From: Prevotella sp.
GTDB taxonomy: Bacteria > Bacteroidota > Bacteroidia > Bacteroidales > Bacteroidaceae
Direction: 5' to 3'
Length of the DNA: 64,000 nucleotides
Assembly: GCA_017623655.1 (NCBI GenBank)
Contig: JAGAON010000004.1
Span: forward strand, 1-64,000
Shown in pieces: positions 1 through 64,000 of this stretch (positions are counted from its first letter, which is position 1; the number at the start of each line of letters is the position of its first letter). The notes under the pieces were generated by a model. The model saw only the letters and a list, made by a program, of their open reading frames with translations, was not told where the DNA came from and searched no databases. A program made the position numbers and the translations under genes.

Positions 1-175
1 AAAACTTGCACATTTCTATAATTATTGTGGTTTACAAAAGTTAAAGTCGTTAAAATTCAGCTTTGCTTATGTCTTCAAATAACAAACACTCCACTTTTCT
101 ATCGTATTAGCTACAAATAACTGATAATCAATAATATCTACATACGTATTTTGCGTCAACCTAACGTCTGTAACA
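1..175 (+). other. Degenerate 5' part of a BspA-like leucine-rich repeat gene
   Basis: In the same frame as the downstream gene, positions 2-79 read as LRR-like peptide (FYNYCGLQKLKSLKF), followed by in-frame stops at 80-82, 122-124 and 125-127. From 128 the frame is open again and reads CVNLTSVTMPR directly into the annotated ORF. LRR-like sequence on both sides of the stops suggests a damaged or previously longer coding region. The gene may begin left of the window. AT content is clearly higher than in the rest of the gene. Confidence 0.5.
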
Positions 176-1399
176 ATGCCAAGAGCGAACTATATAGACA
201 ATGGTGCATTTAGTGGTTGTACTGAATTGGATAACTTTATCATTCCTAAGATGGTCACAACAATAGGCTCTTCTGCGTTTGAAAACTGCATAAACCTCTC
301 TTCCATAGACATTCCTGACGCTGTTACAAGCATAGGAGAGCGTGCGTTTTCTGGTTGCTACGCACTTAAATCTGTAACGTTAGGCAAGAATGTTACAAGT
401 TTAAGTGGAGGTAATAGACCAGAGTACAATGGATATGCTTTTGCTGATTGCTCTGCCCTCACTTCCATAGTATTGCCTGAGGGTATTAGGGTTATCCCCA
501 AATATACGTTCTCAGGCTGCTCACATTTGAAGGAAGTGGTCATCAACAAGAACGTGACAAACATCTATAACGGCGCTTTTGAGGATTGCAGCGACTTGGC
601 AAAAATAACTTGTTACGCCAAGACGCCGCCGGCATTGGGACAAGATGTGTTCCTCCGCGTGGATGTGGAGAACACAGAACTGGTTGTGCCCAGTACCGCA
701 ATGGAGAACTATAAGAGCACGGACACGTGGAAGGGCTTTAACATCAAGTACGCTCCGGTGCGCACTGACGTCGAGAGTGAGAGCGACCTGCTGTACGTTC
801 AGGAACTTAGCACGCTGGCGGGCAAGACGGTTACGCTGTCACTGAGAATGAAGCACACGCAGGAGGTGTCCGGATTCCAGGCCAACCTGTACCTGCCGGA
901 GGGCTTCACCATAGAGAAAGTGGCGCGCGGCGACGGCATAAAGGGCGTGGATGACGACGAGGAATACCTGTATAAGTTCAGCAATTCCGTGAAGGACGAC
1001 GGTTCGCGCTTCTTCCTTTGCTACTCCATCACCAACACACCCATGCCCGAGGGCGACATAGAGGTGGCCAAGGTGACGGTGAACATACCAGAGAATGCGG
1101 AGCCGGGAGACTACGCCATGATACTCAGAAACGGCGAACTGGCATACGGCGAGAACAACATCAGGAACGAGTATGCGCAGACCACGCTGACCATCACGGA
1201 GCTAAAGGTGGGCGATGCCAACAAAGACGGCATAACATCGGTTGGTGACATAACGACCATCGCCAGCCACCTGCTGGGCGACGAGCTTGAGAAATTCGAC
1301 GAGAATGCGGCCGACGTCAACGGTGACGGCGCTATATCCGTGGGCGACATCACCGCTTTGGCGGAATATATGCTGTCCTCTTCATTGCAGGGCAAGTGA
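176..1399 (+). CDS. BspA-like LRR protein with cohesin-like domain and C-terminal dockerin
   Basis: Residues ~1-190 are BspA/TpLRR-type repeats (I..GAFSGC.EL..F.IP pattern), which in this family mediate surface adhesion. Residues ~205-345 form a cohesin-like beta domain homologous to the next gene product. Residues ~347-405 are a type I dockerin: two calcium-loop motifs, DANKDGITSVGD and DVNGDGAISVGD. No signal peptide is visible at the ORF start, because the LRR frame continues upstream across stop codons. The true N-terminus is therefore missing or the gene is a 5'-truncated pseudogene. The product would be a surface protein. Having cohesin-like and dockerin modules in one chain is notable. 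The domain calls are firm; whether the gene is expressed is not. Confidence 0.75.
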   Translation: MPRANYIDNGAFSGCTELDNFIIPKMVTTIGSSAFENCINLSSIDIPDAVTSIGERAFSGCYALKSVTLGKNVTSLSGGNRPEYNGYAFADCSALTSIVLPEGIRVIPKYTFSGCSHLKEVVINKNVTNIYNGAFEDCSDLAKITCYAKTPPALGQDVFLRVDVENTELVVPSTAMENYKSTDTWKGFNIKYAPVRTDVESESDLLYVQELSTLAGKTVTLSLRMKHTQEVSGFQANLYLPEGFTIEKVARGDGIKGVDDDEEYLYKFSNSVKDDGSRFFLCYSITNTPMPEGDIEVAKVTVNIPENAEPGDYAMILRNGELAYGENNIRNEYAQTTLTITELKVGDANKDGITSVGDITTIASHLLGDELEKFDENAADVNGDGAISVGDITALAEYMLSSSLQGK

Positions 1400-1440
1400 T
1401 TTTTATAACTGACAAACTACATTAACGAAAGGAAAAAGAC

Positions 1441-2106
1441 ATGAAAAAGAGAATATTTTTTGCGGCGATAGCCTTATTGTCCGGCCTGTGTCCGGCTCAC
1501 GCCTTGGACGAATCGAACCTTGTCATAGCCGACGCCACGGCGGAAGCAGGCACCACCGTCACCATACCCGTTACCATGACGGGTTGCGCTTCGGGCTATC
1601 AGTTTGAGGTATATCCGCCTGCCGGCGTAACGCTGACAAAGGTTCAGCGCGGAGAGGTGATAAAGGTCAGGGACGATGACGACGAGTATATCTTCACGTT
1701 TCAGAACGCCGGACGTGAGAACGGCGGCCGTTTCGTGCTCTGTTACAGCATCGGCGTGCTCACGGAGCAGGCCGGCGAGGTGGCGAAACTGGTGTTCTCC
1801 GTTGACGAGAGTGTCGCTCCCGGCACGTATAACATCGAGATGAAGAACGCGGAGTGTGCGCATTCCACCTACATACTCAGCACATACCGTGAACGGACAT
1901 CTACGCTGACCGTGACGAATCCGTCGGCAGTGAACGGCATTACGGCCGACCTGCTCTCCGGTCCGGTAACGGTTTACAACACGGCGGGCGTAAAGGTAAA
2001 GGCGATTGGGCGTTGCACCTCGTCAGAAGAGATTACGGCAGGACTGGCCCCGGGCACATATACCGTGAAAGGCAACGGCCTTACAGTCAAGATTGTAAAG
2101 CCTTAA
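1441..2106 (+). CDS. Secreted cohesin-like domain protein with C-terminal sorting-like tail
   Basis: A 221-residue protein. It has a cleavable signal peptide (MKKRIFFAAIALLSGLCPAHA), then a cohesin-like domain (~22-160) sharing blocks such as V.RG..IK..DDD.EY and RF.LCYSI with residues ~205-345 of the upstream gene. The ~55-residue tail ends in GLAPGTYTVKGNGLTVKIVK, the pattern of C-terminal domains on secreted Prevotella/Porphyromonadaceae proteins. It starts 41 nt after the upstream stop on the same strand, so the two are probably co-transcribed. It may be a binding partner of the dockerin next door or simply a duplicated domain; no catalytic motif is seen. Confidence 0.8.
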   Translation: MKKRIFFAAIALLSGLCPAHALDESNLVIADATAEAGTTVTIPVTMTGCASGYQFEVYPPAGVTLTKVQRGEVIKVRDDDDEYIFTFQNAGRENGGRFVLCYSIGVLTEQAGEVAKLVFSVDESVAPGTYNIEMKNAECAHSTYILSTYRERTSTLTVTNPSAVNGITADLLSGPVTVYNTAGVKVKAIGRCTSSEEITAGLAPGTYTVKGNGLTVKIVKP

Positions 2107-2158
2107 AGCAAACGATGTGAGTGCCATGAAATCATGGCCGGTATCTGTTATCCAAACA

Positions 2159-2351
2159 AAAGGGTGCTGATTACCTTGTAATCAGGTGCTGATTGCAGTG
2201 TAATCAGGCCTCTTTTACAAGGTAATCAGCACCCTTTTACTGCGGCTTTTGTAATGCTCTGAATTGCAATGTCTTGTAGGTACGCACCTTGGCGCGTCCG
2301 GATTGCCGCTTTTCATCGCATTGGCGGACGCACCAAGGTGCGTCCCTACAA
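2159..2351. repeat. Composite intergenic repeat: GTAATCAGCACC block plus GGACGCACC palindrome
   Basis: Positions 2159-2242 alternate GGTGCTGATTAC and GTAATCAG/CCTTTTAC words. Positions 2273-2300 and 2324-2351 form a near-perfect inverted pair around TTGTAGGTACGCACC / GGTGCGTCCCTACAA. The same two blocks occur together again at 28.7, 37.2 and 52.7 kb. No ORF is supported here. It lies between the 3' ends of convergent genes. Confidence 0.85.
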
Positions 2352-2363
2352 GGCGTTTTGCTG

Positions 2364-3038
2364 TCATTGTTTCGGCAAAATGGCGCTGAGCACGTCCGCA
2401 TCACGCAGGTGTTCCATCAGCGTCGGCCTGTCGGCATAGTGCACACTCAACGCTCCGGAGTTGGGGTAACGCTCGAAGAATGCGGCGTTGCTCATGTAAA
2501 GGCTGACGGACTCGACACCTTTCACCGCCCCCACCTTATTGTAATAGTTGAGGATGCGTTCCCTTATGCGCGGCAATACCTTGAAGCCTGTACGGCCGTC
2601 GGTGAACGTCACGACGGCGATGACGTGATAACGTCCGCGCTTTCCGTATGCCTGTTCGCGCTGTTCGGGCGGAATGCGGCGGGAAATAGTCACGCTGCGG
2701 TTGAAGTTACGGTTGATATTGTCCATCATTCCCCTGAACACCCTCCCGTGGGCGGAGGTGTCGGGGATGTTGTCAAGCGCGATGCAGTAGTGTATCATTT
2801 CGTGGATGATGGTGTCTTCCACTTCTGCTTCGGGCAGGTCGAAGCGTGTGCTGATGCGCAGGCGGAAATCATAATTCTCCGTTTTGCCGAAGATTGTCCT
2901 GCGTTTCTTGAAGACGCACATCCCGAGGAACGTCTTGGCGTTGCTCAGTTCTACCGCAATCGGCGGCAGACGACCGGCGAAGCAAAGGCTGTTGAACTCG
3001 TCAAACTTCTGTTTTATGTATGGTATCGTGGCGCGCAT
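2364..3038 (-). CDS. SprT-like zinc metallopeptidase domain protein
   Basis: 224 residues. The SprT-like signature is the zinc-binding HExxH variant in DTIIHEMIHYC (~residue 100), with a downstream HGRVF providing the third ligand as in SprT/Spartan-like proteins. Bacterial SprT-like proteins are presumed cytoplasmic metalloproteases of poorly defined role, related to the DNA-protein crosslink protease Spartan. There is no signal peptide. The gene is monocistronic, with repeat-filled gaps on both sides. Family assignment is confident; the substrate is unknown. Confidence 0.85.
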   Translation of the reverse strand: MRATIPYIKQKFDEFNSLCFAGRLPPIAVELSNAKTFLGMCVFKKRRTIFGKTENYDFRLRISTRFDLPEAEVEDTIIHEMIHYCIALDNIPDTSAHGRVFRGMMDNINRNFNRSVTISRRIPPEQREQAYGKRGRYHVIAVVTFTDGRTGFKVLPRIRERILNYYNKVGAVKGVESVSLYMSNAAFFERYPNSGALSVHYADRPTLMEHLRDADVLSAILPKQ

Positions 3039-3147
3039 GAGGTGGTTATTGGCGGTGAGTTAACGTAAGTTCGATGTCTTTGTGGTAATGCCAGTATTAT
3101 AATCTTATTTCGTCATTCATTTATTCTATTCCTTGATATGTCATTGC

Positions 3148-3238
3148 CCGCTTGTAGAGACGATGTACCACATCGTCTCACAGCCTCTATCCTGTCATTG
3201 TTTGCGGAGACGATGTGGTACATCGTCTCTACAAGCGG
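3148..3238. repeat. Perfect 32-bp inverted repeat (GAGACGATGTGGTACATCGTCTC family)
   Basis: Left arm 3148-3179 and right arm 3207-3238 are exact reverse complements, and each arm is itself palindromic (GACGATGTACCACATCGTC). A second, slightly degraded copy is at 42331-42412. No protein is encoded. Confidence 0.9.
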
Positions 3239-3310
3239 ACCAATAATTCATTGGAAACAACATACGTCTGCGTGAGATTCGTCATCAAACACATATCAAG
3301 TTATAAAATA

Positions 3311-3395
3311 ATGAGTTGTGAGTTATAAGTTATGTATGGCAGATTGCGACAATATTGTCCTGCAACTCATAACTTATAACCCACAACTCATAACT
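3311..3395. repeat. Inverted ATGAGTTGTGAGTTATAAG-type repeat
   Basis: ATGAGTTGTGAGTTATAAG at 3311 is mirrored by CTTATAACCCACAACTCAT near 3373-3391. Related low-complexity sequence recurs at ~31525-31580 and ~35725-35832, always between genes. Confidence 0.7.
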
Positions 3396-3413
3396 GTACA
3401 GTCCCGCGGACCG

Positions 3414-4265
3414 TTACTTGACAAGCACCACGAGGTACTTGCTTGTGCTCCAGAACTGCTGCGGATTGGTTATGCGCAGCACGTACTGCTTCTGCGCGTC
3501 GGGCTGCAAGGTGTAGCTTCCGGCCGGATGCGAGGTCAGCATACGGGCGTTCTTGGAGTATAGCTTTATCTCCTTGTCAACGCGTATGTCTATCTTTGTG
3601 AAGTAGCTCTTGTTGAAGTTGGACTGCAATACCTTGCCTTTCTGGTAGATGTTCTGCTCCTGCAACTCCTTCTTCGTGCCGAACACGTACCATGCGCTGT
3701 TAATCTGCATATCCTGATTGCTTATGGTCTCCGACTTCTTCGCCGTCTCCTCGCGCAGCTGGTTCACGTCACTGTTAAGGGTCGTGACGGCATTGTCCAG
3801 CTCGGCTATGCGTATATCCTTTTCCTGAAGCTCCGCGCGCAGCTGCTGAAGCTCGTTGTTCTTGTTTTCAAGTTCTTTCACAAAGTTGTCTATCGTGCGG
3901 CGTAACTCCTCGGAACGTGTGCTGCCTTCGCGCACCTGCTGCTGCAAACGGGCGATGAGTTCACGGTTGTGCTGCATCCGCTGCTGTATGCTCCGTATGC
4001 TCTGCCGTATCTGTTCGGACTTGTTTGTGCCCTCGCCGTCCTTTATGACGTTCACTTGTTTCTCCGCCGCCTCGATGAGTCTGAACCCTTCCTGTATCTC
4101 GTTGAACGTGGACATGACGTCGTTCAGCTCGTTGTCTTTCTGGTCTATGATGCGCTGAAGCGAGTCAATGCGCACGTCAGTCTGGCTCACCGTGCCGGTG
4201 TCTTTCTTCTCTTGGCAGGCCGCCATGGCCATTGCCGCGATGGCGATGATTAGTATTTTCTTCAT
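3414..4265 (-). CDS. Coiled-coil lipoprotein of unknown function
   Basis: 283 residues. A lipoprotein signal with lipobox MAAC places Cys17 as the lipidated residue. Residues ~30-190 are strongly heptad-patterned and rich in Q, E, R and N (coiled coil). A compact beta-rich C-terminal domain follows (~195-283; SAWYVFGTKKELQEQNIYQKG...). It is the third gene of a minus-strand set behind the M23 peptidase and the glycine-zipper lipoprotein, with 12 nt to the latter, suggesting a cell-envelope role. Similar Bacteroidetes proteins have been annotated as collagen-binding adhesin-like, but nothing here proves that. Confidence 0.75.
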   Translation of the reverse strand: MKKILIIAIAAMAMAACQEKKDTGTVSQTDVRIDSLQRIIDQKDNELNDVMSTFNEIQEGFRLIEAAEKQVNVIKDGEGTNKSEQIRQSIRSIQQRMQHNRELIARLQQQVREGSTRSEELRRTIDNFVKELENKNNELQQLRAELQEKDIRIAELDNAVTTLNSDVNQLREETAKKSETISNQDMQINSAWYVFGTKKELQEQNIYQKGKVLQSNFNKSYFTKIDIRVDKEIKLYSKNARMLTSHPAGSYTLQPDAQKQYVLRITNPQQFWSTSKYLVVLVK

Positions 4266-4277
4266 GATTGTAATATT

Positions 4278-5006
4278 TTAGTTCAATGGTACGTCAAATT
4301 CTATGATGTTGCTGACCACGGCTCCGCCTGCCATGACAGACAGTTTGAAGTGTGCCGAGCCTGTTTTCAGATTCTTCTGTGCGCTGACAAAGGCCGTGTA
4401 GCGTATGGCCTTGTGCGCGCCGAGGGACTCTATCATGGTTGACGGGGATATGAGTATGCGCTTGTTGCCTGTCGTTTCCTGCACCATCGGCACGATATTG
4501 GACAGTGGTTCGCCTGAAACGTTGCGCACTTCAAAGGCTATCTTTACCAGTTCCCCCTTGGCAATGTGCTGCGTGTTGTCCGCATTGATGAAGCGTGCGT
4601 TCTCTATTCTTACGGCAGTGTCGTATTTCGGTGTCCCGATAGACTGTATATCGACGGATGAAGGCTCGAGGTTTATCACGTCGTCATTCACCGGTTGCTC
4701 CGTGCGTCCTGAGGGATCGTAATACTCCGCAGTCCTTCCGCCGCCATATCCGGCGTTTGATGACGCGGCGTAGTAAGCCCGGTTACGCTCCGCCTCGTTT
4801 GCTGCGCCAATCATTCCGCCCGCCACCGCTCCGGTGGCCATGCCTACCAGCGTGCCGATGTCGCTGCCTCTGTAACCTCCGCTGATGCCGCCTATGCTGG
4901 AACCCACTATTCCGCCGAGCATGGCTCCGTTGAAAGCTCCGCTGCCTGCCGTGCCGCAGGAGACCGTCATGACGGCTCCCACGATGAGAATGATTAGTTT
5001 TTTCAT
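4278..5006 (-). CDS. Glycine-zipper lipoprotein
   Basis: 242 residues. Lipoprotein signal MKKLIILIVGAVMTVSC, then a glycine-zipper segment (~20-75; GGIVGSSIGGISGG...GAVAGGMIGAA) of the kind that packs in membranes. A C-terminal domain (~110-242) resembles a beta-sandwich with no recognised catalytic residues. It lies between the M23 peptidase (36 nt upstream) and the coiled-coil lipoprotein (12 nt downstream), probably in one operon with a role at the outer membrane or cell wall. Function unknown. Confidence 0.75.
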   Translation of the reverse strand: MKKLIILIVGAVMTVSCGTAGSGAFNGAMLGGIVGSSIGGISGGYRGSDIGTLVGMATGAVAGGMIGAANEAERNRAYYAASSNAGYGGGRTAEYYDPSGRTEQPVNDDVINLEPSSVDIQSIGTPKYDTAVRIENARFINADNTQHIAKGELVKIAFEVRNVSGEPLSNIVPMVQETTGNKRILISPSTMIESLGAHKAIRYTAFVSAQKNLKTGSAHFKLSVMAGGAVVSNIIEFDVPLN

Positions 5007-5042
5007 AGCCTGTATGTTTATTGTTATGTCTGCTTCCGGCGC

Positions 5043-6167
5043 TTATTTCTTCAGTCTTGCCACGCTTCCGTTCTTCTTGAACTGCAAGGTTCCTTTCTGA
5101 AGACAGTGCTTTGCGTGGTCAAAGACGTATGAAGGGTCAAACGCCCGGCCTGCTATGCGTGTCTCAAAGTGCAGGTGTTCCGTTGTGGCGCGCCCCGTTC
5201 TGCCTACTATCCCTATCACTTCTCCGGCCTTAACCTTATCCCCTACGTTGACAAAGTTCTTGGAATTGTGGCTGTAACGCGTCTCCAGTCCGTTGGAATG
5301 GCGCAGCGTTATGCACTTGCCGTAGCCCGAGAAGACGCCCGACTGCACCACAAGTCCGTCAAATGCGGCATATACCTTCGTGCCGGGACCGTTCTTTATA
5401 TCTACTCCGGCATGCCTTCTCTTGCCGCCATAGCCGCTTATCACCTTTGAGTTTTCCAGCGGATAGAACCACTCCGAAGCGGTTATCTCGTCGAGGTTAA
5501 GGCGGAACACCGACTTGCCTTGGAAGGGGTCGTTGGTGTCAAGGCGCATTGTTATGTTCTCCTTTTCAGGCTTTTGCCGTGAGGTCTTTACCTCTATACG
5601 CTCTCCGAACTTCTTTATCAGCACCGTTTGCTTGCGCAATGTGTGGCCGTTCACGTTGAGGATGGTGTTCGGGTTGATTTTCTTTCCATCGACCATGATG
5701 CTGAACAGGCAGTAGGCTTTGCCGTCATTGCCGCCCACTATGGCTATGGTCTGCCCGGCCTTGACGCGGTCTCCGCTCTTGACAAGGTTCTGTGCGTTGA
5801 GCGCATAGACCGTTTCCAGCCCGTTATGGTGGCGTATCACCACCACGTTGCCATGCGCAGGAGTGTTTCTCGACAGCCTTACCCATCCGTCGAACATAGC
5901 CTTCACGGCGTCACCCTTGACAGTTTCTATCTCAACGTCACTGCCGTTGACGGTCAAAGCCTTGCCTACGGGCAGCGGAAAGGAGTATTCTTCCTTCGCC
6001 AACTGCGTGAAATCGACCTGGAATGAGTTTGAACGGGCAAACAATCCGGGCGTTTCTATGCTGATTTGTTGTTGTTCCAGTGGTGTGAACTCTTCCTTTG
6101 CGTGCAGTGACAGCATCGGAACGAGTGACAATATCACATATATTATTCGCTTTTTCGCTGCATTCAT
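5043..6167 (-). CDS. Secreted M23-family (LytM) peptidase with tandem domains
   Basis: 374 residues with an N-terminal signal peptide (ends LSLHAKEEF). Two LytM-like modules are visible. The first (~95-185) has the fold pattern (DGWVRLS...GNVVVIRHHNGLETVYALN) but lacks the zinc ligands. The second (~240-355) carries RRHAGVD and TEHLHFE, the HxxxD and HxH motifs of active M23 endopeptidases that cut peptidoglycan cross-links. A -7 box TATCTTTG (minus strand, 6179-6172) ends 4 nt before the ATG, implying a leaderless or nearly leaderless mRNA. First gene of the operon with the two lipoproteins. Confidence 0.88.
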   Translation of the reverse strand: MNAAKKRIIYVILSLVPMLSLHAKEEFTPLEQQQISIETPGLFARSNSFQVDFTQLAKEEYSFPLPVGKALTVNGSDVEIETVKGDAVKAMFDGWVRLSRNTPAHGNVVVIRHHNGLETVYALNAQNLVKSGDRVKAGQTIAIVGGNDGKAYCLFSIMVDGKKINPNTILNVNGHTLRKQTVLIKKFGERIEVKTSRQKPEKENITMRLDTNDPFQGKSVFRLNLDEITASEWFYPLENSKVISGYGGKRRHAGVDIKNGPGTKVYAAFDGLVVQSGVFSGYGKCITLRHSNGLETRYSHNSKNFVNVGDKVKAGEVIGIVGRTGRATTEHLHFETRIAGRAFDPSYVFDHAKHCLQKGTLQFKKNGSVARLKK

Positions 6168-6182
6168 TTTGCAAAGATACTA

Positions 6183-6222
6183 AAAAAAGGCAGCAAGCAC
6201 GATGTACTTTCTGCCTTTTTTG
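6183..6222. terminator. Bidirectional intrinsic terminator
   Basis: AAAAAGGCAG pairs with CTGCCTTTTTT around a short loop. A-rich and T-rich flanks let it work on both strands. It lies just downstream of the HAD phosphatase gene (minus strand). Confidence 0.75.
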
Positions 6223-6277
6223 TTTTATTATACTTCTTTAATACACGGTTCACTTCATGCCTTTAAGGGGCGGGACA

Positions 6278-7060
6278 CTAAGGGCAAAGCCGCCGCAAAG
6301 CGTTTGATATGCCGTTTTCATCCACCGTGTCGGTGACCATGTCCGCAACGTTCTTTACCTCTTCCGGGGCGTTACCCATGGCGATTCCGATGCCGGCATG
6401 GCGCAACATCGTCATGTCATTGCCTCCATCGCCGAACGCTATGGTGTCTTCCACTGCGATACCGTAATGCCGGCAGATGTCGTCTATGCCCGTAGCCTTG
6501 CTCGTTCCCTTCGCTACACAGTCGGCAAAGTATGGATGCCAGCGGTTGGCGTCGCACCCTTTGAGCACTTCCCGCATTATCCTTGGCTCCTGTTCCTGTG
6601 TGAAGAAGGCTATGACCTGCATCACATCCATGCGCAGGGCGTCCTCTATCGGACGCGTTTCGGGCGGTGTCAGGTTCAGAAGCGAGAACACTTCCGGCAG
6701 GTGTCCGTCCGCCTTGCCTGCGTTTACGGCAATGGCTCTGTCGCCGGAAGCGAACGCTATGGGCATGGGATGCGCCTTGGCGTCATCCACCAAGCGCCGT
6801 ATGTCGTCCTTCGGAACGGGCTTTTGCGATATGATTTGCCCCTCTGCCGTGGTGCAGCACGCGCCGTTCACGGACATGATGCCGTCATATTCCAGCCCCG
6901 CGAGGTTGTCAATGAACGGCAACGGCCTGCCTGTCGCGATAAAGACTTTCACGCCTTGCCGCCTGATACGGCTCACCGCCTCCAGCGTTGACTGCGGAAT
7001 GCGGTGCGTCCTGAATGACACCAGCGTGCCGTCTATGTCAAAAAATGCAGCTTTTGCCAT
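6278..7060 (-). CDS. Cof-type HAD-IIB sugar/nucleotide phosphatase
   Basis: 260 residues from the chosen start at 7060 (MAKAAFFDIDGTLVSF). A longer frame to 7114 adds only residues encoded by an intergenic repeat. HAD motif I is DIDGT with the nucleophilic Asp, motif II is IATGR, and motif IV is GDGGNDMTM. The large C2-type cap between motifs II and III marks the Cof subfamily, which dephosphorylates sugar phosphates, FMN or PLP. Cytoplasmic; substrate not predictable from sequence. Upstream is adk. Confidence 0.88.
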   Translation of the reverse strand: MAKAAFFDIDGTLVSFRTHRIPQSTLEAVSRIRRQGVKVFIATGRPLPFIDNLAGLEYDGIMSVNGACCTTAEGQIISQKPVPKDDIRRLVDDAKAHPMPIAFASGDRAIAVNAGKADGHLPEVFSLLNLTPPETRPIEDALRMDVMQVIAFFTQEQEPRIMREVLKGCDANRWHPYFADCVAKGTSKATGIDDICRHYGIAVEDTIAFGDGGNDMTMLRHAGIGIAMGNAPEEVKNVADMVTDTVDENGISNALRRLCP

Positions 7061-7064
7061 CTTG

Positions 7065-7150
7065 GGGTTAAAGGTTACGGGGCTTAGGTTGCAGGTCATA
7101 ACGCGGGGGGACAAACCGCCCTCTAACCTATGACCTCCAACCCAAGACCT
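7065..7150. repeat. AACCT-rich intergenic repeat
   Basis: Runs of GGTTACGG, GGTTGCAGGTCATAA and CTAACCTATGACCTCCAACC. Similar text recurs at ~39990-40092, ~42845-42890, ~43190-43225 and ~47980-48095, always between genes. It lies between adk and the HAD gene and explains the spurious N-terminal extension of the latter. Confidence 0.65.
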
Positions 7151-7154
7151 CTTC

Positions 7155-7721
7155 TTACCCTATCGCCTTTCTGATTTCGGCGTAAATGTCGTCTATCGAG
7201 CCTACGCCTTGTATCTTAGCGTACTTCCCTTGGCCGATATAAAAGTCTTTAAGCGGCAGTGTCTGTGAGTAGTAAGTGGCCAGACGCTTCTTGGCAGTAT
7301 CCTCATTATCATCCGCACGTCCGCTCGTTTTGCCGCGTGCTATGATGCGCTTTATCAGCTCTTCGTCATCCACTTCCAGTCCGATTACGGCCGAAACCTC
7401 CTCGCCGCGCTCCTTGAGCATGGCGTCAAGAGCCTCCGCCTGCGCTATCGTGCGTGGGAATCCGTCGAATATTACGCCGGGAATGTCCTTGCCTTTCGCG
7501 TCAAGTGTGGACGCAAGCATATCTATAATCAGTGCGTCCGGAACCAGTTTTCCGTCGTTGATGTACTGTGCCGCTGTCTTTCCGAGCTCTGTCCCGGCCT
7601 TTATTTCCGCACGCAGCACGTCACCGGTAGAGATGTGAGCGACGCCGAACTCGGCTATAATCTTGTCGCTCTGGGTGCCCTTGCCTGAACCCGGGGCACC
7701 GAAAATTACGATATTCTTCAT
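7155..7721 (-). CDS. adk: Adenylate kinase
   Basis: 188 residues, the short form usual in Bacteroidetes. It has P-loop GAPGSGKGTQ at the N-terminus, AMP-binding VIFDGFPRT (~80-90), and LID-region arginines in RIIARGKTSGRADD. It interconverts ATP + AMP and 2 ADP in the cytoplasm. The hpt gene is 43 nt upstream on the same strand, an order common in Bacteroidales, suggesting co-transcription of purine salvage functions. Confidence 0.97.
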   Translation of the reverse strand: MKNIVIFGAPGSGKGTQSDKIIAEFGVAHISTGDVLRAEIKAGTELGKTAAQYINDGKLVPDALIIDMLASTLDAKGKDIPGVIFDGFPRTIAQAEALDAMLKERGEEVSAVIGLEVDDEELIKRIIARGKTSGRADDNEDTAKKRLATYYSQTLPLKDFYIGQGKYAKIQGVGSIDDIYAEIRKAIG

Positions 7722-7764
7722 TTTACCTTAAATATATTGTGTTGTTCTTGTATCACGCCAAAGC

Positions 7765-8307
7765 CTATACCAGCGAATAGATGTCCCTCAGATGCCGTCC
7801 TTGGTCGTTGTAGTCAAGGCCGTATCCCACGATGAACGCTTCGGGAAGTGTCATGCCCACATATTTTATTTGCAGTCCCGGCACCTCCAGTTTCTCCGGC
7901 TTTGCAGACAGGGCGCATATCTCCACCGACGCGGGATGCCGCTCCCTGATGCGGTGCAGCAGGAAGTCCATGGTCAGACCTTTCTCTACTATGTCCTCCA
8001 CAACCACCACATGACGCCCGCGCACCATGTCGTCCACCGCCAGTTGTTCACTGACAATGCCGGAAGAGGCCACCCCCTCATAGCTTGCGAGCTTCACGAA
8101 ACTGAACTGACAGGGGTAATCCACAAAGCGGAACAGGTCGGAGGCGAAGACAAACGCGCCGCTGAGCACCACCACAAAGACGGGATTCTTGTCGCGGTAG
8201 TCGGCCTTCAACCGCTCCGCCACACCCTTTACAGCCTCAAGAATGGTCGCTTCGGGAATGGCAAGCTCAAAGGTCTTGTCATCGAGTTTTATCTGTTTTT
8301 TTGCCAT
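7765..8307 (-). CDS. hpt: Hypoxanthine phosphoribosyltransferase
   Basis: 180 residues from the start MAKKQIKLDDKTFEL. The frame is open further to 8349 but that part is promoter DNA. The PRPP-binding motif VVVVEDIVEKG (~residues 92-102) is typical of type I phosphoribosyltransferases, and the C-terminal YGLDYNDQGRHL motif is typical of HPRT. It converts hypoxanthine/guanine and PRPP to IMP/GMP. A minus-strand -7 box TAATTTTG (8323-8316) lies only 8 nt before the ATG. Likely operon with adk. Confidence 0.95.
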   Translation of the reverse strand: MAKKQIKLDDKTFELAIPEATILEAVKGVAERLKADYRDKNPVFVVVLSGAFVFASDLFRFVDYPCQFSFVKLASYEGVASSGIVSEQLAVDDMVRGRHVVVVEDIVEKGLTMDFLLHRIRERHPASVEICALSAKPEKLEVPGLQIKYVGMTLPEAFIVGYGLDYNDQGRHLRDIYSLV

Positions 8308-8512
8308 TTCAAGTGCAAAATTACTAAAAACTTTTTGAAAATGATACATTTTTGTAAGGAAATGATACCCTATTCATTTCTTTTTCGTAATTTTGCCGAC
8401 AAACAGTTTGCCGGTTGACGCTCACGCAACGTCCGGCGGAAACATCACCGGACGGCAGTCCGCTACCTGCAGTCACAGACCATTAACAAACAACCCACCA
8501 AGCAATAAGCAG

Positions 8513-10030
8513 ATGAAAATACTTACAGCATCACAGATTCACGAGCTTGACAAGTACACTATCGAGCATGAGCCTATCACATCCGTCAAGCTGATGGAGC
8601 GTGCCGCAGAGGCATTGGCGGAAAACATATCCATACGTTGGGACGAGACCACACCCATGGTAGCGTTTGCCGGACCGGGAAACAACGGCGGAGACACGCT
8701 CGCCGTGACCCGGCTGCTGAGACAGGCGGGATATGACGTGACGGCATATCTCTTCAACGTCAACGGCAAGCTGTCCCCCGACTGCCTTGAAAACATGAAC
8801 CTTCTGAAGAAGAAATATCCCGACGCGCTGAAAGAGGTGAACAAAGAGTTCGACCCGCCAAGGCTGGCCAGGGAGACGGTGGTGATAGACGGCCTCTTCG
8901 GCTCAGGCCTCAACAAGCCCCTTACGGGCGGTTTCGCCGAAGTGGTGAGATACATCAACCAGTCCGATGCCACCGTGGTGAGCGTTGACATACCGTCGGG
9001 ACTGATGACGGAGGACAACACCTTCAACGTGAAGTCAAACATAATAAACGCCGACTACACCCTGACGCTGGGCATGAAGAAACTCTGCATGATGATGGCC
9101 GACAACCAGCAGTATGTGGGAGAGGTGCAGGTGCTCAACATAGGGCTAAGCGAGGAGTTCATAGAAAACACCCCGACACAGTGCAGCATCTTGACAGAAG
9201 AGAAGGTAGCGGTCCTCATGACGCCGCGGAATGACTTTGCCCACAAGGGGACCATGGGTCACGCGCTGCTTGTGGCCGGCTCACGCGGCATGGCGGGAGC
9301 GGCCGTGCTTGCAGCAAAGGCGTGCCTGCGCTCCGGTGCGGGCAAGGTGACGGTACACACGCCACAGTGCAACAACGACATAATGCAGATCAGCATACCG
9401 GAGGTTATAGTGCAGCCGGACAGGGGAGAGGACACCTTCACGCAGGCCACGGACGCCAACCAATACAGCGCCATGGGCATAGGCCCCGGACTGGGCGTGA
9501 CGGAAAACACCGCAATAGCGCTGATGACACAAATCAGAAGCGCACGCGTGCCGGTCGTTGTAGATGCCGACGCCATCAACATACTGGCCTCGCACAGGGC
9601 GTGGCTGCAACAGTTGCCGGACGGAATGATATTCACCCCTCACCCAAGGGAGATGGACCGGCTGCTCGACACACCGCCCGCCGACGACTACGACCGCATG
9701 ATGAGGGCGAGCGACATGGCGCAGAGGCTCCGTGCGTTCATCGTGCTGAAAGGGCATTACAGCGCACTGTGTCTGCCCAACGGCAACATAACATTCAACA
9801 GTACGGGCAATGCCGGCATGGCGACAGCCGGTTCCGGCGACGTGCTGACGGGCATAATAACCGCATTGCTGGCGCGCGGATACAGCCAGCAGGACGCCGC
9901 CACGATAGGAATGTACCTGCACGGCCTTGCGGGCGACATCGCAATGCAGGAGAAAGGCATGGAGAGCCTCATGGCGAGCGACATCATCGACAGCCTGCCG
10001 CGTGCGTTCCGTATGCTGGAAACATTATAG
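8513..10030 (+). CDS. nnr: Bifunctional NAD(P)H-hydrate epimerase / ADP-dependent dehydratase
   Basis: 505 residues from the start MKILTASQIHELD; the open frame upstream to 8393 lacks family similarity. The N-terminal half (~1-220) is the YjeF_N epimerase with FAGPGNNGGD and DGLFGSGL. The C-terminal half (~230-505) is the carbohydrate-kinase-like dehydratase with FTPHPREM and the GSGDVLTG motif. Together they repair damaged NADHX/NADPHX. Divergent from hpt; a -7-like TAATTTTG is at 8388-8395. Confidence 0.95.
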   Translation: MKILTASQIHELDKYTIEHEPITSVKLMERAAEALAENISIRWDETTPMVAFAGPGNNGGDTLAVTRLLRQAGYDVTAYLFNVNGKLSPDCLENMNLLKKKYPDALKEVNKEFDPPRLARETVVIDGLFGSGLNKPLTGGFAEVVRYINQSDATVVSVDIPSGLMTEDNTFNVKSNIINADYTLTLGMKKLCMMMADNQQYVGEVQVLNIGLSEEFIENTPTQCSILTEEKVAVLMTPRNDFAHKGTMGHALLVAGSRGMAGAAVLAAKACLRSGAGKVTVHTPQCNNDIMQISIPEVIVQPDRGEDTFTQATDANQYSAMGIGPGLGVTENTAIALMTQIRSARVPVVVDADAINILASHRAWLQQLPDGMIFTPHPREMDRLLDTPPADDYDRMMRASDMAQRLRAFIVLKGHYSALCLPNGNITFNSTGNAGMATAGSGDVLTGIITALLARGYSQQDAATIGMYLHGLAGDIAMQEKGMESLMASDIIDSLPRAFRMLETL

Positions 10031-10082
10031 GCCGCACACGGATAGCCGTCCTTTTGGAATGGCAGCGGATATTCCCCATTTT

Positions 10083-10167
10083 GCAAACAGGTGCTGATTA
10101 CATCGTAATCAGCACCTGTTTGTCATGTAATCAGCGGCAAATTACAATGTAATCAGCACCCTTTTAC
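10083..10167. repeat. GGTGCTGATTAC/GTAATCAGCACC modular repeat
   Basis: Begins with the palindrome CAGGTGCTGATTAC-ATC-GTAATCAGCACCTG, then two further GTAATCAGC words, ending GCACCCTTTTAC. It lies between the convergent nnr and EamA genes and could fold as a bidirectional hairpin. Confidence 0.9.
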
Positions 10168-10189
10168 GGAGCTACTTGCCGGTAACGCT

Positions 10190-11107
10190 TTAGCGTATGC
10201 TTTCCCTACGCTTTTTCCAAGTCAGCATGGCGACGGATATAAGGATGAGAATGCCGCCAGCAACGGTGGCTGTCCCGCACGTTTCTCCCAGCAGAAGCAC
10301 GCCGACAACCATTGCCGTCAGCGGTTCGAAAGCACCGAGGATGGCCACAATGGTGGTGTCAACAATGCGCAGGGCCATGGTGACGCAGATGTTGCTGAAA
10401 GCCGTCGGCAGCAGGCCGAGCAGCAGTAGGTTGACCCATGAGGCTGTGCCGGTGATGGGGTGTATGCCGCCTTCGAAGGCGAGGACATACACGGCGGTGT
10501 AGAGAAAGGCGGTGAAGAAAATGTAAAAAGTCAGTTTCAGACTCGGCATCTTGCTTATTTTCAGCCGCGGCAACAGCACAAGATACGCGCCGTAGCCCAT
10601 GCCCGAACACAGGCCGAGGAACACTCCCCACGCGGAGAAGCGTGCGTCGTCGGCGAAGAAGCCCGACAACAGCATCACGCCGAGTGTGGCGAGGACGAGG
10701 GCGACGCCCTTTTTGGGGGACAGCCGCTCGTGGAGGAAGAGAAGACCGATTACGGTACACCAGATGGGGTTGGTGTAGATGAGTGACGTCGCCACACCGG
10801 AAGAGATGTAATCGTAGCTGACGAAGAGCGTTATGGCGCAGATGATGTAAAGCAGGGAGAGCAGGGAGATGCGTCCGAAGTCGGCCCATGAGATGCGCAA
10901 CGACACCTGGCGGTAAAGCAGGAAGGCCAGCATGAAGATGGCGCCGAACAGGAACCGGTAGAGGATGATGCTGCAATAGCCCATGCCTGTGGCTATGACA
11001 GGAATGGTGAACAGCGGTATCAGTCCGAATGACGCGCCAGAAACGATGGCGAGAAAGAACCCCCAACCTTGGTTGCCAGGTTGGATGGAGTGGCTGTTGT
11101 TATCCAT
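10190..11107 (-). CDS. EamA/DMT-family transporter
   Basis: 305 residues with about ten hydrophobic segments in two EamA repeats (first ~15-145, second ~160-300). Typical features include SGVATSLIYTNPIWCTVIGLLFLHERLS at the end of repeat one and a basic C-terminus (KKRRES). Family members export or import amino acids, nucleosides or sugars across the inner membrane; the substrate cannot be told. It stands alone, with a repeat downstream. Confidence 0.88.
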   Translation of the reverse strand: MDNNSHSIQPGNQGWGFFLAIVSGASFGLIPLFTIPVIATGMGYCSIILYRFLFGAIFMLAFLLYRQVSLRISWADFGRISLLSLLYIICAITLFVSYDYISSGVATSLIYTNPIWCTVIGLLFLHERLSPKKGVALVLATLGVMLLSGFFADDARFSAWGVFLGLCSGMGYGAYLVLLPRLKISKMPSLKLTFYIFFTAFLYTAVYVLAFEGGIHPITGTASWVNLLLLGLLPTAFSNICVTMALRIVDTTIVAILGAFEPLTAMVVGVLLLGETCGTATVAGGILILISVAMLTWKKRRESIR

Positions 11108-11187
11108 TTATACTTGTTGTTTTTGTCTTCCGCCTCTGTTTTGCCCATTGGTTGCTTCGGAGGCGGCATCACATTGCCTTTTAAGAC

Positions 11188-11631
11188 TTACCGTTTTTGG
11201 ACGGCGTCCGGTGCTGCCGGTGCGTCAGAAGCCTTGTCACTGCCGCCGGCAGGTGAGGAGTGTTTGTTTACCGTGACCACAAATTGTTTTATGATATAGT
11301 TCTGTGTGGACATATCATCAATGGTTTCCGACTGGTCATGGATGAATTTCCGGAGCGCGTTGGCATAGATACGCGTGGAATAGTTGTCGCCGGAGGATTG
11401 GAAATACGCTATGTTGTCCAACGCCTCCTGACACAAGGCCGCCGTGGACTGTATGTCATCGTGGAGCAGCATCTGCCTGATGTCGCGCTTCATGACCTCC
11501 GCCAGTTCTACAATGGCCGCCGAGTCGGGTTTCTCCAAATATGTGGTGTCAACGGTATTTCCCTGCTGCGTCTTGCCGCCGCATGAGGGAAGGAGCAGGG
11601 GAAGCATAAGAAGAAAAATGTAACGTTTCAT
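11188..11631 (-). CDS. Small lipoprotein of unknown function
   Basis: 147 residues from the start MKRYIFLLMLPLLLPSC. The longer frame to 11727 lacks a signal and is rejected. Lipobox LPSC, then a mostly helical domain (~40-125) and a low-complexity Gly/Ala/Pro tail (SPAGGSDKASDAPAAPDA). No family recognised. A minus-strand TATCTTTG (-7-like) is at 11732-11725, about 95 nt before the start. Divergent from the GNAT-like gene. Confidence 0.65.
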   Translation of the reverse strand: MKRYIFLLMLPLLLPSCGGKTQQGNTVDTTYLEKPDSAAIVELAEVMKRDIRQMLLHDDIQSTAALCQEALDNIAYFQSSGDNYSTRIYANALRKFIHDQSETIDDMSTQNYIIKQFVVTVNKHSSPAGGSDKASDAPAAPDAVQKR

Positions 11632-11790
11632 ATATGTCGGTAGTATTTTCAGGTGTTCATATCGCCGGGACACGTTTCCGTCGGCATCCGTGCAGGCGGA
11701 AAGCCGTGCCGGGATAATCCTTTGCAAAGATAATAAAAAAAGGGGAATAACTTGGTAGAATGATTTTTTTTTTTTAATTTTGCCGGTAAA

Positions 11791-12744
11791 ATGGTCAGAT
11801 TGGTGCGATATACCGCTGCCGACGCGGCACGGTGGGACGACTTTGTGAGGGTTTCAAGAAATGGAACCTTCCTCTTTCTGCGTGCGTATATGGACTATCA
11901 TCGCGACAGGTTCAATGACCATTCGCTGCTGTTCCTTGACGAAAGGGAGCGGTTGGTGGCCGTAATGCCGTGCAATGAGGACGGGAAGACGCTGCACAGC
12001 CATCAGGGACTGACATACGGCGGCTTCATATTGTCACCCAAGACACATGCGGACGAGGTGCGGCAGCTGTTTGACGCCACCGCGGACTATCTGCGCCGGC
12101 AGGGGTTCAGGGAGTGGATATACAAGCCGGTGCCGACGATATACCACAGGATGCCGTCGCAGGAGGAGGATTATTTCCTTTGGAAAAACAGGGCGGAGAT
12201 GGTGGAATGCAACCTAAGCAGCACCGTGGACTACCGCGGCGGGTTGTCACTCAATGCGGAATATTGCCGCCGTAACGCCGTGACAAGGCTTGCAAGACAA
12301 GGGGCAAGGCTTGACATGACGGCCGAAACGGACGCTTTCTGGCCGGTGTTGGAGAAGTGTCTGGAAGACAGGTACAACGCAAGACCGGTGCATTCGCTGA
12401 AAGAAATGAAGCTGTTGCATCGCTTGTTCCCCGACAATATAAGATGCTGCACGGTGACGGATGCCGCCGGTGACATCCTTGCCGGCGTGATATTGTATGA
12501 GGCGGGGCAGGTAGTTCATGCGCAATACAGTGCCGCCACCGAACGGGGCAGGCGCATAGGGGCGCAGGATTTCCTGTATTTGTCACTGGTAAACCATTAT
12601 AGGGAGATGCCGTCAGTACGTTTTTTCGACTTCGGAACAAGCAACGAGGACGGCGGAAAGGTGCTGAACACGTCACTGAACAGATACAAAGAGGGCTTCG
12701 GGGCGAGGGGAACGGCATACAGGAAGTACCGGATTGAGTTGTAG
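11791..12744 (+). CDS. GNAT/FemAB-like acyltransferase domain protein
   Basis: 317 residues. The pattern matches the BioF2-like/FemAB GNAT group: N-terminal WDDFVRVSRNGTFLFLRAYMDYH, central GGFILSPKTHADEV, and C-terminal HAQYSAATERGRRIGAQDFLYLSL and FFDFGTSNEDGG. Such enzymes transfer acyl or amino-acyl groups, often during cell-wall or glycan assembly. It sits beside an FdtA-like sugar gene, a flippase and an ATP-grasp enzyme, which favours a role in surface glycan modification. TAATTTTG (11775-11782) ends 8 nt before the ATG with CTTG 20 nt further up, so the mRNA may be nearly leaderless. Confidence 0.8.
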   Translation: MVRLVRYTAADAARWDDFVRVSRNGTFLFLRAYMDYHRDRFNDHSLLFLDERERLVAVMPCNEDGKTLHSHQGLTYGGFILSPKTHADEVRQLFDATADYLRRQGFREWIYKPVPTIYHRMPSQEEDYFLWKNRAEMVECNLSSTVDYRGGLSLNAEYCRRNAVTRLARQGARLDMTAETDAFWPVLEKCLEDRYNARPVHSLKEMKLLHRLFPDNIRCCTVTDAAGDILAGVILYEAGQVVHAQYSAATERGRRIGAQDFLYLSLVNHYREMPSVRFFDFGTSNEDGGKVLNTSLNRYKEGFGARGTAYRKYRIEL

Positions 12745-12746
12745 CC

Positions 12747-12830
12747 CCTCCCCCTTCCCCTCCCGAGGGAGGGGTGTTGATACCGCCAAAGGTATTGTCT
12801 CTCCCCCCTCGGGGGAGCCGGAGGGGCTAC
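12747..12830. repeat. CCCCTCCC/GGGGGAG inverted repeat
   Basis: GTAGCCCCTCC at the left pairs with GGAGGGGCTAC at the right, with an inner CCTCCCGAGGGAGG and CTCCCCCCTCGGGGGAG and the words TACCGCCAAAGGTATTG. A related copy in opposite orientation is at 53747-53818. It lies between convergent genes. Confidence 0.85.
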
Positions 12831-13228
12831 TTCACCATCTTCTTGTACGTCTTGTAGTTCCTGATGTAGTCGTCCTCGTCATAATATTCCTCCGCCATCA
12901 CCATGCAGACGGCGCCGGAGGAGAAGTCTTCCAGCGTGCGCCAAACACCCGGATATATCAGCAAACCCTCCCAAGGATGGTTCAACAGGTACGTCTTTTT
13001 CTCCTTGCCGTTATCGAGTGTGACGGAGAACGAGCCGCTTGTAGCCACAAGAAACTCGTGGATGGCCTTGTGGGCGTGGCCTCCACGTTTGCCGCCTCCG
13101 GGCACATCGTAGGTCCAGTAGATGCGTTTCACCTCGAAAGGGATGTCCTTGCACTGCTCGCAGACGGTGAGGTTGCCGCGCGGATCGGCTATCTTCGGAA
13201 GGCTGATGATTTCTCCTAATGGTTTCAT
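12827..13228 (-). CDS. FdtA/WxcM-like sugar 3,4-ketoisomerase
   Basis: 133 residues from the start MKPLGEIISLPKIADPRGNL; the frame extends to 13444 only over the flippase gene. It is a cupin of the FdtA/QdtA family: RIYWTYDVPGGGKRGGHAHK carries the conserved HAH, followed by LIYPGVWRTLEDFS. The family isomerises dTDP-4-keto-6-deoxyglucose to the 3-keto sugar for 3-amino-deoxysugar synthesis. No aminotransferase is nearby, so the pathway partner lies elsewhere. Divergent from the flippase gene, with a -7-like TAACTTTG on the minus strand ~24 nt upstream. Confidence 0.88.
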   Translation of the reverse strand: MKPLGEIISLPKIADPRGNLTVCEQCKDIPFEVKRIYWTYDVPGGGKRGGHAHKAIHEFLVATSGSFSVTLDNGKEKKTYLLNHPWEGLLIYPGVWRTLEDFSSGAVCMVMAEEYYDEDDYIRNYKTYKKMVK

Positions 13229-13301
13229 GCTATATAGGTTTTGATGCGATTGCAAAGTTAACAATAAATATTCAGACAGCAAAGAAAACGTAATAAAAGA
13301 A

Positions 13302-14762
13302 ATGTCGGAAAACAAATATAACGTAGTATTGAAGGCTACAAGCTTCTTTGGCGGTGTGCAGGGGCTGAACATAGTCCTCAATGTCATACGCACAAAGATA
13401 GTGGCGGTGCTTCTCGGCCCCGAAGGTGTGGGTCTGAACGCCATCTATAACGAGACGCGGGAGACGTTGCACAGTACCTCTAACCTCGGACTTGACGTCA
13501 GCGGAGTGCGCGGAGTGTCCATGGCGTATGAGGAAATGCTTGCCGCCGGGAGCGAGAGCGAGAAGTCTTTGCTGCGCGAAAAGATTTCCGGCGAGGTGCG
13601 GTTGCTACGCTCCTGGGTGGTGTTGCTTGCCCTTTTCGGCACGTTTCTGTGCATGGTGTTCGCCGCACCGCTGTCCCTTCTCACCTTCGGCGACTACGAA
13701 CACACGTGGGGTTACGTGCTGTTGTCGCCGGCAGTAGGCTTCAGCACCGTGCTATGCGGCGAGCTTGCCGTGCTGAAAGGGTTGCGGCAGCTGAAGTGGA
13801 TAGCCACGGTTTCCGTGCTGAAAATGGTGGCCGGCCTTGTGGTTACATTACCTATATATTATATATGGGGCATAGACGGAGTGCTGGCGGCACTTGTCGC
13901 CCTCTTTTTCGTGTGTATGTTGCTGGCCTGCCACTACGGCAACAAGGCGGAAAAGTTCAGCGTTATCTTCACGAAACGCGAGTTACGGAGAGGACACAAG
14001 ATGCTGACCGTAGGCTTCAACTTCGTTGTTTGCAGCATAATAGCCCACCTTTCGCTGCTTGGCATACAGGTATATCTCAACAACGTGGCGTCACTTGAAA
14101 TAGTAGGCCTGTATAATTCCGGCTATTCGCTGACCATGACGTATGCCGGCATGGTCTTCTCCGCGATAGACATGGACTACTTTCCCCGCCTCACCGGTGT
14201 CATAACAGACTGCAAGGAGCGCGCCGACACGCTGCTGAAGCAGATGGATGTGGTGGCAATGCTGGCCACTCCGTTATGCGTCGGCATGACAGTAGCCCTC
14301 CCCATGCTTGTGCCACTGCTGCTCGACGGACGTTTTGAGACCGTGATACCAATGGCCCAGGCGGCCACGGTGGGCCTTCTGTTCAGGGCGATATACCTCC
14401 CCAACGCCTATATGTCGCTGGCGGCGGGAGACAACAAGACATTCCTTGCGATAAACATAGTGGGCGCCGTCGATATATTGCTGGTGCTTGTGGGGTATCA
14501 CTACTACGGCCTGACGGGCATGGGCGTGGCACTTACCATCCAGAACGGCATCGATATGCTTCTCGTCCTTGCCGTTTCCAAGTGGAAATACGGCATACGT
14601 TTCACCCTCTCACGGGGCTTCTCGCTGTGCATATACACCGCCTTCCTGTGTCTGACGTATGCCGCTTGCCGTACGCTCACAGGCTGGGAATATTGGATTA
14701 CGGGCACTGTGCTGACGCTTTTGACGGTACTTTACTCTTACAAAAAATACAAGAAGGCATGA
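13302..14762 (+). CDS. Wzx-like O-antigen/polysaccharide flippase
   Basis: 486 residues with about 12-14 membrane segments. The N-terminus KATSFFGGVQGLNIVLNVIRTKIVAVLLGPEGVGL matches the O-antigen translocase branch of the MOP superfamily, which moves lipid-linked oligosaccharide units across the inner membrane. The stop overlaps the next gene start by 4 nt (ATGA at 14759-14762), so the two are translationally coupled. There is no glycosyltransferase cluster around it. Confidence 0.9.
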   Translation: MSENKYNVVLKATSFFGGVQGLNIVLNVIRTKIVAVLLGPEGVGLNAIYNETRETLHSTSNLGLDVSGVRGVSMAYEEMLAAGSESEKSLLREKISGEVRLLRSWVVLLALFGTFLCMVFAAPLSLLTFGDYEHTWGYVLLSPAVGFSTVLCGELAVLKGLRQLKWIATVSVLKMVAGLVVTLPIYYIWGIDGVLAALVALFFVCMLLACHYGNKAEKFSVIFTKRELRRGHKMLTVGFNFVVCSIIAHLSLLGIQVYLNNVASLEIVGLYNSGYSLTMTYAGMVFSAIDMDYFPRLTGVITDCKERADTLLKQMDVVAMLATPLCVGMTVALPMLVPLLLDGRFETVIPMAQAATVGLLFRAIYLPNAYMSLAAGDNKTFLAINIVGAVDILLVLVGYHYYGLTGMGVALTIQNGIDMLLVLAVSKWKYGIRFTLSRGFSLCIYTAFLCLTYAACRTLTGWEYWITGTVLTLLTVLYSYKKYKKA

Positions 14763-15943
14763 AACAGAAACGTATAATGGTTCTCGGCGGCAACATAGTG
14801 CAGGCCGAAGCCACACTCGCGGCAAAGCGACTGGGATATTACACCATAAGCACCGACCTGCATCCGGACAATCCCGGTCATGCCATAGCCGACGAATACT
14901 GCCCTGTTGACATCATAGACAGGCAGGCAGTACTGCGCGAGGCACGCCGTCTGGAGATAGACGGCATAGTGCCCTACACATCGGACATACTCGCCCCGGT
15001 GGCCTCTTACGTGGCGGAAAGGATGTCACTGCCGGGCAATCCCCACGAGACAGTGGAGATAATGACACACAAAAACCGCTTCCGCGAATTTCTCGCAAGC
15101 CACGGTTTCCCCACTCCGCGCGGCAGAGGCTTCCGCGACATGAATGAGGCGGTGGCGTTCTTCCGCACGCTTGGCGGCCCGGCAATGCTGAAACCGGTGG
15201 ATAATGCGGGCAGCAAAGGCGTGTTCCGGATAGACAGCGAGGACGACATACGCCAGCACTGGGACGAGACTATGGGCTATTCCTTGGAGAAGACAGCCAT
15301 CGTGGAGCAGTTCGTCGAGCGTCAGGGCTTGCAGCAGGACGGCGACATCTTCGTCATAGACGGCCGCATCGCCTTCTGGGGAGTGGGCGACCAGTACAAA
15401 GACCCCATAGCGCCATATATGCCGGCGATGTACTCTTTCCCCTCAGTCATGCAGGAAGAATACCGCGAACGGGCGCAGGCCATGGTGCAGGAGGCACTAA
15501 CCGCCCTCGGTTTCAGGCAGGGGCCGTGCAACGTGGAGTATATAGTTGACACGAAAGGAGACATATACATACTGGAGATAGGCCCCCGCAACGGAGGCAA
15601 CCTCATACCGTTCGGCCTGCAAGAATGCACGGGTCTCGACCTCACGGAGCTGACAGTGCGTCAGGCTGTGGGCGAGAAAGTGGAGATACCCGGATGGCAT
15701 TACGACGGGGTCGGCGTCTCCCTGTTGCTGCATGTAAGGCGGGACGGCGTGTTCCACGGCGTGAAGGTGGCGGAGAGATACCGCGACAACATCCGCCGCA
15801 AATACCTTTTCCGCCGCGAGGGAGATGTGATGAAACGGTTTCACAATGGCGGCGACGCTGTCGGTTCGATGACATTCCGGTTTGACAACCGTGAAGAAAT
15901 GCAGCGGTTTATGGCTGACGAAAACGCCATAATAATAGAGTGA
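14759..15943 (+). CDS. ATP-grasp domain ligase
   Basis: 394 residues from the ATG overlapping the flippase stop. A Rossmann-like N-terminus (RIMVLGGNIVQAEATLAAKRLGY) precedes an ATP-grasp core: GGPAMLKPVDNAGSKGVF (ATP-binding loop), YSLEKTAIVEQFVER, and EIGPRNGGN (metal site). This resembles the carbamoyl-phosphate-synthase-like/PurK-like ATP-grasp proteins that join carboxylates to amines. Coupling to a flippase suggests that it modifies a surface glycan with an amino acid, or makes a precursor for it. That is inference; the substrate is unknown. Confidence 0.82.
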   Translation: MKQKRIMVLGGNIVQAEATLAAKRLGYYTISTDLHPDNPGHAIADEYCPVDIIDRQAVLREARRLEIDGIVPYTSDILAPVASYVAERMSLPGNPHETVEIMTHKNRFREFLASHGFPTPRGRGFRDMNEAVAFFRTLGGPAMLKPVDNAGSKGVFRIDSEDDIRQHWDETMGYSLEKTAIVEQFVERQGLQQDGDIFVIDGRIAFWGVGDQYKDPIAPYMPAMYSFPSVMQEEYRERAQAMVQEALTALGFRQGPCNVEYIVDTKGDIYILEIGPRNGGNLIPFGLQECTGLDLTELTVRQAVGEKVEIPGWHYDGVGVSLLLHVRRDGVFHGVKVAERYRDNIRRKYLFRREGDVMKRFHNGGDAVGSMTFRFDNREEMQRFMADENAIIIE

Positions 15944-15966
15944 CCTGGCAGGTGCATACCGCCTGT

Positions 15967-16055
15967 TTCGTAAAATGGTGCTGATTACATTGTAATCAGC
16001 ACCATTTTGTTATGCAATCAGCACCTGTTTACCGTGTAATCAGCACCCTTTTACT
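15967..16055. repeat. GGTGCTGATTAC/GTAATCAGCACC modular repeat
   Basis: Starts with the palindrome AATGGTGCTGATTAC-ATT-GTAATCAGCACCATT, followed by GCAATCAGCACCTGTTTAC and GTAATCAGCACCCTTTTAC. It sits after the ATP-grasp gene. Confidence 0.9.
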
Positions 16056-16466
16056 GATGAATTTGTATATCTTTGATTTATAGTGCTTTGTGAATGTGCG
16101 CCGATATGGCTTTAAGTGTAAGGCCTTGCGGTGGCGTGCGGTTTTGGCTTCAGCAGTGCATTGCCCGTGTGCGAGCGCGGGAAAAGGGTAATTTAATCCG
16201 TAGTGCGGGTATGCCGCGTATGCAGGAAAAGCGGTAACTTTGCAGGCAGGAAACGAAGGTAAGAATACTCTATTTCTACTATCTTTACATTAATCTCATT
16301 CTATTGACATTGGGATAACACAAAAAGCCGCGCCAATGCTGTGAAGCAATGGTGCGGCTGTTGTTTTTGTCCGTATGGTTGTATGTCGGGATTGTTTGGC
16401 CCGGGCACTTGTGTCCGTGTGCCTTTTTGCGGCTGTTTGCCTGTCGGGTTTACGGAGACATCATGG
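16056..16466. other. Intergenic stretch with promoter-like boxes and a terminator
   Basis: No coding sequence is supported. TATCTTTG (16068-16075) and TAACTTTG (16235-16242) look like Bacteroidetes -7 boxes on the plus strand but lack good -33 TTTG partners. The only firm element is the hairpin at 16326-16359. Confidence 0.5.
16324..16366. terminator. Strong bidirectional terminator hairpin
   Basis: AGCCGCGCCAATGCT (16326-16340) pairs with AGCAATGGTGCGGCT (16345-16359) around GTGA, flanked by AAAAA on the left and GTTGTTTTTG on the right. On the minus strand it ends the S41 peptidase transcript. Confidence 0.85.
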
Positions 16467-17480
16467 TTACGTCCCGAGAATGGCGCGCGCTTTCTCTATG
16501 ATGGTGTCAATTCCTTTCTGCATATCGTCGTCGGTGATGCCGACGTTTACATCCGGTTCTATGCCGTGTTCGGTGGAGTTGCCGTCCCTGTCGTACATGG
16601 GACAGGCGGAAAGGCGCACAGACCAGCCGTTGGGCAGTTCCGCCGAGTAGGGCAGGCCGGAACCGCCGCCGGTGGTGTCACCGACTACGGTGACGAGGGG
16701 CATGCACTTCATGTATTTCACGAACTCGTTGGCGGCGCTATATACGCTGCGGTTGGTCAGGACACAGGCTCTCTTCTGCCAGCGGATGCCGGCGGACGGG
16801 GCTATCCGTTGTTCCTTCTTGTCGGAGAAGTCGTCATGCCCCGTACCGGTCTTGTGCTGCATATAGCCCACGAGGGTGGTTTGGTTGCAGAAGCGTGCGG
16901 CCAGTTTCTCGGCTTCTGTAAGCATTCCCCCGCCGTTGTTGCGCACGTCTATGACAAGTCCTTGGCACGAGGCGAGATGGAGAAGCACCTCGTCTATGTT
17001 GCCGTCGCCTATCTCATCGGAGAAGCTGCCGATGTAAACATAGCCTATGTTGTCGTCAAGGATGCGGTAATACATTCCCGACGCTATCTTGTAGTCGGTG
17101 CCGAGGTAGCGGCGTTGGAGCGAGTCGGAGTAGTTGGCGGCATGGTTTTCCTTCCATGACCAGTTGCGGGCAATGTCAAAAGAGGCGGAGAGGTTGACGT
17201 GGCCGTCACGCAGTTCGCCTGTCATGTTGCCGAGAAACTCGAACAGTTGCGTTCTCGACATACGGTCATCGACATTGGCGGCATAGCGGGCGTGCACGTC
17301 ATCCCAATCTACACCGAGGCGTTGTTTCTTCTCGTTGAAGAAACAATAGCGTTCGTCCATTATCCTCCACAGCGCTTCCATGTTGTCGGAAGCGGTGTTG
17401 TCGTACTCATCTACATCCACGCATGAGGTGAGGATGAGCGGCAAGAGGAATGCTATATATATATGTGTCAGTGCTTTCAT
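16467..17480 (-). CDS. S41-family (C-terminal processing) peptidase lipoprotein
   Basis: 337 residues. Lipoprotein signal with lipobox LTSC. An N-terminal helical region (~30-105) with GELRDGHVNL precedes the S41 core: GLVIDVRNNGGGMLTEAEKL, then NRSVYSAANEFVKYM carrying the likely catalytic Ser, and VVGDTTGGGSG with the C-terminal HGIEPDV. It probably acts in the periplasm or at the outer membrane. Together with the downstream-transcribed outer-membrane-like gene it forms a minus-strand pair. The physiological substrate is not predictable. Confidence 0.9.
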   Translation of the reverse strand: MKALTHIYIAFLLPLILTSCVDVDEYDNTASDNMEALWRIMDERYCFFNEKKQRLGVDWDDVHARYAANVDDRMSRTQLFEFLGNMTGELRDGHVNLSASFDIARNWSWKENHAANYSDSLQRRYLGTDYKIASGMYYRILDDNIGYVYIGSFSDEIGDGNIDEVLLHLASCQGLVIDVRNNGGGMLTEAEKLAARFCNQTTLVGYMQHKTGTGHDDFSDKKEQRIAPSAGIRWQKRACVLTNRSVYSAANEFVKYMKCMPLVTVVGDTTGGGSGLPYSAELPNGWSVRLSACPMYDRDGNSTEHGIEPDVNVGITDDDMQKGIDTIIEKARAILGT

Positions 17481-17492
17481 TTGGTGGTGTCG

Positions 17493-18254
17493 TTATTTCC
17501 TGACCACTATTCCTACTGTGGCGGCATTATAATAATGGTGTTGTTTCAGGTTGTTCGGCTTGGCCTGACGGTAGTCTCCGAGGTAGCCTATGCGCAGGGC
17601 GTACCGTGTTGACAGCGGGATGTCGATGGAAAGGTGGTGGCGGAGCTGCGGAACGGCAAGTGTGGTGACCACGATGTTGTGGTCATAGTCGCCGCGGTTG
17701 AATATCTCATAGTATGACTGTCCGTAGTTGGGGGAGAACATTACGCCTACAAACGGCATCCGTGCCTCCCAGTTTACGGGGAATGTCCTGCCCCACAGCG
17801 TGAGGTCGTAGCGCAGCATCAGGTGCGGGCCTATGCCGAGGGACGTGTAACCCTGCGCGGGATTGTTGGCGGAATTGCGCATATTGTATGCGAAACCGAT
17901 GCTGTAACCGGCCATTCCGCCGGCGAGAAGCCTCAGTCTGCCTCCGCAAAAGGCCGTGCGGTACATCATGCTGTACGTGAAATCGTAGCTGCCGCACAAC
18001 TCATTGGCGTTGCCGGCTCTGTTGTGAGTGGTTGAGATTGCCCCTTCATGGGTTAGTGCGTAGGCCAAGGGACGCTTGCCGCTGTAACGCAGTACTTCGG
18101 AAATGAAGCGTCCCTCGAAGCCCCGGTACTTCTCGGGAGAGAGGTAGGTGTCGAGGTAATTGGCGCTACCAAAAGCAAGTTGCGTCGCCACTTCCTGCGC
18201 ACTGGTGTGCAGGGAGAGTGACAACGCAACGGCTGTGATTAGTATTCTCTTCAT
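17493..18254 (-). CDS. DUF3316-like outer-membrane beta-barrel protein
   Basis: 253 residues from the start MKRILITAVALSLSLHTSAQ (signal peptide). The body has alternating hydrophobic strands and many aromatic residues (SYDFTYSMMYRTAFCGG, GPHLMLRYDLTLWG, RYALRIGYLGDYRQ), ending in a hydrophobic strand (TVGIVVRK) as outer-membrane barrels do. It resembles the DUF3316 family of Bacteroidetes. It sits 12 nt before the S41 peptidase gene, so the two are probably co-transcribed. Function unknown. Confidence 0.7.
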   Translation of the reverse strand: MKRILITAVALSLSLHTSAQEVATQLAFGSANYLDTYLSPEKYRGFEGRFISEVLRYSGKRPLAYALTHEGAISTTHNRAGNANELCGSYDFTYSMMYRTAFCGGRLRLLAGGMAGYSIGFAYNMRNSANNPAQGYTSLGIGPHLMLRYDLTLWGRTFPVNWEARMPFVGVMFSPNYGQSYYEIFNRGDYDHNIVVTTLAVPQLRHHLSIDIPLSTRYALRIGYLGDYRQAKPNNLKQHHYYNAATVGIVVRK

Positions 18255-18318
18255 TTTACACTTGGTTCTGTGCAAGGATATATGTCGGACGGCGGGACTT
18301 GCTGCCGGTGGCGGTGAG

Positions 18319-21057
18319 TTAGAACAGCCTCAGCTGTCCCGTCAGTTCGTCCTTTATCTCCTGCTCGCTCTTCCCCGCGTCCGGGTCAAGGTTTTCCGGT
18401 TCCGGGGCATTGTCGCCGTCTTCATTCCCGCCATCGTCGGCAACCGGGTCGGGAAAGCGCAGCGGTTCCAGCTCTTCCACCTTCTCGATGTGGAACGTGC
18501 TGATGCGTTTGCCTTTCGCCTTGAAGCCTTTTACGGCGATGAAACTCTCGGCATCCACCTCCAACGGCTCGCGGAAAGCGTCGTTTCCGCCGAAGGTAAC
18601 AAGGATGCGCGGATAGTATTGGTCTGTAAGCAGCAGCAGTTTGTTCTTCGGATTCTCGCCAAGGAAGGTGCGGTGATTCTTTATCGCCTCCATCTCAAAG
18701 CGCTTTATGTAGCCGAAGCCGTTGTTGTCCGCGTCAAGAATGACAGCCGTCCATGCCTTGTGTTCCTCCCATTTCTCTATGCGGAGTATGTTCTGCTCGA
18801 AGTGGTTGTTGGGATCCGGCGTGGTGATGTAGAAGTCTCCGTTGTCAAGAACGACCAGTATGCTCTCGTCATCGTGGAACTTACCCAAGGAAACGCCGTG
18901 AGAGTCGTGGTTGAGGCGGTTGACATCAGCGTCCCACCATATCTCTCTTCCGCCGAGAGTGGAATGTCCATGGCTTTTCAGGCCTACCTTGTGTATTGGC
19001 TGTTTGGAAAGGATGTTGCCACGTGCGCCGCGTCCTTTGACGGCGATGTCGGCGAAGTCCTTTTCCATAAATATCCTCTTTACCTTCGGACCGGGTTCCA
19101 ACGTGACCTTTATCACCTCCGCCTCGCCGTTTGGATTGGCGGTGAAATACAGCACACGGCTGCCCTTTGTGCCCATCGTGAGGTCATACTCACGGTCACG
19201 GGTGCAGGTATCCACGTTGAAACGCTTTATGTAATAGATGCCGTCCTTGCCGTCTCTATACACCGCGTTGTAGGTGGTCCGGCGGTCGTTGCGTTTCCAT
19301 ATCCCCACGTGCAGTACGTTTTTGCCCACGTCTATCTTCTCGGCTATGCGCACAACCTTGAACTTTCCGTCGCGGTAAAAGATTATCACGTCGTCAATGT
19401 CGGAGCAGTTGCAGACAAATTCCGCCTTCTTCAGCCCGGTACCGATGAATCCTTCCTGCCTGTCTATGTAGAGTTTCTCGTTCGCCTCCACCACTTTCGT
19501 GGCCTCAATGGTGTCGAAACTGCGGATTTCCGTAAGGCGCGGATGCTCCGCCCCGTACTTGTTCTTCAAGTGTTCGTACCACTCGCAGGTAATATCCACA
19601 AGGTGGTCGAGGTCGTGTTCAATCTGTTTTATCTCGTCCTGTATCTTCGCTATCAGTTCGTCCGCCTGGTCTTTGGAGAATTTAAGGATGCGCTTCATCT
19701 TTATTTCCATAAGGCGCAGTATGTCGTCCTTGCGCACCTCACGCACCAGTTGCGGGTAGAACGGTGTCAGACGGTCGTCTATATGCTCGCACGCCTTGTC
19801 CATTGTCTCGGCGTTTTCGTACTTCTTGTCCTTGTAGATGCGTTCCTCTATGAATATCTTTTCCAGCGAACAGAAGAACAGTTGTTCAAGAAGTTCAGCC
19901 CGACGTATTTCCAGTTCCCGCTTGAGCAGGTGCATTGTCTGGTCCGTACTGGAGCGCAACACGTCGCTGACGGTAAGGAACTGCGGTTTCTTGTCCTTGA
20001 TAACGCAGCAGTTGGGGGATATGCTTATCTCGCAGTCAGTGAAGGCATACAGTGCGTCCAGCGTCTTGTCAGACGACACTCCCGGCGCAAGATGCACGAG
20101 AATCTCTACGTTTGCCGCCGTCAGGTCTTCCACCTTGCGCACCTTTATCTTGCCTTTCTCCACAGCCTTGGTTATGCTGTCGATGAGAGTTTCGGAGTTT
20201 TTGGAGAACGGAATGTCGCGTATCACCAGTGTCTTCTGGTCAAGTTTCTCTATCTTGGCACGCACCCTGACGCTTCCTCCACGCTGTCCGTCGTTGTATT
20301 TTGACACGTCTATGGAGCCGCCGGTGGGGAAGTCGGGGTAGAGGCGGAACTCTTCTCCGCGGAGATAGGCTACCGCTGCGTCACAAATCTCACAGAAGTT
20401 GTGCGGCATTATCTTCGAGTTCAGTCCCACGGCGATGCCTTCCACGCCCTGAGCGAGCAGCAACGGGAACTTAACCGGCAGCGTCACCGGTTCCTTGTTG
20501 CGCCCGTCGTATGACATCTGCCACTCGGTTGTCTTGGGATTGAATACCGTTTCCAGCGCGAACTTGGACAAACGGGCTTCTATGTAACGCGGTGCGGCGG
20601 CTGATGAGCCTGTGAGTATGTTGCCCCAGTTGCCCTGCGTGTCAATGAGCAGGTCCTTCTGTCCCATCTGTACCAGCGCATCACCGATGGAAGCGTCACC
20701 ATGCGGGTGGAACTGCATGGTGTGACCAACGATGTTTGCCACCTTGTTGTAACGCCCGTCATCCATCCGTTTCATGGAATGCAGGATGCGGCGCTGCACC
20801 GGTTTCAAGCCATCTTCCACATGAGGGACGGCTCGCTCCAGTATGACATACGAGGCATAATCGAGAAACCAATTCTGGTACATACCACTGAGATGGCGCA
20901 CTACGGACGCGTCAAACCGATTGGCGGGACGGTAGTCTGTTGACTCCGTCTCGCCAATCCCTGCTGCCGTGTCCGCATTATTCTGTGAACCGGCAGGTGT
21001 CTCTATGTTTTTCGGGGTATGTTTGTCTTCCGGTGGAAGTGTCTTATCGTCGGACAT
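18319..21057 (-). CDS. parC: DNA topoisomerase IV/gyrase subunit A
   Basis: 912 residues. The N-terminal breakage-reunion domain carries YASYVILERAVPHVEDGLKP, the quinolone-region HPHGDASIGDALVQMGQ, and the catalytic Tyr in AAAPRYIEARLSKFA. The C-terminal half is a degenerate beta-pinwheel followed by an acidic tail (DDGGNEDGDNAPEPENLDPD). The pattern fits the Bacteroidetes ParC-like subunit rather than canonical GyrA, as it lacks a GyrA-box. Its parE partner is not in the window. A poorly conserved N-terminal ~45 residues precede the domain. Confidence 0.92.
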   Translation of the reverse strand: MSDDKTLPPEDKHTPKNIETPAGSQNNADTAAGIGETESTDYRPANRFDASVVRHLSGMYQNWFLDYASYVILERAVPHVEDGLKPVQRRILHSMKRMDDGRYNKVANIVGHTMQFHPHGDASIGDALVQMGQKDLLIDTQGNWGNILTGSSAAAPRYIEARLSKFALETVFNPKTTEWQMSYDGRNKEPVTLPVKFPLLLAQGVEGIAVGLNSKIMPHNFCEICDAAVAYLRGEEFRLYPDFPTGGSIDVSKYNDGQRGGSVRVRAKIEKLDQKTLVIRDIPFSKNSETLIDSITKAVEKGKIKVRKVEDLTAANVEILVHLAPGVSSDKTLDALYAFTDCEISISPNCCVIKDKKPQFLTVSDVLRSSTDQTMHLLKRELEIRRAELLEQLFFCSLEKIFIEERIYKDKKYENAETMDKACEHIDDRLTPFYPQLVREVRKDDILRLMEIKMKRILKFSKDQADELIAKIQDEIKQIEHDLDHLVDITCEWYEHLKNKYGAEHPRLTEIRSFDTIEATKVVEANEKLYIDRQEGFIGTGLKKAEFVCNCSDIDDVIIFYRDGKFKVVRIAEKIDVGKNVLHVGIWKRNDRRTTYNAVYRDGKDGIYYIKRFNVDTCTRDREYDLTMGTKGSRVLYFTANPNGEAEVIKVTLEPGPKVKRIFMEKDFADIAVKGRGARGNILSKQPIHKVGLKSHGHSTLGGREIWWDADVNRLNHDSHGVSLGKFHDDESILVVLDNGDFYITTPDPNNHFEQNILRIEKWEEHKAWTAVILDADNNGFGYIKRFEMEAIKNHRTFLGENPKNKLLLLTDQYYPRILVTFGGNDAFREPLEVDAESFIAVKGFKAKGKRISTFHIEKVEELEPLRFPDPVADDGGNEDGDNAPEPENLDPDAGKSEQEIKDELTGQLRLF

Positions 21058-21073
21058 TGTAAGGTGTTGTTAA

Positions 21074-21736
21074 TTACTGAAAACTTGGCAACTTGTTTCC
21101 TGCACGTGCAAAGGAGTGCAGGGTTATGTCGAATACCAGCGTGCTGTATGCCGGTATCGAGCCTTTGGCCGTAGAACCGTATGCCAGTGAGTATGGTATG
21201 CAGACCTCCCATCTGTCGCCTATGTGCATATTCATCACGGCAGTGGCAAATCCGTCTCCCAAGGAACTGACCAGATATGACGCCGGCATCATGGTGGCTG
21301 TGTTGTAGTCGCCGTACCATGACGTCGTGAACTGATAACCCAGACGACCGAAAGAGGGCGACTCCACATCGTAAGACGGTGACTGCATGAGGTTGCCGCG
21401 GATGTGAACACGCACCGAGTCGGTATAGAGCGGAACCTCCGCATACGGCGGAACCGCACCCTCGTCATGTGTTTCTTTTTGTGACAACACATGGACAAGA
21501 ATATAGTCGGTGTGCGCACCTTCCGCGTTCTGGTCTTTGGAGTAAGCCTTTATCAGCCTCCAGTCCGCAGAGTTCGCGGCCATGTTGTCGGCCGTCTTTT
21601 GGTATTGCTGCTCGAAATATGTATCGTTCTTGGCCTGCCAGTTCTCATATTCCGTGTCCGTCTCTTCCGTTTCCGAACATGAAGCGAGGCACAGCAGTCC
21701 GGCAAAAGACAGCAACGCAAACAGGATTTTGTTCAT
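21074..21736 (-). CDS. FKBP-type peptidyl-prolyl isomerase lipoprotein
   Basis: 220 residues. Lipobox LASC after a short signal, an acidic linker, and a C-terminal FKBP domain (~125-215): VRVHIRGNL, GFATAVMNMHIGDRWEVCIPYSLAYG, and IPAYSTLVFDITL are hallmark segments. It likely folds proteins in the periplasm or on the outer membrane. It lies between parC and glyS on the same strand, 16 nt upstream of parC, so the two may be co-transcribed. Confidence 0.9.
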   Translation of the reverse strand: MNKILFALLSFAGLLCLASCSETEETDTEYENWQAKNDTYFEQQYQKTADNMAANSADWRLIKAYSKDQNAEGAHTDYILVHVLSQKETHDEGAVPPYAEVPLYTDSVRVHIRGNLMQSPSYDVESPSFGRLGYQFTTSWYGDYNTATMMPASYLVSSLGDGFATAVMNMHIGDRWEVCIPYSLAYGSTAKGSIPAYSTLVFDITLHSFARAGNKLPSFQ

Positions 21737-21829
21737 TCTATCTGGTGTTTGGTAGGTTTCTTTGTTTACTCTCCCCGCTTCCCGGCCGTGCGGCGGTATC
21801 GTGTTCCCCGCAGCCGGGCAACGGAATCC

Positions 21830-23374
21830 CTAAGCCTGTTTTTTCAGTAACGAGGTGATAGAAACCTGATCTTCTATGATGCCGCGCAGTTCTGAAACGC
21901 TGACACGCTTCTGTTCCATCGTGTCGCGGTAGCGCAGCGTCACCGTGTTGTCCTCCAGCGTCTGATGGTCAACGGTAACACAGAACGGTGTGCCGATGGC
22001 ATCCTGACGGCGGTAGCGCTTGCCTATCTGGTCTTTCTCCTCATACTTGCAGTTGAAGTGGAACTTGAGGTCGTTCATTATGTCCTTGGCCTTCTCCGGC
22101 AGACCGTCCTTCTTGGTAAGCGGGAACACCGCCAGCTTGACCGGAGCGAGGGCTGCGGGCAGGTGAAGCACGGTGCGTGTCTCGCCGTTCTCCAGCTTCT
22201 CCTCCTCGTAAGAGTGGCACATGATGGAGAGGAACATACGATCTACGCCGATGGAAGTCTCGATGACATACGGGGTATAGGACTCGTTTATCTCCGGGTC
22301 AAAGTACTTTATCTGCTTGCCGGAGAACTTCTCGTGCTGTGACAGGTCGAAGTTCGTGCGTGAGTGTATGCCCTCCACCTCCTTGAAACCGAACGGCATA
22401 CGGAACTCGATGTCGGTAGCGGCGTTGGCATAGTGAGCCAGTTTGTCGTGGTCATGGAAACGATAGTTCTCCGCACCGAAGCCAAGGTTCTGGTGCCAGC
22501 GCATTCTTGTCTCCTTCCACTTGGCGAACCAGTCCAGCTCTGTGCCCGGCTTTATGAAGAACTGCATCTCCATCTGCTCGAACTCACGCATACGGAAGAT
22601 GAACTGCCGGGCAACAATCTCGTTGCGGAAAGCCTTGCCTATCTGCGCAATGCCGAACGGAATCTTCATGCGTCCGGTCTTCTGCACGTTCAGGTAGTTC
22701 ACGAATATGCCCTGTGCCGTTTCCGGACGCAGGTATATCTTCATGGAATTGTCGGCCGACGCACCCATCTCCGTGGAGAACATAAGGTTAAACTGCCGCA
22801 CGTCCGTCCAGTTGCGTGTGCCCGAAATGGGGCATACTATCTCCTCATCGACAATGATTTGCTTCAGCATGTCAAGGTCCATGGCGTTCATGGCCTCGGA
22901 ATAACGCGCGTGCAGGTCGTCAAACTTCTTCTGGTTTTCAAGGACACGCGGGTTGGTCTGGCGGAACTGAGCCTCGTCGAAGCTGTCGCCGAACTTCTTT
23001 CTTGCCTTCTCCACCTCCTTGGCCACCTTGTCCTCGTACTTCGCCATCTGCTCCTCGATGAGCACGTCCGCGCGATAGCGTTTCTTGGAGTCGCGGTTGT
23101 CAATCAGCGGGTCGTTGAAGGCGTCAACGTGTCCGGACGCCTTCCATATAGTGGGGTGCATGAAGATGGCCGAGTCAATGCCGACAATGTTGTCGTGCAT
23201 AAGTACCATTGACTGCCACCAGTACTGCTTAATGTTGTTTTTCAGCTCCACGCCGTTCTGTCCGTAGTCATAAACCGCGCCCAGACCGTCATAGATGTCA
23301 CTTGACGGAAACACGAAACCGTACTCCTTACAGTGGCTTACTATTTTCTTAAAAACATCGTCTTGCTGTGCCAT
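21830..23374 (-). CDS. glyS: Glycyl-tRNA synthetase (single-chain, class IIa)
   Basis: 514 residues of the alpha2, eukaryote/archaeon-like type. Motif 1 region near GLGAVYDYGQNGVELKNNIKQYWW, motif 2 in KAFRNEIVARQFIFRMREFEQMEMQFF, motif 3 in SIGVDRMFLSIM, and a C-terminal anticodon-binding domain (~400-510; PVKLAVFPLTKKDGL). It charges tRNA-Gly. A minus-strand TAACTTTG at 23422-23415 lies ~40 nt upstream of the start. Confidence 0.96.
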   Translation of the reverse strand: MAQQDDVFKKIVSHCKEYGFVFPSSDIYDGLGAVYDYGQNGVELKNNIKQYWWQSMVLMHDNIVGIDSAIFMHPTIWKASGHVDAFNDPLIDNRDSKKRYRADVLIEEQMAKYEDKVAKEVEKARKKFGDSFDEAQFRQTNPRVLENQKKFDDLHARYSEAMNAMDLDMLKQIIVDEEIVCPISGTRNWTDVRQFNLMFSTEMGASADNSMKIYLRPETAQGIFVNYLNVQKTGRMKIPFGIAQIGKAFRNEIVARQFIFRMREFEQMEMQFFIKPGTELDWFAKWKETRMRWHQNLGFGAENYRFHDHDKLAHYANAATDIEFRMPFGFKEVEGIHSRTNFDLSQHEKFSGKQIKYFDPEINESYTPYVIETSIGVDRMFLSIMCHSYEEEKLENGETRTVLHLPAALAPVKLAVFPLTKKDGLPEKAKDIMNDLKFHFNCKYEEKDQIGKRYRRQDAIGTPFCVTVDHQTLEDNTVTLRYRDTMEQKRVSVSELRGIIEDQVSITSLLKKQA

Positions 23375-23615
23375 TTTATTTATGTGGTATTGTTTTGTGT
23401 AATATTTTGAGGGACAAAGTTACGAATTTTTCTTGTAATTAACGAGTTTTTCGCACTTTTTAACCTATGTGCAACGGCAAAGCGTACATTCTGCGGACAC
23501 CGGATATGATGGTTCGGCAAGAAACGGCGGCTCCTGAAATTTACCATTGGGGAGCGGTGCTTGCGCGACATTCGTAACCGTCTGAAACAGCGGTGGTTAC
23601 CGTGTCACCTTATAA

Positions 23616-23712
23616 AAAGGGCGTTTTTACTATGCAATCAGCACCTGTTCACCGTGTAATCAGCGCCCTTTTACGCTGCAAACAGGTGCTGATTGCGGTG
23701 TAAAAGGGTGCT
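23616..23712. repeat. GTAATCAGCACC modular repeat
   Basis: Words GCAATCAGCACCTGTTCACC, GTAATCAGCGCCCTTTTAC and, on the opposite strand, CAGGTGCTGATTGCGGTG. The arrangement is partly inverted within the block. Confidence 0.85.
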
Positions 23713-23915
23713 TGTTGTATCGTTTCCCGATATTACCATTCTCCGGCAATGCGGCTGCGTTCATGACGTTTGGTCGTCCAAGGCGTGATAATGGTATGCC
23801 GGTAGGAGTGGTAACACATGGTGTCCGCCCGTCTGTCAAGCCGGAGTGCCATCCATATCTCCGCGCGCTTGCATTCCGGCGGATGCTTTGGCAATTCGCG
23901 GAATGCCACCTTTTT

Positions 23916-23966
23916 ATATAAGTAAGTGAACAAAATTATACATTAATTTTGTTCACTTACTTATAT
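23916..23966. repeat. Perfect 23-bp inverted repeat, 5-nt loop
   Basis: ATATAAGTAAGTGAACAAAATTA (23916-23938) is exactly mirrored at 23944-23966. Each arm reads TAATTTTG outward or inward, matching the -7 consensus on both strands. There is no T-run, so it is not a classic terminator. It lies ~40 bp beyond the 3' end of the AraC gene. Confidence 0.9.
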
Positions 23967-24006
23967 GACGGCTGTGGGCAGACGCGTGCCCCTTTCCTTA
24001 CGCCGC

Positions 24007-24876
24007 CTATCCGGCCGTCACTTCAAGGCAGGAGGCACGGTATTGCTGCGGCGTGACGCCGGTGTGCCTCTTGAAAATCTTGTTGAAATACGAGCAGTCC
24101 TCGTACCCCAAGCCGTTCGCTACCGTCTTGATCGGGGCGTCCGTTGTCATCAGCATCAGCTCCGCCGCCTCTATGCGCCGCTTCATAATGAAGGCGTTTG
24201 GCGTCTCGCCCGTCTCTTTGCGGAACGTGCGGATGTAGTGGTCTTTCGACATGCACGCCATGTCGGCAAGGGTGGCGATGTCTATGTGCCCCGCCACATT
24301 CCTGCGTATGAACGCCAGTGTCTGCTGTATCCGTCCGTCGGCTATGCCGGTTTTGGGAGTGGCGTATTTCAGGAAGCGTGACAGCAGGATGAAGATTATG
24401 CCGCGTGACTCCACCTTGTCGCAGAACGGGCGGAGCACGTTCTTGCGTATGTTGTCCATAAGGCATTGGTGATTGTCATACGTGTCGGGGTTGGACATGG
24501 GCAGTTTCAGGAACGGGTTGATGTAGGTCAGACGCTTCATCAGTTCCATGTCGTGCGGATGTGCCTCGACTTCCACGGGGAAGTCGTACTCGTCAAGGAT
24601 GCTGAATTCCTCCTGATTCTCATATATGTGCAGGTAGTAGTGGGTGAAGGGGGAGTCGCATATATAGCTGTGTGTGGTGAAGGCGGGGATGAAGTACAGG
24701 TGGCCGGGTGACAGGTCGTGAATGCCGGACGGCAACTGTATCTTGGCCGTTCCCTGAACCACGAGGTACAGCCGGGCGAAAGGGCTGCGCACGTTCTTCC
24801 AGTTCCAGTCGCCGTTGTGGCAGGCCAGACCCACGTTAAGCGTGAAGAGGTGTAGTTTGTCTATCGGATAATTCAT
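24007..24876 (-). CDS. AraC-family transcriptional regulator
   Basis: 289 residues from the start MNYPIDKLHLFTLNVGLACH. The N-terminal half is a cupin sensor (~25-110; LSPGHLYFIPAFTTHSY, HYYLHIYENQEEF). The C-terminal ~100 residues are the double helix-turn-helix: IDIATLADMACMSKDHYIRTFRKETGETPNAF and IKTVANGLGYEDCSYFNKIFKRHTGVTP. It is divergent from the fucose catabolic operon and most likely controls it in response to a sugar. Direct repeats in the shared upstream region are candidate binding sites. Confidence 0.92.
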   Translation of the reverse strand: MNYPIDKLHLFTLNVGLACHNGDWNWKNVRSPFARLYLVVQGTAKIQLPSGIHDLSPGHLYFIPAFTTHSYICDSPFTHYYLHIYENQEEFSILDEYDFPVEVEAHPHDMELMKRLTYINPFLKLPMSNPDTYDNHQCLMDNIRKNVLRPFCDKVESRGIIFILLSRFLKYATPKTGIADGRIQQTLAFIRRNVAGHIDIATLADMACMSKDHYIRTFRKETGETPNAFIMKRRIEAAELMLMTTDAPIKTVANGLGYEDCSYFNKIFKRHTGVTPQQYRASCLEVTAG

Positions 24877-25003
24877 GGTCAGTAGTTGTTTACGTCTGCA
24901 AGGATAATGCAAACGAGCGTAATGAAAACTTGTTTTCAAATTGCCGAGTGCAGTTTATCTTCTGCAAAGTTAACTATTTTATACCGACAAACAACAATGC
25001 CAA

Positions 25004-25070
25004 GTCGATTTTTTACAATGATAATGGAGGTTTAGGCCGCAACAAGGCCGTTTTGTCGATATTTTACAAT
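25004..25070. promoter_or_regulatory. Paired direct repeats, candidate AraC operator
   Basis: GTCGATTTTTTACAAT (25004-25019) and GTCGATATTTTACAAT (25055-25070) match at 15 of 16 positions and start 51 bp apart. They lie between the divergent AraC gene and the aldose dehydrogenase gene. A -7-like TACTTTTG for the operon is at 25113-25120, and TAACTTTG for the regulator is on the minus strand at 24972-24965. Confidence 0.6.
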
Positions 25071-25154
25071 ACTATATCTGCTTTGTTCCGCTATGTTCCG
25101 GATGAAAAACATTACTTTTGCGCAGACAAACTAACCGAATAATATTTAGGAATC

Positions 25155-26090
25155 ATGCAGTACAATGAACTTGGAAAGACCGGTATGCGCCTGTCAAACC
25201 TCGGTTTCGGTGCGTCCTCCTTGGGCGGGGTGTTCCACGGAATACGCGAAAGCGAGGCGATAGAGGCGGTATTCACGGCAATAGACGGCGGCATTAACTT
25301 CATAGACGTGTCCCCGTATTACGGCCATCTGAAGGCGGAGACAGTGCTTGGCAAGGCTCTGAAAGACATCGGCCGCGACAGGTATTACCTGTCAACAAAG
25401 GTCGGGCGTTACGGAAAGGACGGCGTAAACACGTGGGATTACTCGGCCCGCCGGGCGAAAGAGAGCGTGTATGAGAGCATGGAGCGGCTCAACGTGGATT
25501 ATATCGACCTGATAAACGTTCACGATGTGGAGTTCGCCGACCTGCGGCAGGTGGTTGAGGAGACGTTGCCGGCGTTGGCGGAACTGCGCGATGAGGGCGT
25601 GGTGAGGCACTTAGGAATAACGGATCTGCAGCCGGAGAACCTGCAATGGGTCATAGAACACTCGGAAGAAGGCACGGTGGAGAGTGTGCTTAACTTCTGC
25701 CACTACTGCCTCAACGACGACCTTCTGCTTGACTGGCTTGACTTTTTTGAGGCAAGGGGCATCGGCGTCATCAACGCTTCGCCGTTCTCCATGGGGCTGC
25801 TCTCCATGCGCGGGGCACCCGACTGGCATCCCGCGCCGCAGTCATTGAAGGACGCCTGCGCAAGGGCGGCGGAGTATTGCGGTGCGAAGGGCTACCCCAT
25901 AGACAAGCTCGCGATACAGTATTCCACCTCTCTCAACCCGCGTATCGCCTCAACCCTTTTCAGCAGCGCCAACCCGGAGAACGTGAAGAAGAACATAGCA
26001 TACGTTAATGAGCCTGCACCCACGGAGCTGGTAGAGGCGGTGCAGGCCATCATCGGCGACCAGATGCGGGTAAGATGGAAGAACAGCTAA
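25155..26090 (+). CDS. Aldo/keto reductase, L-galactose/L-fucose dehydrogenase-like
   Basis: 311 residues. AKR fold with LGKTGMRLSNLGFGASSLGGVFHG, the catalytic Asp/Tyr segment DVSPYYGHLKAE, and the Lys in STKVGRYG. The overall pattern (CHYCLNDDLLLDWLDFFEARGIGVINASPFSMGLLS) closely follows plant L-galactose dehydrogenase. L-fucose is 6-deoxy-L-galactose, and a fucosidase is in the same cluster, so oxidation of L-fucose to its lactone is the best guess. First gene of the operon; 11 nt separate it from the amidohydrolase. Confidence 0.85.
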   Translation: MQYNELGKTGMRLSNLGFGASSLGGVFHGIRESEAIEAVFTAIDGGINFIDVSPYYGHLKAETVLGKALKDIGRDRYYLSTKVGRYGKDGVNTWDYSARRAKESVYESMERLNVDYIDLINVHDVEFADLRQVVEETLPALAELRDEGVVRHLGITDLQPENLQWVIEHSEEGTVESVLNFCHYCLNDDLLLDWLDFFEARGIGVINASPFSMGLLSMRGAPDWHPAPQSLKDACARAAEYCGAKGYPIDKLAIQYSTSLNPRIASTLFSSANPENVKKNIAYVNEPAPTELVEAVQAIIGDQMRVRWKNS

Positions 26091-26101
26091 CGGGAAACAC
26101 C

Positions 26102-27034
26102 ATGACAATAATAGACGCACACAGCCATCTGTGGCTGAAACAGGACACTTGCTGGAACGGCAGGGTGATACGTTCCAAGGCCAATGGCAGGGCGGACTTC
26201 CTTGGAGAGGAGGTTCAGATGATACCGCCTTTCATCATTGACGGCCGCAATACCGCCGAGATATTCCTCTCAAACATGGACTATGCGCAGGTATCTGCCG
26301 CCGTGGTGGTGCAGGAACTCATCGACGGCTGCCAGAATAATTACCTCCGTGAGGTGAAGAAGGCTTATCCCGACCGGTTTGTCGTGTGCGGAATGTGCGA
26401 CTATCTCGGCGCATCCGCCGGGGAGGACAGCCTCGCCATGGAAGCGGAAGAACTGTACAGGCAAGGCTTTGAAGGCATTGCCGTGCCGGCACACCGGCTG
26501 ATATTGGACGACCGCCGCGTCATGCTCAACTCTGAAAGGATGATGAGAATGTTCCGGAAGATGGAGGAATGCGGTATGTTCCTATCCATAACACTGGCCG
26601 ACGGGGACGCGCAAGTGGCGGAAATGGAGGACGTCATAGCCGGATGTCCGCGCCTCCGGATTGCCGTAGGGCACTTCGGTATGCCGACAAAAGCCGGCTG
26701 GGAACGGCAGGTTATGCTTGCCGTAAACAAGAATGTGTATGTGGAGGCGGGCGGAATAACGTGGCTTTACAATAGCGAGTTCTATCCCTTTTCCTCGGCG
26801 GTAAGGGCGATACGCGAGGCAGCCGGCATCTGCGGAATGGAGAAACTGATGTGGGGCAGCGACTATCCGCGCACCATTACCGCCATAACATACCGTATGT
26901 CGTATGACTTTATACTGAAAAGTAATGAGCTGTCATGGCGGGACAAGGCGCTGTTCCTTGGAGATAACGCGCGGAAGTTCTACGGTATAGAGCCGGAAAT
27001 AGATTTACCTTATATAAAAAATATGTCAGAATGA
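26102..27034 (+). CDS. Amidohydrolase-2 family protein, likely L-fuconolactonase-like
   Basis: 310 residues from the start MTIIDAHSHLWLKQD, preferred over an ATG at 26075 inside the previous gene. A TIM-barrel metal-dependent hydrolase: DAHSHLW near the N-terminus, AVGHFGMP and LMWGSDYPR later. The amidohydrolase-2 family includes sugar lactonases, and the position after an aldose dehydrogenase suggests hydrolysis of L-fuconolactone to L-fuconate. The stop overlaps the next start by 4 nt (ATGA). Confidence 0.82.
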   Translation: MTIIDAHSHLWLKQDTCWNGRVIRSKANGRADFLGEEVQMIPPFIIDGRNTAEIFLSNMDYAQVSAAVVVQELIDGCQNNYLREVKKAYPDRFVVCGMCDYLGASAGEDSLAMEAEELYRQGFEGIAVPAHRLILDDRRVMLNSERMMRMFRKMEECGMFLSITLADGDAQVAEMEDVIAGCPRLRIAVGHFGMPTKAGWERQVMLAVNKNVYVEAGGITWLYNSEFYPFSSAVRAIREAAGICGMEKLMWGSDYPRTITAITYRMSYDFILKSNELSWRDKALFLGDNARKFYGIEPEIDLPYIKNMSE

Positions 27035-28080
27035 AAGCTATAAAGATTACAGCGGAGCGCCAAATGGCGCTTACGGAGACAGTGGAGGCGAGCCTTTGCC
27101 TCGCCGGAGGAATGGAATTGAAGGGCAACGAGGTGTTGCTGCGCATCAGTTATGTCGGTTTTTGCGGCTCGGATCTCAGCACATACCTCGGCCGCAACCC
27201 CATGGTGAAGATGCCGGTGATACCCGGTCATGAGGTGGGGGCGGTGATAGAGCGTGTAGGAAAGGATGTGCCGGAGGGGCTGAAGCCCGGCATGACCGTC
27301 ACCGTCAACCCCTACACAAACTGCGGCAAGTGCGCCTCATGCCGCAACGGACGGCCTAACGCCTGTTTGCATAACGAGACACTGGGCGTGCAACGGGACG
27401 GTGCCATGCGCGAATATATCACTCTTCCGTGGGAGAAGGTAATCCCCGCCGGATTGCTTACGCCCCGCACCTGCGCCCTTGTGGAGCCTATGAGCGTCGG
27501 TTTTCATGCGGTGTCACGCGCACAGGTGACTGACATTGACGTGGTGCTGGTGATAGGCTGCGGCATGGTCGGCATGGGAGCGATAGTGCGTTCCGCGCAA
27601 CGCGGGGCCACGGTGATAGCCGCCGACATCGATGACGGCAAGCTGGAACTGGCACGACAGCTTGGGGCGGCATACACGCTGAACACACTTACCGACGACA
27701 TACACGCGAGATTGCTGGAGATGACGTCCGGTTTCGGGCCGGATGTGGTGATAGAAGCCGTGGGCAGTGCGCAGACATACCAGATGGCTGTGGATGAAGT
27801 CGCGTTCACGGGACGCGTGGTCTGCATAGGATATGCAAAGACCGAGGTGTCCTTCCAGACCAAATACTTCGTGCAGAAGGAACTGGACATACGCGGTTCG
27901 CGCAACGCGCAGCCGTCTGACTTCCGTGCCGTCATACACTATCTTGAACGCGGCACTTGCCCGGTTGACCGCCTTATAAGCATGGAGACCGTGCCGGAGA
28001 AGGCCGAAGAGGCCATGAAGCAATGGGCGGAATCGCCCGGAAAGGTGTTCCGCATACTAATATGTTTCGACCATGAATAG
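27031..28080 (+). CDS. Zinc-dependent medium-chain alcohol/polyol dehydrogenase
   Basis: 349 residues. GroES-like N-terminus with catalytic-zinc ligands in GFCGSDL and PGHEVG, structural-zinc cysteines CGKCASCRNGRPNAC, and a Rossmann NAD-binding VLVIGCGMVGMGA. It belongs to the threonine/sorbitol dehydrogenase-like MDR group. In this operon it may oxidise a deoxy-keto acid or aldehyde intermediate from L-fucose, or reduce lactaldehyde. Translationally coupled to the amidohydrolase by ATGA. Confidence 0.85.
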   Translation: MKAIKITAERQMALTETVEASLCLAGGMELKGNEVLLRISYVGFCGSDLSTYLGRNPMVKMPVIPGHEVGAVIERVGKDVPEGLKPGMTVTVNPYTNCGKCASCRNGRPNACLHNETLGVQRDGAMREYITLPWEKVIPAGLLTPRTCALVEPMSVGFHAVSRAQVTDIDVVLVIGCGMVGMGAIVRSAQRGATVIAADIDDGKLELARQLGAAYTLNTLTDDIHARLLEMTSGFGPDVVIEAVGSAQTYQMAVDEVAFTGRVVCIGYAKTEVSFQTKYFVQKELDIRGSRNAQPSDFRAVIHYLERGTCPVDRLISMETVPEKAEEAMKQWAESPGKVFRILICFDHE

Positions 28081-28212
28081 GCGTATCTCCCTTGCACTCC
28101 ATACAAAACCGCCATCATCGGCAACGCCTGCGTGCCGCATCTTACGCCGCATGCGCATGGTATGGATGGAAAGGACATAAGGTAACCGATTAAACCTGCG
28201 GAGGAAAAAGGC

Positions 28213-28614
28213 ATGAAGAAACAGAAAGATAACGGCGTATCCGGTTACGAGCAAAAGGAGTTCGGACAACGGATCAAGCGGTATTGCCAGACGATGGAAC
28301 TGAAAGAAGGGGACGAAACGGCCACCAAATACCGGGAAGCGCATGACAGATTCCACTCGTGGCCGGAGATAAGGGAGGGCATACGTGCCGTGGGCATACT
28401 GGAAATGGAGATATACATACTCGGCAACAGGCTGTTCATGATAGTTGACACGCCGGTTGACTTCGACTGGAAGAGTGCCATGGAGAAACTGGCCACGCTG
28501 CCGCGGCAGCAGGAATGGGAGCGTTATGTCTCGCAATTCCAGAGATGTTCCGCCGACGCCACGTCCGATGACAAGTGGCAGATGATGGAAAGGATGTTCT
28601 ATCTGTACCCATGA
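28213..28614 (+). CDS. L-rhamnose/L-fucose mutarotase family protein
   Basis: 133 residues. Family segments: RYCQTMELKEGDE, HDRFHSWPEIREGIRAVGI (His/Trp of the active site), LEMEIYILGNRLFMIVDT, and the C-terminal KWQMMERMFYL. Such dimeric ferredoxin-like proteins interconvert anomers of 6-deoxyhexoses, feeding the anomer-specific dehydrogenase encoded upstream. It lies 132 nt after the alcohol dehydrogenase on the same strand. Confidence 0.9.
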   Translation: MKKQKDNGVSGYEQKEFGQRIKRYCQTMELKEGDETATKYREAHDRFHSWPEIREGIRAVGILEMEIYILGNRLFMIVDTPVDFDWKSAMEKLATLPRQQEWERYVSQFQRCSADATSDDKWQMMERMFYLYP

Positions 28615-28706
28615 TTCGGCCGATTAGGAAAGGTAACGAAGGAAAACCGGATTTGCATACGCGCAAAGTTCGTTTTCTCTGAAATTATGTGTAACTTTGC
28701 ATCGTT

Positions 28707-28905
28707 TTGCAAAAGGGTGCCGATTACATTGCAATCAGGTGCTGATTACACTGTAAAAGGGTGCTGTTTACACTGCAATCAGCACCCTTTTACAACGGCC
28801 TTTGCAACGCATTGAAATGCAACGACTTGTAGGGACGCACCTTGGTGCGTCCGCCTGTGCGGGGAATGCGGTGAATCGGACACACCAAGGTACGTCCCTA
28901 CAATG
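28707..28905. repeat. Composite intergenic repeat (modular block plus GGACGCACC palindrome)
   Basis: Positions 28707-28793 alternate GGTGCTGATTAC, GTAAAAGG and CAATCAGCACCCTTTTAC. After the spacer GCAACGCATTGAAATGCAACG, an inverted pair follows: TTGTAGGGACGCACC (28829 on) and GGTACGTCCCTACAA (to 28902). It lies between the mutarotase and fucosidase genes. A -7-like TAACTTTG at 28692-28699 precedes it. Confidence 0.88.
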
Positions 28906-28979
28906 CGGTTTATGATTAATATCGGAGCCGCGGACATTGCGGAATCCGCATGAAAATATAATTAAAAGCATAACAAATA

Positions 28980-30599
28980 ATGAAAAGAATCATCACATCA
29001 ATGTTCGTATTGGCCGCCTGTGCGGCAGGAACATGGGCACAGGAATACAAGGTGCCTGTGACGAACGAGAACGAGAAGATGGCCGAGGGACAGTACCGGC
29101 CGCAGTGGAAGTCACTTGAACAGCACAAGACTCCGGAGTGGTTCCGCGACGCCAAGTTCGGGATATGGGCGCACTGGGGACCGCAGTGCGTGGAAGGCTC
29201 GGGCGACTGGATGGCGCGGGAGATGTATATGGAGGGCTCGCGTGCCTATAAGCATCATGTGGAGCATTACGGACATCCATCTGAGGTGGGCTTTAAGGAC
29301 ATCCTTCCGCTGTTCAAGGCGGAGAAATGGGACCCTGACAAACTCGTGGAGAGGTACAAACGGCTCGGGGCGCAGTATTTCTTCGTGCTCGGCAACCATC
29401 ACGACAACTTCGACCTTTGGGAGTCAAAATACCAGCCGTGGAACTCCGTGAACATGGGACCGAAGCGTGACATTCTCGACGGTTGGGCGAAGGCGGCGAA
29501 GAAACACGGGCTGCCGTTGGGCATAAGTTTTCATGCCGACCACGCATGGACATGGTATGAGCCGTCGCAGCGGTATGACGTCAACGGCAGAAAGGCGGGC
29601 GTGTATTATGACGGAAAGCTCACAAAGGCCGACGGCAAGGGCAAGTGGTGGGAAGGATATGATCCGCAGGACCTTTACGCGCAGAACCATCCGATGAGTG
29701 ACCGCTCGTGGGCCAACAACCGCATACACAGCCAATGGGCGTGGGGCAACGGCGCGTGCCTGCCGACAAGGGAGTATGTGACGAACTTCTATGACCGCAC
29801 GCTTGACGCCATCAACCGCTATCAGCCCGACCTTATATACTTTGACGTCACCGTAGTGCCGTTTAACGGCATCAGCGACTGCGGCCTGAAGATAGCTTCG
29901 CACTTCTACAACAAGAATCCGCGTGCCGTGATGTTCGGCAAGATTCTGGACGAAGAGCAGCGCAAGGCACTCACATGGGACGTGGAACGCGGTGCTCCCA
30001 ACGAGATTGTTGACATTCCGTGGCAGACCTGCAACTGCATAGGCGGATGGCATTACAATACCGGTATCTACGAGCGTAACGGCTACAAGAGCGCGGCCAC
30101 GGTGGTGAAACAGCTTGTGGATATAGTCAGCAAGAACGGCAATCTGCTGCTGAGCATACCGCTGCGAGCCGATGGTACCTACGACGAAAAGGAGGCTGCG
30201 GTGCTCGATGGCATAGAGGCTTGGATGACGGTGAACAAGGAAAGCATCATAGGCACACGCCCGTGGGTAAGGTTCGGAGAGGGTCCCGTGGCGGAAAAGG
30301 ACATAAAACTTAATGCGCAGGGCTTTAATGACGGCCAGTACAGCAACATGACCGCCGCCGACATCCGCTTCAACCAGAGCAGGAAATACCTCTATGTAAC
30401 CCCGCTCGGATGGCCTGACGGCGGGAAAGTGACGGTGAAGTCTCTGCGAAAGGGTAACCCTTACTTCAAGAAAGGCATAACGAGCGTGGAACTGCTCGGT
30501 TATGGTAAGCTGAAGGCCGTGCAGACAACGGAGGGTCTTGAGGTGCAACTGCCACGGCAGACTAATGACATCGCCCCTGTGCTGAGAATCAGAAAGTGA
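28980..30599 (+). CDS. Secreted GH29 alpha-L-fucosidase
   Basis: 539 residues with a signal peptide (CAAGTWAQ). GH29 hallmarks: WFRDAKFGIWAHWGPQC, LGAQYFFVLGNHHDNFDLW, DILDGWAKAAKKHGLPLGIS, and DLIYFDVTVVPF, whose Asp is the candidate nucleophile. The C-terminal ~100 residues are a beta-sandwich. It releases L-fucose from host or plant glycans, in the periplasm or at the cell surface. Last gene of the fucose cluster, separated from it by a repeat, so it may have its own promoter. No SusC/SusD pair is in the window. Confidence 0.93.
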   Translation: MKRIITSMFVLAACAAGTWAQEYKVPVTNENEKMAEGQYRPQWKSLEQHKTPEWFRDAKFGIWAHWGPQCVEGSGDWMAREMYMEGSRAYKHHVEHYGHPSEVGFKDILPLFKAEKWDPDKLVERYKRLGAQYFFVLGNHHDNFDLWESKYQPWNSVNMGPKRDILDGWAKAAKKHGLPLGISFHADHAWTWYEPSQRYDVNGRKAGVYYDGKLTKADGKGKWWEGYDPQDLYAQNHPMSDRSWANNRIHSQWAWGNGACLPTREYVTNFYDRTLDAINRYQPDLIYFDVTVVPFNGISDCGLKIASHFYNKNPRAVMFGKILDEEQRKALTWDVERGAPNEIVDIPWQTCNCIGGWHYNTGIYERNGYKSAATVVKQLVDIVSKNGNLLLSIPLRADGTYDEKEAAVLDGIEAWMTVNKESIIGTRPWVRFGEGPVAEKDIKLNAQGFNDGQYSNMTAADIRFNQSRKYLYVTPLGWPDGGKVTVKSLRKGNPYFKKGITSVELLGYGKLKAVQTTEGLEVQLPRQTNDIAPVLRIRK

Positions 30600-30658
30600 T
30601 GGGAATCAAGGCATGACAGCGGTTTTGTATCATACGTTTACAGTGCTTACTGAATAAA

Positions 30659-30694
30659 AAATAGCGGCAACAATAATTATTGTTGCCGCTATTT
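30659..30694. terminator. Bidirectional terminator between fucosidase and exonuclease genes
   Basis: AAATAGCGGCAACAATAA is followed directly by its exact reverse complement, giving a 36-bp palindrome with A/T flanks. It serves both convergent genes. Confidence 0.85.
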
Positions 30695-30724
30695 GTGAAT
30701 ATTGGTACAAGGAATGCCTTGTCT

Positions 30725-31513
30725 TTACAGTGAAATCTCCAACCCTACGGGGCAGTGGTCGGAGCCGAAAATTTCGTTGTGTATCGTTGCCGCCGTGACG
30801 TTGGGCATGATACGGTCCGACACAACGAAGTAGTCTATGCGCCACCCGGCGTTCTTCTCGCGTGCCTTGAAGCGGTAAGACCACCACGAATACTTCACTT
30901 CCTCGGGATGAAGCGTGCGGAACGTGTCCTTGAAACCGCTGCCCAGAAGCTGCGAGAACTTCTCCCTCTCCTCGTCGGTGAAGCCTGCGCTGCGTCTGTT
31001 TGACTTGGCATTCTTTATGTCTATCTCCTCATGCGCCACGTTAAGGTCGCCGCATAGGATGACGGGTTTGCGCCTGTCGAGTGCGGAGACGTATGCACGG
31101 AAGTCCTCTTCCCACTGCATCCGGTAGTCAAGGCGTTTCAGTCCGTCCTGTGAGTTGGGCACGTAGGCGGTGAGAACATAATACTCCGGGTATTCCAGAG
31201 TTACGATTCTGCCCTCGTGGTTGTGTATGTTTCCGGCGTCATACACTATCTCTCCGTCGTCGTTTACCGTTCCCATGCCTCTGAACACGTTGAGAGGAGT
31301 GTGCTTTGTGTATATGGCCGTGCCGGAGTAGCCCTTTTTCTCGGCGTAATCCCAATATGATTCGTAGCCGGGGAAGGTGAGGTCGAGCTGCCCTTCCTGC
31401 ATCTTCGTCTCTTGAAGGCAGAAGAAATCGGCGTCAATCTGCTTGAAGATGTCGGCGAAACCCTTGCCGGCGCAGGCGCGAAGGCCGTTGACGTTCCATG
31501 AAATAAGGAGCAT
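30725..31513 (-). CDS. xth: Exodeoxyribonuclease III / AP endonuclease
   Basis: 262 residues of the ExoIII/APE1 (EEP) family: N-terminal SWNVNGLRA, metal-binding Glu in FFCLQETKM, catalytic GDLNVAHEEIDI, and C-terminal RIDYFVVSD and GSDHCPVGL. It acts in base-excision repair, cutting at abasic sites. It stands alone, downstream of the SPOR gene and the ATGAGTTA-type repeat. Confidence 0.96.
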   Translation of the reverse strand: MLLISWNVNGLRACAGKGFADIFKQIDADFFCLQETKMQEGQLDLTFPGYESYWDYAEKKGYSGTAIYTKHTPLNVFRGMGTVNDDGEIVYDAGNIHNHEGRIVTLEYPEYYVLTAYVPNSQDGLKRLDYRMQWEEDFRAYVSALDRRKPVILCGDLNVAHEEIDIKNAKSNRRSAGFTDEEREKFSQLLGSGFKDTFRTLHPEEVKYSWWSYRFKAREKNAGWRIDYFVVSDRIMPNVTAATIHNEIFGSDHCPVGLEISL

Positions 31514-31524
31514 AGGAGAATGGT

Positions 31525-31580
31525 TTTTAGTTGTGAGTTACCGGTTATTAGTTATGAGTTGTCAGTTATTAGTTATGAGT
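31525..31580. repeat. AGTTATGAGTTGTCAGTTATTAG low-complexity repeat
   Basis: Repeated words TTAGTTATGAGTTG and TCAGTTATTAGTTATGAG between xth and the SPOR gene. The same family occurs at 3311-3395 and 35725-35832. Confidence 0.6.
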
Positions 31581-31645
31581 TGGCTTTTGTAAGTTGTTGT
31601 TTTTAAGGCGTGACTAAAAGCTCATGACTCTTGACTTTCAACTGC

Positions 31646-32266
31646 TCAGTATTGTACGGAGATGGTTCCCTTCACTATACAAGCCTGTTTGTAGCCCAGT
31701 TTCTTTACTTGCGGCAACAGCCGTCGGGCCTCTTCCAAGGTCTTGTAGTTGCCCATCCGGCATTTCCACGCCGGTGAATAGAAGTGTACGTAGATTGGTT
31801 CCGTGGGGAAGTTGGCTTTCATTACCGCTCCGGCCGTTTCCGCTTTCTGCCTGTCAGAGCGTGAGTTGCCCCCCGAGAACACCTGTATCCGGTAGCCCTG
31901 CGTCTTGTAACTGTTGCGCATTATCTTCTTTCTTGTATCGACAACAGTCTCCTCTGCGGGCGAAGAGGATGACGGGGGCGTGGTGGTTTCGTGCTGGTTG
32001 GCGGCTGACGAGGTGCTGTCGTGCCCCTCATGCTCGTGCTGCTTGTTGCCGGACTGTGGCTGGTGGCCTGTTGCCGGTGACTTGTCTGTGGCGGAAACAC
32101 CATGGCTTTGCTCCGTTCCGTTGACGAGTTTGTCCAGCTCAGGCGACTGTATCACGCTGACAGAGCCTTGCCCCGGCTCGTTCTTGCGCAGCGAATCGAG
32201 GAATGTCTGTGCCTGTGCCGTGACGGAACAGAGTGTTATTACGAGAGAGATTAATAAGCGGTTCAT
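31646..32266 (-). CDS. SPOR-domain secreted protein
   Basis: 206 residues: signal peptide (SVTAQAQ), a low-complexity Ser/Thr/His/Pro linker (~50-115; QHEHEGHDSTSSAANQHE), and a C-terminal SPOR domain (~120-200; GYRIQVFSGG, WKCRMGNYKTLEEARRLL). SPOR domains bind denuded septal peptidoglycan. In Bacteroides a SPOR gene follows tpiA, as here. A repeat-filled ~300-nt gap separates it from the TPI frame. Confidence 0.9.
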   Translation of the reverse strand: MNRLLISLVITLCSVTAQAQTFLDSLRKNEPGQGSVSVIQSPELDKLVNGTEQSHGVSATDKSPATGHQPQSGNKQHEHEGHDSTSSAANQHETTTPPSSSSPAEETVVDTRKKIMRNSYKTQGYRIQVFSGGNSRSDRQKAETAGAVMKANFPTEPIYVHFYSPAWKCRMGNYKTLEEARRLLPQVKKLGYKQACIVKGTISVQY

Positions 32267-32397
32267 GGTTGGGAATAGGGGGATGTAATCAAGAAAAACA
32301 AGGTAAAAGGTGGCAGGCGGCGTGTTGTCGCGCCGCTTGCCCCTTTGCTTTTAGTTCTTAATCAATGCGGGTTCGGCGGCATCTTTGTATGATGCCA

Positions 32398-32490
32398 AAG
32401 TAAAAGGGTGCTGATTACACTGTAAACAGGTGCTGATTGTGGTGTAATCAGGTGCTAATTACAATGTAATCAGGTGCTGATTGCAGCGCC
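32398..32490. repeat. GGTGCTGATTAC modular repeat (direct array form)
   Basis: Four GGTGCTGATT/GGTGCTAATT words in the same orientation (CAGGTGCTGATTG, CAGGTGCTAATTAC, CAGGTGCTGATTGC and others) spaced ~22 bp, with GTAATCA or GTAAACA between them. It lies between the SPOR gene and the TPI fusion. Confidence 0.88.
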
Positions 32491-32569
32491 ACTTTTTACC
32501 TCTTGGTTTCCAGACAGTTAGGAAACCGGCTTTGAGAGCCTTTCCGAACCCGTGTCAATGGTGGGCGGC

Positions 32570-34672
32570 TTAGTTCCAAGCGTCGATGATGCCCTTGAAG
32601 TCAGCGGCTTTCAGTGATGCGCCGCCGATGAGTCCGCCGTCGATGTCAGGCTTGGCGAAGAGCTCGGGAGCGTTGCTTGCCTTGCAAGAGCCGCCGTAAA
32701 GGATTGTGGTCTCGTCGGCAACGGCCTGTCCATAGACCTCAGCCACGGCTGAACGGATGTAGGCGTGAATCTCCTCAGCCTGCTCTGCCGTTGCGGTCTT
32801 GCCTGTACCGATGGCCCAGATAGGCTCGTAGGCGATGACGATGTTCTTCCATTCCTCTGCGGTGAGGTTGAAGACGCTGCCTGCAAGCTCTGCCTTTACC
32901 ACCTCGTTCTGCTTGTTTGCCTCACGCTCGGCGAGTGTCTCGCCGATGCAGAAGATTACTTTCAGACCGTTGGCAAGTGCAAGCTGCACCTTTTCTTTCA
33001 GTATTTCCGGAGTCTCGTTGTAGTATTCGCGACGCTCTGAGTGGCCGAGGATAACGTATTCGGCACCTGTTGACTTGACCATCTCGGCCGAAACTTCGCC
33101 CGTGAAAGCACCGCTTGCCTTGTCAGCGCAGTTCTCTGCGCCGAGTTCTATCGCGCTGCCCTTGACTATCTCGGCCACGCTTGCGAGGTGAATGAACGGT
33201 GTGCAGATGATAACACCGCAGTTAGGGTTCTTCACTACCTCTGTGAGTTCCTTGGCAAGAGCCACGCCTTCTTGCAGGTTCTTGTTCATTTTCCAGTTTC
33301 CTGCTACAATTTTCTTTCTCATTTTTCTTTTGATTTTTAATAGTTTGAATAATCTGTTAGAGTGTATTTGCTCTTCTTTCTTAATCCATTTGCTCCACAT
33401 CCACAGTCTGTCCGCGATGACAAGCAGCGCCAATGGCAGCACGAACCAGAGCAGTATGTAGGCCGTCTTAGTGGCCTTCTCGTCCTTTTGCTGCAATACA
33501 GGCGACTTGCTTGTGAGCCTCCCGCCCTGCAACAACTGTTCGGTGGGCAGGTCGTTATGGCTCCATTTGCCCACTATCACGCCGTTTTTCAGCAGCACCA
33601 GTCCGGGATTACTGCGTATGACGGTCTTCAAGGTGATGTCGTCCGTGTTGCAGAACGGATATTCCGCCCCCGTGATGTCGGTCCATCTGGCTATCGCCTC
33701 GCTTCCGCTGGCCGTCAGACAGTAGAAGTTGTAGCCGTAATCACAGGCGTATTCATAGATCTGGTCTATATTCCCGAACATTGAGTCGTCTGCATCTTCA
33801 AGGTGCGGGGAAACCAACAGGAACGTGTATGATGTGTCCGCAAGCACCGCATCGGTTATGTCCTCTGTGTAATCCGTTTCACCTTCCGCCCCGTTCTGCC
33901 GCGGAAGAAGCGTCAGCGAGAAGTCATGTATGGGCGGGACATAGCCCTGTTTCAGCACTTTTGTCTTTGAATCGACGAACGTCCACGTGCTGTCAGGATA
34001 GTTCTCTACGGTAAATTCCTGTCTCACGCCGTCCTTTTCCATTATGAACGTGGTCTCAAATTCCGGCTGTTCGGCATCCTCCGGTATCTCCATTCCCTTC
34101 ATTATGTCCGTCCCTATGCGGTAAGGGCGGAAGTCGAACAGCGGCAGATAGTACAGGCTGTATGCCGCTGTCACGATGATGAAGACCACGGAATAGTGGA
34201 AGACTATCCACTGGTTGCTCAGGCTTACCATCCTCTGCATCTTCGTAGGACGCCATACAAGGAGCGCGCTCATGGCGAGAAGCAGTATGTTCTTGAGCAA
34301 GGTCTCCCCGTTTGTCAGCGTTATGGCGTCGCCGAAGCAGCCGCAGTCGCTCACCGGCTCGGCCGCATACAGCCATACGGTGATGGCTGTCATGACGCAG
34401 ATGAACGCGAAGATGAGCTTTGTCACGAGCCTTCGCCGTATCGCAAACAGCAGCAATATGCCGAGAACGAACTCCGTTCCTGACAGGAACACGGACATTC
34501 CGAGCGCCAAAAGGTCAGGCATCACGCCGTCAAGGCCCACGGCCGCCGCATAATCATGTATCTTATACTGCGTCCCTATGGGGTCAACCGCCTTCACGAA
34601 GCCCGACAGTATGAACGTGACACTGACGAGAAAGCGGCACAGGTTGGTTGCTATCGCGGGCAGAAACCTCAT
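32570..34672 (-). CDS. tpiA: DoxX-like membrane protein fused in frame to triosephosphate isomerase
   Basis: 700 residues. Residues ~1-445: about five or six membrane segments with a DoxX-like core ([30 protein letters not shown]), a large extracytoplasmic region and a terminal helix ([21 protein letters not shown]). Residues ~450-700: complete TPI, with GNWKMNKN, catalytic His in [10 protein letters not shown], catalytic Glu in [12 protein letters not shown], and GGSCKASN. In Bacteroides these are usually two adjacent genes. Here no stop separates them (junction ~33320; linker [12 protein letters not shown] before [10 protein letters not shown]). Either it is a true membrane-tethered TPI or a lost stop, or TPI also starts internally at the ATG ending at 33322. 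The start overlaps the DUF1599 stop by 4 nt. Confidence 0.85.
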
Positions 34673-35211
34673 TCCCTCAGCTTGATAACGCCGAATGTGG
34701 CGTAGTTTATGATGTCCATATAGTTGGAACCGATACCCTCGCTCACGGTCGTCTCGCCGTTTTTGTCCTCTATCTCCTTAATCCTTTCAATCTTTGTGAG
34801 TATCAGGTCCGTGTAGGAACTGACCCTCATGTCCCGCCATGCCTCGCCATAGTCGTGGTTCTTCCTTGTCATCAGCTCCACGCACTGCCCCGCATAGCTG
34901 TCGTAAAGGGCCATCGCCTCGTCGTTGGTCATATCGACCTTGTCCGCAAACCCTTTCTCCAACTGTATCAATCCTACGATGCCGTAGTTGATAAGAGCCA
35001 TGAACTCCGGCAGTATCCCTTCCCCCACGAGCGACTCTCCGGTCACTTCAAGGGTGCGTATGCGCTTCGCCTTGATGAAAAGCTGGTCCGTAAGCGACGA
35101 CGGACGCAGCATCCTCCATGACGGTTTGTAGTCATACAGTTTCTTGGAGAAGATGTCCCGGCACAGGGCGAGAGCCTGTCTGAATTCCTCGTTCGTATTT
35201 TTTGTAGGCAT
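34669..35211 (-). CDS. DUF1599 domain protein
   Basis: 180 residues, with two copies of a nucleotide-binding-like motif: [23 protein letters not shown] (~100-125) and, N-terminally, [18 protein letters not shown]-like sequence. DUF1599 is a duplicated Bacteroidetes family near thymidylate-synthase/MazG-type folds; function undetermined. First gene of the minus-strand set with the DoxX-TPI frame (ATGA-type overlap), an order conserved in Bacteroides. A minus-strand TAATTTTG lies ~45 nt upstream. Confidence 0.85.
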
Positions 35212-35305
35212 GGACTGAACGGTTTGTTTTTACATATTTATATTATATATCGGGTGCAAAATTACTAAATTTCCGCCATATAACGATGGTTTTCAGCGTA
35301 ATTCT

Positions 35306-35336
35306 TTTGCCGTTAGGGAAAAAATGGGTAACTTTG
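35306..35336 (+). promoter_or_regulatory. Promoter of queD-queE-folE
   Basis: TTTG (35306-35309), 19-nt spacer, TAACTTTG (35329-35336): an exact Bacteroidetes -33/-7 promoter. The predicted start of transcription is ~35342, leaving a ~50-nt leader to the queD ATG. Confidence 0.75.
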
Positions 35337-35391
35337 TACCCGTAAAAAGTATTTAGGTAGAAGAAAACCCTAACAAAAAAAACTTTCAGTA

Positions 35392-35724
35392 ATGTATTAC
35401 ATATCAAAGACTATGGAGATAGCCGGGTGCCATCAGCTGCGGTTATCCTACGAAAGCAAGTGCGAGAGGCTGCACGGTCACAACTGGATTGTGACGATTC
35501 ATTGTAAGTCTCGTGAGTTGAACGCCGACGGAATGGTCATGGATTTCACTCAGGTGAAGGAGAAAATACACGGTTATCTCGATCATGGTAACTTCAACGA
35601 GCTCCTTCCTTTTAACCCCACAGCAGAAAATATAGCCCGTTGGATCTGCGACCAGATACCCAACTGCTACCGCGTTGAGGTGCAGGAAAGCGAGGGAAAC
35701 ACAGCCGTTTACGAGACGGAGTGA
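35392..35724 (+). CDS. queD: 6-carboxy-tetrahydropterin synthase (QueD)
   Basis: 110 residues, the short QueD/PTPS type. Zinc ligands are His in AGCHQLRL and the two His of ERLHGHNW. The catalytic Cys is in ESKCERLHG, and the C-terminal Glu lies in VEVQESEGNTAVYE. It converts dihydroneopterin triphosphate to 6-carboxytetrahydropterin in queuosine/7-deazaguanine synthesis. QueE and FolE, which act next and before it in the pathway, are encoded immediately downstream. Confidence 0.93.
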   Translation: MYYISKTMEIAGCHQLRLSYESKCERLHGHNWIVTIHCKSRELNADGMVMDFTQVKEKIHGYLDHGNFNELLPFNPTAENIARWICDQIPNCYRVEVQESEGNTAVYETE

Positions 35725-35838
35725 TAAGTTGTGGGTTGTCAGTTATGAGTAAACGGCAGATAATTATAAACGTTTCACTTATAACACATACCCCACAACA
35801 GATGACTTAGAATTAATAACTCACAACTGATAACAGCA

Positions 35839-36405
35839 ATGTTGGTCAACGAAATATTCTATTCGCTTCAGGGCGAGGGACGCTTTACAGGCACACCAGC
35901 CGTCTTTCTGCGCCTCAGCGGGTGCAACCTGCGCTGCCCCTTCTGCGACACGCAGCACCTTTCGCACGAGGTTATGACCGAAGAGGACATCGTGAGGCGG
36001 GTAAGCGGCTATCCCGCACGCCACATTGTCATAACGGGCGGAGAGCCGGCGTTGCAGCTTACGGCCTCGCTCACGCGGCTGTTGCACGGCGAAGGATTCT
36101 TCATACAGATGGAAACAAACGGCTCCGTCAGGCTGCCGGAGGGCGCGGAGGTCGATTGGATCACGTGTTCGCCGAAGGAACTGCCCGTCGTTCTTGACAG
36201 GATAGACGAGCTGAAGGTGCTTTACATGTATCAGGACATGACCCGCTATGACGCGCTCCACGCCAAGGAATACCGTCTCCAGCCGCTTGATGCGGGTGAT
36301 GCGGAGAAGAACAGGAAGAACTTAAACGACACGATTAACTACATATTGCAAAACCCGAAATGGAAATTGTCACTACAAACACACAAGATACTGAACGTAA
36401 GGTAG
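35839..36405 (+). CDS. queE: 7-carboxy-7-deazaguanine synthase (QueE), radical SAM
   Basis: 188 residues. The radical SAM cysteines are in SGCNLRCPFCDTQH (CxxxCxxC). N-terminal FYSLQGEGRFTGTPAVFLR and C-terminal NPKWKLSLQTHKILNVR are QueE hallmarks. It rearranges QueD product to 7-carboxy-7-deazaguanine. It lies 114 nt after queD, the gap carrying an AGTTATGAG-type repeat. Its 3' end overlaps the longest folE frame by 46 nt. Confidence 0.95.
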   Translation: MLVNEIFYSLQGEGRFTGTPAVFLRLSGCNLRCPFCDTQHLSHEVMTEEDIVRRVSGYPARHIVITGGEPALQLTASLTRLLHGEGFFIQMETNGSVRLPEGAEVDWITCSPKELPVVLDRIDELKVLYMYQDMTRYDALHAKEYRLQPLDAGDAEKNRKNLNDTINYILQNPKWKLSLQTHKILNVR

Positions 36406-36986
36406 GCTCTCCCGTGACGGAAGAGGAACTGCGCGGCGCCATACGCACCATTATACGCGCCATAGGGGAGGACCCCGACCGTGAGGGATTGGCCGAGACG
36501 CCTGACCGAATAATGCGTATGTATAAGGAGATATTCCGCGGTTACGACGCAGGAAGGAAGCCTAACATCACCACATTCCCCAACGATTCCCACACCACGG
36601 AGATGGTTTTCGACAGCGGAGACTACTACTCCATGTGCGAACACCACATCCTTCCTTTCTTCGGCAGGTATTATTTCGCATACGTTCCGGGTACGGACGG
36701 CCGCATACTGGGCATCTCGAAGGTTGCCCGCGTGGTGGGTTACTGCGCCGCACGCTTGCAGTTGCAGGAGCGTCTGGCACGTGATGTGGTGGAGATGCTG
36801 GCCGAGGCACTCGGCGGGACGGCTCTCGGCTTTGCGATAGTGATGCGCGGCAAACACCTGTGCAAGTCCATGCGTGGCGTAAGAAACAACGGAGACATGT
36901 GCGTGTCATACTTCTCCGGCTGTTTCAAGGAGGACGCGCAGTTGCGCAATGAATTCTATGACATGGTGCATCTTGCTAAGGACTGA
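36360..36986 (+). CDS. folE: GTP cyclohydrolase I
   Basis: 208 residues. GEDPDREGLAETPDR, zinc-binding MCEHHILPFFG, GRILGISKVARVV, QERLARDV, and LGFAIVMRGKHLCKSMRGV with the third zinc ligand: a complete type I enzyme. It makes dihydroneopterin triphosphate for folate and queuosine. The ATG at 36360 lies inside queE. A GTG at 36414 (VTEEELRGAIRTII) would avoid the overlap, so the start is uncertain. In Bacteroides folE is often near tpiA; here it joins queDE. Confidence 0.94.
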   Translation: MEIVTTNTQDTERKVGSPVTEEELRGAIRTIIRAIGEDPDREGLAETPDRIMRMYKEIFRGYDAGRKPNITTFPNDSHTTEMVFDSGDYYSMCEHHILPFFGRYYFAYVPGTDGRILGISKVARVVGYCAARLQLQERLARDVVEMLAEALGGTALGFAIVMRGKHLCKSMRGVRNNGDMCVSYFSGCFKEDAQLRNEFYDMVHLAKD

Positions 36987-37066
36987 CTCGCTTGGCATAC
37001 AATCTGTTGCCGACGATGATTACAGATTACATTGTAGGAAAGTGTGTCAAAATGCAGATAACATTG

Positions 37067-37150
37067 GCGGTGAACCCTGAAAGGGTGACAGAATACAGCC
37101 CAGGGTGCAAACCCTGGGCTGTATTCTGTCACCCTTTCAGGGTTCGCCGC
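37067..37150. repeat. Perfect 35-bp inverted repeat with GCAA loop
   Basis: Arms 37072-37106 and 37111-37145 are exact reverse complements (GAACCCTGAAAGGGTGACAG...CAGCCCAGGGT). It is ~85 nt after folE. There is no T-run, so it is more likely a dispersed palindrome than a standard terminator. The CAGCCC(G/A)GGGT core recurs at 42.9 and 43.1 kb. Confidence 0.92.
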
Positions 37151-37192
37151 TTCTTTGAGACACCATTGTAAATGCGGGAAATTGCGGCGATT

Positions 37193-37337
37193 CGGACGCA
37201 CCAAGGTGCGTCCCTACAAGACGTTGCAATTCAGAGGGTTACAAAAGCCCCAGTGAAAGGGTGCTGATTGCACGGTAAACAGGTGCTGATTGCATAACAA
37301 ACAGGTGCTGATTACAATGTAATCAGCACCCGTTTAC
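37193..37337. repeat. Composite intergenic repeat, reverse orientation
   Basis: GGACGCACCAAGGTGCGTCCCTACAA (split: 37193-37218), then spacer GACGTTGCAATTCAGAG, then GGTGCTGATTGCACGGTAAACA and further modular words to GTAATCAGCACCCGTTTAC at 37337. The order is inverted relative to the copies at 2.2, 28.8 and 52.8 kb. Confidence 0.85.
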
Positions 37338-37395
37338 TTTATGCCTTGTTTCTCCCCTGTTTGTGACGTGAAACACCGGGGACTAAAATATGTAC

Positions 37396-38418
37396 CTACA
37401 AGCAAATCACTACATAATAGATTACGGCCATGACGGCCAGTATTCCGCCTTCGGCGCGGGTCAGCATGTAGTGTGTCTTGCCGAACGTGCACAGCGCCCA
37501 TAGCGTCAGTGACGAGATGAGCAGTGTGGCGATGTCAAACAACGTGATGCCGCCGATGCCCAAGGGGTGTATGGTGGCGGCTGTGCCGAGCACGAAGAAG
37601 ACGTTGAACACGTTGCTGCCCACCACGTTTCCCAATGCCATTGCCGTGTCGCCCTTGCGTGCCGCCATCACTGACGCGGCCAGTTCCGGGGCTGATGTGC
37701 CCGCACTGACAATGGTGAGGGCTATGATGGACTGGCTTATGCCCATCATCGAGGCCAGTCCCGACGCTCCGCCGACAAGCCAGTTGCCGCCGATGATAAG
37801 CCCGGCAAGGCCTGTTATGATCCACACCACGCATTTCCATGTCGGCATTTCGGTGGTGTCCTTTCCGTCGGAGGCCGTTGGTTCTTCCGCTGTCGATGTC
37901 CCGTTGCCCCTCTTGGCGATGGACATTGTGTAGGACATGAATATGGCGAACATACAGAGCAGCAGCAGTCCGTCGGTACGGCTGATGATGTTTTGCTGCA
38001 TTATGGTGTCCGTTCCCGCCGCATTGGTCAGCCTGCCGTTGAAGAGAGAGTCAAAGGCCGTGATGAACACTGCCACGCTTGCCAGTACGGCGAAGGGCAC
38101 GTCGTTGCGTATGTTGCCCCGTTCCACCACGATAGGGCATACCATCGCCGTGACGCCCATTATGGCAAGGGTGTTGAATATGTTGCTGCCCACGACGTTG
38201 CCGAGGGCTATATCCACGTTACCCTGTATGGCTGAGACGACGCTCACCACCAGTTCGGGGGCGGAGCTGCCCATGGCCACGATGGTAAGCCCCACCACAA
38301 GGGTGGGGATGCCGAACTTGCGGGCTATGGAAGCCGCGCCGTCCGTGAGCCAGTCGGCACCTTTCACTATGGCCGCGAGGCCGATGAGAAACAGAAAAAT
38401 GTTTAATAACAAGTCCAT
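37396..38418 (-). CDS. CaCA-family calcium/sodium antiporter (YrbG-like)
   Basis: 340 residues with ten predicted membrane helices in two inverted halves. Alpha-repeats are GSSAPELVVSVVSA...GNVVGSNIFNTL and GTSAPELAASVMAA...GNVVGSNVFNVF, the signature of Na+/Ca2+ exchangers. It would extrude Ca2+ at the inner membrane. It starts directly after the stop of the ABC permease gene (same strand), so co-transcription is possible. Confidence 0.93.
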   Translation of the reverse strand: MDLLLNIFLFLIGLAAIVKGADWLTDGAASIARKFGIPTLVVGLTIVAMGSSAPELVVSVVSAIQGNVDIALGNVVGSNIFNTLAIMGVTAMVCPIVVERGNIRNDVPFAVLASVAVFITAFDSLFNGRLTNAAGTDTIMQQNIISRTDGLLLLCMFAIFMSYTMSIAKRGNGTSTAEEPTASDGKDTTEMPTWKCVVWIITGLAGLIIGGNWLVGGASGLASMMGISQSIIALTIVSAGTSAPELAASVMAARKGDTAMALGNVVGSNVFNVFFVLGTAATIHPLGIGGITLFDIATLLISSLTLWALCTFGKTHYMLTRAEGGILAVMAVIYYVVICL

Positions 38419-39207
38419 TTATAGTTGCTTTTTTTTCCTTATACTTATCAGTTTCTTGTCCGCAAGGTCTCTGTTCATGAACGCTTGGTAGCCGATGTAG
38501 AGTATAACAGCGTCAAAGGAGTATGCCAAGATGAGGAAAAGGGTTTGTAACATCATAGCGACAAGCACCATGCCCATTACTATTATCACTATGCCCAGTG
38601 CCACACCCTTCAGCAATGCGTGCCTTGTCCACACGGCACCGCATACAAGTGCGTAGAGGAAAGTACCCAAAGTGAGTTCCAATAGGGTCAGATATTCCCT
38701 GACACCATACCAACTTCTGATTCTGAAAGGCGACAGGTTGGACAGCATATCGAGGGCGTCATTGGCGATATATGGCATATAGCTGTGTATGTTTCCGCCC
38801 GTTACGGCTGTGAATGCCGACCCTAATATGACGTGGGTGATGTCTGCCGCTGTCATGGTCAGTATGATACAGAGCGGCACTACCACGCAGACCATAATCA
38901 GCCTTGCCGCCAGTTTCTGCCCCATTGAGGCCGGAAGCATGAGCATTGACATCCTGTTCTGCCGGCCATGGAAGGGCGAACTGAGCTGGGTTAGGTAGCA
39001 ACCGTGAACCAATATGCCCAATAACAGGATGAAGCAAGAGTCGGACATTGCATAATTCCATTCCATATTCTCTTTGGCCATCCCCCTCATTATTGGCGAG
39101 AACATGATGACAAGGAATATGCCGAACATGGCAATGAGCTGCAAGGTGTATGCCCTGCGGTGGGTCATGAGGTCCCATTTCAGTATGTCGAGTACCTTTT
39201 TCATCAT
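38419..39207 (-). CDS. ABC transporter membrane subunit
   Basis: 262 residues with about six hydrophobic helices (e.g. AYTLQLIAMFGIFLVIMFS, LIMVCVVVPLCIILTMTA, IVIIVMGMVLVAMMLQ). No family motif is firm. Its start (ATG at 39207-39205) overlaps the ATPase stop by 4 nt, so it is the permease partner of that ATPase. The substrate is unknown; such two-gene systems are often drug or peptide exporters. Confidence 0.8.
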   Translation of the reverse strand: MMKKVLDILKWDLMTHRRAYTLQLIAMFGIFLVIMFSPIMRGMAKENMEWNYAMSDSCFILLLGILVHGCYLTQLSSPFHGRQNRMSMLMLPASMGQKLAARLIMVCVVVPLCIILTMTAADITHVILGSAFTAVTGGNIHSYMPYIANDALDMLSNLSPFRIRSWYGVREYLTLLELTLGTFLYALVCGAVWTRHALLKGVALGIVIIVMGMVLVAMMLQTLFLILAYSFDAVILYIGYQAFMNRDLADKKLISIRKKKQL

Positions 39208-39935
39208 CCAACCCTCCCTTCTGTGTCCGCAAGGACATTGTTAAACACCTCCTCCAAGTCTGTGCTCGCGTCGGTGTAGCCCATCGACAGTCTTATGTTT
39301 TCCATGCTGTCGTTGAGCAATATACGGCTGTTGTCAATGATGACCACTTGGTCCAGCAGCTTCTCCACGTCCCTTACCTGATGCGTGGAGATGAGGATTG
39401 TGCGGTCATTGGTTATGCTTCCGCGTATAATCTCCCTGAAAATGGCCTTCGAAGGTATATCCATTCCATTGGTAGGCTCATCCAGCAGTATTGTGCTTAC
39501 GCCCGTTGCGAGGGCGAAACACATATAGACCTTCTTCTTCTGACCCATCGACAGCTGTCCGAGGTTGGCCTCGTAAGGCAGCCGGAAAGCCGTGACAAGG
39601 CGGCGGAGAGCCTCCTTGTCGAACTTGGGATAGAACGGTTGGTTCACCTTCACATACTCATTGAGCGTTATGTTGGGCAGATCATACTCCTCGGGAACGA
39701 TGAATATGTCGCCCAACACGTCGGCATTGCGCCGTGACACGTCCTTGCCGTTCACGGTGATGGTGCCTTTCTGTGCCCTAAGCAGCGAGCAGATGAGGTA
39801 CAACAGCGTTGATTTCCCGGCGCCGTTCATGCCCAACAGTCCGTAGATGTGGCCGCTTGGCAGGGTGAGTGACAGGTCATTGAACACCTGTCTGCCGCCG
39901 GGGTAGGTGTAATATACGTCGGATAGCTCTATCAT
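39204..39935 (-). CDS. ABC transporter ATP-binding protein
   Basis: 243 residues. Walker A GMNGAGKSTLL, signature LSMGQKKK, Walker B TILLDEPTNGMD, and switch His in ILISTHQ. A single nucleotide-binding domain of the CcmA/exporter type. Coupled to the membrane subunit downstream. Minus strand; an AACCT-rich repeat separates it from fumarase. Confidence 0.93.
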   Translation of the reverse strand: MIELSDVYYTYPGGRQVFNDLSLTLPSGHIYGLLGMNGAGKSTLLYLICSLLRAQKGTITVNGKDVSRRNADVLGDIFIVPEEYDLPNITLNEYVKVNQPFYPKFDKEALRRLVTAFRLPYEANLGQLSMGQKKKVYMCFALATGVSTILLDEPTNGMDIPSKAIFREIIRGSITNDRTILISTHQVRDVEKLLDQVVIIDNSRILLNDSMENIRLSMGYTDASTDLEEVFNNVLADTEGRVG

Positions 39936-39989
39936 GGTGCATATTGTAAAGGCAGAGAGAGGCTCGCTCCCCCTGCCTTTTGTTTGTTA

Positions 39990-40092
39990 TATGGAGGTTT
40001 CATGTTGCAGGTCTTAGGTCGGGCTACGCCCTTTTGGGGTATATTACATAGCGAAGTGACCTGTGACCTGAAACCTTTAACCTGCAACCTTG
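39990..40092. repeat. AACCT-rich intergenic repeat
   Basis: GTTGCAGGTCTTAGG and GTGACCTGAAACCTTTAACC, near-identical to blocks at 7065, 42845 and 47980. Non-coding. Confidence 0.6.
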
Positions 40093-40096
40093 GTAT

Positions 40097-41716
40097 TCAG
40101 AACTGCTTGAAGAAGTCGTTACCCTTGTCGTCAACGAGGATGAACGCGGGGAAATTCTCCACCCGTATCTTCCAGATGGCCTCCATTCCGAGCTCCGGAT
40201 ACTCCACGCACTCGATGCTCTTGATGTTGCTTGACGACAGGAACGCTGCCGGACCGCCTATGGAACCGAGGTAGAAGCCCTTGTGAGCCTTGCATGAATC
40301 CGTCACAATCTGCGAGCGGTTGCCCTTGGCTATCATCACCATTGAACCGCCGTTGTCCTGAAATTCATATACGTACGGGTCCATACGGCCTGCCGTTGTG
40401 GGACCCATTGAGCCGCAAGGCATACCTTCCGGTGTCTTGGCGGGGCCTGCGTAGAGCACGGGGTGGTCCTTGAAGTACTGCGGCATACCCTCGCCGGCAT
40501 CCAGACGAGCCTTTATCTTGGCGTGTGCTATGTCCCTTGCGACGATTATTGTGCCGTTGAGTGACACGCGGGTAGATACGGGGTACTTGCTGAGTTCCTT
40601 GCAAACGTCGGCTATCGGCTGGTCAAGGTTGATGGAAACGGCGTCGCCCTCGCCGGCCTTGCGCAGTGCTTCCGGTATCAGCTCATACGGTTTGTCGTCC
40701 ATTTTCTCTATCCATACGCCGTCCTTGTCTATCTTCGCCTTGATGTTACGGTCTGCGGAGCAGCTTACGCCGAGGCCTATCGGGCAGCTGGCGCCATGTC
40801 TTGGCAGGCGTACCACACGTATGTCGTGGGCGTATGCCTTGCCTCCGAACTGCGCTCCGAAGCCAATCTTGCGGGTTTCTTCAAGCAGTTGCTTCTCAAG
40901 TTCTATGTCACGGAAGGCTCGTCCGGTCTCATCGCCGGTGGTGGGAAGCCCGTCGTAGTACTTGGTTGACGCGAGTTTTACCGTCAGCAGGTTCTTCTCA
41001 GCCGACGTTCCGCCCACAACGATGGCGATATGGTATGGCGGGCACGCCGCCGTTCCCAACGTTTTCATCTTCTCCACGAGGAAAGGCACGAGCGTACCAG
41101 GGTTCTGTATGCGCGCCTTCGTCTCCTGATAGAGGTACGTTTTGTTGGCGGAACCGCCACCTTTGACCACACACAGGAAGCGATACTCCATGCCTTGGGT
41201 CGCCTCTATGTCTATCTGTGCCGGCAGGTTGCAGCGGGTGTTGACCTCGTCGTACATATTCAGCGGCGCGTTCTGTGAGTAACGCAGGTTGTCGTTGGTG
41301 TAAGTGTTATAGACACCCTTTGCCAACGGCTCCTCATCCTCAAAGCCTGTCCATACCTGCTGGCCCTTTTCGCCGTGGATTATGGCCGTGCCCGTGTCCT
41401 GACAGAAAGGCAACTGCCCCTTGCAGGCAACCTCCGCGTTGCGCAGCATGGTGAGGGCGACATACTTGTCGTTGTCGGACGCTTCGGGATCGTTAAGTAT
41501 TGCCGCCACCTTCTCGTTGTGTTCGCGGCGCAACATGAAGTTAACGTCGTGGAAAGCCTGTGTGGTGAGCTGCTCAAGAGCCTCCGCCGACACCTTGAGG
41601 ATGGGCTTCCCCTCAAACTCACTCATGGAGATGCCGTCCTTGGAGAGCAGTCTGTACTCTGTCTTGTCTTCGCCAAGCTGGAACATTGGCGCGTACTTGA
41701 ATTCTGGATTTGCCAT
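40097..41716 (-). CDS. Class I (iron-sulfur) fumarate hydratase
   Basis: 539 residues from the start [21 protein letters not shown]. The longer frame to 41764 is excluded because its first codons overlap the -7 box TAAATTTG (minus strand, 41769-41762). Cluster cysteines lie in [21 protein letters not shown] and [12 protein letters not shown]-terminal alpha and C-terminal beta domains are fused as in FumA/FumB. It interconverts fumarate and malate, in Bacteroidetes typically running toward fumarate and succinate. Oxygen-sensitive. Confidence 0.93.
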
Positions 41717-41818
41717 ATTTGTTGTTAGGTTATATTGTTGTTTTGTTTCTATTTCCATCTGCAAATTTACTTTATTTGTTTTGATTGTGCAAGTTAATCG
41801 GTGTTTTTTCCCGGATAG

Positions 41819-41850
41819 TTTGTTTAATAAGGTGTTTTTGCTTACCTTTG
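41819..41850 (+). promoter_or_regulatory. Promoter of the PH-domain gene
   Basis: TTTG (41819-41822), 20-nt spacer, TACCTTTG (41843-41850). Transcription would start ~41856, 19 nt before the ATG. Confidence 0.7.
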
Positions 41851-41874
41851 TAATGTCAACAAAACAATGTTGTT

Positions 41875-42285
41875 ATGGACAGGAAAGTTTACAGGTCGCG
41901 TTATGGCACGGTTGTCATCATGTCCGTGTTTGCGCTTGCCGCCATAGAGGCGGCGGTGCTGTACCACAGTTGTACGGCCACGCATATTGCCGTGGCGGCA
42001 GTGTTTTTTGTGCTTTATGTGTTGATGTTGCGCTGCGAGTACATCATTGAGGGCGGCACATTGGCCGTGCGTGCATACGTCGTGTTGGCGAGGATAGACA
42101 TCAGTGCCATCAAAAGGATAGAGCCGTCCGGTTCCTTCATGTCGGCTCCGGCAATGTCAATGCGGCGCATCCGCATCTCTTATGGCAAGTATGACGAGAT
42201 TCTTATCTCGCCGGTACGGCAGGATGAGTTCATAAAGGAACTGCTGAAAGTGAACCCGGGCATAGAGGTTATAGCCTTGAAGTGA
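41875..42285 (+). CDS. Small membrane protein with bacterial PH domain
   Basis: 136 residues. Two N-terminal membrane helices (VVIMSVFALAAIEAAVLY and HIAVAAVFFVLYVLML) precede a bacterial PH-like domain (~50-136; CEYIIEGGTLAVRAYVVLARIDISAIKRIEPS...RIRISYGKYDEILISPVRQDEFIKEL). Such YdbT/DUF304-like proteins are membrane-associated and uncharacterised. Divergent from fumarase; its own promoter is visible. Confidence 0.75.
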   Translation: MDRKVYRSRYGTVVIMSVFALAAIEAAVLYHSCTATHIAVAAVFFVLYVLMLRCEYIIEGGTLAVRAYVVLARIDISAIKRIEPSGSFMSAPAMSMRRIRISYGKYDEILISPVRQDEFIKELLKVNPGIEVIALK

Positions 42286-42330
42286 AGAGGTCTCCCGCCA
42301 ATCGCATGGCGATGTCTTGGGCGATAATGT

Positions 42331-42412
42331 TGTAGAGACGATGTACCACATCGTCTCCCTGCCGGCATCAGGCCTGTTCATTTGCCGAGACGATGTGGTC
42401 ATCGTCTCTACA
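42331..42412. repeat. GAGACGATGTGGT inverted repeat, second copy
   Basis: TGTAGAGACGATGTACC...CGTCTC at 42331-42357 is mirrored at 42387-42412 with one base deleted. Compare 3148-3238. Confidence 0.88.
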
Positions 42413-42889
42413 CGCACTGTGGCAATGTGTCAGGAATACCCCTGTTGTGGTGACACATTGATTTTTTGAAAACCTCAACCACTATACAGTTAATAATTGA
42501 TTGCGGCAAAGTGAAAAGCCGTCTTTTGCGCTTTACAGTGGCGGGAAAACGTTTTTGCGGTGTGAAAGCAACCCTTTTACCATGTGATTAACGCCCTTTT
42601 ACCGGGTAAAAGAGGCCGTTTCATTGTGTGATTCGTATGCTTTTGTGCGGTGAAAAAGACCGCTTTGTGTTTGTTTTGAGTTTTAAGTGATTAGTTATTA
42701 GTAAGTTGTGAAATTGTAAAACGGTTGCGATATTTCAGAAAAAGATTTGCCTTGTTGTTTTTATGCGATTCTCCTGCGGTGTGGAAAAACCACATTGTCA
42801 TTAGAAATGTGGTTTTGGTTGCTTTTTGCTTTGTGTCATGCGTATGATAAGGGTTGAAGGTTTTGGGTTTTAGGTTATAGGTTGTCGAA

Positions 42890-43191
42890 CCAGCCCTGTA
42901 AGGGCGGAATATTACAGCCCGGGGTGCCAACCCCGGGTATAAGGTTGTGAACGTTGGACACATACGGAACCCCGAAGCCGTAGGCACATTGACCGAAGGT
43001 CAATTTGGGGTGGCAATAAGGCATCGCATAGCGTGACATAAAGATAATGATAACCGCGTAAATGCTTTTTACCCCACGGTGTCCTGCGGTCACCGTGCCT
43101 GCGGCTTCGGGGTTCTAATACGTCTTCTGTGTGAAAATAAAAACCCGGGGTTGACACCCCGGGCTGTAATATTCCGCCCTTACAGGGCTGG
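42890..43191. repeat. ~300-bp nested inverted-repeat element
   Basis: The outer arms (~42890-42938 and ~43142-43191) match over ~49 nt with one internal mismatch: AGCCCTGTAAGGGCGGAATA...CCCGGGT. A second pair lies inside: GGAACCCCGAAGCCGTAGG (42966 on) and CCTGCGGCTTCGGGGTTC (to ~43117). Innermost is ATTGACCGAAGGTCAAT. It is flanked by AACCT-rich direct sequence on both sides. Confidence 0.85.
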
Positions 43192-43236
43192 CATCATAAC
43201 CTATAACCTAAAACCTACGACCTGAAACCATACATT

Positions 43237-46146
43237 TTACTTGTATGCGGGGAAGATGTCGTCGAGCGAAAGCCGGCGTACCGTGCCGAGTCTGCCCAGT
43301 GATTCCATGTCGAGCTCGCCCTCGTCGCCCAGTATGAGGTATTTCATCGGCTTGCCCTTGATGTTGTCCTGCTCAAAGCTTACGATGTCATCGAGTGTCA
43401 GTGCGGGCACCTTTTCGAGGTAAAGGCGGTTGATGTCGTAGTCGATGTTCATGTCCTTCGCGCCGAGATACTTGCTTATCACGCCGAACTTCGTGGTGCG
43501 CGATGCGGCGAGGGTCTTCATAAGGCTGTTCTGGGCGGTGGCGAACAGTGTCTGCGATTGCGGCAGTGTGTCGGTAATCTCCTTGAAGACGCGTATGCAG
43601 TCCATCATCTTGTCGTTCTGCGAGATGATGTGTTGCTGGTAATATTCGGTCTCGCCGGTTCTTTGAGGAGTGACGTATGACGCCCAAGCGTTATACGCCA
43701 GCCCCCTTGCCTCGCGCAGTTCCTGGAACACTATGGCGTTCATCGAGCCGCCGAAGTATTCGTTGAAGGTCTTTATCAGCGGCATACGGTCAACGGAGAA
43801 AGGCGTGTTCCCGTTGTGGATCATGCGCATATTGATGTTCTTTGCCTTGTAAGGAGCCACCAATACCTCCGTGTCGTTTGTGGCAAGACGCTTGTATGGC
43901 TTGTTGGCAGGCACTTCGGCAAGCCGTTTCGGGGTGCGGTGGCATTTGCTGATGATGGCTGATACCTCTTTAAGCGATGCCGGTCCCCAGTACAATACCT
44001 GATGCTTCATGCCGGAAAGGCCTTTCAGCAGGTCGGTATATACCTTCGGGTCGGTGCTGCGGAGCGTTGCCGGCGACGGTGAGTCGGTTATCGGGTTGTG
44101 CGCGCCATACAGTCCGTAGGTCACGAGGGCGTTGTAGCAGGCGTTCTGGTTTGTGCGTGTTTCCATGCGGCTTTTCATCACCTGCTCCACGTATTGGCCG
44201 TAAACGGCGGTGTCAGGCTTCATGTTCCGCATGAAATCGTCAAGCATACTCACCGCTTCCGGCATGCTCTCCTGCAATCCGCTGAGGCTGATAGTGATGT
44301 TCTTGCCCGCTACGTTCACGGAATATGAGCACGCTATGTCGTAGAACTTGCGCTTTATCTGCTCCGCACTCTCCGTCTCCGTGCCGAGAAGTGACGTCAG
44401 GTCCGCGGCGATGCCGTATCGTTTGTCGGCCTCCGTGCCGCACTCGAAGCGGTAGTTGAGCGTGAATCGTTCGTCCTGCGTGTTCTGTTTGTATATCACG
44501 GGCAGCCCGCTCTTGGTGCTGCCGAACGTCAGTTCCTTCTTGAAGTCAACGAACTGAGGCTGTATGGGCTTCACGTTGCGGTCGAGAAAGTCCTCGAGGA
44601 AGCGGCTCTTGTAGTCGCGGTTGCTCGGTATTGCCGTTATTTCCGGCTTGTCGATTTTCACTATCGTGGTGTCCTCTCCCTTGCGTTTATACACGCATAC
44701 ATATCCGTCGGCAAGGTGTTCGTCCGCCCATTTCATTATGTCCGCCTTGGTAAGACGCCCCAGTCTGTCCGTCTGCTGCACCTGCTGTGCCCACGGTGTG
44801 CCGTTGATGTAGCTGTCAACCATGTCCGACACACGCGCCTTGTTGTCGTCGAGGGCTTTCAGTTGCGACAGTTTCGTGTTGAGAACGATGCTGTGCATGA
44901 GCTTCTCGTCCCAGTCGCCGCGCTTTATCTTGTCCAGTTCCGCAAGCAGAAGGCCGCGCACTTCTTCAAGTGTCTGCCCCTCGTTCGGCACTCCCTGAAA
45001 CATGAACAGGCTGTAATCTTTCAGCCCCCAGATGCCTGAGCCTGCGCCGAGAACCTTCATTTTCTGGTTGAGGTCAATGTCAAGCAGTCCTACATCGCCG
45101 TTGGAGAGCAGCATATCGACCATCGTTATGGTGTCGTTTTGCTGTGATGACGCTCCGTTCAGCCTCCATCCGAGGATGACGTGCTCCGTCTCGTGCCCCA
45201 ATACGGTGGTGTCTTTCGGCGAGGTGAGCGGCGGCAGTGGCGCGAAGGTGCGCGGAGCGGTGTCTGTTCCGGGCTTCCACGAGCCGAAATAGCGGTCTAT
45301 CAGCGCGATGGTGCTGTCGGGCTCAAGGTCTCCGGCCATGCAGATGGCTACGTTGTTGGGTACGTAATACTTGTTGAAATAGTTGCGTATGTTCACCTGC
45401 GACGGGTTTTTCAGGTGTTCCTGTGTGCCTATCGTGGTCTGCGTGCCGTAAGGATGTGTGGGGAAAAGGAGCCTCATCAGTGCCTCGGTGGATTTTCTTC
45501 CGTCCTTGGTCATGGATATGTTCTTCTCCTCATACACCGCTTCCAGCTCGGTATGGAAGCCGCGCATCACGAGGTTCTGAAACCTGTCGCTCTGCAACAG
45601 GCACCACCGTTCTATCTCGTTGGCTGGTATGTTCTCCACGTAGCAGGTGACATCGTTGGACGTGTAGGCGTTGGTGCCTACGCTGCCTATGGCCGACATC
45701 ATCTTGTCATACTCGTTGGGGATGTTGTATTGGGCCGCAATCTGTGACACGGAGTCTATCTCGTGGTACTTGGCCTTGCGCTCTTCCGGGTCCGTAAGGT
45801 TGCGGTGCTCCTCGTAGAGGTCGCTTATCTTTTTCAGGAGCGGGGCCTCCTTGGCGTAGTCGGTGGTGCCGAACTGTCTGGAACCCTTGAACATCAGGTG
45901 CTCAAGATAATGCGCCAGTCCGGTGGTCTCCTCCGGGTCGTTCCTCGAACCCGTGTTCACCGCTATGTGGGCGGTCACCCTCGGTTTCTCCCTGTTTACC
46001 GACAGATACACTTTCAGACCGTTGTCGAGGGTGTAGATGCGTGTCTGCATCGGGTCGCCCTTCACGCTGTCGTAGTGGTAACTCTTCGCTGTTGCCGTGA
46101 CGGAGAGGCACAGCGCGCATATCAAATGCAATATATGACGTTTCAT
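43237..46146 (-). CDS. M16-family zinc metallopeptidase (insulinase-like)
   Basis: 969 residues from the start MKRHILHLICALCLSVTATA (signal peptide); upstream in-frame codons to 46212 are intergenic repeat. The inverted zinc motif is in LAHYLEHLMFKG (HxxEH), with the downstream Glu in ELEAVYEEKN. Four M16 domains are present; the C-terminal pair (~520-969) is non-catalytic. Periplasmic or outer-membrane degradation of peptides is likely. Confidence 0.93.
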   Translation of the reverse strand: MKRHILHLICALCLSVTATAKSYHYDSVKGDPMQTRIYTLDNGLKVYLSVNREKPRVTAHIAVNTGSRNDPEETTGLAHYLEHLMFKGSRQFGTTDYAKEAPLLKKISDLYEEHRNLTDPEERKAKYHEIDSVSQIAAQYNIPNEYDKMMSAIGSVGTNAYTSNDVTCYVENIPANEIERWCLLQSDRFQNLVMRGFHTELEAVYEEKNISMTKDGRKSTEALMRLLFPTHPYGTQTTIGTQEHLKNPSQVNIRNYFNKYYVPNNVAICMAGDLEPDSTIALIDRYFGSWKPGTDTAPRTFAPLPPLTSPKDTTVLGHETEHVILGWRLNGASSQQNDTITMVDMLLSNGDVGLLDIDLNQKMKVLGAGSGIWGLKDYSLFMFQGVPNEGQTLEEVRGLLLAELDKIKRGDWDEKLMHSIVLNTKLSQLKALDDNKARVSDMVDSYINGTPWAQQVQQTDRLGRLTKADIMKWADEHLADGYVCVYKRKGEDTTIVKIDKPEITAIPSNRDYKSRFLEDFLDRNVKPIQPQFVDFKKELTFGSTKSGLPVIYKQNTQDERFTLNYRFECGTEADKRYGIAADLTSLLGTETESAEQIKRKFYDIACSYSVNVAGKNITISLSGLQESMPEAVSMLDDFMRNMKPDTAVYGQYVEQVMKSRMETRTNQNACYNALVTYGLYGAHNPITDSPSPATLRSTDPKVYTDLLKGLSGMKHQVLYWGPASLKEVSAIISKCHRTPKRLAEVPANKPYKRLATNDTEVLVAPYKAKNINMRMIHNGNTPFSVDRMPLIKTFNEYFGGSMNAIVFQELREARGLAYNAWASYVTPQRTGETEYYQQHIISQNDKMMDCIRVFKEITDTLPQSQTLFATAQNSLMKTLAASRTTKFGVISKYLGAKDMNIDYDINRLYLEKVPALTLDDIVSFEQDNIKGKPMKYLILGDEGELDMESLGRLGTVRRLSLDDIFPAYK

Positions 46147-46206
46147 GTTCATGTATGTTTTGGTTGTTTCTTTACGTGTTTGCCGGCAGGGGCATATCGC
46201 CCGCCA

Positions 46207-46293
46207 TTGCAAAAGGGTGCTGATTACCTTGCGAAAGAGGCCTGTTTACAGTGTAATCAGCACCCTTTTGCAAGGTAATCAGCACCCTTTTAC
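46207..46293. repeat. GGTGCTGATTAC/GTAATCAGCACC modular repeat
   Basis: GCAAAAGGGTGCTGATTACC, CAGTGTAATCAGCACCCTTTTGC and GGTAATCAGCACCCTTTTACC. It lies between the DUF4954 and M16 genes, near the promoter side of M16. Confidence 0.88.
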
Positions 46294-46380
46294 CGAGTGA
46301 CTGGTTTATGGTTGTTTGTCGGTCTGTGTAACATCTTGCGTTACAGTGCTTTGCTTCTTGGTGCGGCTTGTGGCCGATTG

Positions 46381-47958
46381 TCAGTGTATGCCGTTGATAA
46401 ACTCCGTTATCTGCTCCTCGCTCACGTCGCCCATCTCGTACTCCCGCTCCGCGTCCTTGCGTATGGCTTTCAGCCATTCCTCGTGAGCCTGCTCGCATAC
46501 CGCCTCGTTTTCCGAAAAGCCTTTCCACTGCTCGTAGCTCTCGTAGATGTCCCTGAAACGGCTTTCGAGTGTTGTTATGTCTGCGATGTCGTCGCCCGTG
46601 ATGTCCTCTTTCAGCTGTTCAAGGGCGTCGGTCGGTATCAGCAGCCCCAGCAGGTCGGTCCATTCGCTCGTCTTGTTGGCGTTGCCGTACATACGCAGGG
46701 CCAGCTTGTAATACTGTATGCCGCGTTGCAGCGATTGTGACTTGATGAAGAATCCCTGTCCTTCATACTCTTCCGCCTCGTAACCCTGTTCCTCCTGCAT
46801 CTCCATCATGGTCTGCAAGCCCGCCCGTATGCGCTCGATGACGTATGGCGAGAGCCAGTCGAAGGTGATGAGCGACAGCCTGCCGTTCAGTGGGCGCTTG
46901 TCTCTCTTGGGCCATTTCATCACGTCACGGTATGTGCCCACGGTGCAAAGGTTGCGTCCCGGCACGAGGTATGTCTTGCGGCCTTCGCCTATCACGTATG
47001 AAAAGGGGAACATTGACGTGTCGGGATGCGTCTGAATCTTGCCCATTACCATGGAGAACGCGCCGATGCTGGCCGGCCATAGCACATGGGTGCCGCTTGC
47101 TGTCTTGCTGCCCCGCTCCATAGTGCCGTGGTGGATGGGCCCCATCTTGTAGGCGTGGTTGGAGAAATTGGTGGCGGAACCGGCGTTGTAGAAGGAGTAT
47201 TCGCCGCCTATCAGCAGCGAAGCCTTGTGGTGGCTGACGCTGAACGGGCCGCAGAAGGCTGCGCAGGCCTCGCCGTTGTCCATGTGGGAGTTGGCGAAAA
47301 ACAGCGAGTTCTCTGCCGTAAAGCCACGCCCTATGTGGCAGGCCTCGCCCACGAAGGTGTCGTATATCCTCGCGCCATCGACCACTGTGGAGCCGGCTTG
47401 CACCACAACGTTCTCCATTATCACGTCGTCACCTATATATATAGTGGCCTCGGGGGTGGGGGAGAGCGTGCAGTCTATCAGGCGTGACGCCCCGCACAGC
47501 TCGCAATCGTTGCCTATCGACACGTTGGTCAGCTCCCGGCAGTCCGTTATTGTCACGTTGCTGCCGATGGTGGTGCATGGCGGACGGTGTGCGCCGGCAT
47601 ACTCGGAGACCATCTTCCGCAGCTTGCCGAACAGGGGCTTGTCATCCGCCGCCAGCATCATCAGCGCCGCCGTCTGCGCCGTGAGACCGCTGTAAAGCAC
47701 CACATTGCCGGCTCCCGCCTCGTTCTTCACGCTGATAAGGTAGTCTTCTCCGAACGTTGCGCCGTCGGTGGTGCGTACTATGCCCACGTTCTCCATGCGC
47801 ACATTCTCGCCCAGACGTATCTCACCCTCGAAGCGGACGTTGTATATGTTGTCAGTGACGAAGCCGTCTTCAACCCATATATGCTGCCACTCGGCGCAGC
47901 GGCAGCCTTGTTCGCTCAGCTCGGTAATCTCGTTAATGGTAAGGTTTCTGTATGCCAT
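46381..47958 (-). CDS. DUF4954 family protein with hexapeptide beta-helix
   Basis: 525 residues from the start MAYRNLTINEITELSEQG; the frame extends to 48093 across an AACCT repeat only. Residues ~60-330 contain left-handed beta-helix repeats (IGSNVTITDCRELTNVSIGNDCELCGAS, IYIGDDVIMENVVV), like sugar-nucleotide acyl-/nucleotidyltransferases. The C-terminal ~200 residues are helical. It matches the Bacteroidetes/Spirochaete DUF4954 family of unknown activity. It stands alone between repeats. Confidence 0.85.
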   Translation of the reverse strand: MAYRNLTINEITELSEQGCRCAEWQHIWVEDGFVTDNIYNVRFEGEIRLGENVRMENVGIVRTTDGATFGEDYLISVKNEAGAGNVVLYSGLTAQTAALMMLAADDKPLFGKLRKMVSEYAGAHRPPCTTIGSNVTITDCRELTNVSIGNDCELCGASRLIDCTLSPTPEATIYIGDDVIMENVVVQAGSTVVDGARIYDTFVGEACHIGRGFTAENSLFFANSHMDNGEACAAFCGPFSVSHHKASLLIGGEYSFYNAGSATNFSNHAYKMGPIHHGTMERGSKTASGTHVLWPASIGAFSMVMGKIQTHPDTSMFPFSYVIGEGRKTYLVPGRNLCTVGTYRDVMKWPKRDKRPLNGRLSLITFDWLSPYVIERIRAGLQTMMEMQEEQGYEAEEYEGQGFFIKSQSLQRGIQYYKLALRMYGNANKTSEWTDLLGLLIPTDALEQLKEDITGDDIADITTLESRFRDIYESYEQWKGFSENEAVCEQAHEEWLKAIRKDAEREYEMGDVSEEQITEFINGIH

Positions 47959-47979
47959 GTTTGTGTGGTTATAAGGTTT

Positions 47980-48095
47980 GTGGTTGTTGGTTTGAGGTCT
48001 TGGGTCGCCGGTTATGGGGTATGTGGCATGACAATCGGTGTGTCCTTTCAACCAAAACCGATAACCTGAAACCACAAAATCGACAACCTTCAACC
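47980..48095. repeat. AACCT-rich intergenic repeat
   Basis: GGTTTGAGGTCTTGGGTCGCC and ACCGATAACCTGAAACCAC with CAACCTTCAACCTC: the same family as at 7065, 39990 and 42845. Confidence 0.6.
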
Positions 48096-48100
48096 TCTGA

Positions 48101-49387
48101 TCATTCCTCCGGTATGTCCCAAAGGAAGTCGTTGTAGGGGTATTTCTGGACGTGCATCTCGCGCACCTTCCTGTAAATCACGTCGCGGAACTCGTCGATG
48201 TTCGTCTTGTCACGCGCCGAGATGAACAGGCAGTCGCCTTGCAGCTTCGCCATCCACGTGCGTTTCAGCTCGTCAAGGGACACCTCCTCCTTCTTTATCG
48301 GCGTGAGATCGTCCTCGTCTTTCTCGCTCCACGTGTAGGCGTCAATCTTGTTGAACACTATCATTGACGGCTTGTCGGCGCATCCAAGGTCGGCGAGAGT
48401 CTTCTCCACGACCCTTATCTGCTCCTCGAAATCGGGGTGGGAAATATCTACAACGTGCAGCAACAGGTCGGCTTCGCGTGTCTCGTCCAGTGTGGATTTG
48501 AATGAATCGACGAGGTCTGTGGGCAGTTTCCTGATGAAACCGACGGTATCGGCCAGCAGGAACGGCAGGTTTTCTATCACCACCTTGCGCACTGTTGTGT
48601 CGAGGGTGGCGAACAGTTTGTTCTCGGCGAACACCTCGCTCTTGGCCAAAAGGTTGAGTATTGTCGATTTGCCGACGTTGGTGTAGCCTACCAAGGCGAC
48701 CCTTATCAGCCGTCCGCGGTTCTTCCTCTGTGTGGCTTTCTGCCTGTCTATCTCCGCCAGACGCTCTTTCAGCAGTGACATTCTGTTGAGGATTATGCGG
48801 CGGTCCATCTCCAGCTGCGTCTCGCCGGGGCCTCTAAGACCTACCGAACCCTTGCCGCCTCCGCTGCCGGAACCGCCTCCCTGCCGCTCAAGGTGCGTCC
48901 ACAACCGTTGAAGTCGCGGCAACATATAGCGGTATTGGGCCAGTTCCACCTGCGTCTTTGCGTTCGCTGTCTGCGCCCGCATGGCGAAAATGTCGAGTAT
49001 AAGGCTTGTCCTGTCGAGTATCTTCACTTTCAATGCCGTTTCGATGTTGCGTATCTGCTTGGCCGAAAGCTCGTCGTCGAATATCACCATGCCCACCGGT
49101 TGCCACGGTGTTCCGTCCTGATGAATCTCCTCGTTGTCCGCCCTTTCCTCGCAATCCTTTATGTATTCCGCTATTTCTTCAAGCTTTCCCTTGCCCACGT
49201 ATGTCACGCTGCTTGGCCCGTTGACCCTTTGCGTGAACCGTTTTACCGTCACCGCTCCCGCAGTGTCGGCCAGAAACTCCAGCTCATCGAGGTATTCCGT
49301 GGTCTTGGCCTCATTCTGTTGCGGTGTGATCAGGCCCACAAGCACCGCCGTTTCTATCTTCGCTTCTGATATAACAAATTCTTTCAT
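48101..49387 (-). CDS. hflX: Ribosome-associated GTPase HflX
   Basis: 428 residues. The N-terminal HflX domain (~1-190) has the glycine-rich loop QGGGSGSGGGKGSVGLRGPGE. The GTPase domain (~200-365) has G1 GYTNVGKST, G3 DTVGF, and G4 NKID. HflX splits stalled ribosomes under stress. The C-terminal ~60 residues follow the G domain. Minus strand; the next upstream gene on that strand is the DUF3791-like gene. Confidence 0.96.
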   Translation of the reverse strand: MKEFVISEAKIETAVLVGLITPQQNEAKTTEYLDELEFLADTAGAVTVKRFTQRVNGPSSVTYVGKGKLEEIAEYIKDCEERADNEEIHQDGTPWQPVGMVIFDDELSAKQIRNIETALKVKILDRTSLILDIFAMRAQTANAKTQVELAQYRYMLPRLQRLWTHLERQGGGSGSGGGKGSVGLRGPGETQLEMDRRIILNRMSLLKERLAEIDRQKATQRKNRGRLIRVALVGYTNVGKSTILNLLAKSEVFAENKLFATLDTTVRKVVIENLPFLLADTVGFIRKLPTDLVDSFKSTLDETREADLLLHVVDISHPDFEEQIRVVEKTLADLGCADKPSMIVFNKIDAYTWSEKDEDDLTPIKKEEVSLDELKRTWMAKLQGDCLFISARDKTNIDEFRDVIYRKVREMHVQKYPYNDFLWDIPEE

Positions 49388-49408
49388 TCTCTTGATTCTG
49401 TGTGTTTC

Positions 49409-49702
49409 CTATTCTAAAACGCAGTTGTTTTTACTGTTGCCATTATGTGTTGATAGCTCTGTATGCGCCTCCCGGCAGAACTCATCGGCAACATACAGGT
49501 TGCCATATAGATATAATCCTGTTTGTTTCTCATGCAGTTCCGCGCAGGTTTGGCTCTCATAAAACCGCTTCAAGGCCTCAATGGGAGGCACGCCGAGACG
49601 CTTTGACAGCTCAACGGCAATCATTCCAACCCTGTAACTCATTATCATGTCCTGTATTTCAGGTGATTTTACGGGGTCATTCAACAACTTCTGTTCGCTC
49701 AT
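49409..49702 (-). CDS. DUF3791-like small protein
   Basis: 97 residues, helical: YRVGMIAVELSKRLGVPPIEALKRFYESQTCAELHEKQTGLYLYGNLYVADEFCRE resembles the DUF3791 family, and also the 79-residue protein encoded at the other end of this three-gene set. The start overlaps the DUF3990 stop by 26 nt, so the genes are coupled. The low-complexity C-terminus (HNGNSKNN) is not conserved. It is likely an accessory or antidote partner of the DUF3990 protein; that is inference. Confidence 0.7.
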   Translation of the reverse strand: MSEQKLLNDPVKSPEIQDMIMSYRVGMIAVELSKRLGVPPIEALKRFYESQTCAELHEKQTGLYLYGNLYVADEFCREAHTELSTHNGNSKNNCVLE

Positions 49703-50168
49703 ATCGTAGATATTTGTCCGTTAGCAGTTGGCTTGACAGGCATATTTGGTTGTTGGGCTTGTGCATCATAAGCCTTCCGAGCGCGATGTCTGACGGCAAA
49801 AGACCGGCCATATACAGGTTGACGGTATCGATAACCCTATCGTCTGCAATGCCGCCCTCTATGTAGTCATAGCCTTCCCAAGGCTTTAATCCGCGCCTAC
49901 TCGCCACGATAAACTCCAGCCATTCACTGTTGTAGCTGTCAAACACTTTGCTGTTAGCCTCCGCCATGATGGCTTCCCGGTCGAGAACGTAAACGTTTAT
50001 CATTGCTGTCGCATTGCGTTTCTGCGCTGTCAGGGCCGCCCACTGAGCCGCTTGTGCCTTTATGTCGGTCACGTAAAAACCTTTTCCGAAGTCGAGTCTT
50101 GCCCGTCCGAAATCGCATAGAGGCGTCTTTACAACCTCCGTTCCTCCATGATACACCAACATACTCAT
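49677..50168 (-). CDS. DUF3990 (ADP-ribosyltransferase-like) protein
   Basis: 163 residues from the ATG at 50168, which overlaps the upstream stop (ATGA). MSMLVYHGGTEVV and DFGKGFYVTDIKAQAAQWA are typical of DUF3990, a family with an ADP-ribosyltransferase-like fold: Arg/His-x-Gly strand, Tyr, and a C-terminal acidic residue in SNEWLEFI-type sequence (here YNSEWLEFI). DUF3990 genes usually have DUF3791 neighbours, as here on both sides. It could be a toxin modifying a cellular target. No experimental role is known to me. Confidence 0.8.
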   Translation of the reverse strand: MSMLVYHGGTEVVKTPLCDFGRARLDFGKGFYVTDIKAQAAQWAALTAQKRNATAMINVYVLDREAIMAEANSKVFDSYNSEWLEFIVASRRGLKPWEGYDYIEGGIADDRVIDTVNLYMAGLLPSDIALGRLMMHKPNNQICLSSQLLTDKYLRYERTEVVE

Positions 50169-50404
50169 CTTGCCGCCTCCTTGTTCAATAGACATTCTAT
50201 CACATCTTCCGTCACATATTCGCGGCTTTCGGTGTGAAGTGCATCGTAACAGCCAAGCAGATAGTCGTCAATCATTCCTACGTTGTTCATCCTTTCATAC
50301 GCCTCACGGTAGGATACCCCCATCTTTCTGGCGGCACCTTCTATGCATGAGGCCACGAAAGCCATCTTTATCTCGTCCGAACTCAATTCTACAACGCGTT
50401 CCAT
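50165..50404 (-). CDS. DUF3791 family protein
   Basis: 79 residues. MAFVASCIEGAARKMGVSYREAYERMNNVGMIDDYLLGCYDALHTESREYVTEDVIECL is a complete DUF3791 (short helical domain, ends in LHTxxxxYVxxDV). First gene of the set; translationally coupled to the DUF3990 gene by ATGA. A minus-strand -7 box TAAATTTG (50442-50435) with CTTG 20 nt upstream is a probable promoter, giving a ~25-nt leader. Confidence 0.85.
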   Translation of the reverse strand: MERVVELSSDEIKMAFVASCIEGAARKMGVSYREAYERMNNVGMIDDYLLGCYDALHTESREYVTEDVIECLLNKEAAR

Positions 50405-50523
50405 TTGTACTTATGCTTTGCTGTGTAACATCTGCAAATTTAGTGATTGTTTTTCATATAACCAAGAAAAAACGGCGTTTTCTGATTTTTCCCCGCCACT
50501 TGTGGCGATGCGGGGCGTTGCGG

Positions 50524-52620
50524 CTAACTTATCGAAGCCCAGTCAATGTTGCTCTTGCGAAGTTCCCTCAGGCGGTTCCACAGCAGCGAATGTTCCGGTG
50601 AGTTGCACTCAGGGTCGGAGTCAATCACCTTCTGCGCCTCGTCACGGGCCAGCTGCACAAGCTGTCCGTCACGCGCTATGTCGGCTATTTTAAGGTCAAA
50701 CGCCATTCCGCTTTGCTGCGTACCTTCGAGGTCTCCGGGCCCGCGCAGTTTCAGGTCTGCCTCCGCTATACGGAAGCCGTCGTTCGTCTCGCACATTATG
50801 TCGAGGCGTTTCCGGGTCTCGGCACTTATCTCATAGCCGCTTACGAGTATGCAGTACGACTGGTCCGCGCCTCTTCCCACCCTGCCGCGCAGCTGGTGCA
50901 GCTGTGACAGGCCGAAGCGTTGCGCCTCCATTATCACCATCACGCTGGCGTTAGGCACGTTCACCCCCACCTCTATCACCGTCGTGGCCACGAGCATCTG
51001 GGTCTCCCCGTTGGCGAAACGTCTCATCTCTTCCTCCTTCTCCGCAGGCTTCATGCGGCCGTGCACCTTGCTCATGCGGTAGTCGGGAAACACCTCTTGC
51101 AGGTGGGCGAAGCCGTCTTCAAGGTTCTGCAAGTCCATTTTCTCGCTCTCGGTTATCAGCGGATAGACCACATACACCTGCCGTCCCTTCGCCACTTCGT
51201 TCCTGATGCCATTGTAAAGGCTCGCCTTCTGGTTGTCATACTTGTGCAGGGTCTGTATGGGCTTGCGTCCCGGCGGCAGTTCGTCTATCACGCTTACGTC
51301 GAGGTCTCCGTATATGGTCATGGCGAGGGTGCGCGGTATCGGCGTCGCCGTCATCACCAGAATGTGCGGCGGATTGTCGTTCTTCGCCCACAGCTTCGCC
51401 CTTTGCGCCACGCCGAAGCGGTGCTGTTCATCGATCACCGCCAGCCCGAGGTTGGCAAACCGCACCGTCTCCTCTATCACGGCGTGCGTGCCCACCAGTA
51501 TGTTCACGTCGCCGTTGGCAAGCCCTTCCAGCACGTCCTTCCTCCGTTTGCCTTTCACTATGCCCGTCAGCAGTTCCACCCTCACGTCCAGTCCATCCAA
51601 GAACGCCTGTATGGTGGCAATATGTTGTTCGGCGAGTATCTCCGTGGGAGCCATCATCACCGCCTGAAAACCGTTGTCAACGGCTATCAGCATGGCCATC
51701 AGCGCAACCAGCGTCTTGCCCGAACCGACGTCACCCTGCACCAGACGGTTCATCTGCCGTCCGGTGTTCATGTCACGCTGAATTTCGTGCATCACGCGCT
51801 TCTGCGCCCCCGTAAGTTCAAATTTAAGGTTGTTCCCATAGAAATCCCTGAACGCCTTGCCCACTTTCGGCAACAGATACCCGCGATATTTCCGGCGGTT
51901 GTTGGCGGCATAGCGCAGTATGTTCAGCTGTACGTAGAACAACTCCTCAAACTTCAGCCTCTCCCTTGCCTTCTGCATGTCGTGCTGCGTCTTCGGATAA
52001 TGCACCGACCGCATGGCTTCGTCACGGCTTATGAGGTGCAGCGGCCGTGTGATATAGTCGGGCAGGGTCTCCTTCAGCGGCGGAAGTTTCATCAGCATGG
52101 CCTTCGTTATGCGCTCCATGGCGCGCGACGTGATGCCCGCCTTCTTCATCTTCTCTGTCGTGACATAATACGGCTGCATCCCCATGTCGTTCAGTGTCAG
52201 CGCCGAAGCGTCGTCGATGTCGGGGTGGGCTATCTGCAAGCGGTAGTTGAACACGGTGGGTCTGCCGAACACTATGTATTCCTGCCCGACCTTATAGTTC
52301 TTTATCACGAACTTGGCACCGCTGAACCACACGAGGTCTATCACCCCCGTTCCGTCGGAGAAATGCCCCACAAGGCGTTTCTTCTTTATGCCCATGTCGA
52401 ACGTCTCGTATGAAAGCACCCGCCCCTTTATCTGCACAAACGGCATATCCGCCGTCAGTTCCTTGATGGCATAGACCTTGCTCCTGTCAACATATTTGTA
52501 GGGATAATACTCAAGCAGGTCGCCAAGACAGTGTATTCCCAACTCCTTGTTGAGAATAAGCTGCCTCTGCGGCCCTACGCCCGTGAGGTATTTTATGTCC
52601 TGTTCCAGTATGTCGGCCAT
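50524..52620 (-). CDS. recG: ATP-dependent DNA helicase RecG
   Basis: 698 residues. N-terminal wedge domain (~1-250; LTGVGPQRQLILNKELGI), helicase motif I GDVGSGKTLVALMAM, motif II DEQHRFGVAQR, motif III VMTATPIPRTLAMT, and the C-terminal QLRGRVGRGADQSYCIL. It remodels stalled replication forks and Holliday junctions. The minus-strand ispD gene lies ~430 nt upstream across repeats; ispD-recG proximity is common in Bacteroidales. Confidence 0.97.
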   Translation of the reverse strand: MADILEQDIKYLTGVGPQRQLILNKELGIHCLGDLLEYYPYKYVDRSKVYAIKELTADMPFVQIKGRVLSYETFDMGIKKKRLVGHFSDGTGVIDLVWFSGAKFVIKNYKVGQEYIVFGRPTVFNYRLQIAHPDIDDASALTLNDMGMQPYYVTTEKMKKAGITSRAMERITKAMLMKLPPLKETLPDYITRPLHLISRDEAMRSVHYPKTQHDMQKARERLKFEELFYVQLNILRYAANNRRKYRGYLLPKVGKAFRDFYGNNLKFELTGAQKRVMHEIQRDMNTGRQMNRLVQGDVGSGKTLVALMAMLIAVDNGFQAVMMAPTEILAEQHIATIQAFLDGLDVRVELLTGIVKGKRRKDVLEGLANGDVNILVGTHAVIEETVRFANLGLAVIDEQHRFGVAQRAKLWAKNDNPPHILVMTATPIPRTLAMTIYGDLDVSVIDELPPGRKPIQTLHKYDNQKASLYNGIRNEVAKGRQVYVVYPLITESEKMDLQNLEDGFAHLQEVFPDYRMSKVHGRMKPAEKEEEMRRFANGETQMLVATTVIEVGVNVPNASVMVIMEAQRFGLSQLHQLRGRVGRGADQSYCILVSGYEISAETRKRLDIMCETNDGFRIAEADLKLRGPGDLEGTQQSGMAFDLKIADIARDGQLVQLARDEAQKVIDSDPECNSPEHSLLWNRLRELRKSNIDWASIS

Positions 52621-53048
52621 GTGGTTCGTATCTGTTTGATTTGACGGTGGTTACAGATGCCGTTGTAATCAGGTGCTGATTACTGTGCAATCAGGTGCAG
52701 ATTACACTCTGATTAGGTGCTGATTACGTTGCAATCAGCACCCTTTTGCGTAGCAATCCATTACGCTTCGTTTTCGCGGTGAATGTATGGACGCACCTTG
52801 GTGCGTCCGGATTGCCGCATTTCCCCATGTTGGCGGACGCACCAAGGTGCGTCCCTACATCGTTGTTTGTGCCCGTCGTATAGACAAGTGGGCGGGTGTT
52901 ACTTGCTAATCAGCATCCTTTTGCCATGGCATCGGCGACTTTAACCGGTTAGTGACACTAACCACTTCATTGCCATCCGCTTTTAATCCCGTTTTCATGT
53001 GTTTCCGATAGTTGCGGTTTTACCCGTAAGTGCCACTCACGGGGTGGG
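52621..53048. repeat. Composite intergenic repeats between recG and ispD
   Basis: A modular block at 52660-52746 (words CAGGTGCTGATTAC, CAGGTGCAGATTAC, TAGGTGCTGATTAC, GCAATCAGCACCCTTTTGC) is followed by the palindrome pair ATGGACGCACCTTGGTGCGTCCG (52784-52810) and CGGACGCACCAAGGTGCGTCC (52834-52858). A fragment CTAATCAGCATCCTTTTGCC is at ~52904. Nothing else is recognised. Confidence 0.88.
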
Positions 53049-53720
53049 TCATTCCTCCGCCAACGCCTCCGCCACGGTCATGTCAAACGGCGTTGTTATC
53101 TTTATGTTCTCCCTGTTTCCGTCCACCATTGTCACGCTGACACCGATGCTTTCCGCCACCGATGCATCGTCGGTGAATGCCTCGGAATACTCCTGCCCGT
53201 ATGCCTTTTTCAGCAGTTGTATGTCAAACGCCTGTGGCGTCTGCACAAGCCGGTAGTCGCTGCGTGCCACATTCCTTCCCGCTTCGCTGTCGCCGACGTA
53301 GCGCAGCGTCTCCACCACCGGCGTTACGGGTATCACCGCTCCCGACTTTCGGGCAGCTTCATAACAGCGGCCTATCACTTCCGTGCTTACGAAAGGGCGT
53401 ACGCCGTCATGCACTCCCACCACTCCGCACTCCCCGTCGGGGATGAGGCTCAGTCCGTTCCGCACCGAGTGGAAACGCGTCTCCCCGCCGTCGGCTATCG
53501 TGTATGCGGCTTGGAAAGCGTGTTCAAGGCACAGGTTGCACCAATACTCCTGCTGCGTCTTGGGCAGAACGAGTATGATTCCCAACTTAGGGGAATAGTC
53601 CCTGAACCGCTCTATGGTGCGCATCAGCACCGGCTTGCCGTTGACGGGCAGGAACTGTTTGGGTATCTCGCCGCCCATGCGCAGCCCCTTTCCGCCGGCA
53701 ACTATTATGACGTAGTCCAT
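53049..53720 (-). CDS. ispD: 2-C-methyl-D-erythritol 4-phosphate cytidylyltransferase
   Basis: 223 residues. CTP-binding [38 protein letters not shown], and the C-terminal [18 protein letters not shown] are all IspD-specific. Third step of the MEP isoprenoid pathway, in the cytoplasm. Confidence 0.96.
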
Positions 53721-53746
53721 GTTTGTAGGTTGTTTGATTGGTTAAC

Positions 53747-53818
53747 GCCCCCTCCTGACCTCCCCGAGGGGAGGGGTTGGCGGTATTGGAAGTCCCCCTT
53801 GGGGGAGTTTGAGGGTGC
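53747..53818. repeat. CCCCTCC/GGGGGAG inverted repeat, second copy
   Basis: CCTCCCCGAGGGGAGGGG, then GGCGGTATTGG and CCCCCTTGGGGGAG: same family as 12747-12830, in opposite orientation. Confidence 0.82.
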
Positions 53819-53823
53819 TGTTG

Positions 53824-54390
53824 TTATCTTGCCTGCATCAGCCTGTTGAACATCATGCCCTCTTTCAGACCCTCGGCAGTATCCTTGTCGGTCAGCATCT
53901 CAAGGATGGCGTAAGAGTAGGGCAGTGTAGCCGCAGGGCCGCAACCGGTTATTATGTTGCCGTCAACGGTGAAAATGTCCTGCGTGTATTCCGCCCCGTC
54001 CATGTATTTCTCGAATCCCGGATAGCACGTGGCACGCTTTCCGCTCAGCAGTCCGAGGTCGCCTAACACCATGGGAGCGGCGCATATCGCGCCAATGCGT
54101 TTGCCGTCGGCCGCCTGTTTCATCAAGGCTTCACGCACACCCTCATGCTCCAGCAGGTTCGTTGAGCCGGGAAGACCGCCGGGAAGCAGCAGGAAGTCGG
54201 CGTCACTCAGGTCCGCCTGCTCTATCGTCGTGTCACACTTTATCACTATGCCGTGTGAAGACTCGATGTATTCCGACCCTGTGATACTTACCATCCGGGC
54301 GTCAACGCCGCCGCGGCGCAGCACGTCGATAACCGTAAGAGCCTCGATCTCCTCTGTGCCGTTGGCCATAAATTCATATACCTTAGCCAT
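53824..54390 (-). CDS. DJ-1/PfpI family protein (YajL-like)
   Basis: 188 residues. EIEALTVIDVLRRGGVDARMVSI, DFLLLPGGLPGSTNL, and the nucleophilic-Cys elbow GAICAAPMVLGD with TGCGPAATLPYSYAILE. These are the ThiJ/YajL markers. Possible roles are protein or nucleotide deglycase or chaperone; the exact activity is debated for the family. Its promoter lies in the left copy of the duplicated 102-bp region, head-to-head with the original nadK promoter. Confidence 0.92.
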   Translation of the reverse strand: MAKVYEFMANGTEEIEALTVIDVLRRGGVDARMVSITGSEYIESSHGIVIKCDTTIEQADLSDADFLLLPGGLPGSTNLLEHEGVREALMKQAADGKRIGAICAAPMVLGDLGLLSGKRATCYPGFEKYMDGAEYTQDIFTVDGNIITGCGPAATLPYSYAILEMLTDKDTAEGLKEGMMFNRLMQAR

Positions 54391-54401
54391 AATTATTCTA
54401 C

Positions 54402-54503
54402 GTTTTATTTGTCAGTTTGATGGAATTAATGTAAATTTGCATTGCAAAAGTACAAAACATTTGCCATTCAGCAAACTTTTCCGCCATATAAAACGTTAAA
54501 AGG
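54402..54503. repeat. Left copy of ~102-bp direct repeat (divergent promoter region)
   Basis: 98 of 102 positions match 55719-55820, including 88 identical in a row (54416-54503). It contains, on the minus strand, TTTG (54475-54472), a 19-nt spacer and TACTTTTG (54452-54445), which is the promoter of the DJ-1 gene. On the plus strand it carries TTTG (54408-54411), a 20-nt spacer and TAAATTTG (54432-54439). Confidence 0.95.
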
Positions 54504-54504
54504 T

Positions 54505-54640
54505 AAAAGAAAAAAGGCGGCAGAGGATGACATTTCCGCTACCGCCTAAAATGAAGAACGCCCTCCAAGTATGCTGCCTTGCGGCTCGCCTGGAGGGCTT
54601 ATTATCTTTCTGTTATTTGAAAACTTCTATGTTTTGGTGG
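54505..54640 (-). ncRNA. Putative small RNA with intrinsic terminator
   Basis: On the minus strand a -7 box TAACTTTG (54650-54643) would start a ~130-nt transcript. It contains a hairpin GCCCTCCA (54598-54591) / TGGAGGGC (54567-54560) with inner GCC/GGC pairing, and ends in AGGCGGTAGCGG...CCGCCT followed by TTTTTTCTTTTA (intrinsic terminator, ~54547-54505). No ORF is present. The layout would fit a 6S-type or other small RNA, but I cannot assign the family. It lies inside the segment bracketed by the duplicated promoter. Confidence 0.5.
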
Positions 54641-54696
54641 TGCAAAGTTACATATATTTTTTGAAATGGCAATGCTTTCTCTACATTATTTTTTCT

Positions 54697-55650
54697 TTAT
54701 TGCCACATTTTCTCGTCTTTCCAGTCTTTTGGAAATCCCATGGCGTCAAGCGAAATGACATTGTTATACTCTGTGAGTAGCTCTTTTAACTTGTTTTTGA
54801 ACTGTGAAGTAGGGTTGGCAATCTGCAACAGATAGTTGATCATGCAGAAGACATAATATATCTTACTTCTCTTTGCAGAGTTAGGATTGGTTATCCAAAG
54901 TAGCTGTTTTGAGAACAGTAACTTTTCTGGTACGATATTCATATCGCGGTTCCATAGCCTCGCATGGTGTGCGCAAATATTACGAACATAATTTATTGTG
55001 TGTAACCATGAGCAGAATGTCTTTGGAGGTATGGCGAAGTATGATGCAATTCCATTGATGTCGGCGCGTTTTTTCAAACCTGTACATATCTTCGAAAGGT
55101 GGTTGAAGTACATAATCTCAACGCTCATCCATGATGGCGGGTTCACAGGATCGGAGTATTTGTTATGGTAATGTTGGATAAATACCTCCGCTCTATTGTT
55201 CCGCAACTGTTCTTTTATGTGACTTTGGATTTCGTTATAGACATCAATGGTAATTCGCCTTCCGTCTTTTAATGTCACTTCCTTGGGCGGATTAAAGATG
55301 TGGGGATTGTCCTGCCAGTGTGAACCATACTTGTGGCTGAGTTGGTGTATTATCTGTGTACGGATAGCAATCTCAATCCTTTCAATGGCATCAAACACCA
55401 ACAGGCGCAACTTACGGTCAAATATATACAGGCTATATATGTCATTCCACGTTGTACCTTCTTTGAAAGTGTCAAGAATAATGCCGCTTTCCTTTTTCTT
55501 GTATGGCAACATATAAGCACTAAGACGATAATAACTGATATTGGCGAGATGTTTCTCTGTACGCTTTTTGTCTGTTATTACCAGACCTCGTGAAAGCAAT
55601 AGGTTGACTTGTTGCTCGTATGTTAGTGGCGGTTTATTGAATACTTCCAT
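54697..55650 (-). CDS. Abi_2 (AbiD/AbiF-like) abortive-infection family protein
   Basis: 317 residues. N-terminal LTYEQQVNLLLSRGLVI, ISYYRLSAYMLPYK, and IYSLYIFDRKLRLLVFDAIERIEIAIRTQI are Abi_2 markers. YVRNICAHHARLWNR contains the RxxxxH motif of HEPN RNases. Family members abort phage infection, probably by cutting RNA. Base composition is AT-rich compared with its neighbours, and it lies between copies of a duplicated promoter region, both signs of acquisition. The right copy carries a minus-strand promoter (55792-55762) that could drive it. Confidence 0.9.
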   Translation of the reverse strand: MEVFNKPPLTYEQQVNLLLSRGLVITDKKRTEKHLANISYYRLSAYMLPYKKKESGIILDTFKEGTTWNDIYSLYIFDRKLRLLVFDAIERIEIAIRTQIIHQLSHKYGSHWQDNPHIFNPPKEVTLKDGRRITIDVYNEIQSHIKEQLRNNRAEVFIQHYHNKYSDPVNPPSWMSVEIMYFNHLSKICTGLKKRADINGIASYFAIPPKTFCSWLHTINYVRNICAHHARLWNRDMNIVPEKLLFSKQLLWITNPNSAKRSKIYYVFCMINYLLQIANPTSQFKNKLKELLTEYNNVISLDAMGFPKDWKDEKMWQ

Positions 55651-55718
55651 TTAGTTATAAGTTCATTTTCTTGCAAAGATTACGGTGTTCCTTCAATGTT
55701 TAATACCTTTTTCTTTAT

Positions 55719-55820
55719 GTTTTATTTGCTTTTTTGATGGAATTAATGTAAATTTGCATTGCAAAAGTACAAAACATTTGCCATTCAGCAAACTTTTCCG
55801 CCATATAAAACGTTAAAAGG
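55719..55820. repeat. Right copy of ~102-bp direct repeat
   Basis: Matches 54402-54503, offset exactly 1317 nt. The plus-strand promoter TTTG (55725-55728), 20-nt spacer, TAAATTTG (55749-55756) serves nadK (ATG at 55823). The minus-strand promoter (TTTG 55792-55789, TACTTTTG 55769-55762) points at the Abi gene. Confidence 0.95.
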
Positions 55821-55822
55821 AT

Positions 55823-56710
55823 ATGAAAAGGAACATATTGCGCTTCGCTTTCTTTGGTAATGAATATCAGGCGAAGAAGTCACAGGCCGTTTATAAAATC
55901 ATAGCTTTCTTGCAGCAGAGAAAGGCGGAGATACTCATGGACAAGCCTTTCTATGAGTTCATTACGCAGGGACAGCGGCTTGACATAAGCGTCACGAGAG
56001 TCTTTGAAGGCGATGACTTCGAGGCGGATTTCGCCGTTTCCATGGGCGGAGACGGCACTCTGCTTGAGACGGCGGCGCGTGTAGGGGCGAAGGGAATACC
56101 CATTATCGGGGTGAACATAGGCCGTCTCGGATTTCTTGCGGCGGTCAATCCGTCAGAGATTGAGAACGCTTTTGGCGCGGTATATGGCGGTGACTACATC
56201 GTAAAGGAGCATACTGTGATAAAGCTTGAGACGGAAGGCGGAGGGGAAGTGATGACATCGCCTTACGCCTTGAACGACATCGCATTGCTGAAACGGGACA
56301 ATGCTTCGATGATTTCCATACGCACAAGCATCAACGACGAGTACCTTATGACATATCAGGCTGACGGCATAATAGTCACGACACCGACCGGTTCCACGGC
56401 TTACAGCCTTTCCAATGGCGGTCCAGTCATAGCCCCCGGCACGGAAACGCTATGCCTTACGGCTGTCGCGCCGCACAGTTTGACGGTGAGGCCGATAGTG
56501 TTGCCCGACAACTGCATGATAACCATGAAGGTGGAGAGCCGCAGCCATAACTTCCTTGCGGCTGTTGACGGCAGGAGCGTGAGCCTTGATGACGGCACGG
56601 TGGTGCGCATATCAAAGGCCGCATACGCCGCACGCATAGTGCGTTTCTCCGATATGCGTTACTTCACGACGCTGCGTGAGAAGATGATGTGGGGCTTGGA
56701 CCAGCGTTGA
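55823..56710 (+). CDS. nadK: NAD kinase
   Basis: 295 residues. The family signature GGDGTLLE is in FAVSMGGDGTLLETAAR, with NIGRLGFLA and the C-terminal TPTGSTAYSLSNGGPVIAP. It phosphorylates NAD+ to NADP+ in the cytoplasm. The start lies 2 nt after the right direct-repeat copy, which supplies its promoter. An ABC exporter follows 28 nt downstream on the same strand. Confidence 0.96.
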   Translation: MKRNILRFAFFGNEYQAKKSQAVYKIIAFLQQRKAEILMDKPFYEFITQGQRLDISVTRVFEGDDFEADFAVSMGGDGTLLETAARVGAKGIPIIGVNIGRLGFLAAVNPSEIENAFGAVYGGDYIVKEHTVIKLETEGGGEVMTSPYALNDIALLKRDNASMISIRTSINDEYLMTYQADGIIVTTPTGSTAYSLSNGGPVIAPGTETLCLTAVAPHSLTVRPIVLPDNCMITMKVESRSHNFLAAVDGRSVSLDDGTVVRISKAAYAARIVRFSDMRYFTTLREKMMWGLDQR

Positions 56711-56737
56711 TGGCCGTTATCCGCAACGTGGAATGTT

Positions 56738-58384
56738 ATGAATACCACCTATCCTGTCAAGACAATAATACGCTGGCTGTGGCGATCGTCAAGGGACAAT
56801 CGCCTGCAAGCCGTGCTCAACACCCTCATAGGGCTGTTGGAGGTGGCGGTGAGTCTCGCCTCGGTATGGGCGGTGCAGAGGGCGGTTGATATTGCCTCGC
56901 ACAGCAGGGAGGGGGATGTCATGACGGCGGTGGCGCTTATGGCCGTGCTGATTTTGTCTAATTTCGCCTTGGGAGTGGCCTCAGTGTGGGTGCGTAACAT
57001 CCTTGGCATAAGGGCGCAGAACCGTATGCAGCAGAGAATGCTGGGCAGAATACTGCGTTCTGAATGGCAGGGAAGGGAGTCGATGCACAGTGGTGACGTG
57101 CTGAACCGTTTGGAACAGGACGTGACCAACGTCGTGAACTTCGTGGCGGAGACGCTGCCTAACGCCTTGTCGGTGGCGGCCATGTTCGCGGGAGCGTTCT
57201 TTTACCTCTTCTGTATGGACCATACGCTGGCGCTGCTTATTGTCGTTATATCCCCGTTGTTCCTCATCCTGAGCAAGCTTTACATGAAGAAGATGAGGCG
57301 GTTGTCAAGGGACGTGAGGGAGCAGGACAGCATGGTGCAGAGTATTCTGCAAGAGTCTGTGCAGAACCGTACGCTCGTGAAGACGCTGGAAGGTGAGGAT
57401 GCCGTGGTGGGCAGGCTGGGCGGCCGGCAGAAAGAACTGCACCGCAAGGTGGTGAAGAGAACGAAATTCTCCATGTTCTCGCATCTGGCGGTTAACACGG
57501 GCTTCGCCTTTGGCTATCTGCTTGCCTTCGCGTGGAGCGCGTTGCGTATGTCATCCGGCAGCTTGACATACGGAGGCATGACGGCGTTTCTGCAACTTGT
57601 GAACAGAATACAGAACCCGGCGAGGGACATTGCGAGGCTGGCGCCGCAGTTTGTTCAGGCACTGACGGCGGCGGAGAGGCTGATGCTGTTGGAGGATGTG
57701 CCGCTGGAAGAACAGGGAAAGCCGGTGACTGTTGGCGCTCCATGCGGCGTATTGGTCGAAGGAGTGTCGTATGCGTATGCCGATGACGCCTCGCATCCGG
57801 TTGTGGAAAACCTCACTTTTGACTTCAAACCGGGCACATGTACCGCCATAGTGGGGGAGACCGGCGCGGGGAAAACCACGTTGCTGCGCATGATTCTGGC
57901 TCTTGTAAGACCTGACAGCGGTCACATATATATATATAATAAGGAGAAAAGGGTGGAGGTGTCACCCCTTACGCGGTGTAATATCATCTATGTGCCGCAG
58001 GGAAACACCATGCTTAGCGGCTCGATACGCGACAACCTGCTGCTCGGTGACGCCGATGCCACGGACGACAGGATGTATGATGCGCTTGAGACTGCCTGTG
58101 CCGACTTCGTGAAAGAGTTGCCGGACGGGCTTGACACCGTATTCTCTGAGCAGGGTGGGGGGATGAGCGAAGGACAGGCGCAACGCATCTGCATAGCCCG
58201 CGCACTGTTGCGGGGATGCCCGCTCATGATTCTTGATGAGGCGACGAGCGCTCTTGACCCGCAGACGGAACAGTGTCTGCTGCGGAACCTGTTGGCGGAC
58301 GCGTCGCATACGGTGATTTTCATCACCCACCGTCCGGCCGTATTACAGTATTGTTCGGCCACACTTAGTTTGAGAAAGGCATGA
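56738..58384 (+). CDS. ABC transporter, fused permease/ATPase (exporter type)
   Basis: 548 residues. Residues ~20-310 are a six-helix ABC transmembrane domain. The C-terminal nucleotide-binding domain has Walker A GETGAGKTTLL, Q-loop YVPQGNTMLSG, signature GGGMSEGQAQRICIARAL (MSEGQ replaces the usual LSGGQ), Walker B LMILDEATSALD, and switch His FITHRP. A half-transporter likely dimerising at the inner membrane; the substrate is unknown. Confidence 0.93.
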   Translation: MNTTYPVKTIIRWLWRSSRDNRLQAVLNTLIGLLEVAVSLASVWAVQRAVDIASHSREGDVMTAVALMAVLILSNFALGVASVWVRNILGIRAQNRMQQRMLGRILRSEWQGRESMHSGDVLNRLEQDVTNVVNFVAETLPNALSVAAMFAGAFFYLFCMDHTLALLIVVISPLFLILSKLYMKKMRRLSRDVREQDSMVQSILQESVQNRTLVKTLEGEDAVVGRLGGRQKELHRKVVKRTKFSMFSHLAVNTGFAFGYLLAFAWSALRMSSGSLTYGGMTAFLQLVNRIQNPARDIARLAPQFVQALTAAERLMLLEDVPLEEQGKPVTVGAPCGVLVEGVSYAYADDASHPVVENLTFDFKPGTCTAIVGETGAGKTTLLRMILALVRPDSGHIYIYNKEKRVEVSPLTRCNIIYVPQGNTMLSGSIRDNLLLGDADATDDRMYDALETACADFVKELPDGLDTVFSEQGGGMSEGQAQRICIARALLRGCPLMILDEATSALDPQTEQCLLRNLLADASHTVIFITHRPAVLQYCSATLSLRKA

Positions 58385-58495
58385 CATTCCCGATTGTAGA
58401 GACTGGAATGTAAATGCCTTTTATTGTGGAAAGCGTGTTTGGCGGACTGTAATATGTTAAAAAGCACCTCTTTCTGAAAATAACCTTTATAAATG

Positions 58496-58526
58496 TTTGT
58501 TAATCCGGGGAAATTGTTTATCTTTG
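58496..58526 (+). promoter_or_regulatory. Promoter of the repeat-tailed lipoprotein
   Basis: TTTG (58496-58499), 19-nt spacer, TATCTTTG (58519-58526). The leader to the ATG at 58670 would be ~135 nt. Confidence 0.75.
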
Positions 58527-58669
58527 TAGCGGAATCTAATTCGTTTTCTATTAGGAGTTTGGAGCGTTGCCTCATGCAGAGTGATGGATGAAGCATGACT
58601 ATGTATTTGAACGCATGGACACGCCGCTCCGCTATGTTTATTTATTTACTCATTAACACCAAAAGAATC

Positions 58670-59599
58670 ATGAAAAAGAAATTTATGTTTAAGTTCCTTT
58701 CGATTGCCGCCGTGGCTGTGGCTTTGACAGTTACTTCATGCAGCAGCGATGATGATCCTACACCACCGCCAACGGTCAATGGCTACACTTCAAGTACCGA
58801 TGTGCCGGACGGTTATAAGATAGGTTTCAAGAACAGCACTACCGGCAATGCCTACTTCGTGGCGGAGGAAAACGGCGAGATAACAAAGGTAGGCTTCGTC
58901 TTGACACCGGTGGCTGTGAGAAGTACCAGCGGCAATGTCAACGGCGTGGCGCTGTTCCAAGCGGGACAGATAAGCAGTGTCACTATTAAGGACGTGACAT
59001 ACAGCTTTGCCGTGAAGGACGGAAAAGTGGACGTGAAGGTTGTAAGCAACGGCAGCGTTGAGACGTTCTCCGGCATAGCCGAAGCCTCTCTTCTTGGAGA
59101 CGCGGCAAACAATGCGGCTACGTTTGAGGCCAAGCTGGATGCCGTGTTTGCGAAGATAGCAAAGGCCACGGCCATTATCGCTCAGGCAAACGAGAAGGTT
59201 ACCGACGCGTCTTTGAAGGCGGAAGTGGATGGCATAGCCGACTCTGTGAAGAAACTGGACAATGACGCCAAGGCTCTTGCGGACAATGGCACGGCTTCCA
59301 GCCTTGCTAACAATGCTCCAAGCAATCCTTTGGGAACGGACTCATCAGGCATAGCTGCGGCTGACTCTACGGCAAACAGCAACATAGGCAATGGCGGTGG
59401 ATGGGAAATAGACTCTCCGTCTGACTCTACCGGCGTAAAAGATCCGGAAATACCAGAACTTCCCGGTGACTCTACCGGCGGCAACATCCCTGACATCCCG
59501 TTTGAGCCCGGCGACTCTACCGGCGGTAATACTCCTGACATCCCGTTTGAACCGGGAGACACTACGAGCAAGGCAGGTGTCAAGTTTTTCCTGAAATAA
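58670..59599 (+). CDS. Lipoprotein with Asp/Pro/Thr-rich tandem repeats
   Basis: 309 residues from the start MKKKFMFKFLSIAAVAVALTV (lipobox VTSC); upstream in-frame codons from 58595 are leader. The middle (~60-165) is beta-rich, and ~165-235 is helical with Ala/Asp/Lys heptads. The tail has tandem units such as PGDSTGGNIPDIPFE (two and a half copies, ending PGDTTSKAGVKFFLK). No known family. The repeats suggest a surface spacer or stalk. A terminator follows. Confidence 0.8.
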   Translation: MKKKFMFKFLSIAAVAVALTVTSCSSDDDPTPPPTVNGYTSSTDVPDGYKIGFKNSTTGNAYFVAEENGEITKVGFVLTPVAVRSTSGNVNGVALFQAGQISSVTIKDVTYSFAVKDGKVDVKVVSNGSVETFSGIAEASLLGDAANNAATFEAKLDAVFAKIAKATAIIAQANEKVTDASLKAEVDGIADSVKKLDNDAKALADNGTASSLANNAPSNPLGTDSSGIAAADSTANSNIGNGGGWEIDSPSDSTGVKDPEIPELPGDSTGGNIPDIPFEPGDSTGGNTPDIPFEPGDTTSKAGVKFFLK

Positions 59600-59639
59600 T
59601 ACAGGAAAGCGAAGGCATTTAAGTGTTATACAGAAAAAC

Positions 59640-59684
59640 AATCCCTCTTGCGGCAGGCAAAATGCTGCAAGAGGGATTATTCGT
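59640..59684 (+). terminator. Intrinsic terminator of the lipoprotein gene
   Basis: AATCCCTCTTGC (59640-59651) pairs with GCAAGAGGGATT (59667-59678), followed by ATTCGTTTCG. Confidence 0.75.
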
Positions 59685-59741
59685 TTCGCACGTAGCATTA
59701 GTTGGATGAAATCGCGGCAATATCGGCTTCCAAAACAATTA

Positions 59742-59821
59742 GCACCTGATTACCTTGCAATCAGGTGCTGATTGTACTGTAATCAGGTGCTGTTCACAAG
59801 GTAATCAGGTGCTAATCGTAT
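59742..59821. repeat. GGTGCTGATTAC modular repeat (direct array form)
   Basis: Words TAGCACCTGATTACC, CAATCAGGTGCTGATTG, GTAATCAGGTGCTGTTCAC and GTAATCAGGTGCTAATCG at ~22-bp spacing. Confidence 0.85.
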
Positions 59822-59888
59822 TAGTGTTTTCTATTGATTGATTATCATGGAGTTACGTCTCGTGTTAAAGACTGTTGCCGGACTTGCG

Positions 59889-60599
59889 CTATTTTACTGT
59901 CAGTTTTCTGCCGTTGACGATGTATAGCCCGGACGGAACAGAAGCAAGGTCTTCTGATTTGGCACGCGTCCCGTTGATGTTGTAGATGTTACTGTTTTGG
60001 CGAATGCCCGCATCTGTTTCCGCTATGCCGCTGACTACGGAATAGTTTATCCGTGTCAGCCAGCTGGAGACGAGGGAACGGGAGTCGGAAACCTGCGAAG
60101 AACGAATCCACAGGCTGGGCGGGAGAAACACGCCGCCGGGTATAAGACGCTTCGCGTCAGCCTCAACGCCGCTTATGCCGCTGCTTGCGCTCGACACGAT
60201 GAGCCCGATTTTCTTTCCCGCCATGCTTGCGCCGTTCTTGAAAAGGAAAGTCTGGAGTGGAGCGGCCATGTTGCTCCACCACAGTGGAGCACCGATGATA
60301 ATGACATCATACTGGTCGAGACTGATGTCGGTCGGCTTGATTTCGGGATAAGATTCCGCATCGTCGGGATTATCCCGTATTGCCTGAACCTGTGCGCTGC
60401 CTATCGCGTAATTGTTGGCGGCATAGTCAATCCCCTCCTCTGCCGGTTGGATGCGGAGAATGTCCGCCCCGGTCTGTTCACGGAGCTCATTGCAAATCCT
60501 GTGCACATTATTTGTGTAACTGTAATAAACGATAAGCGTCTTTGCGCTTGCGGCAATGACATAGAACACAGTTGCGAGTAAAAGAGTTAATTTCTTCAT
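59889..60599 (-). CDS. Exported flavodoxin-like protein with C-terminal sorting tail
   Basis: 236 residues. A signal peptide (MKKLTLLLATVFYVIAASA) is followed by a flavodoxin fold (~20-165): FMN-phosphate loop TLIVYYSYTNNVHRIC, IIIGAPLWWSNMAAPLQTFL, and IGLIVSSASSGISGVEAD. The ~50-residue C-terminus (NIYNINGTRAKSEDLASVPSGLYIVNGRKLTVK-like) matches the tail of the cohesin-like protein at 1.4 kb. Flavodoxins are normally cytoplasmic, so an extracytoplasmic one is odd. The electron donor is unknown. Confidence 0.88.
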   Translation of the reverse strand: MKKLTLLLATVFYVIAASAKTLIVYYSYTNNVHRICNELREQTGADILRIQPAEEGIDYAANNYAIGSAQVQAIRDNPDDAESYPEIKPTDISLDQYDVIIIGAPLWWSNMAAPLQTFLFKNGASMAGKKIGLIVSSASSGISGVEADAKRLIPGGVFLPPSLWIRSSQVSDSRSLVSSWLTRINYSVVSGIAETDAGIRQNSNIYNINGTRAKSEDLASVPSGLYIVNGRKLTVK

Positions 60600-60830
60600 T
60601 GTATATGTTTTTTGGTTTCGTTATCCGGACTAAGCGGTGTCTGGTCGTTTCCTTTGCAGGATTGCGCTGCAAAATTACAATACTTTAATCACAGAAGGGC
60701 TACCCTGATTGCGGATAGTATAATCAAAATCGCGGATTGTTAGTGGATGGCGTTTTGTTCCTGTTAGTTATAATATGTATGGCTTCGGTGAAAATATCGC
60801 ACCGGCAACATAAGAAAAGCATGAATTTAT

Positions 60831-60861
60831 TTTGCAAGTATAAATATTTTTTATACCTTTG
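60831..60861 (+). promoter_or_regulatory. Promoter upstream of the CXXX-peptide operon
   Basis: TTTG (60831-60834), 19-nt spacer, TACCTTTG (60854-60861): an exact Bacteroidetes promoter. Predicted start ~60867, 525 nt before the first precursor gene. Confidence 0.75.
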
Positions 60862-60866
60862 CACCG

Positions 60867-61311
60867 ACTTCCGTTAGTTGTAAGTCTGTCATGTTCAGTC
60901 AGAAGAGTCTGACAACCAAGGGACATGACATGACTGCGACACCACGCCGGGATGCCGTGCCGGCAAGGCGGACACTTCGTCATGGCGGGCGGCATAGGAT
61001 GGGAGGAGGTCACTATATATAGGAAGGCGTTTACAATGCGCTTTGTTCTTGACGCTGGGAAACTTCGCAAACTTCTTGATACAGTCATGGACACAGCAAC
61101 GGTAGATGCTCATGGGGTGTTTTATAGTCTTCCTGCCTCCATCTTTCATGCATTATTGTATATGTATATATGATATGTATGTGGATGGGTGTATAGGGAT
61201 ATTATATAAATACATCGGCGTGGGTTTCGCGTTGCTCGTTCAACTGTATCGGGCAATGCGAAGGCCTCTCAGCGTGGAACGGGCAACAGGTACGATCTCC
61301 ACGCTCTTTTT
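60867..61311 (+). ncRNA. Structured leader or small RNA ending in an intrinsic terminator
   Basis: Between the promoter above and the first precursor lie clear stems: TGTCATGT (60887-60894) with ACATGACA (60923-60930) enclosing GTCAGA (60898-60903) / TCTGAC (60908-60913); TCGCGTTGCTCG (61227-61238) with CGGGCAATGCGA (61250-61261, 12 pairs with G-U); and AGCGTGGA (61271-61278) with TCCACGCT (61298-61305) followed by CTTTTT, an intrinsic terminator. A 73-codon ORF inside (60952-61173) has no gene-like features. It is either an attenuator/riboregulator of the peptide operon or a separate ncRNA. Confidence 0.55.
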
Positions 61312-61391
61312 ATGTTAGTTCCATTGCGTTTTTTAATTATCTTTTGCCGACGCTTGGAGGTCGATAGGCATTATTAATCTTCAATGTTATT

Positions 61392-61718
61392 ATGGAGAAA
61401 AAGAAGCAAAACGAAGAACTGCAATCAAGAAGGGAATTCTTCAAGAAGGCTGTGAAAGGGGCGTTGCCTATCTTGGGTGCTGTCGTATTGACGGGGAATC
61501 CTATGCTTGCGAAAGCTGTGGAAGAGAGTCCTATGGGATGCAGTTACGGATGTTCGTATGGTTGCTCTGGTTCTTGTTATTCTCGTTGCACAGGCACTTG
61601 CTCAGGAGGTTGTAAAGGTGGTTGTGGCGGCGCATGCTCTTATAGTTGCCAAAACACCTGTAAAGGTAGCTGCCAAGGAAGGTGCTCTTATGGCTGTTCA
61701 AGTATGAGTTCATATTGA
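61392..61718 (+). CDS. CXXX-repeat RiPP precursor peptide 1
   Basis: 108 residues. N-terminal ~45: leader with SRREFFKKAVKGALPILGAVVL, a twin-arginine (Tat)-like signal (SRRxFF, hydrophobic stretch, AKA near residue 41). Core ~50-102: 14 cysteines at positions 50, 54, 58 ... 102, every fourth residue without exception, separated by Gly/Ser/Tyr/Lys/Arg/Thr. This matches CXXX-repeat peptide substrates of radical SAM maturases. The expected product has Cys-linked modifications (thioether or similar); the exact chemistry is not shown by sequence. It lies 80 nt after the terminator. Confidence 0.9.
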   Translation: MEKKKQNEELQSRREFFKKAVKGALPILGAVVLTGNPMLAKAVEESPMGCSYGCSYGCSGSCYSRCTGTCSGGCKGGCGGACSYSCQNTCKGSCQGRCSYGCSSMSSY

Positions 61719-61745
61719 AATATGGGTCTTAAATAATAAATAACT

Positions 61746-61961
61746 ATGAAAATCTATTGTAGTAAAGATTTCAATAAGGGAGACTTTGTTGAGATAAAAA
61801 CCAAAGATGGAATATATAAAGGGACGGTTAGTGGATATGTGTGTAAAACACTTGATGATGATTTATGCAAAAATGCTATAGGCATTGTTTTAGGTGTGAA
61901 TACACAAATAACCTTTAAGGATATAATACATGCAGCAATAATTAAACAAGATGAAGAATGA
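61746..61961 (+). CDS. Small protein in the CXXX-peptide operon, unknown
   Basis: 71 residues, 27 nt after precursor 1. Beta-rich with KGDFVEIKTKDGIYKGTVSGYV, like a small SH3-type barrel, and two Cys (VCKTLDDDLCKNA). No family recognised. Its place between the precursors and ahead of the maturases suggests a leader-binding or accessory role. AT-rich compared with the chromosome average here. Stop overlaps the next start by 11 nt. Confidence 0.75.
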   Translation: MKIYCSKDFNKGDFVEIKTKDGIYKGTVSGYVCKTLDDDLCKNAIGIVLGVNTQITFKDIIHAAIIKQDEE

Positions 61962-62205
61962 TATCGAATGTTTCTTGCTGGAACATTTCACTATTCATGC
62001 AGATGAGATACAGAATAGAGATAATATAATATGTACACATGCAGGATTTAGCAGAAAAGGATTTGCACAACTTTATGATGTTTTAGGAGAGAATTTCTTT
62101 GATTATATTAAAGGGGTTACAGTATGGCAAGATTTAGAAGAAGCGTCAGTAGAACTCTCTCAAAAAGCGTGTAAAAAACTTTGCGATATTCTTTACGATA
62201 AGTAG
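61951..62205 (+). CDS. Second small protein in the CXXX-peptide operon, unknown
   Basis: 84 residues, mostly helical with a central CTHAGFSRKGFAQLYDVLGENFFDYIKGV segment and a C-terminal Cys pair-like CKKLCDILYDK. No known family. The 11-nt overlap with the previous gene shows coupling. It may be an accessory to the maturases; function unproven. Confidence 0.72.
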   Translation: MKNDIECFLLEHFTIHADEIQNRDNIICTHAGFSRKGFAQLYDVLGENFFDYIKGVTVWQDLEEASVELSQKACKKLCDILYDK

Positions 62206-62228
62206 TATAAATATAACAATTAATGATT

Positions 62229-62645
62229 ATGGAAGAACCATTAATAAATAGAAGGAAATTCTTTGCCAAAGCATCAAAGAAAATTTTGCCAATACTTGGA
62301 GTCGTTTTGACCGGACCATCTATGTTGGTCGGGTGTTCAAAAGATGAAGATACAATAAAAGTTGGATGTGAGGGTTGTATGGGTGCCTGTAGGGGTAACT
62401 GCACACAAGCGTGTGCTAACGATTGTTCTGCACAGTGTGCTGACAATTGTTATGAATCGTGTCGCTACAGGTGTGGTGGTTGTGCTTCTAGTTGCACAAC
62501 AGAATGTAATGGAGTGTGTATTAATGATTGTCTTGGCTGTGAAAGTGAATGCACGAAGTCATGTTCTGGTACTTGTACGAATGGATGTGACTATCTGTGT
62601 GGCTCTACTTGTAAGTCAAAATGTGTGCAGATGGTAAGGTTTTAG
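62229..62645 (+). CDS. CXXX-repeat RiPP precursor peptide 2
   Basis: 138 residues from MEEPLINRRKFFAKA (an in-frame ATG at 62223 adds Met-Ile). The leader has NRRKFFAKASKKILPILGVVL, nearly the same as precursor 1, but ends LVGC at residue 36, a lipobox, suggesting a lipidated or anchored product. Core: 23 Cys from residue 47 to 132, spaced by 4 except three 3-residue steps (47-50, 82-85, 101-104), which split it into blocks. Acidic and Asn/Thr-rich between cysteines, unlike precursor 1. Confidence 0.9.
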   Translation: MEEPLINRRKFFAKASKKILPILGVVLTGPSMLVGCSKDEDTIKVGCEGCMGACRGNCTQACANDCSAQCADNCYESCRYRCGGCASSCTTECNGVCINDCLGCESECTKSCSGTCTNGCDYLCGSTCKSKCVQMVRF

Positions 62646-62657
62646 TTGTTCTTTAAA

Positions 62658-63875
62658 ATGAGCGATATGGTTGCGAATAAAATTTGGAAAAATGGTATGG
62701 CCAAGGATATCACGTTCATCGTCACCAAAGACTGTCAGCTTGCCTGCAAGTACTGTTATCTTGTCGGCAAGAATGAAAAGGAGCGTATGTCATGGGACGT
62801 TGCCAAGCGGGCGATAGACTATATACTTGACCGCGAGAAAGAATTTACAGAGGAATCTGTTGTTTGGGACTTCATTGGTGGAGAACCTTTTCTCGAAATA
62901 GACTTGATAGACAAGATATGTGATTATCTGAAAACGGAAATGTATAGGAGGAACCATCATTGGTTTGAGTCTTACCGTTTCTCTTTTTCCACAAATGGCA
63001 TAAACTATCATACGGACAAGGTACAGAATTTCATCAAGAAGAATCTGAATCATTTGTCTATCGGCATAACCATTGACGGTACAAGGGAGAAACATGACCT
63101 TAACCGCATTTGGAAAGGCGAGGGGCCGGAGAGAGGCTCGTATGACAGTGTAGTCCGTAATATTCCTTTATGGTTGAGCCAATTTCCTCAGGCAGCAACA
63201 AAAGTTACGATAAGCAGTGCTGACATTCCTTATATAAAGGAGAGCGTGCTGCATTTGTATTCGCTCGGCATACATGAGGTGAATATCAACTGTGTGTTTG
63301 AAGACGTGTGGCAGGATGGAGATGACAGACTGTTTGAGGAACAGCTGATGCTGTTGGCTGATGCCATTATAGATGGCGAGTATTACAAGGATTATGCCTG
63401 TTCTTTCTTTACCGAACACATGGGCAAACCGATGGATTGCAAACTGGAAAATAATAACTGGTGCGGTGCAGGCAAGATGCTCGCCATTGATGCCGCCGGC
63501 AATTTCTATCCATGCACACGTTTTGCGCAATACTCTTTGCGTGACAAGAAGGCGTGGATTATCGGAAATATCAATGATGGTATAGATAAAAACAAGTTGC
63601 GTCCTTTCCTTACTCTTGACCGTTGCACACAGTCTGCACAGGAGTGTATAGACTGTGAGGTGGCCAGCGGTTGTGCGTGGTGTCAGGGAGAAAACTATGA
63701 CGCGGCGGACACTCCCACCATATTCCAGCGCTCTACGGCTATATGCAAGATGCACAAGGCGCGTGTGCGTGCCAATAACTATTACTGGAACAAGTTGTTC
63801 CGTAAGTTGGAATTGGAGGGCAGGCGTGAAGAATATGAGAGAAACAAATTGAAGTCTGACAATGTAGTGTGCTGA
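62658..63875 (+). CDS. Radical SAM/SPASM peptide maturase, CXXX-repeat family
   Basis: 405 residues from the ATG at 62658; the open frame begins 12 nt earlier with TTG. Radical SAM cluster CQLACKYCYL (CxxxCxxC) near residue 25, IGGEPFLEIDL, and a SPASM region with WCGAGKMLAIDAAGNFYPCTRF, CTQSAQECIDCEVASGCAWCQGENYD and CKMHK. This is the maturase type paired with CXXX-repeat peptides. It likely installs crosslinks on precursors 1 and 2. GC content rises to chromosomal levels here. Confidence 0.93.
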   Translation: MSDMVANKIWKNGMAKDITFIVTKDCQLACKYCYLVGKNEKERMSWDVAKRAIDYILDREKEFTEESVVWDFIGGEPFLEIDLIDKICDYLKTEMYRRNHHWFESYRFSFSTNGINYHTDKVQNFIKKNLNHLSIGITIDGTREKHDLNRIWKGEGPERGSYDSVVRNIPLWLSQFPQAATKVTISSADIPYIKESVLHLYSLGIHEVNINCVFEDVWQDGDDRLFEEQLMLLADAIIDGEYYKDYACSFFTEHMGKPMDCKLENNNWCGAGKMLAIDAAGNFYPCTRFAQYSLRDKKAWIIGNINDGIDKNKLRPFLTLDRCTQSAQECIDCEVASGCAWCQGENYDAADTPTIFQRSTAICKMHKARVRANNYYWNKLFRKLELEGRREEYERNKLKSDNVVC

Positions 63876-63879
63876 GATT

Positions 63880-64000
63880 ATGATACAATACCTTATTATA
63901 TTATTGGATGATGCGTCTGTTTCGTTTTGCCATTATAAAAATGATGGCAGGCAAGGCGTCCGCAATCTGATGTCAACGGAAACGCTGAAGGCCGGCATAT
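63880..64000 (+). CDS. CXXX-repeat peptide maturase, N-terminal part (window edge)
   Basis: Partial: MIQYLIILLDDASVSFCHYKNDGRQ and NLMSTETLKAGI, the N-terminus of the second maturase that accompanies the radical SAM enzyme in CXXX-repeat clusters. It begins 4 nt after the radical SAM stop and continues beyond 64000. Confidence 0.8.
   Translation, partial: MIQYLIILLDDASVSFCHYKNDGRQGVRNLMSTETLKAGI

What the first reader, a model, noticed from the sequence alone, without database searches (positions are those of the whole stretch)
60831..64000. CXXX-repeat RiPP operon with two Tat-signal precursors, radical SAM maturase and structured leader
Gene order seen: precursor 1, two small unknown proteins, precursor 2, radical SAM/SPASM maturase, start of a second maturase. 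Precursor 1 has 14 Cys at perfect 4-residue spacing; precursor 2 has 23 with three phase shifts. The radical SAM/CXXX family pairing is known by name from genome surveys; the mature product and its use are, to my knowledge, not described. The operon is cut by the window edge, so transport or immunity genes may follow.
Basis: partly seen in the sequence, partly recalled or inferred. Interest (0 to 1): 0.92.

Follow-up and report, generated by a model that had tools for sequence, protein, structure and literature searches.

The report
Cysteine-peptide operon with private Tat exporter
A Bacteroidales-type genome carries an operon that encodes proteins with a cysteine at every fourth residue, a radical enzyme that probably modifies them, and its own copy of the Tat machine, which normally moves folded proteins out of cells; this pairing appears to be undescribed, and the chemistry is still to be tested.

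Summary
Precursor 1 has 14 Cys at exact 4-residue spacing; precursor 2 has 23 repeat Cys with three 3-residue steps, plus one Cys in a lipobox. The maturase is TIGR04115 (647 bits, cut-off 350). The contig runs 2.5 kb past the window and completes the operon: second maturase (TIGR04119), TIGR04116 protein, TatA, TatC.

TatAC is the main new point. Of 63 related loci with at least 5 kb downstream, 48 carry TatA and TatC after the cassette; 15 do not. 51 of 58 operon TatCs form one clade and 7 a second, apart from 39 other TatCs. 146 of 156 precursor ORFs carry a twin-arginine motif. Of five related systems without it, four have an ABC exporter, against 0 of 80 loci of this type. Precursor 2 is a predicted Tat lipoprotein with a Bacteroidota surface-export signal.

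The structured leader is real: a covarying, terminator-ended RNA with no Rfam match, upstream in 59 of 80 loci, and also before other genes (11 matches in this genome).

Most likely: precursors are crosslinked in the cytoplasm, then exported folded by a dedicated Tat, one soluble and one surface-anchored. Crosslinks, export route and role are inferred. New variant of a known kind.

The parts
60831..60861 (+). Bacteroidota-type promoter (consensus recalled): TTTG 60831-60834, 19 bases, TACCTTTG 60854-60861
   Evidence: coordinates checked. A TAnnTTTG box lies 183-383 nt upstream of the leader element in 50 of 52 aligned copies, 10.7 (max 20) in shuffled sequence
60870..61391 (+). 5' leader of the operon, about 520 nt (start inferred from the promoter)
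   Evidence: homologous leaders precede the first precursor in other CXXX loci
61208..61317 (+). Conserved leader RNA element (model R1): P1 61217-61224 x 61298-61305, PC 61232-61241 x 61277-61286, local terminator-like hairpin 61272-61278 x 61298-61304 followed by a T-rich run
   Evidence: R1 98 bits; covariation; coordinates; no Rfam family
61356..61362 (+). Segment after the T-run that can pair with the terminator 3' arm (P4, GGAGGTC)
   Evidence: at least 7 of 8 pairs in 41 of 52 copies; mean 19.7 (max 29) when arms are swapped between copies, mean 4.1 (max 10) when the segment is shuffled
61392..61718 (+). Precursor 1, 108 aa: Tat signal (SRREFF), signal-peptidase-I type, 14 Cys every fourth residue
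   Evidence: TIGR04117 42.8 bits, below cut-off 50
61746..61961 (+). Small protein, 71 aa, function unknown
   Evidence: no homolog in the 80 loci; only sub-cut-off chance-level matches in NCBIfam and Pfam, none in PADLOC, one weak PHROG of unknown function (E 0.0027)
61951..62205 (+). Small protein, 84 aa, function unknown; overlaps the previous gene
   Evidence: 0 of 99 other relatives; no homolog in the 80 loci
62223..62645 (+). Precursor 2, 140 aa: Tat signal (RRKFF), lipobox LVG-C38 followed by SKDED (surface lipoprotein export signal), 23 repeat Cys
   Evidence: signal rule from passages of PMC5080379
62646..63875 (+). Radical SAM peptide maturase, CXXX-repeat target family, 409 aa (TTG start; an ATG lies at 62661)
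   Evidence: TIGR04115 647.5 bits, cut-off 350; CX3CX2C present in 80 of 80 relatives
63880..64000 (+). Start of the second maturase (315 aa, SPASM-type Cys, no CX3CX2C), which runs to contig base 64827. Beyond the window, in contig C9 numbering that continues the window's: TIGR04116 protein 64821-65099 (92 aa), TatA 65106-65348 (80 aa), TatC 65338-66117 (about 259 aa, overlapping tatA), all on the + strand
   Evidence: TIGR04119 246.2 bits (cut-off 150), TIGR04116 100 (50), TIGR01411 63.4 (53.9), TIGR00945 166.9 (132.7), PF00902 204.7; invariant Cys; CX3CX2C in the first 120 aa in 0 of 79 related ORFs; TatC tree

Best explanation
The operon makes cysteine-ladder proteins that are modified in the cytoplasm and then exported already shaped. 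Shown by sequence: two precursors with twin-arginine leaders; a radical SAM/SPASM maturase (TIGR04115), a SPASM-type partner without the radical SAM motif (TIGR04119) and an accessory protein (TIGR04116); and a TatA-TatC pair of a TatC lineage that travels with the cassette. Inferred: the maturase pair recognises the leader (conserved SRRxFFK...LP core) and installs crosslinks, most likely thioethers from the repeated Cys; the same leader then docks with the dedicated TatC, because a crosslinked chain should not thread through Sec; signal peptidase I frees product 1 in the periplasm; product 2 is lipidated at C38, and its SKDED signal sends it to the cell surface. Expression passes through a structured, terminator-ended leader RNA that probably works as an attenuator. 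The product's role is unknown. A surface-displayed structural, metal-handling or competitive protein seems likelier than a small diffusible bacteriocin, because this operon has no ABC exporter, protease or recognisable immunity gene.
For: Cassette: of 80 related loci 79 have the second maturase, 77 the TIGR04116-like protein, 79 a CXXX precursor. TatA and TatC follow within 6 kb in 48 of 63 loci with at least 5 kb downstream; TatC is seen in 9 of 17 shorter ones. TatC lineage: 51 of 58 operon rows in one clade (97/90), 7 in a second; three rows labelled housekeeping inside these clades are the operon genes themselves (identical); the other 39 lie outside. In this genome operon and housekeeping TatC are 44% identical over 251 aa. 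Of 34 genomes with operon TatC, 27 have two or more TatC rows and 7 only the operon copy; of 15 genomes whose locus lacks TatAC, 14 have a TatC elsewhere. Leaders: 146 of 156 precursor ORFs have RR-x-hydrophobic-hydrophobic in the first 80 aa against 178 of 3077 other ORFs; strict RRxFF 136 of 156 against 5 of 3077; among 137 aligned leaders L+12 87% and P+13 93%. Export swap: of five related systems whose precursor lacks the twin-arginine motif four carry an ABC exporter, against 0 of 80 loci of this type by one ABC query. Maturase kinship: next best family is PapB (3.8e-58), whose product is Cys-X3-Asp/Glu thioethers (PMC9413430 abstract); only solved structure matched is 5wgg/5why. Surface signal: 24 of 30 lipobox candidates have two or more acidic residues at +2..+7, in line with the published signal.
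Against: No modified product was seen in any paper I could search, so the crosslinks are inference. 15 of 63 well-covered loci lack TatAC, so the private exporter is not essential; in one of those genomes no TatC was found. Operon TatC is not one clade: as labelled it needs 5 changes, and a single clade appears in 0% of bootstrap trees (three rows were mislabelled). The 80 loci are the closest 80 of 284, include near-copies, and 3 of them show no twin-arginine precursor because precursors are cut or absent. Both precursors fall below the TIGR04117 cut-off. The lipobox and acidic signal were found by pattern rules without a shuffle control. The ABC count rests on one query for the 80 loci but on annotation for the Anaerococcus plasmid. 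Structures of the TIGR04116 and TIGR04119 proteins could not be predicted, so leader recognition is untested. A test that TatAC presence goes with precursor type was weak (p = 0.03 with a faulty rule) and is not used.
Confidence: 0.72

Rival explanations
1. Bufferin-like metal handling: the Cys-rich product, modified or not, is exported to buffer a thiophilic metal in the periplasm or on the surface.
For: Cys-rich modified precursors with a signal peptide in place of a normal leader are known for bufferins, which sequester copper in the periplasm (PMC12452194 passages). Tat export would allow a metal-loaded protein to cross.
Against: Beyond the cassette no gene family is shared by more than 13 of the loci; I did not search for metal genes by name. 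If all Cys are in thioethers few thiols remain to bind metal.
Confidence: 0.25
2. Antagonism: the products are bacteriocins or contact toxins, the surface lipoprotein form acting on neighbours.
For: Many radical SAM peptides are antimicrobial (recalled); precursors are numerous and variable, eight in locus L043.
Against: This operon has no recognisable immunity gene, protease or ABC exporter; none of 80 related loci shows the ABC exporter; PADLOC found nothing for five operon proteins. The two small proteins of this window have no relatives in the loci and could be immunity proteins, which I cannot exclude.
Confidence: 0.2
3. The TatAC pair is a general second Tat system that merely sits at the end of the operon and serves other cargo.
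For: 15 of 63 loci do without it, and the Tat-signal precursors there must use another Tat.
Against: The TatC lineage stays with the cassette across several Bacteroidales families and starts 2.6-4.8 kb after the maturase start in the loci that have it; the extra TatC of G033 turned out to lie in a contig-edge CXXX cassette.
Confidence: 0.12
4. The precursors are unmodified disulfide or metal proteins and the maturase acts on something else.
For: No product has been characterised, as far as I could search.
Against: Precursor and second maturase each accompany the TIGR04115 gene in 79 of 80 loci, and NCBIfam names the enzyme for CXXX-repeat targets.
Confidence: 0.05
5. The leader element is only the terminator of an upstream transcript.
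For: It ends in a hairpin and T-run.
Against: A TAnnTTTG box lies 183-383 nt upstream in 50 of 52 copies (10.7 in shuffles) and none lies in the 130 nt downstream in 52 copies (2.3 in shuffles); the element covaries and 63 of 65 matches in CXXX loci lie on the operon strand or, for the window's own copy, the gene strand (64 of 65 listed as +).
Confidence: 0.1

Closest known systems
CXXX-repeat radical SAM peptide systems (TIGR04114-TIGR04119, NCBIfam)
   Same: Maturase, second maturase and accessory protein all score above their curated cut-offs.
   Different: Precursors score below the TIGR04117 cut-off; the model names seen here say nothing of Tat signals or Tat genes.
Ranthipeptide maturase PapB, CcpM and SCIFF maturase (5wgg; the name CteB is recalled)
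   Same: Next best enzyme families by score (PapB 3.8e-58, CcpM 1.2e-39, SCIFF maturase 6.1e-34; 5wgg 2.6e-23); the repeat spacing matches PapB's Cys-X3-Asp/Glu (abstract).
   Different: Here the residue four places on is another Cys, and PapB scores under its own cut-off (197 against 340).
Bufferins and oxazolins
   Same: Cys-rich precursors whose leader is an export signal peptide, possibly part of enzyme recognition (passages).
   Different: They are modified by MNIO enzymes and carry Sec signals; here radical SAM and Tat.
Non-Tat CXXX loci (G096, pAPRE01 of Anaerococcus prevotii, L263, L264)
   Same: Same maturase pair, fused in G096 and pAPRE01; repeat-Cys precursor (short, four Cys, in pAPRE01).
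   Different: No twin-arginine motif; ABC exporter, and in G096 an S8 protease, instead of Tat genes.
UpxY/LoaP-type antitermination leaders
   Same: Leader with a hairpin and a terminator before accessory operons (LoaP: passages of PMC12691694); 6 of 74 ORFs downstream of the element are UpxY-like.
   Different: No link of this RNA to a factor is shown; Saba 2024 on UpxY is not held, so overlap with it could not be checked.

Membership tests
CXXX-repeat radical SAM peptide system | TIGR04115 maturase above curated cut-off | tested here: met
   647.5 bits, cut-off 350
CXXX-repeat radical SAM peptide system | TIGR04119 second maturase and TIGR04116 protein above cut-off | tested here: met
   246.2 against 150 and 100 against 50
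CXXX-repeat radical SAM peptide system | Precursor above TIGR04117 or TIGR04114 cut-off | tested here: not met
   42.8 and 40.5 against 50; 14.8 against 20. The repeat itself is present
Tat substrates | Twin-arginine motif, hydrophobic stretch, signal peptidase site | tested here: met
   AxA-type site in 114 of 117 non-lipo precursors. By pattern only, no signal-peptide program
Tat substrates | Export depends on TatC | not testable with these tools
   needs a deletion
Bacteroidota surface lipoproteins (LES) | Lipobox Cys followed by polar and acidic residues at +2..+6 | tested here: met
   precursor 2: LVGC-SKDED, fits C-X-K-(D/E)2 of PMC5080379
Ranthipeptides / sactipeptides | Thioether from Cys to a carbon of another residue | not testable with these tools
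   needs mass spectrometry or NMR
Bufferins | MNIO enzyme and Sec signal peptide | tested here: not met
   radical SAM enzyme and Tat motif in this operon instead
Known structured RNA (Rfam 15) | Match to any of 4227 families over the element | tested here: not met
   the one overlapping match (SR6, 19.6 bits against gathering 55) is chance-level

The most novel reading that the evidence does not exclude
The maturase joins each repeat Cys to the one four residues on (the PapB spacing with Cys as acceptor), giving a continuous sulfur-linked ladder: 13 links and about 26 Da lost in precursor 1. The rigid ladder can leave only through Tat, so a private TatAC evolved with it, and the lipidated version is displayed on the cell surface: a new class of covalently stiffened surface protein, switched on through an unregistered attenuator RNA.
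Probability: 0.2. Interest if true: 0.9.

Novelty: new variant of a known kind. Interest (0 to 1): 0.72.

Why it matters
Modified peptides usually leave through ABC exporters (recalled), and even a Sec signal is called highly unusual for them (PMC12452194 passage). A modification system that owns a Tat translocase would explain how a heavily crosslinked protein crosses the membrane, would give a natural Tat specialised for one cargo, and points to an undescribed class of Cys-ladder proteins, some probably on the surface, in Bacteroidales. It makes the unknown CXXX product directly testable, since cargo, enzyme and exporter sit in one short operon and a natural ABC-type counterpart exists for comparison.

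Tried and rejected
Small proteins: no family. Link between lipoprotein precursors and absence of TatAC: 5 of 10 lipoprotein-only loci lack it against 10 of 60 others, p = 0.03, but the rule misfiled rows (for example L008 as lipoprotein, L105 as not), so rejected. The Rfam matches ceN36-1 and SR6 were far below gathering scores and taken as chance. The alternative leader fold P2+PB+PT is weaker than P1+PC: 91.4% paired, 6 pairs with double changes against 4.5 in shuffles (85 of 500 reach it), though its 21 double-change cells exceed 9.1 in all 500. P1 and PC were picked from the same alignment on which they were first counted. That the element is a switch is inference from mutually exclusive helices.

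Considered and rejected: that the flavodoxin gene and the lipoprotein gene to the left belong to the operon, since a promoter lies between; a plasmid origin (one plasmid relative at E 1e-30, 51% identical).

Literature on absence: the listings showed no paper on CXXX peptides with Tat; two searches listed only 20 of 31 and 20 of 167 papers, and one paper that held all four terms (PMC12654047, on Leptospirillum) was not opened. PMC10352776, PMC5682303, PMC10906245 and PMC12452194 were seen by word search only. The family's first description (J Bacteriol 2011, recalled) and Saba 2024 are not held.


Full report
What was checked. The window is contig C9, bases 1-64000, of a 60% complete, 1.93 Mb draft genome. 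The contig ends at 66531, so the operon could be read to its end. Gene order: precursor 1, two small overlapping genes, precursor 2, TIGR04115 maturase, TIGR04119 second maturase, TIGR04116 protein, TatA, TatC. The three modification proteins and both Tat genes score above a curated cut-off. The two precursors score just under the cut-off of TIGR04117 and are 42% identical to each other over 101 aa.

Precursors. Precursor 1 has 14 Cys, all four apart; precursor 2 has 23 repeat Cys with three steps of three. Random placement never came close in 20,000 trials each. In 156 precursor ORFs from this locus, one relative (G023) and the 80 loci, 2459 Cys-to-Cys steps are 4 and 150 are 3; the residue two after Cys is Gly in 36%, and the residue before the next Cys is Ser, Thr or Gly in 70%. 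146 of 156 have RR followed by x and two hydrophobic residues within 80 aa, against 178 of 3077 other mechanically listed ORFs; 136 have the strict RRxFF against 5 of 3077. Of the ten without, L091 and L102 begin at a contig edge. 77 of 80 loci have at least one twin-arginine precursor; L091, L102 and L103 do not. The leader is conserved at places a Tat signal does not obviously need: among 137 aligned leaders L at +12 is 87% and P at +13 is 93%; F at +3 (97%) and +4 (98%) were partly fixed by the search pattern. The precursors of two non-Tat loci (L263, L264) keep a similar stretch ending in LPG without twin arginine, which suggests that a maturase-recognition part is older than the Tat part; this is my reading of two sequences.

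Two fates. 114 of 117 twin-arginine precursors without a lipobox have an AxA-type site before the repeats. Thirty have a lipobox candidate ahead of the repeats, and 24 of these have two or more acidic residues at +2..+7, in line with the Bacteroidota lipoprotein export signal (C-X-K-(D/E)2 in Capnocytophaga, SDDDD in B. fragilis; PMC5080379 passages). The other six are probably false. No shuffle control was run on this. Precursor 1 here is the first kind, precursor 2 (LVG-C-SKDED) the second.

The exporter. Of 80 related loci (the best 80 of 284 found), 63 have at least 5 kb after the maturase; 48 of these have TatA and TatC, and 15 have neither; of the 17 shorter ones 9 show TatC. The tree of 58 operon and 42 other TatC rows puts 51 operon rows in one clade (support 97/90) and 7, from Paludibacteraceae, Lentimicrobiaceae and one unassigned Bacteroidales, in a second. 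Three rows labelled housekeeping fall inside because the search had returned the operon gene itself, identical letter for letter; the other 39 lie outside both. The operon rows are thus not one clade: as labelled they need 5 changes against 32 in shuffles, and no bootstrap tree unites them. Among 100 relatives, this genome included, TatC occurs in 81 and TIGR04115 above cut-off in 7. Of those 7, G000, G023, G053 and G098 have TatAC in the cassette, G034 has only TatA there, G019 neither, and G096 is of the ABC type. In 49 further genomes (50 loci), 27 of 34 with operon TatC have two or more TatC rows (in one, G130, both lie in CXXX loci), 7 have only the operon copy, and 14 of 15 without it have a TatC elsewhere, two of them with two.

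The natural comparison. Five related systems have a precursor without twin arginine: G096, the Anaerococcus prevotii plasmid pAPRE01, L263, L264 and L265. Four of them carry an ABC exporter next to the maturase, G096 also an S8 protease; L265 has neither, and no second maturase was detected there. In the 80 loci no ORF with more than 100 bits to the G096 exporter lies on the same strand within 4.5 kb; two weaker ones lie more than 5 kb away. Two loci with a Tat-like RRRF leader but no TatAC (L261, L262) show no ABC exporter in about 10 kb. In G096 and pAPRE01 the two maturases are fused (54%/31% and 50%/27% identity to the two window proteins), which supports that they work as one complex. So the type of leader goes with the type of exporter, on small numbers for the non-Tat side.

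The maturases. TIGR04115 relatives keep CX3CX2C in 80 of 80; none of 79 second-maturase ORFs has it in the first 120 aa, but they have invariant Cys in a SPASM-like pattern. The next best families for the first are PapB, CcpM and the SCIFF maturase. PapB makes Cys-X3-Asp/Glu thioethers and tolerates other spacings (PMC9413430 abstract). Thioether formation here is inference from this kinship.

The leader RNA. The leader (60870-61391) has a promoter of the Bacteroidota type and a 110-nt element towards its end. With E up to 0.01, the element is found on the operon strand within 8 kb upstream of the maturase in 59 of 80 loci (four of these weak, 25-36 bits, and one cut by a contig end); in 35 of them the first precursor starts 16-361 nt after it; 17 loci with at least 600 nt before the first precursor lack it; 5 other hits lie in the 1.37 Mb searched. 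On 52 copies, helices P1 and PC are paired in 99.0% of cells, with 77 double-change cells against 22.6 in shuffles (0 of 500), and at most 61% paired when slid; the helices had been picked on that alignment. A second set of 52 matches gives 97.9% and 92 against 23.9; six of its rows come from places in the first set, three are weak antisense matches, and the alignment was fitted to the model and so leans towards it. A local terminator-like hairpin, and a segment after the T-run that pairs with the same arm (41 of 52, mean 19.7 and at most 29 for swapped arms), compete with P1 and PC. Rfam has no such family. The element is not private to CXXX operons: model R1 finds 74 places in 20 of 40 genomes, 11 of them in this genome, three of these under 40 bits, and 3 to 11 in each of 6 genomes that carry CXXX loci. 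Of 74 ORFs read downstream in two samples, CXXX precursors among them, 6 are UpxY-like NusG paralogs (three confirmed by Pfam); others include a LytTR, an AbiH, a GtrA and a C5-methylase gene and secreted proteins and lipoproteins judged by eye. I read the element as an attenuator used by accessory genes, perhaps read by an UpxY-type factor; nothing here shows the factor.

What remains inferred. The crosslinks, the dependence of export on this TatAC, the surface position of product 2, the attenuation, and the role of the products. Against my reading stand the 15 of 63 loci without TatAC, the selection of close relatives, the sub-cut-off precursors, and the lack of any structural test of the accessory proteins. 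The TatC lineage and the exporter swap are the parts that I consider strongest.

Noticed in passing
G000 C6:19554-19666, C3:3948-4060, C1:48511-48622, C8:380898-381012, C7:57389-57499 and others: Ten further matches of the leader RNA in this genome, and 74 places in 20 of 40 genomes in all, mostly before unrelated accessory genes where looked at: a candidate new RNA family of Bacteroidales, not in Rfam 15.
   Followed up: partly
L172, L186, L188, L210, L229, L237: The RNA element directly precedes UpxY-like NusG paralogs, which suggests autoregulated antitermination.
   Followed up: partly
L254:4576-4785 and L250: A non-Tat CXXX system with fused maturase, ABC exporter and S8 protease in the same order, resembling the classical RiPP layout.
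   Followed up: yes
L043: One locus with eight CXXX precursor ORFs before and after the maturase.
   Followed up: no
L037, L046, L059, L061, L069, L072, L075, L097, L109: A secreted protein that looks SH3-like (my reading, no family search) recurs in nine CXXX loci, and another large secreted family in thirteen.
   Followed up: no
window 58595-59599: Lipoprotein with a CSSDDD surface signal and Pro/Asp-rich repeats upstream of the operon, weakly like an Mfa1 fimbrial subunit (23.8 bits, cut-off 130).
   Followed up: no
contig C9 about 66220-66531: A TACCTTTG promoter-like box and a leader-like stretch after tatC, cut by the contig end.
   Followed up: no
L041, L042, L068: Records titled Clostridia, Clostridium or Lachnospiraceae carry this type of locus; L041 and L042 nest among Bacteroidota TatC, so binning error is likely.
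   Followed up: no
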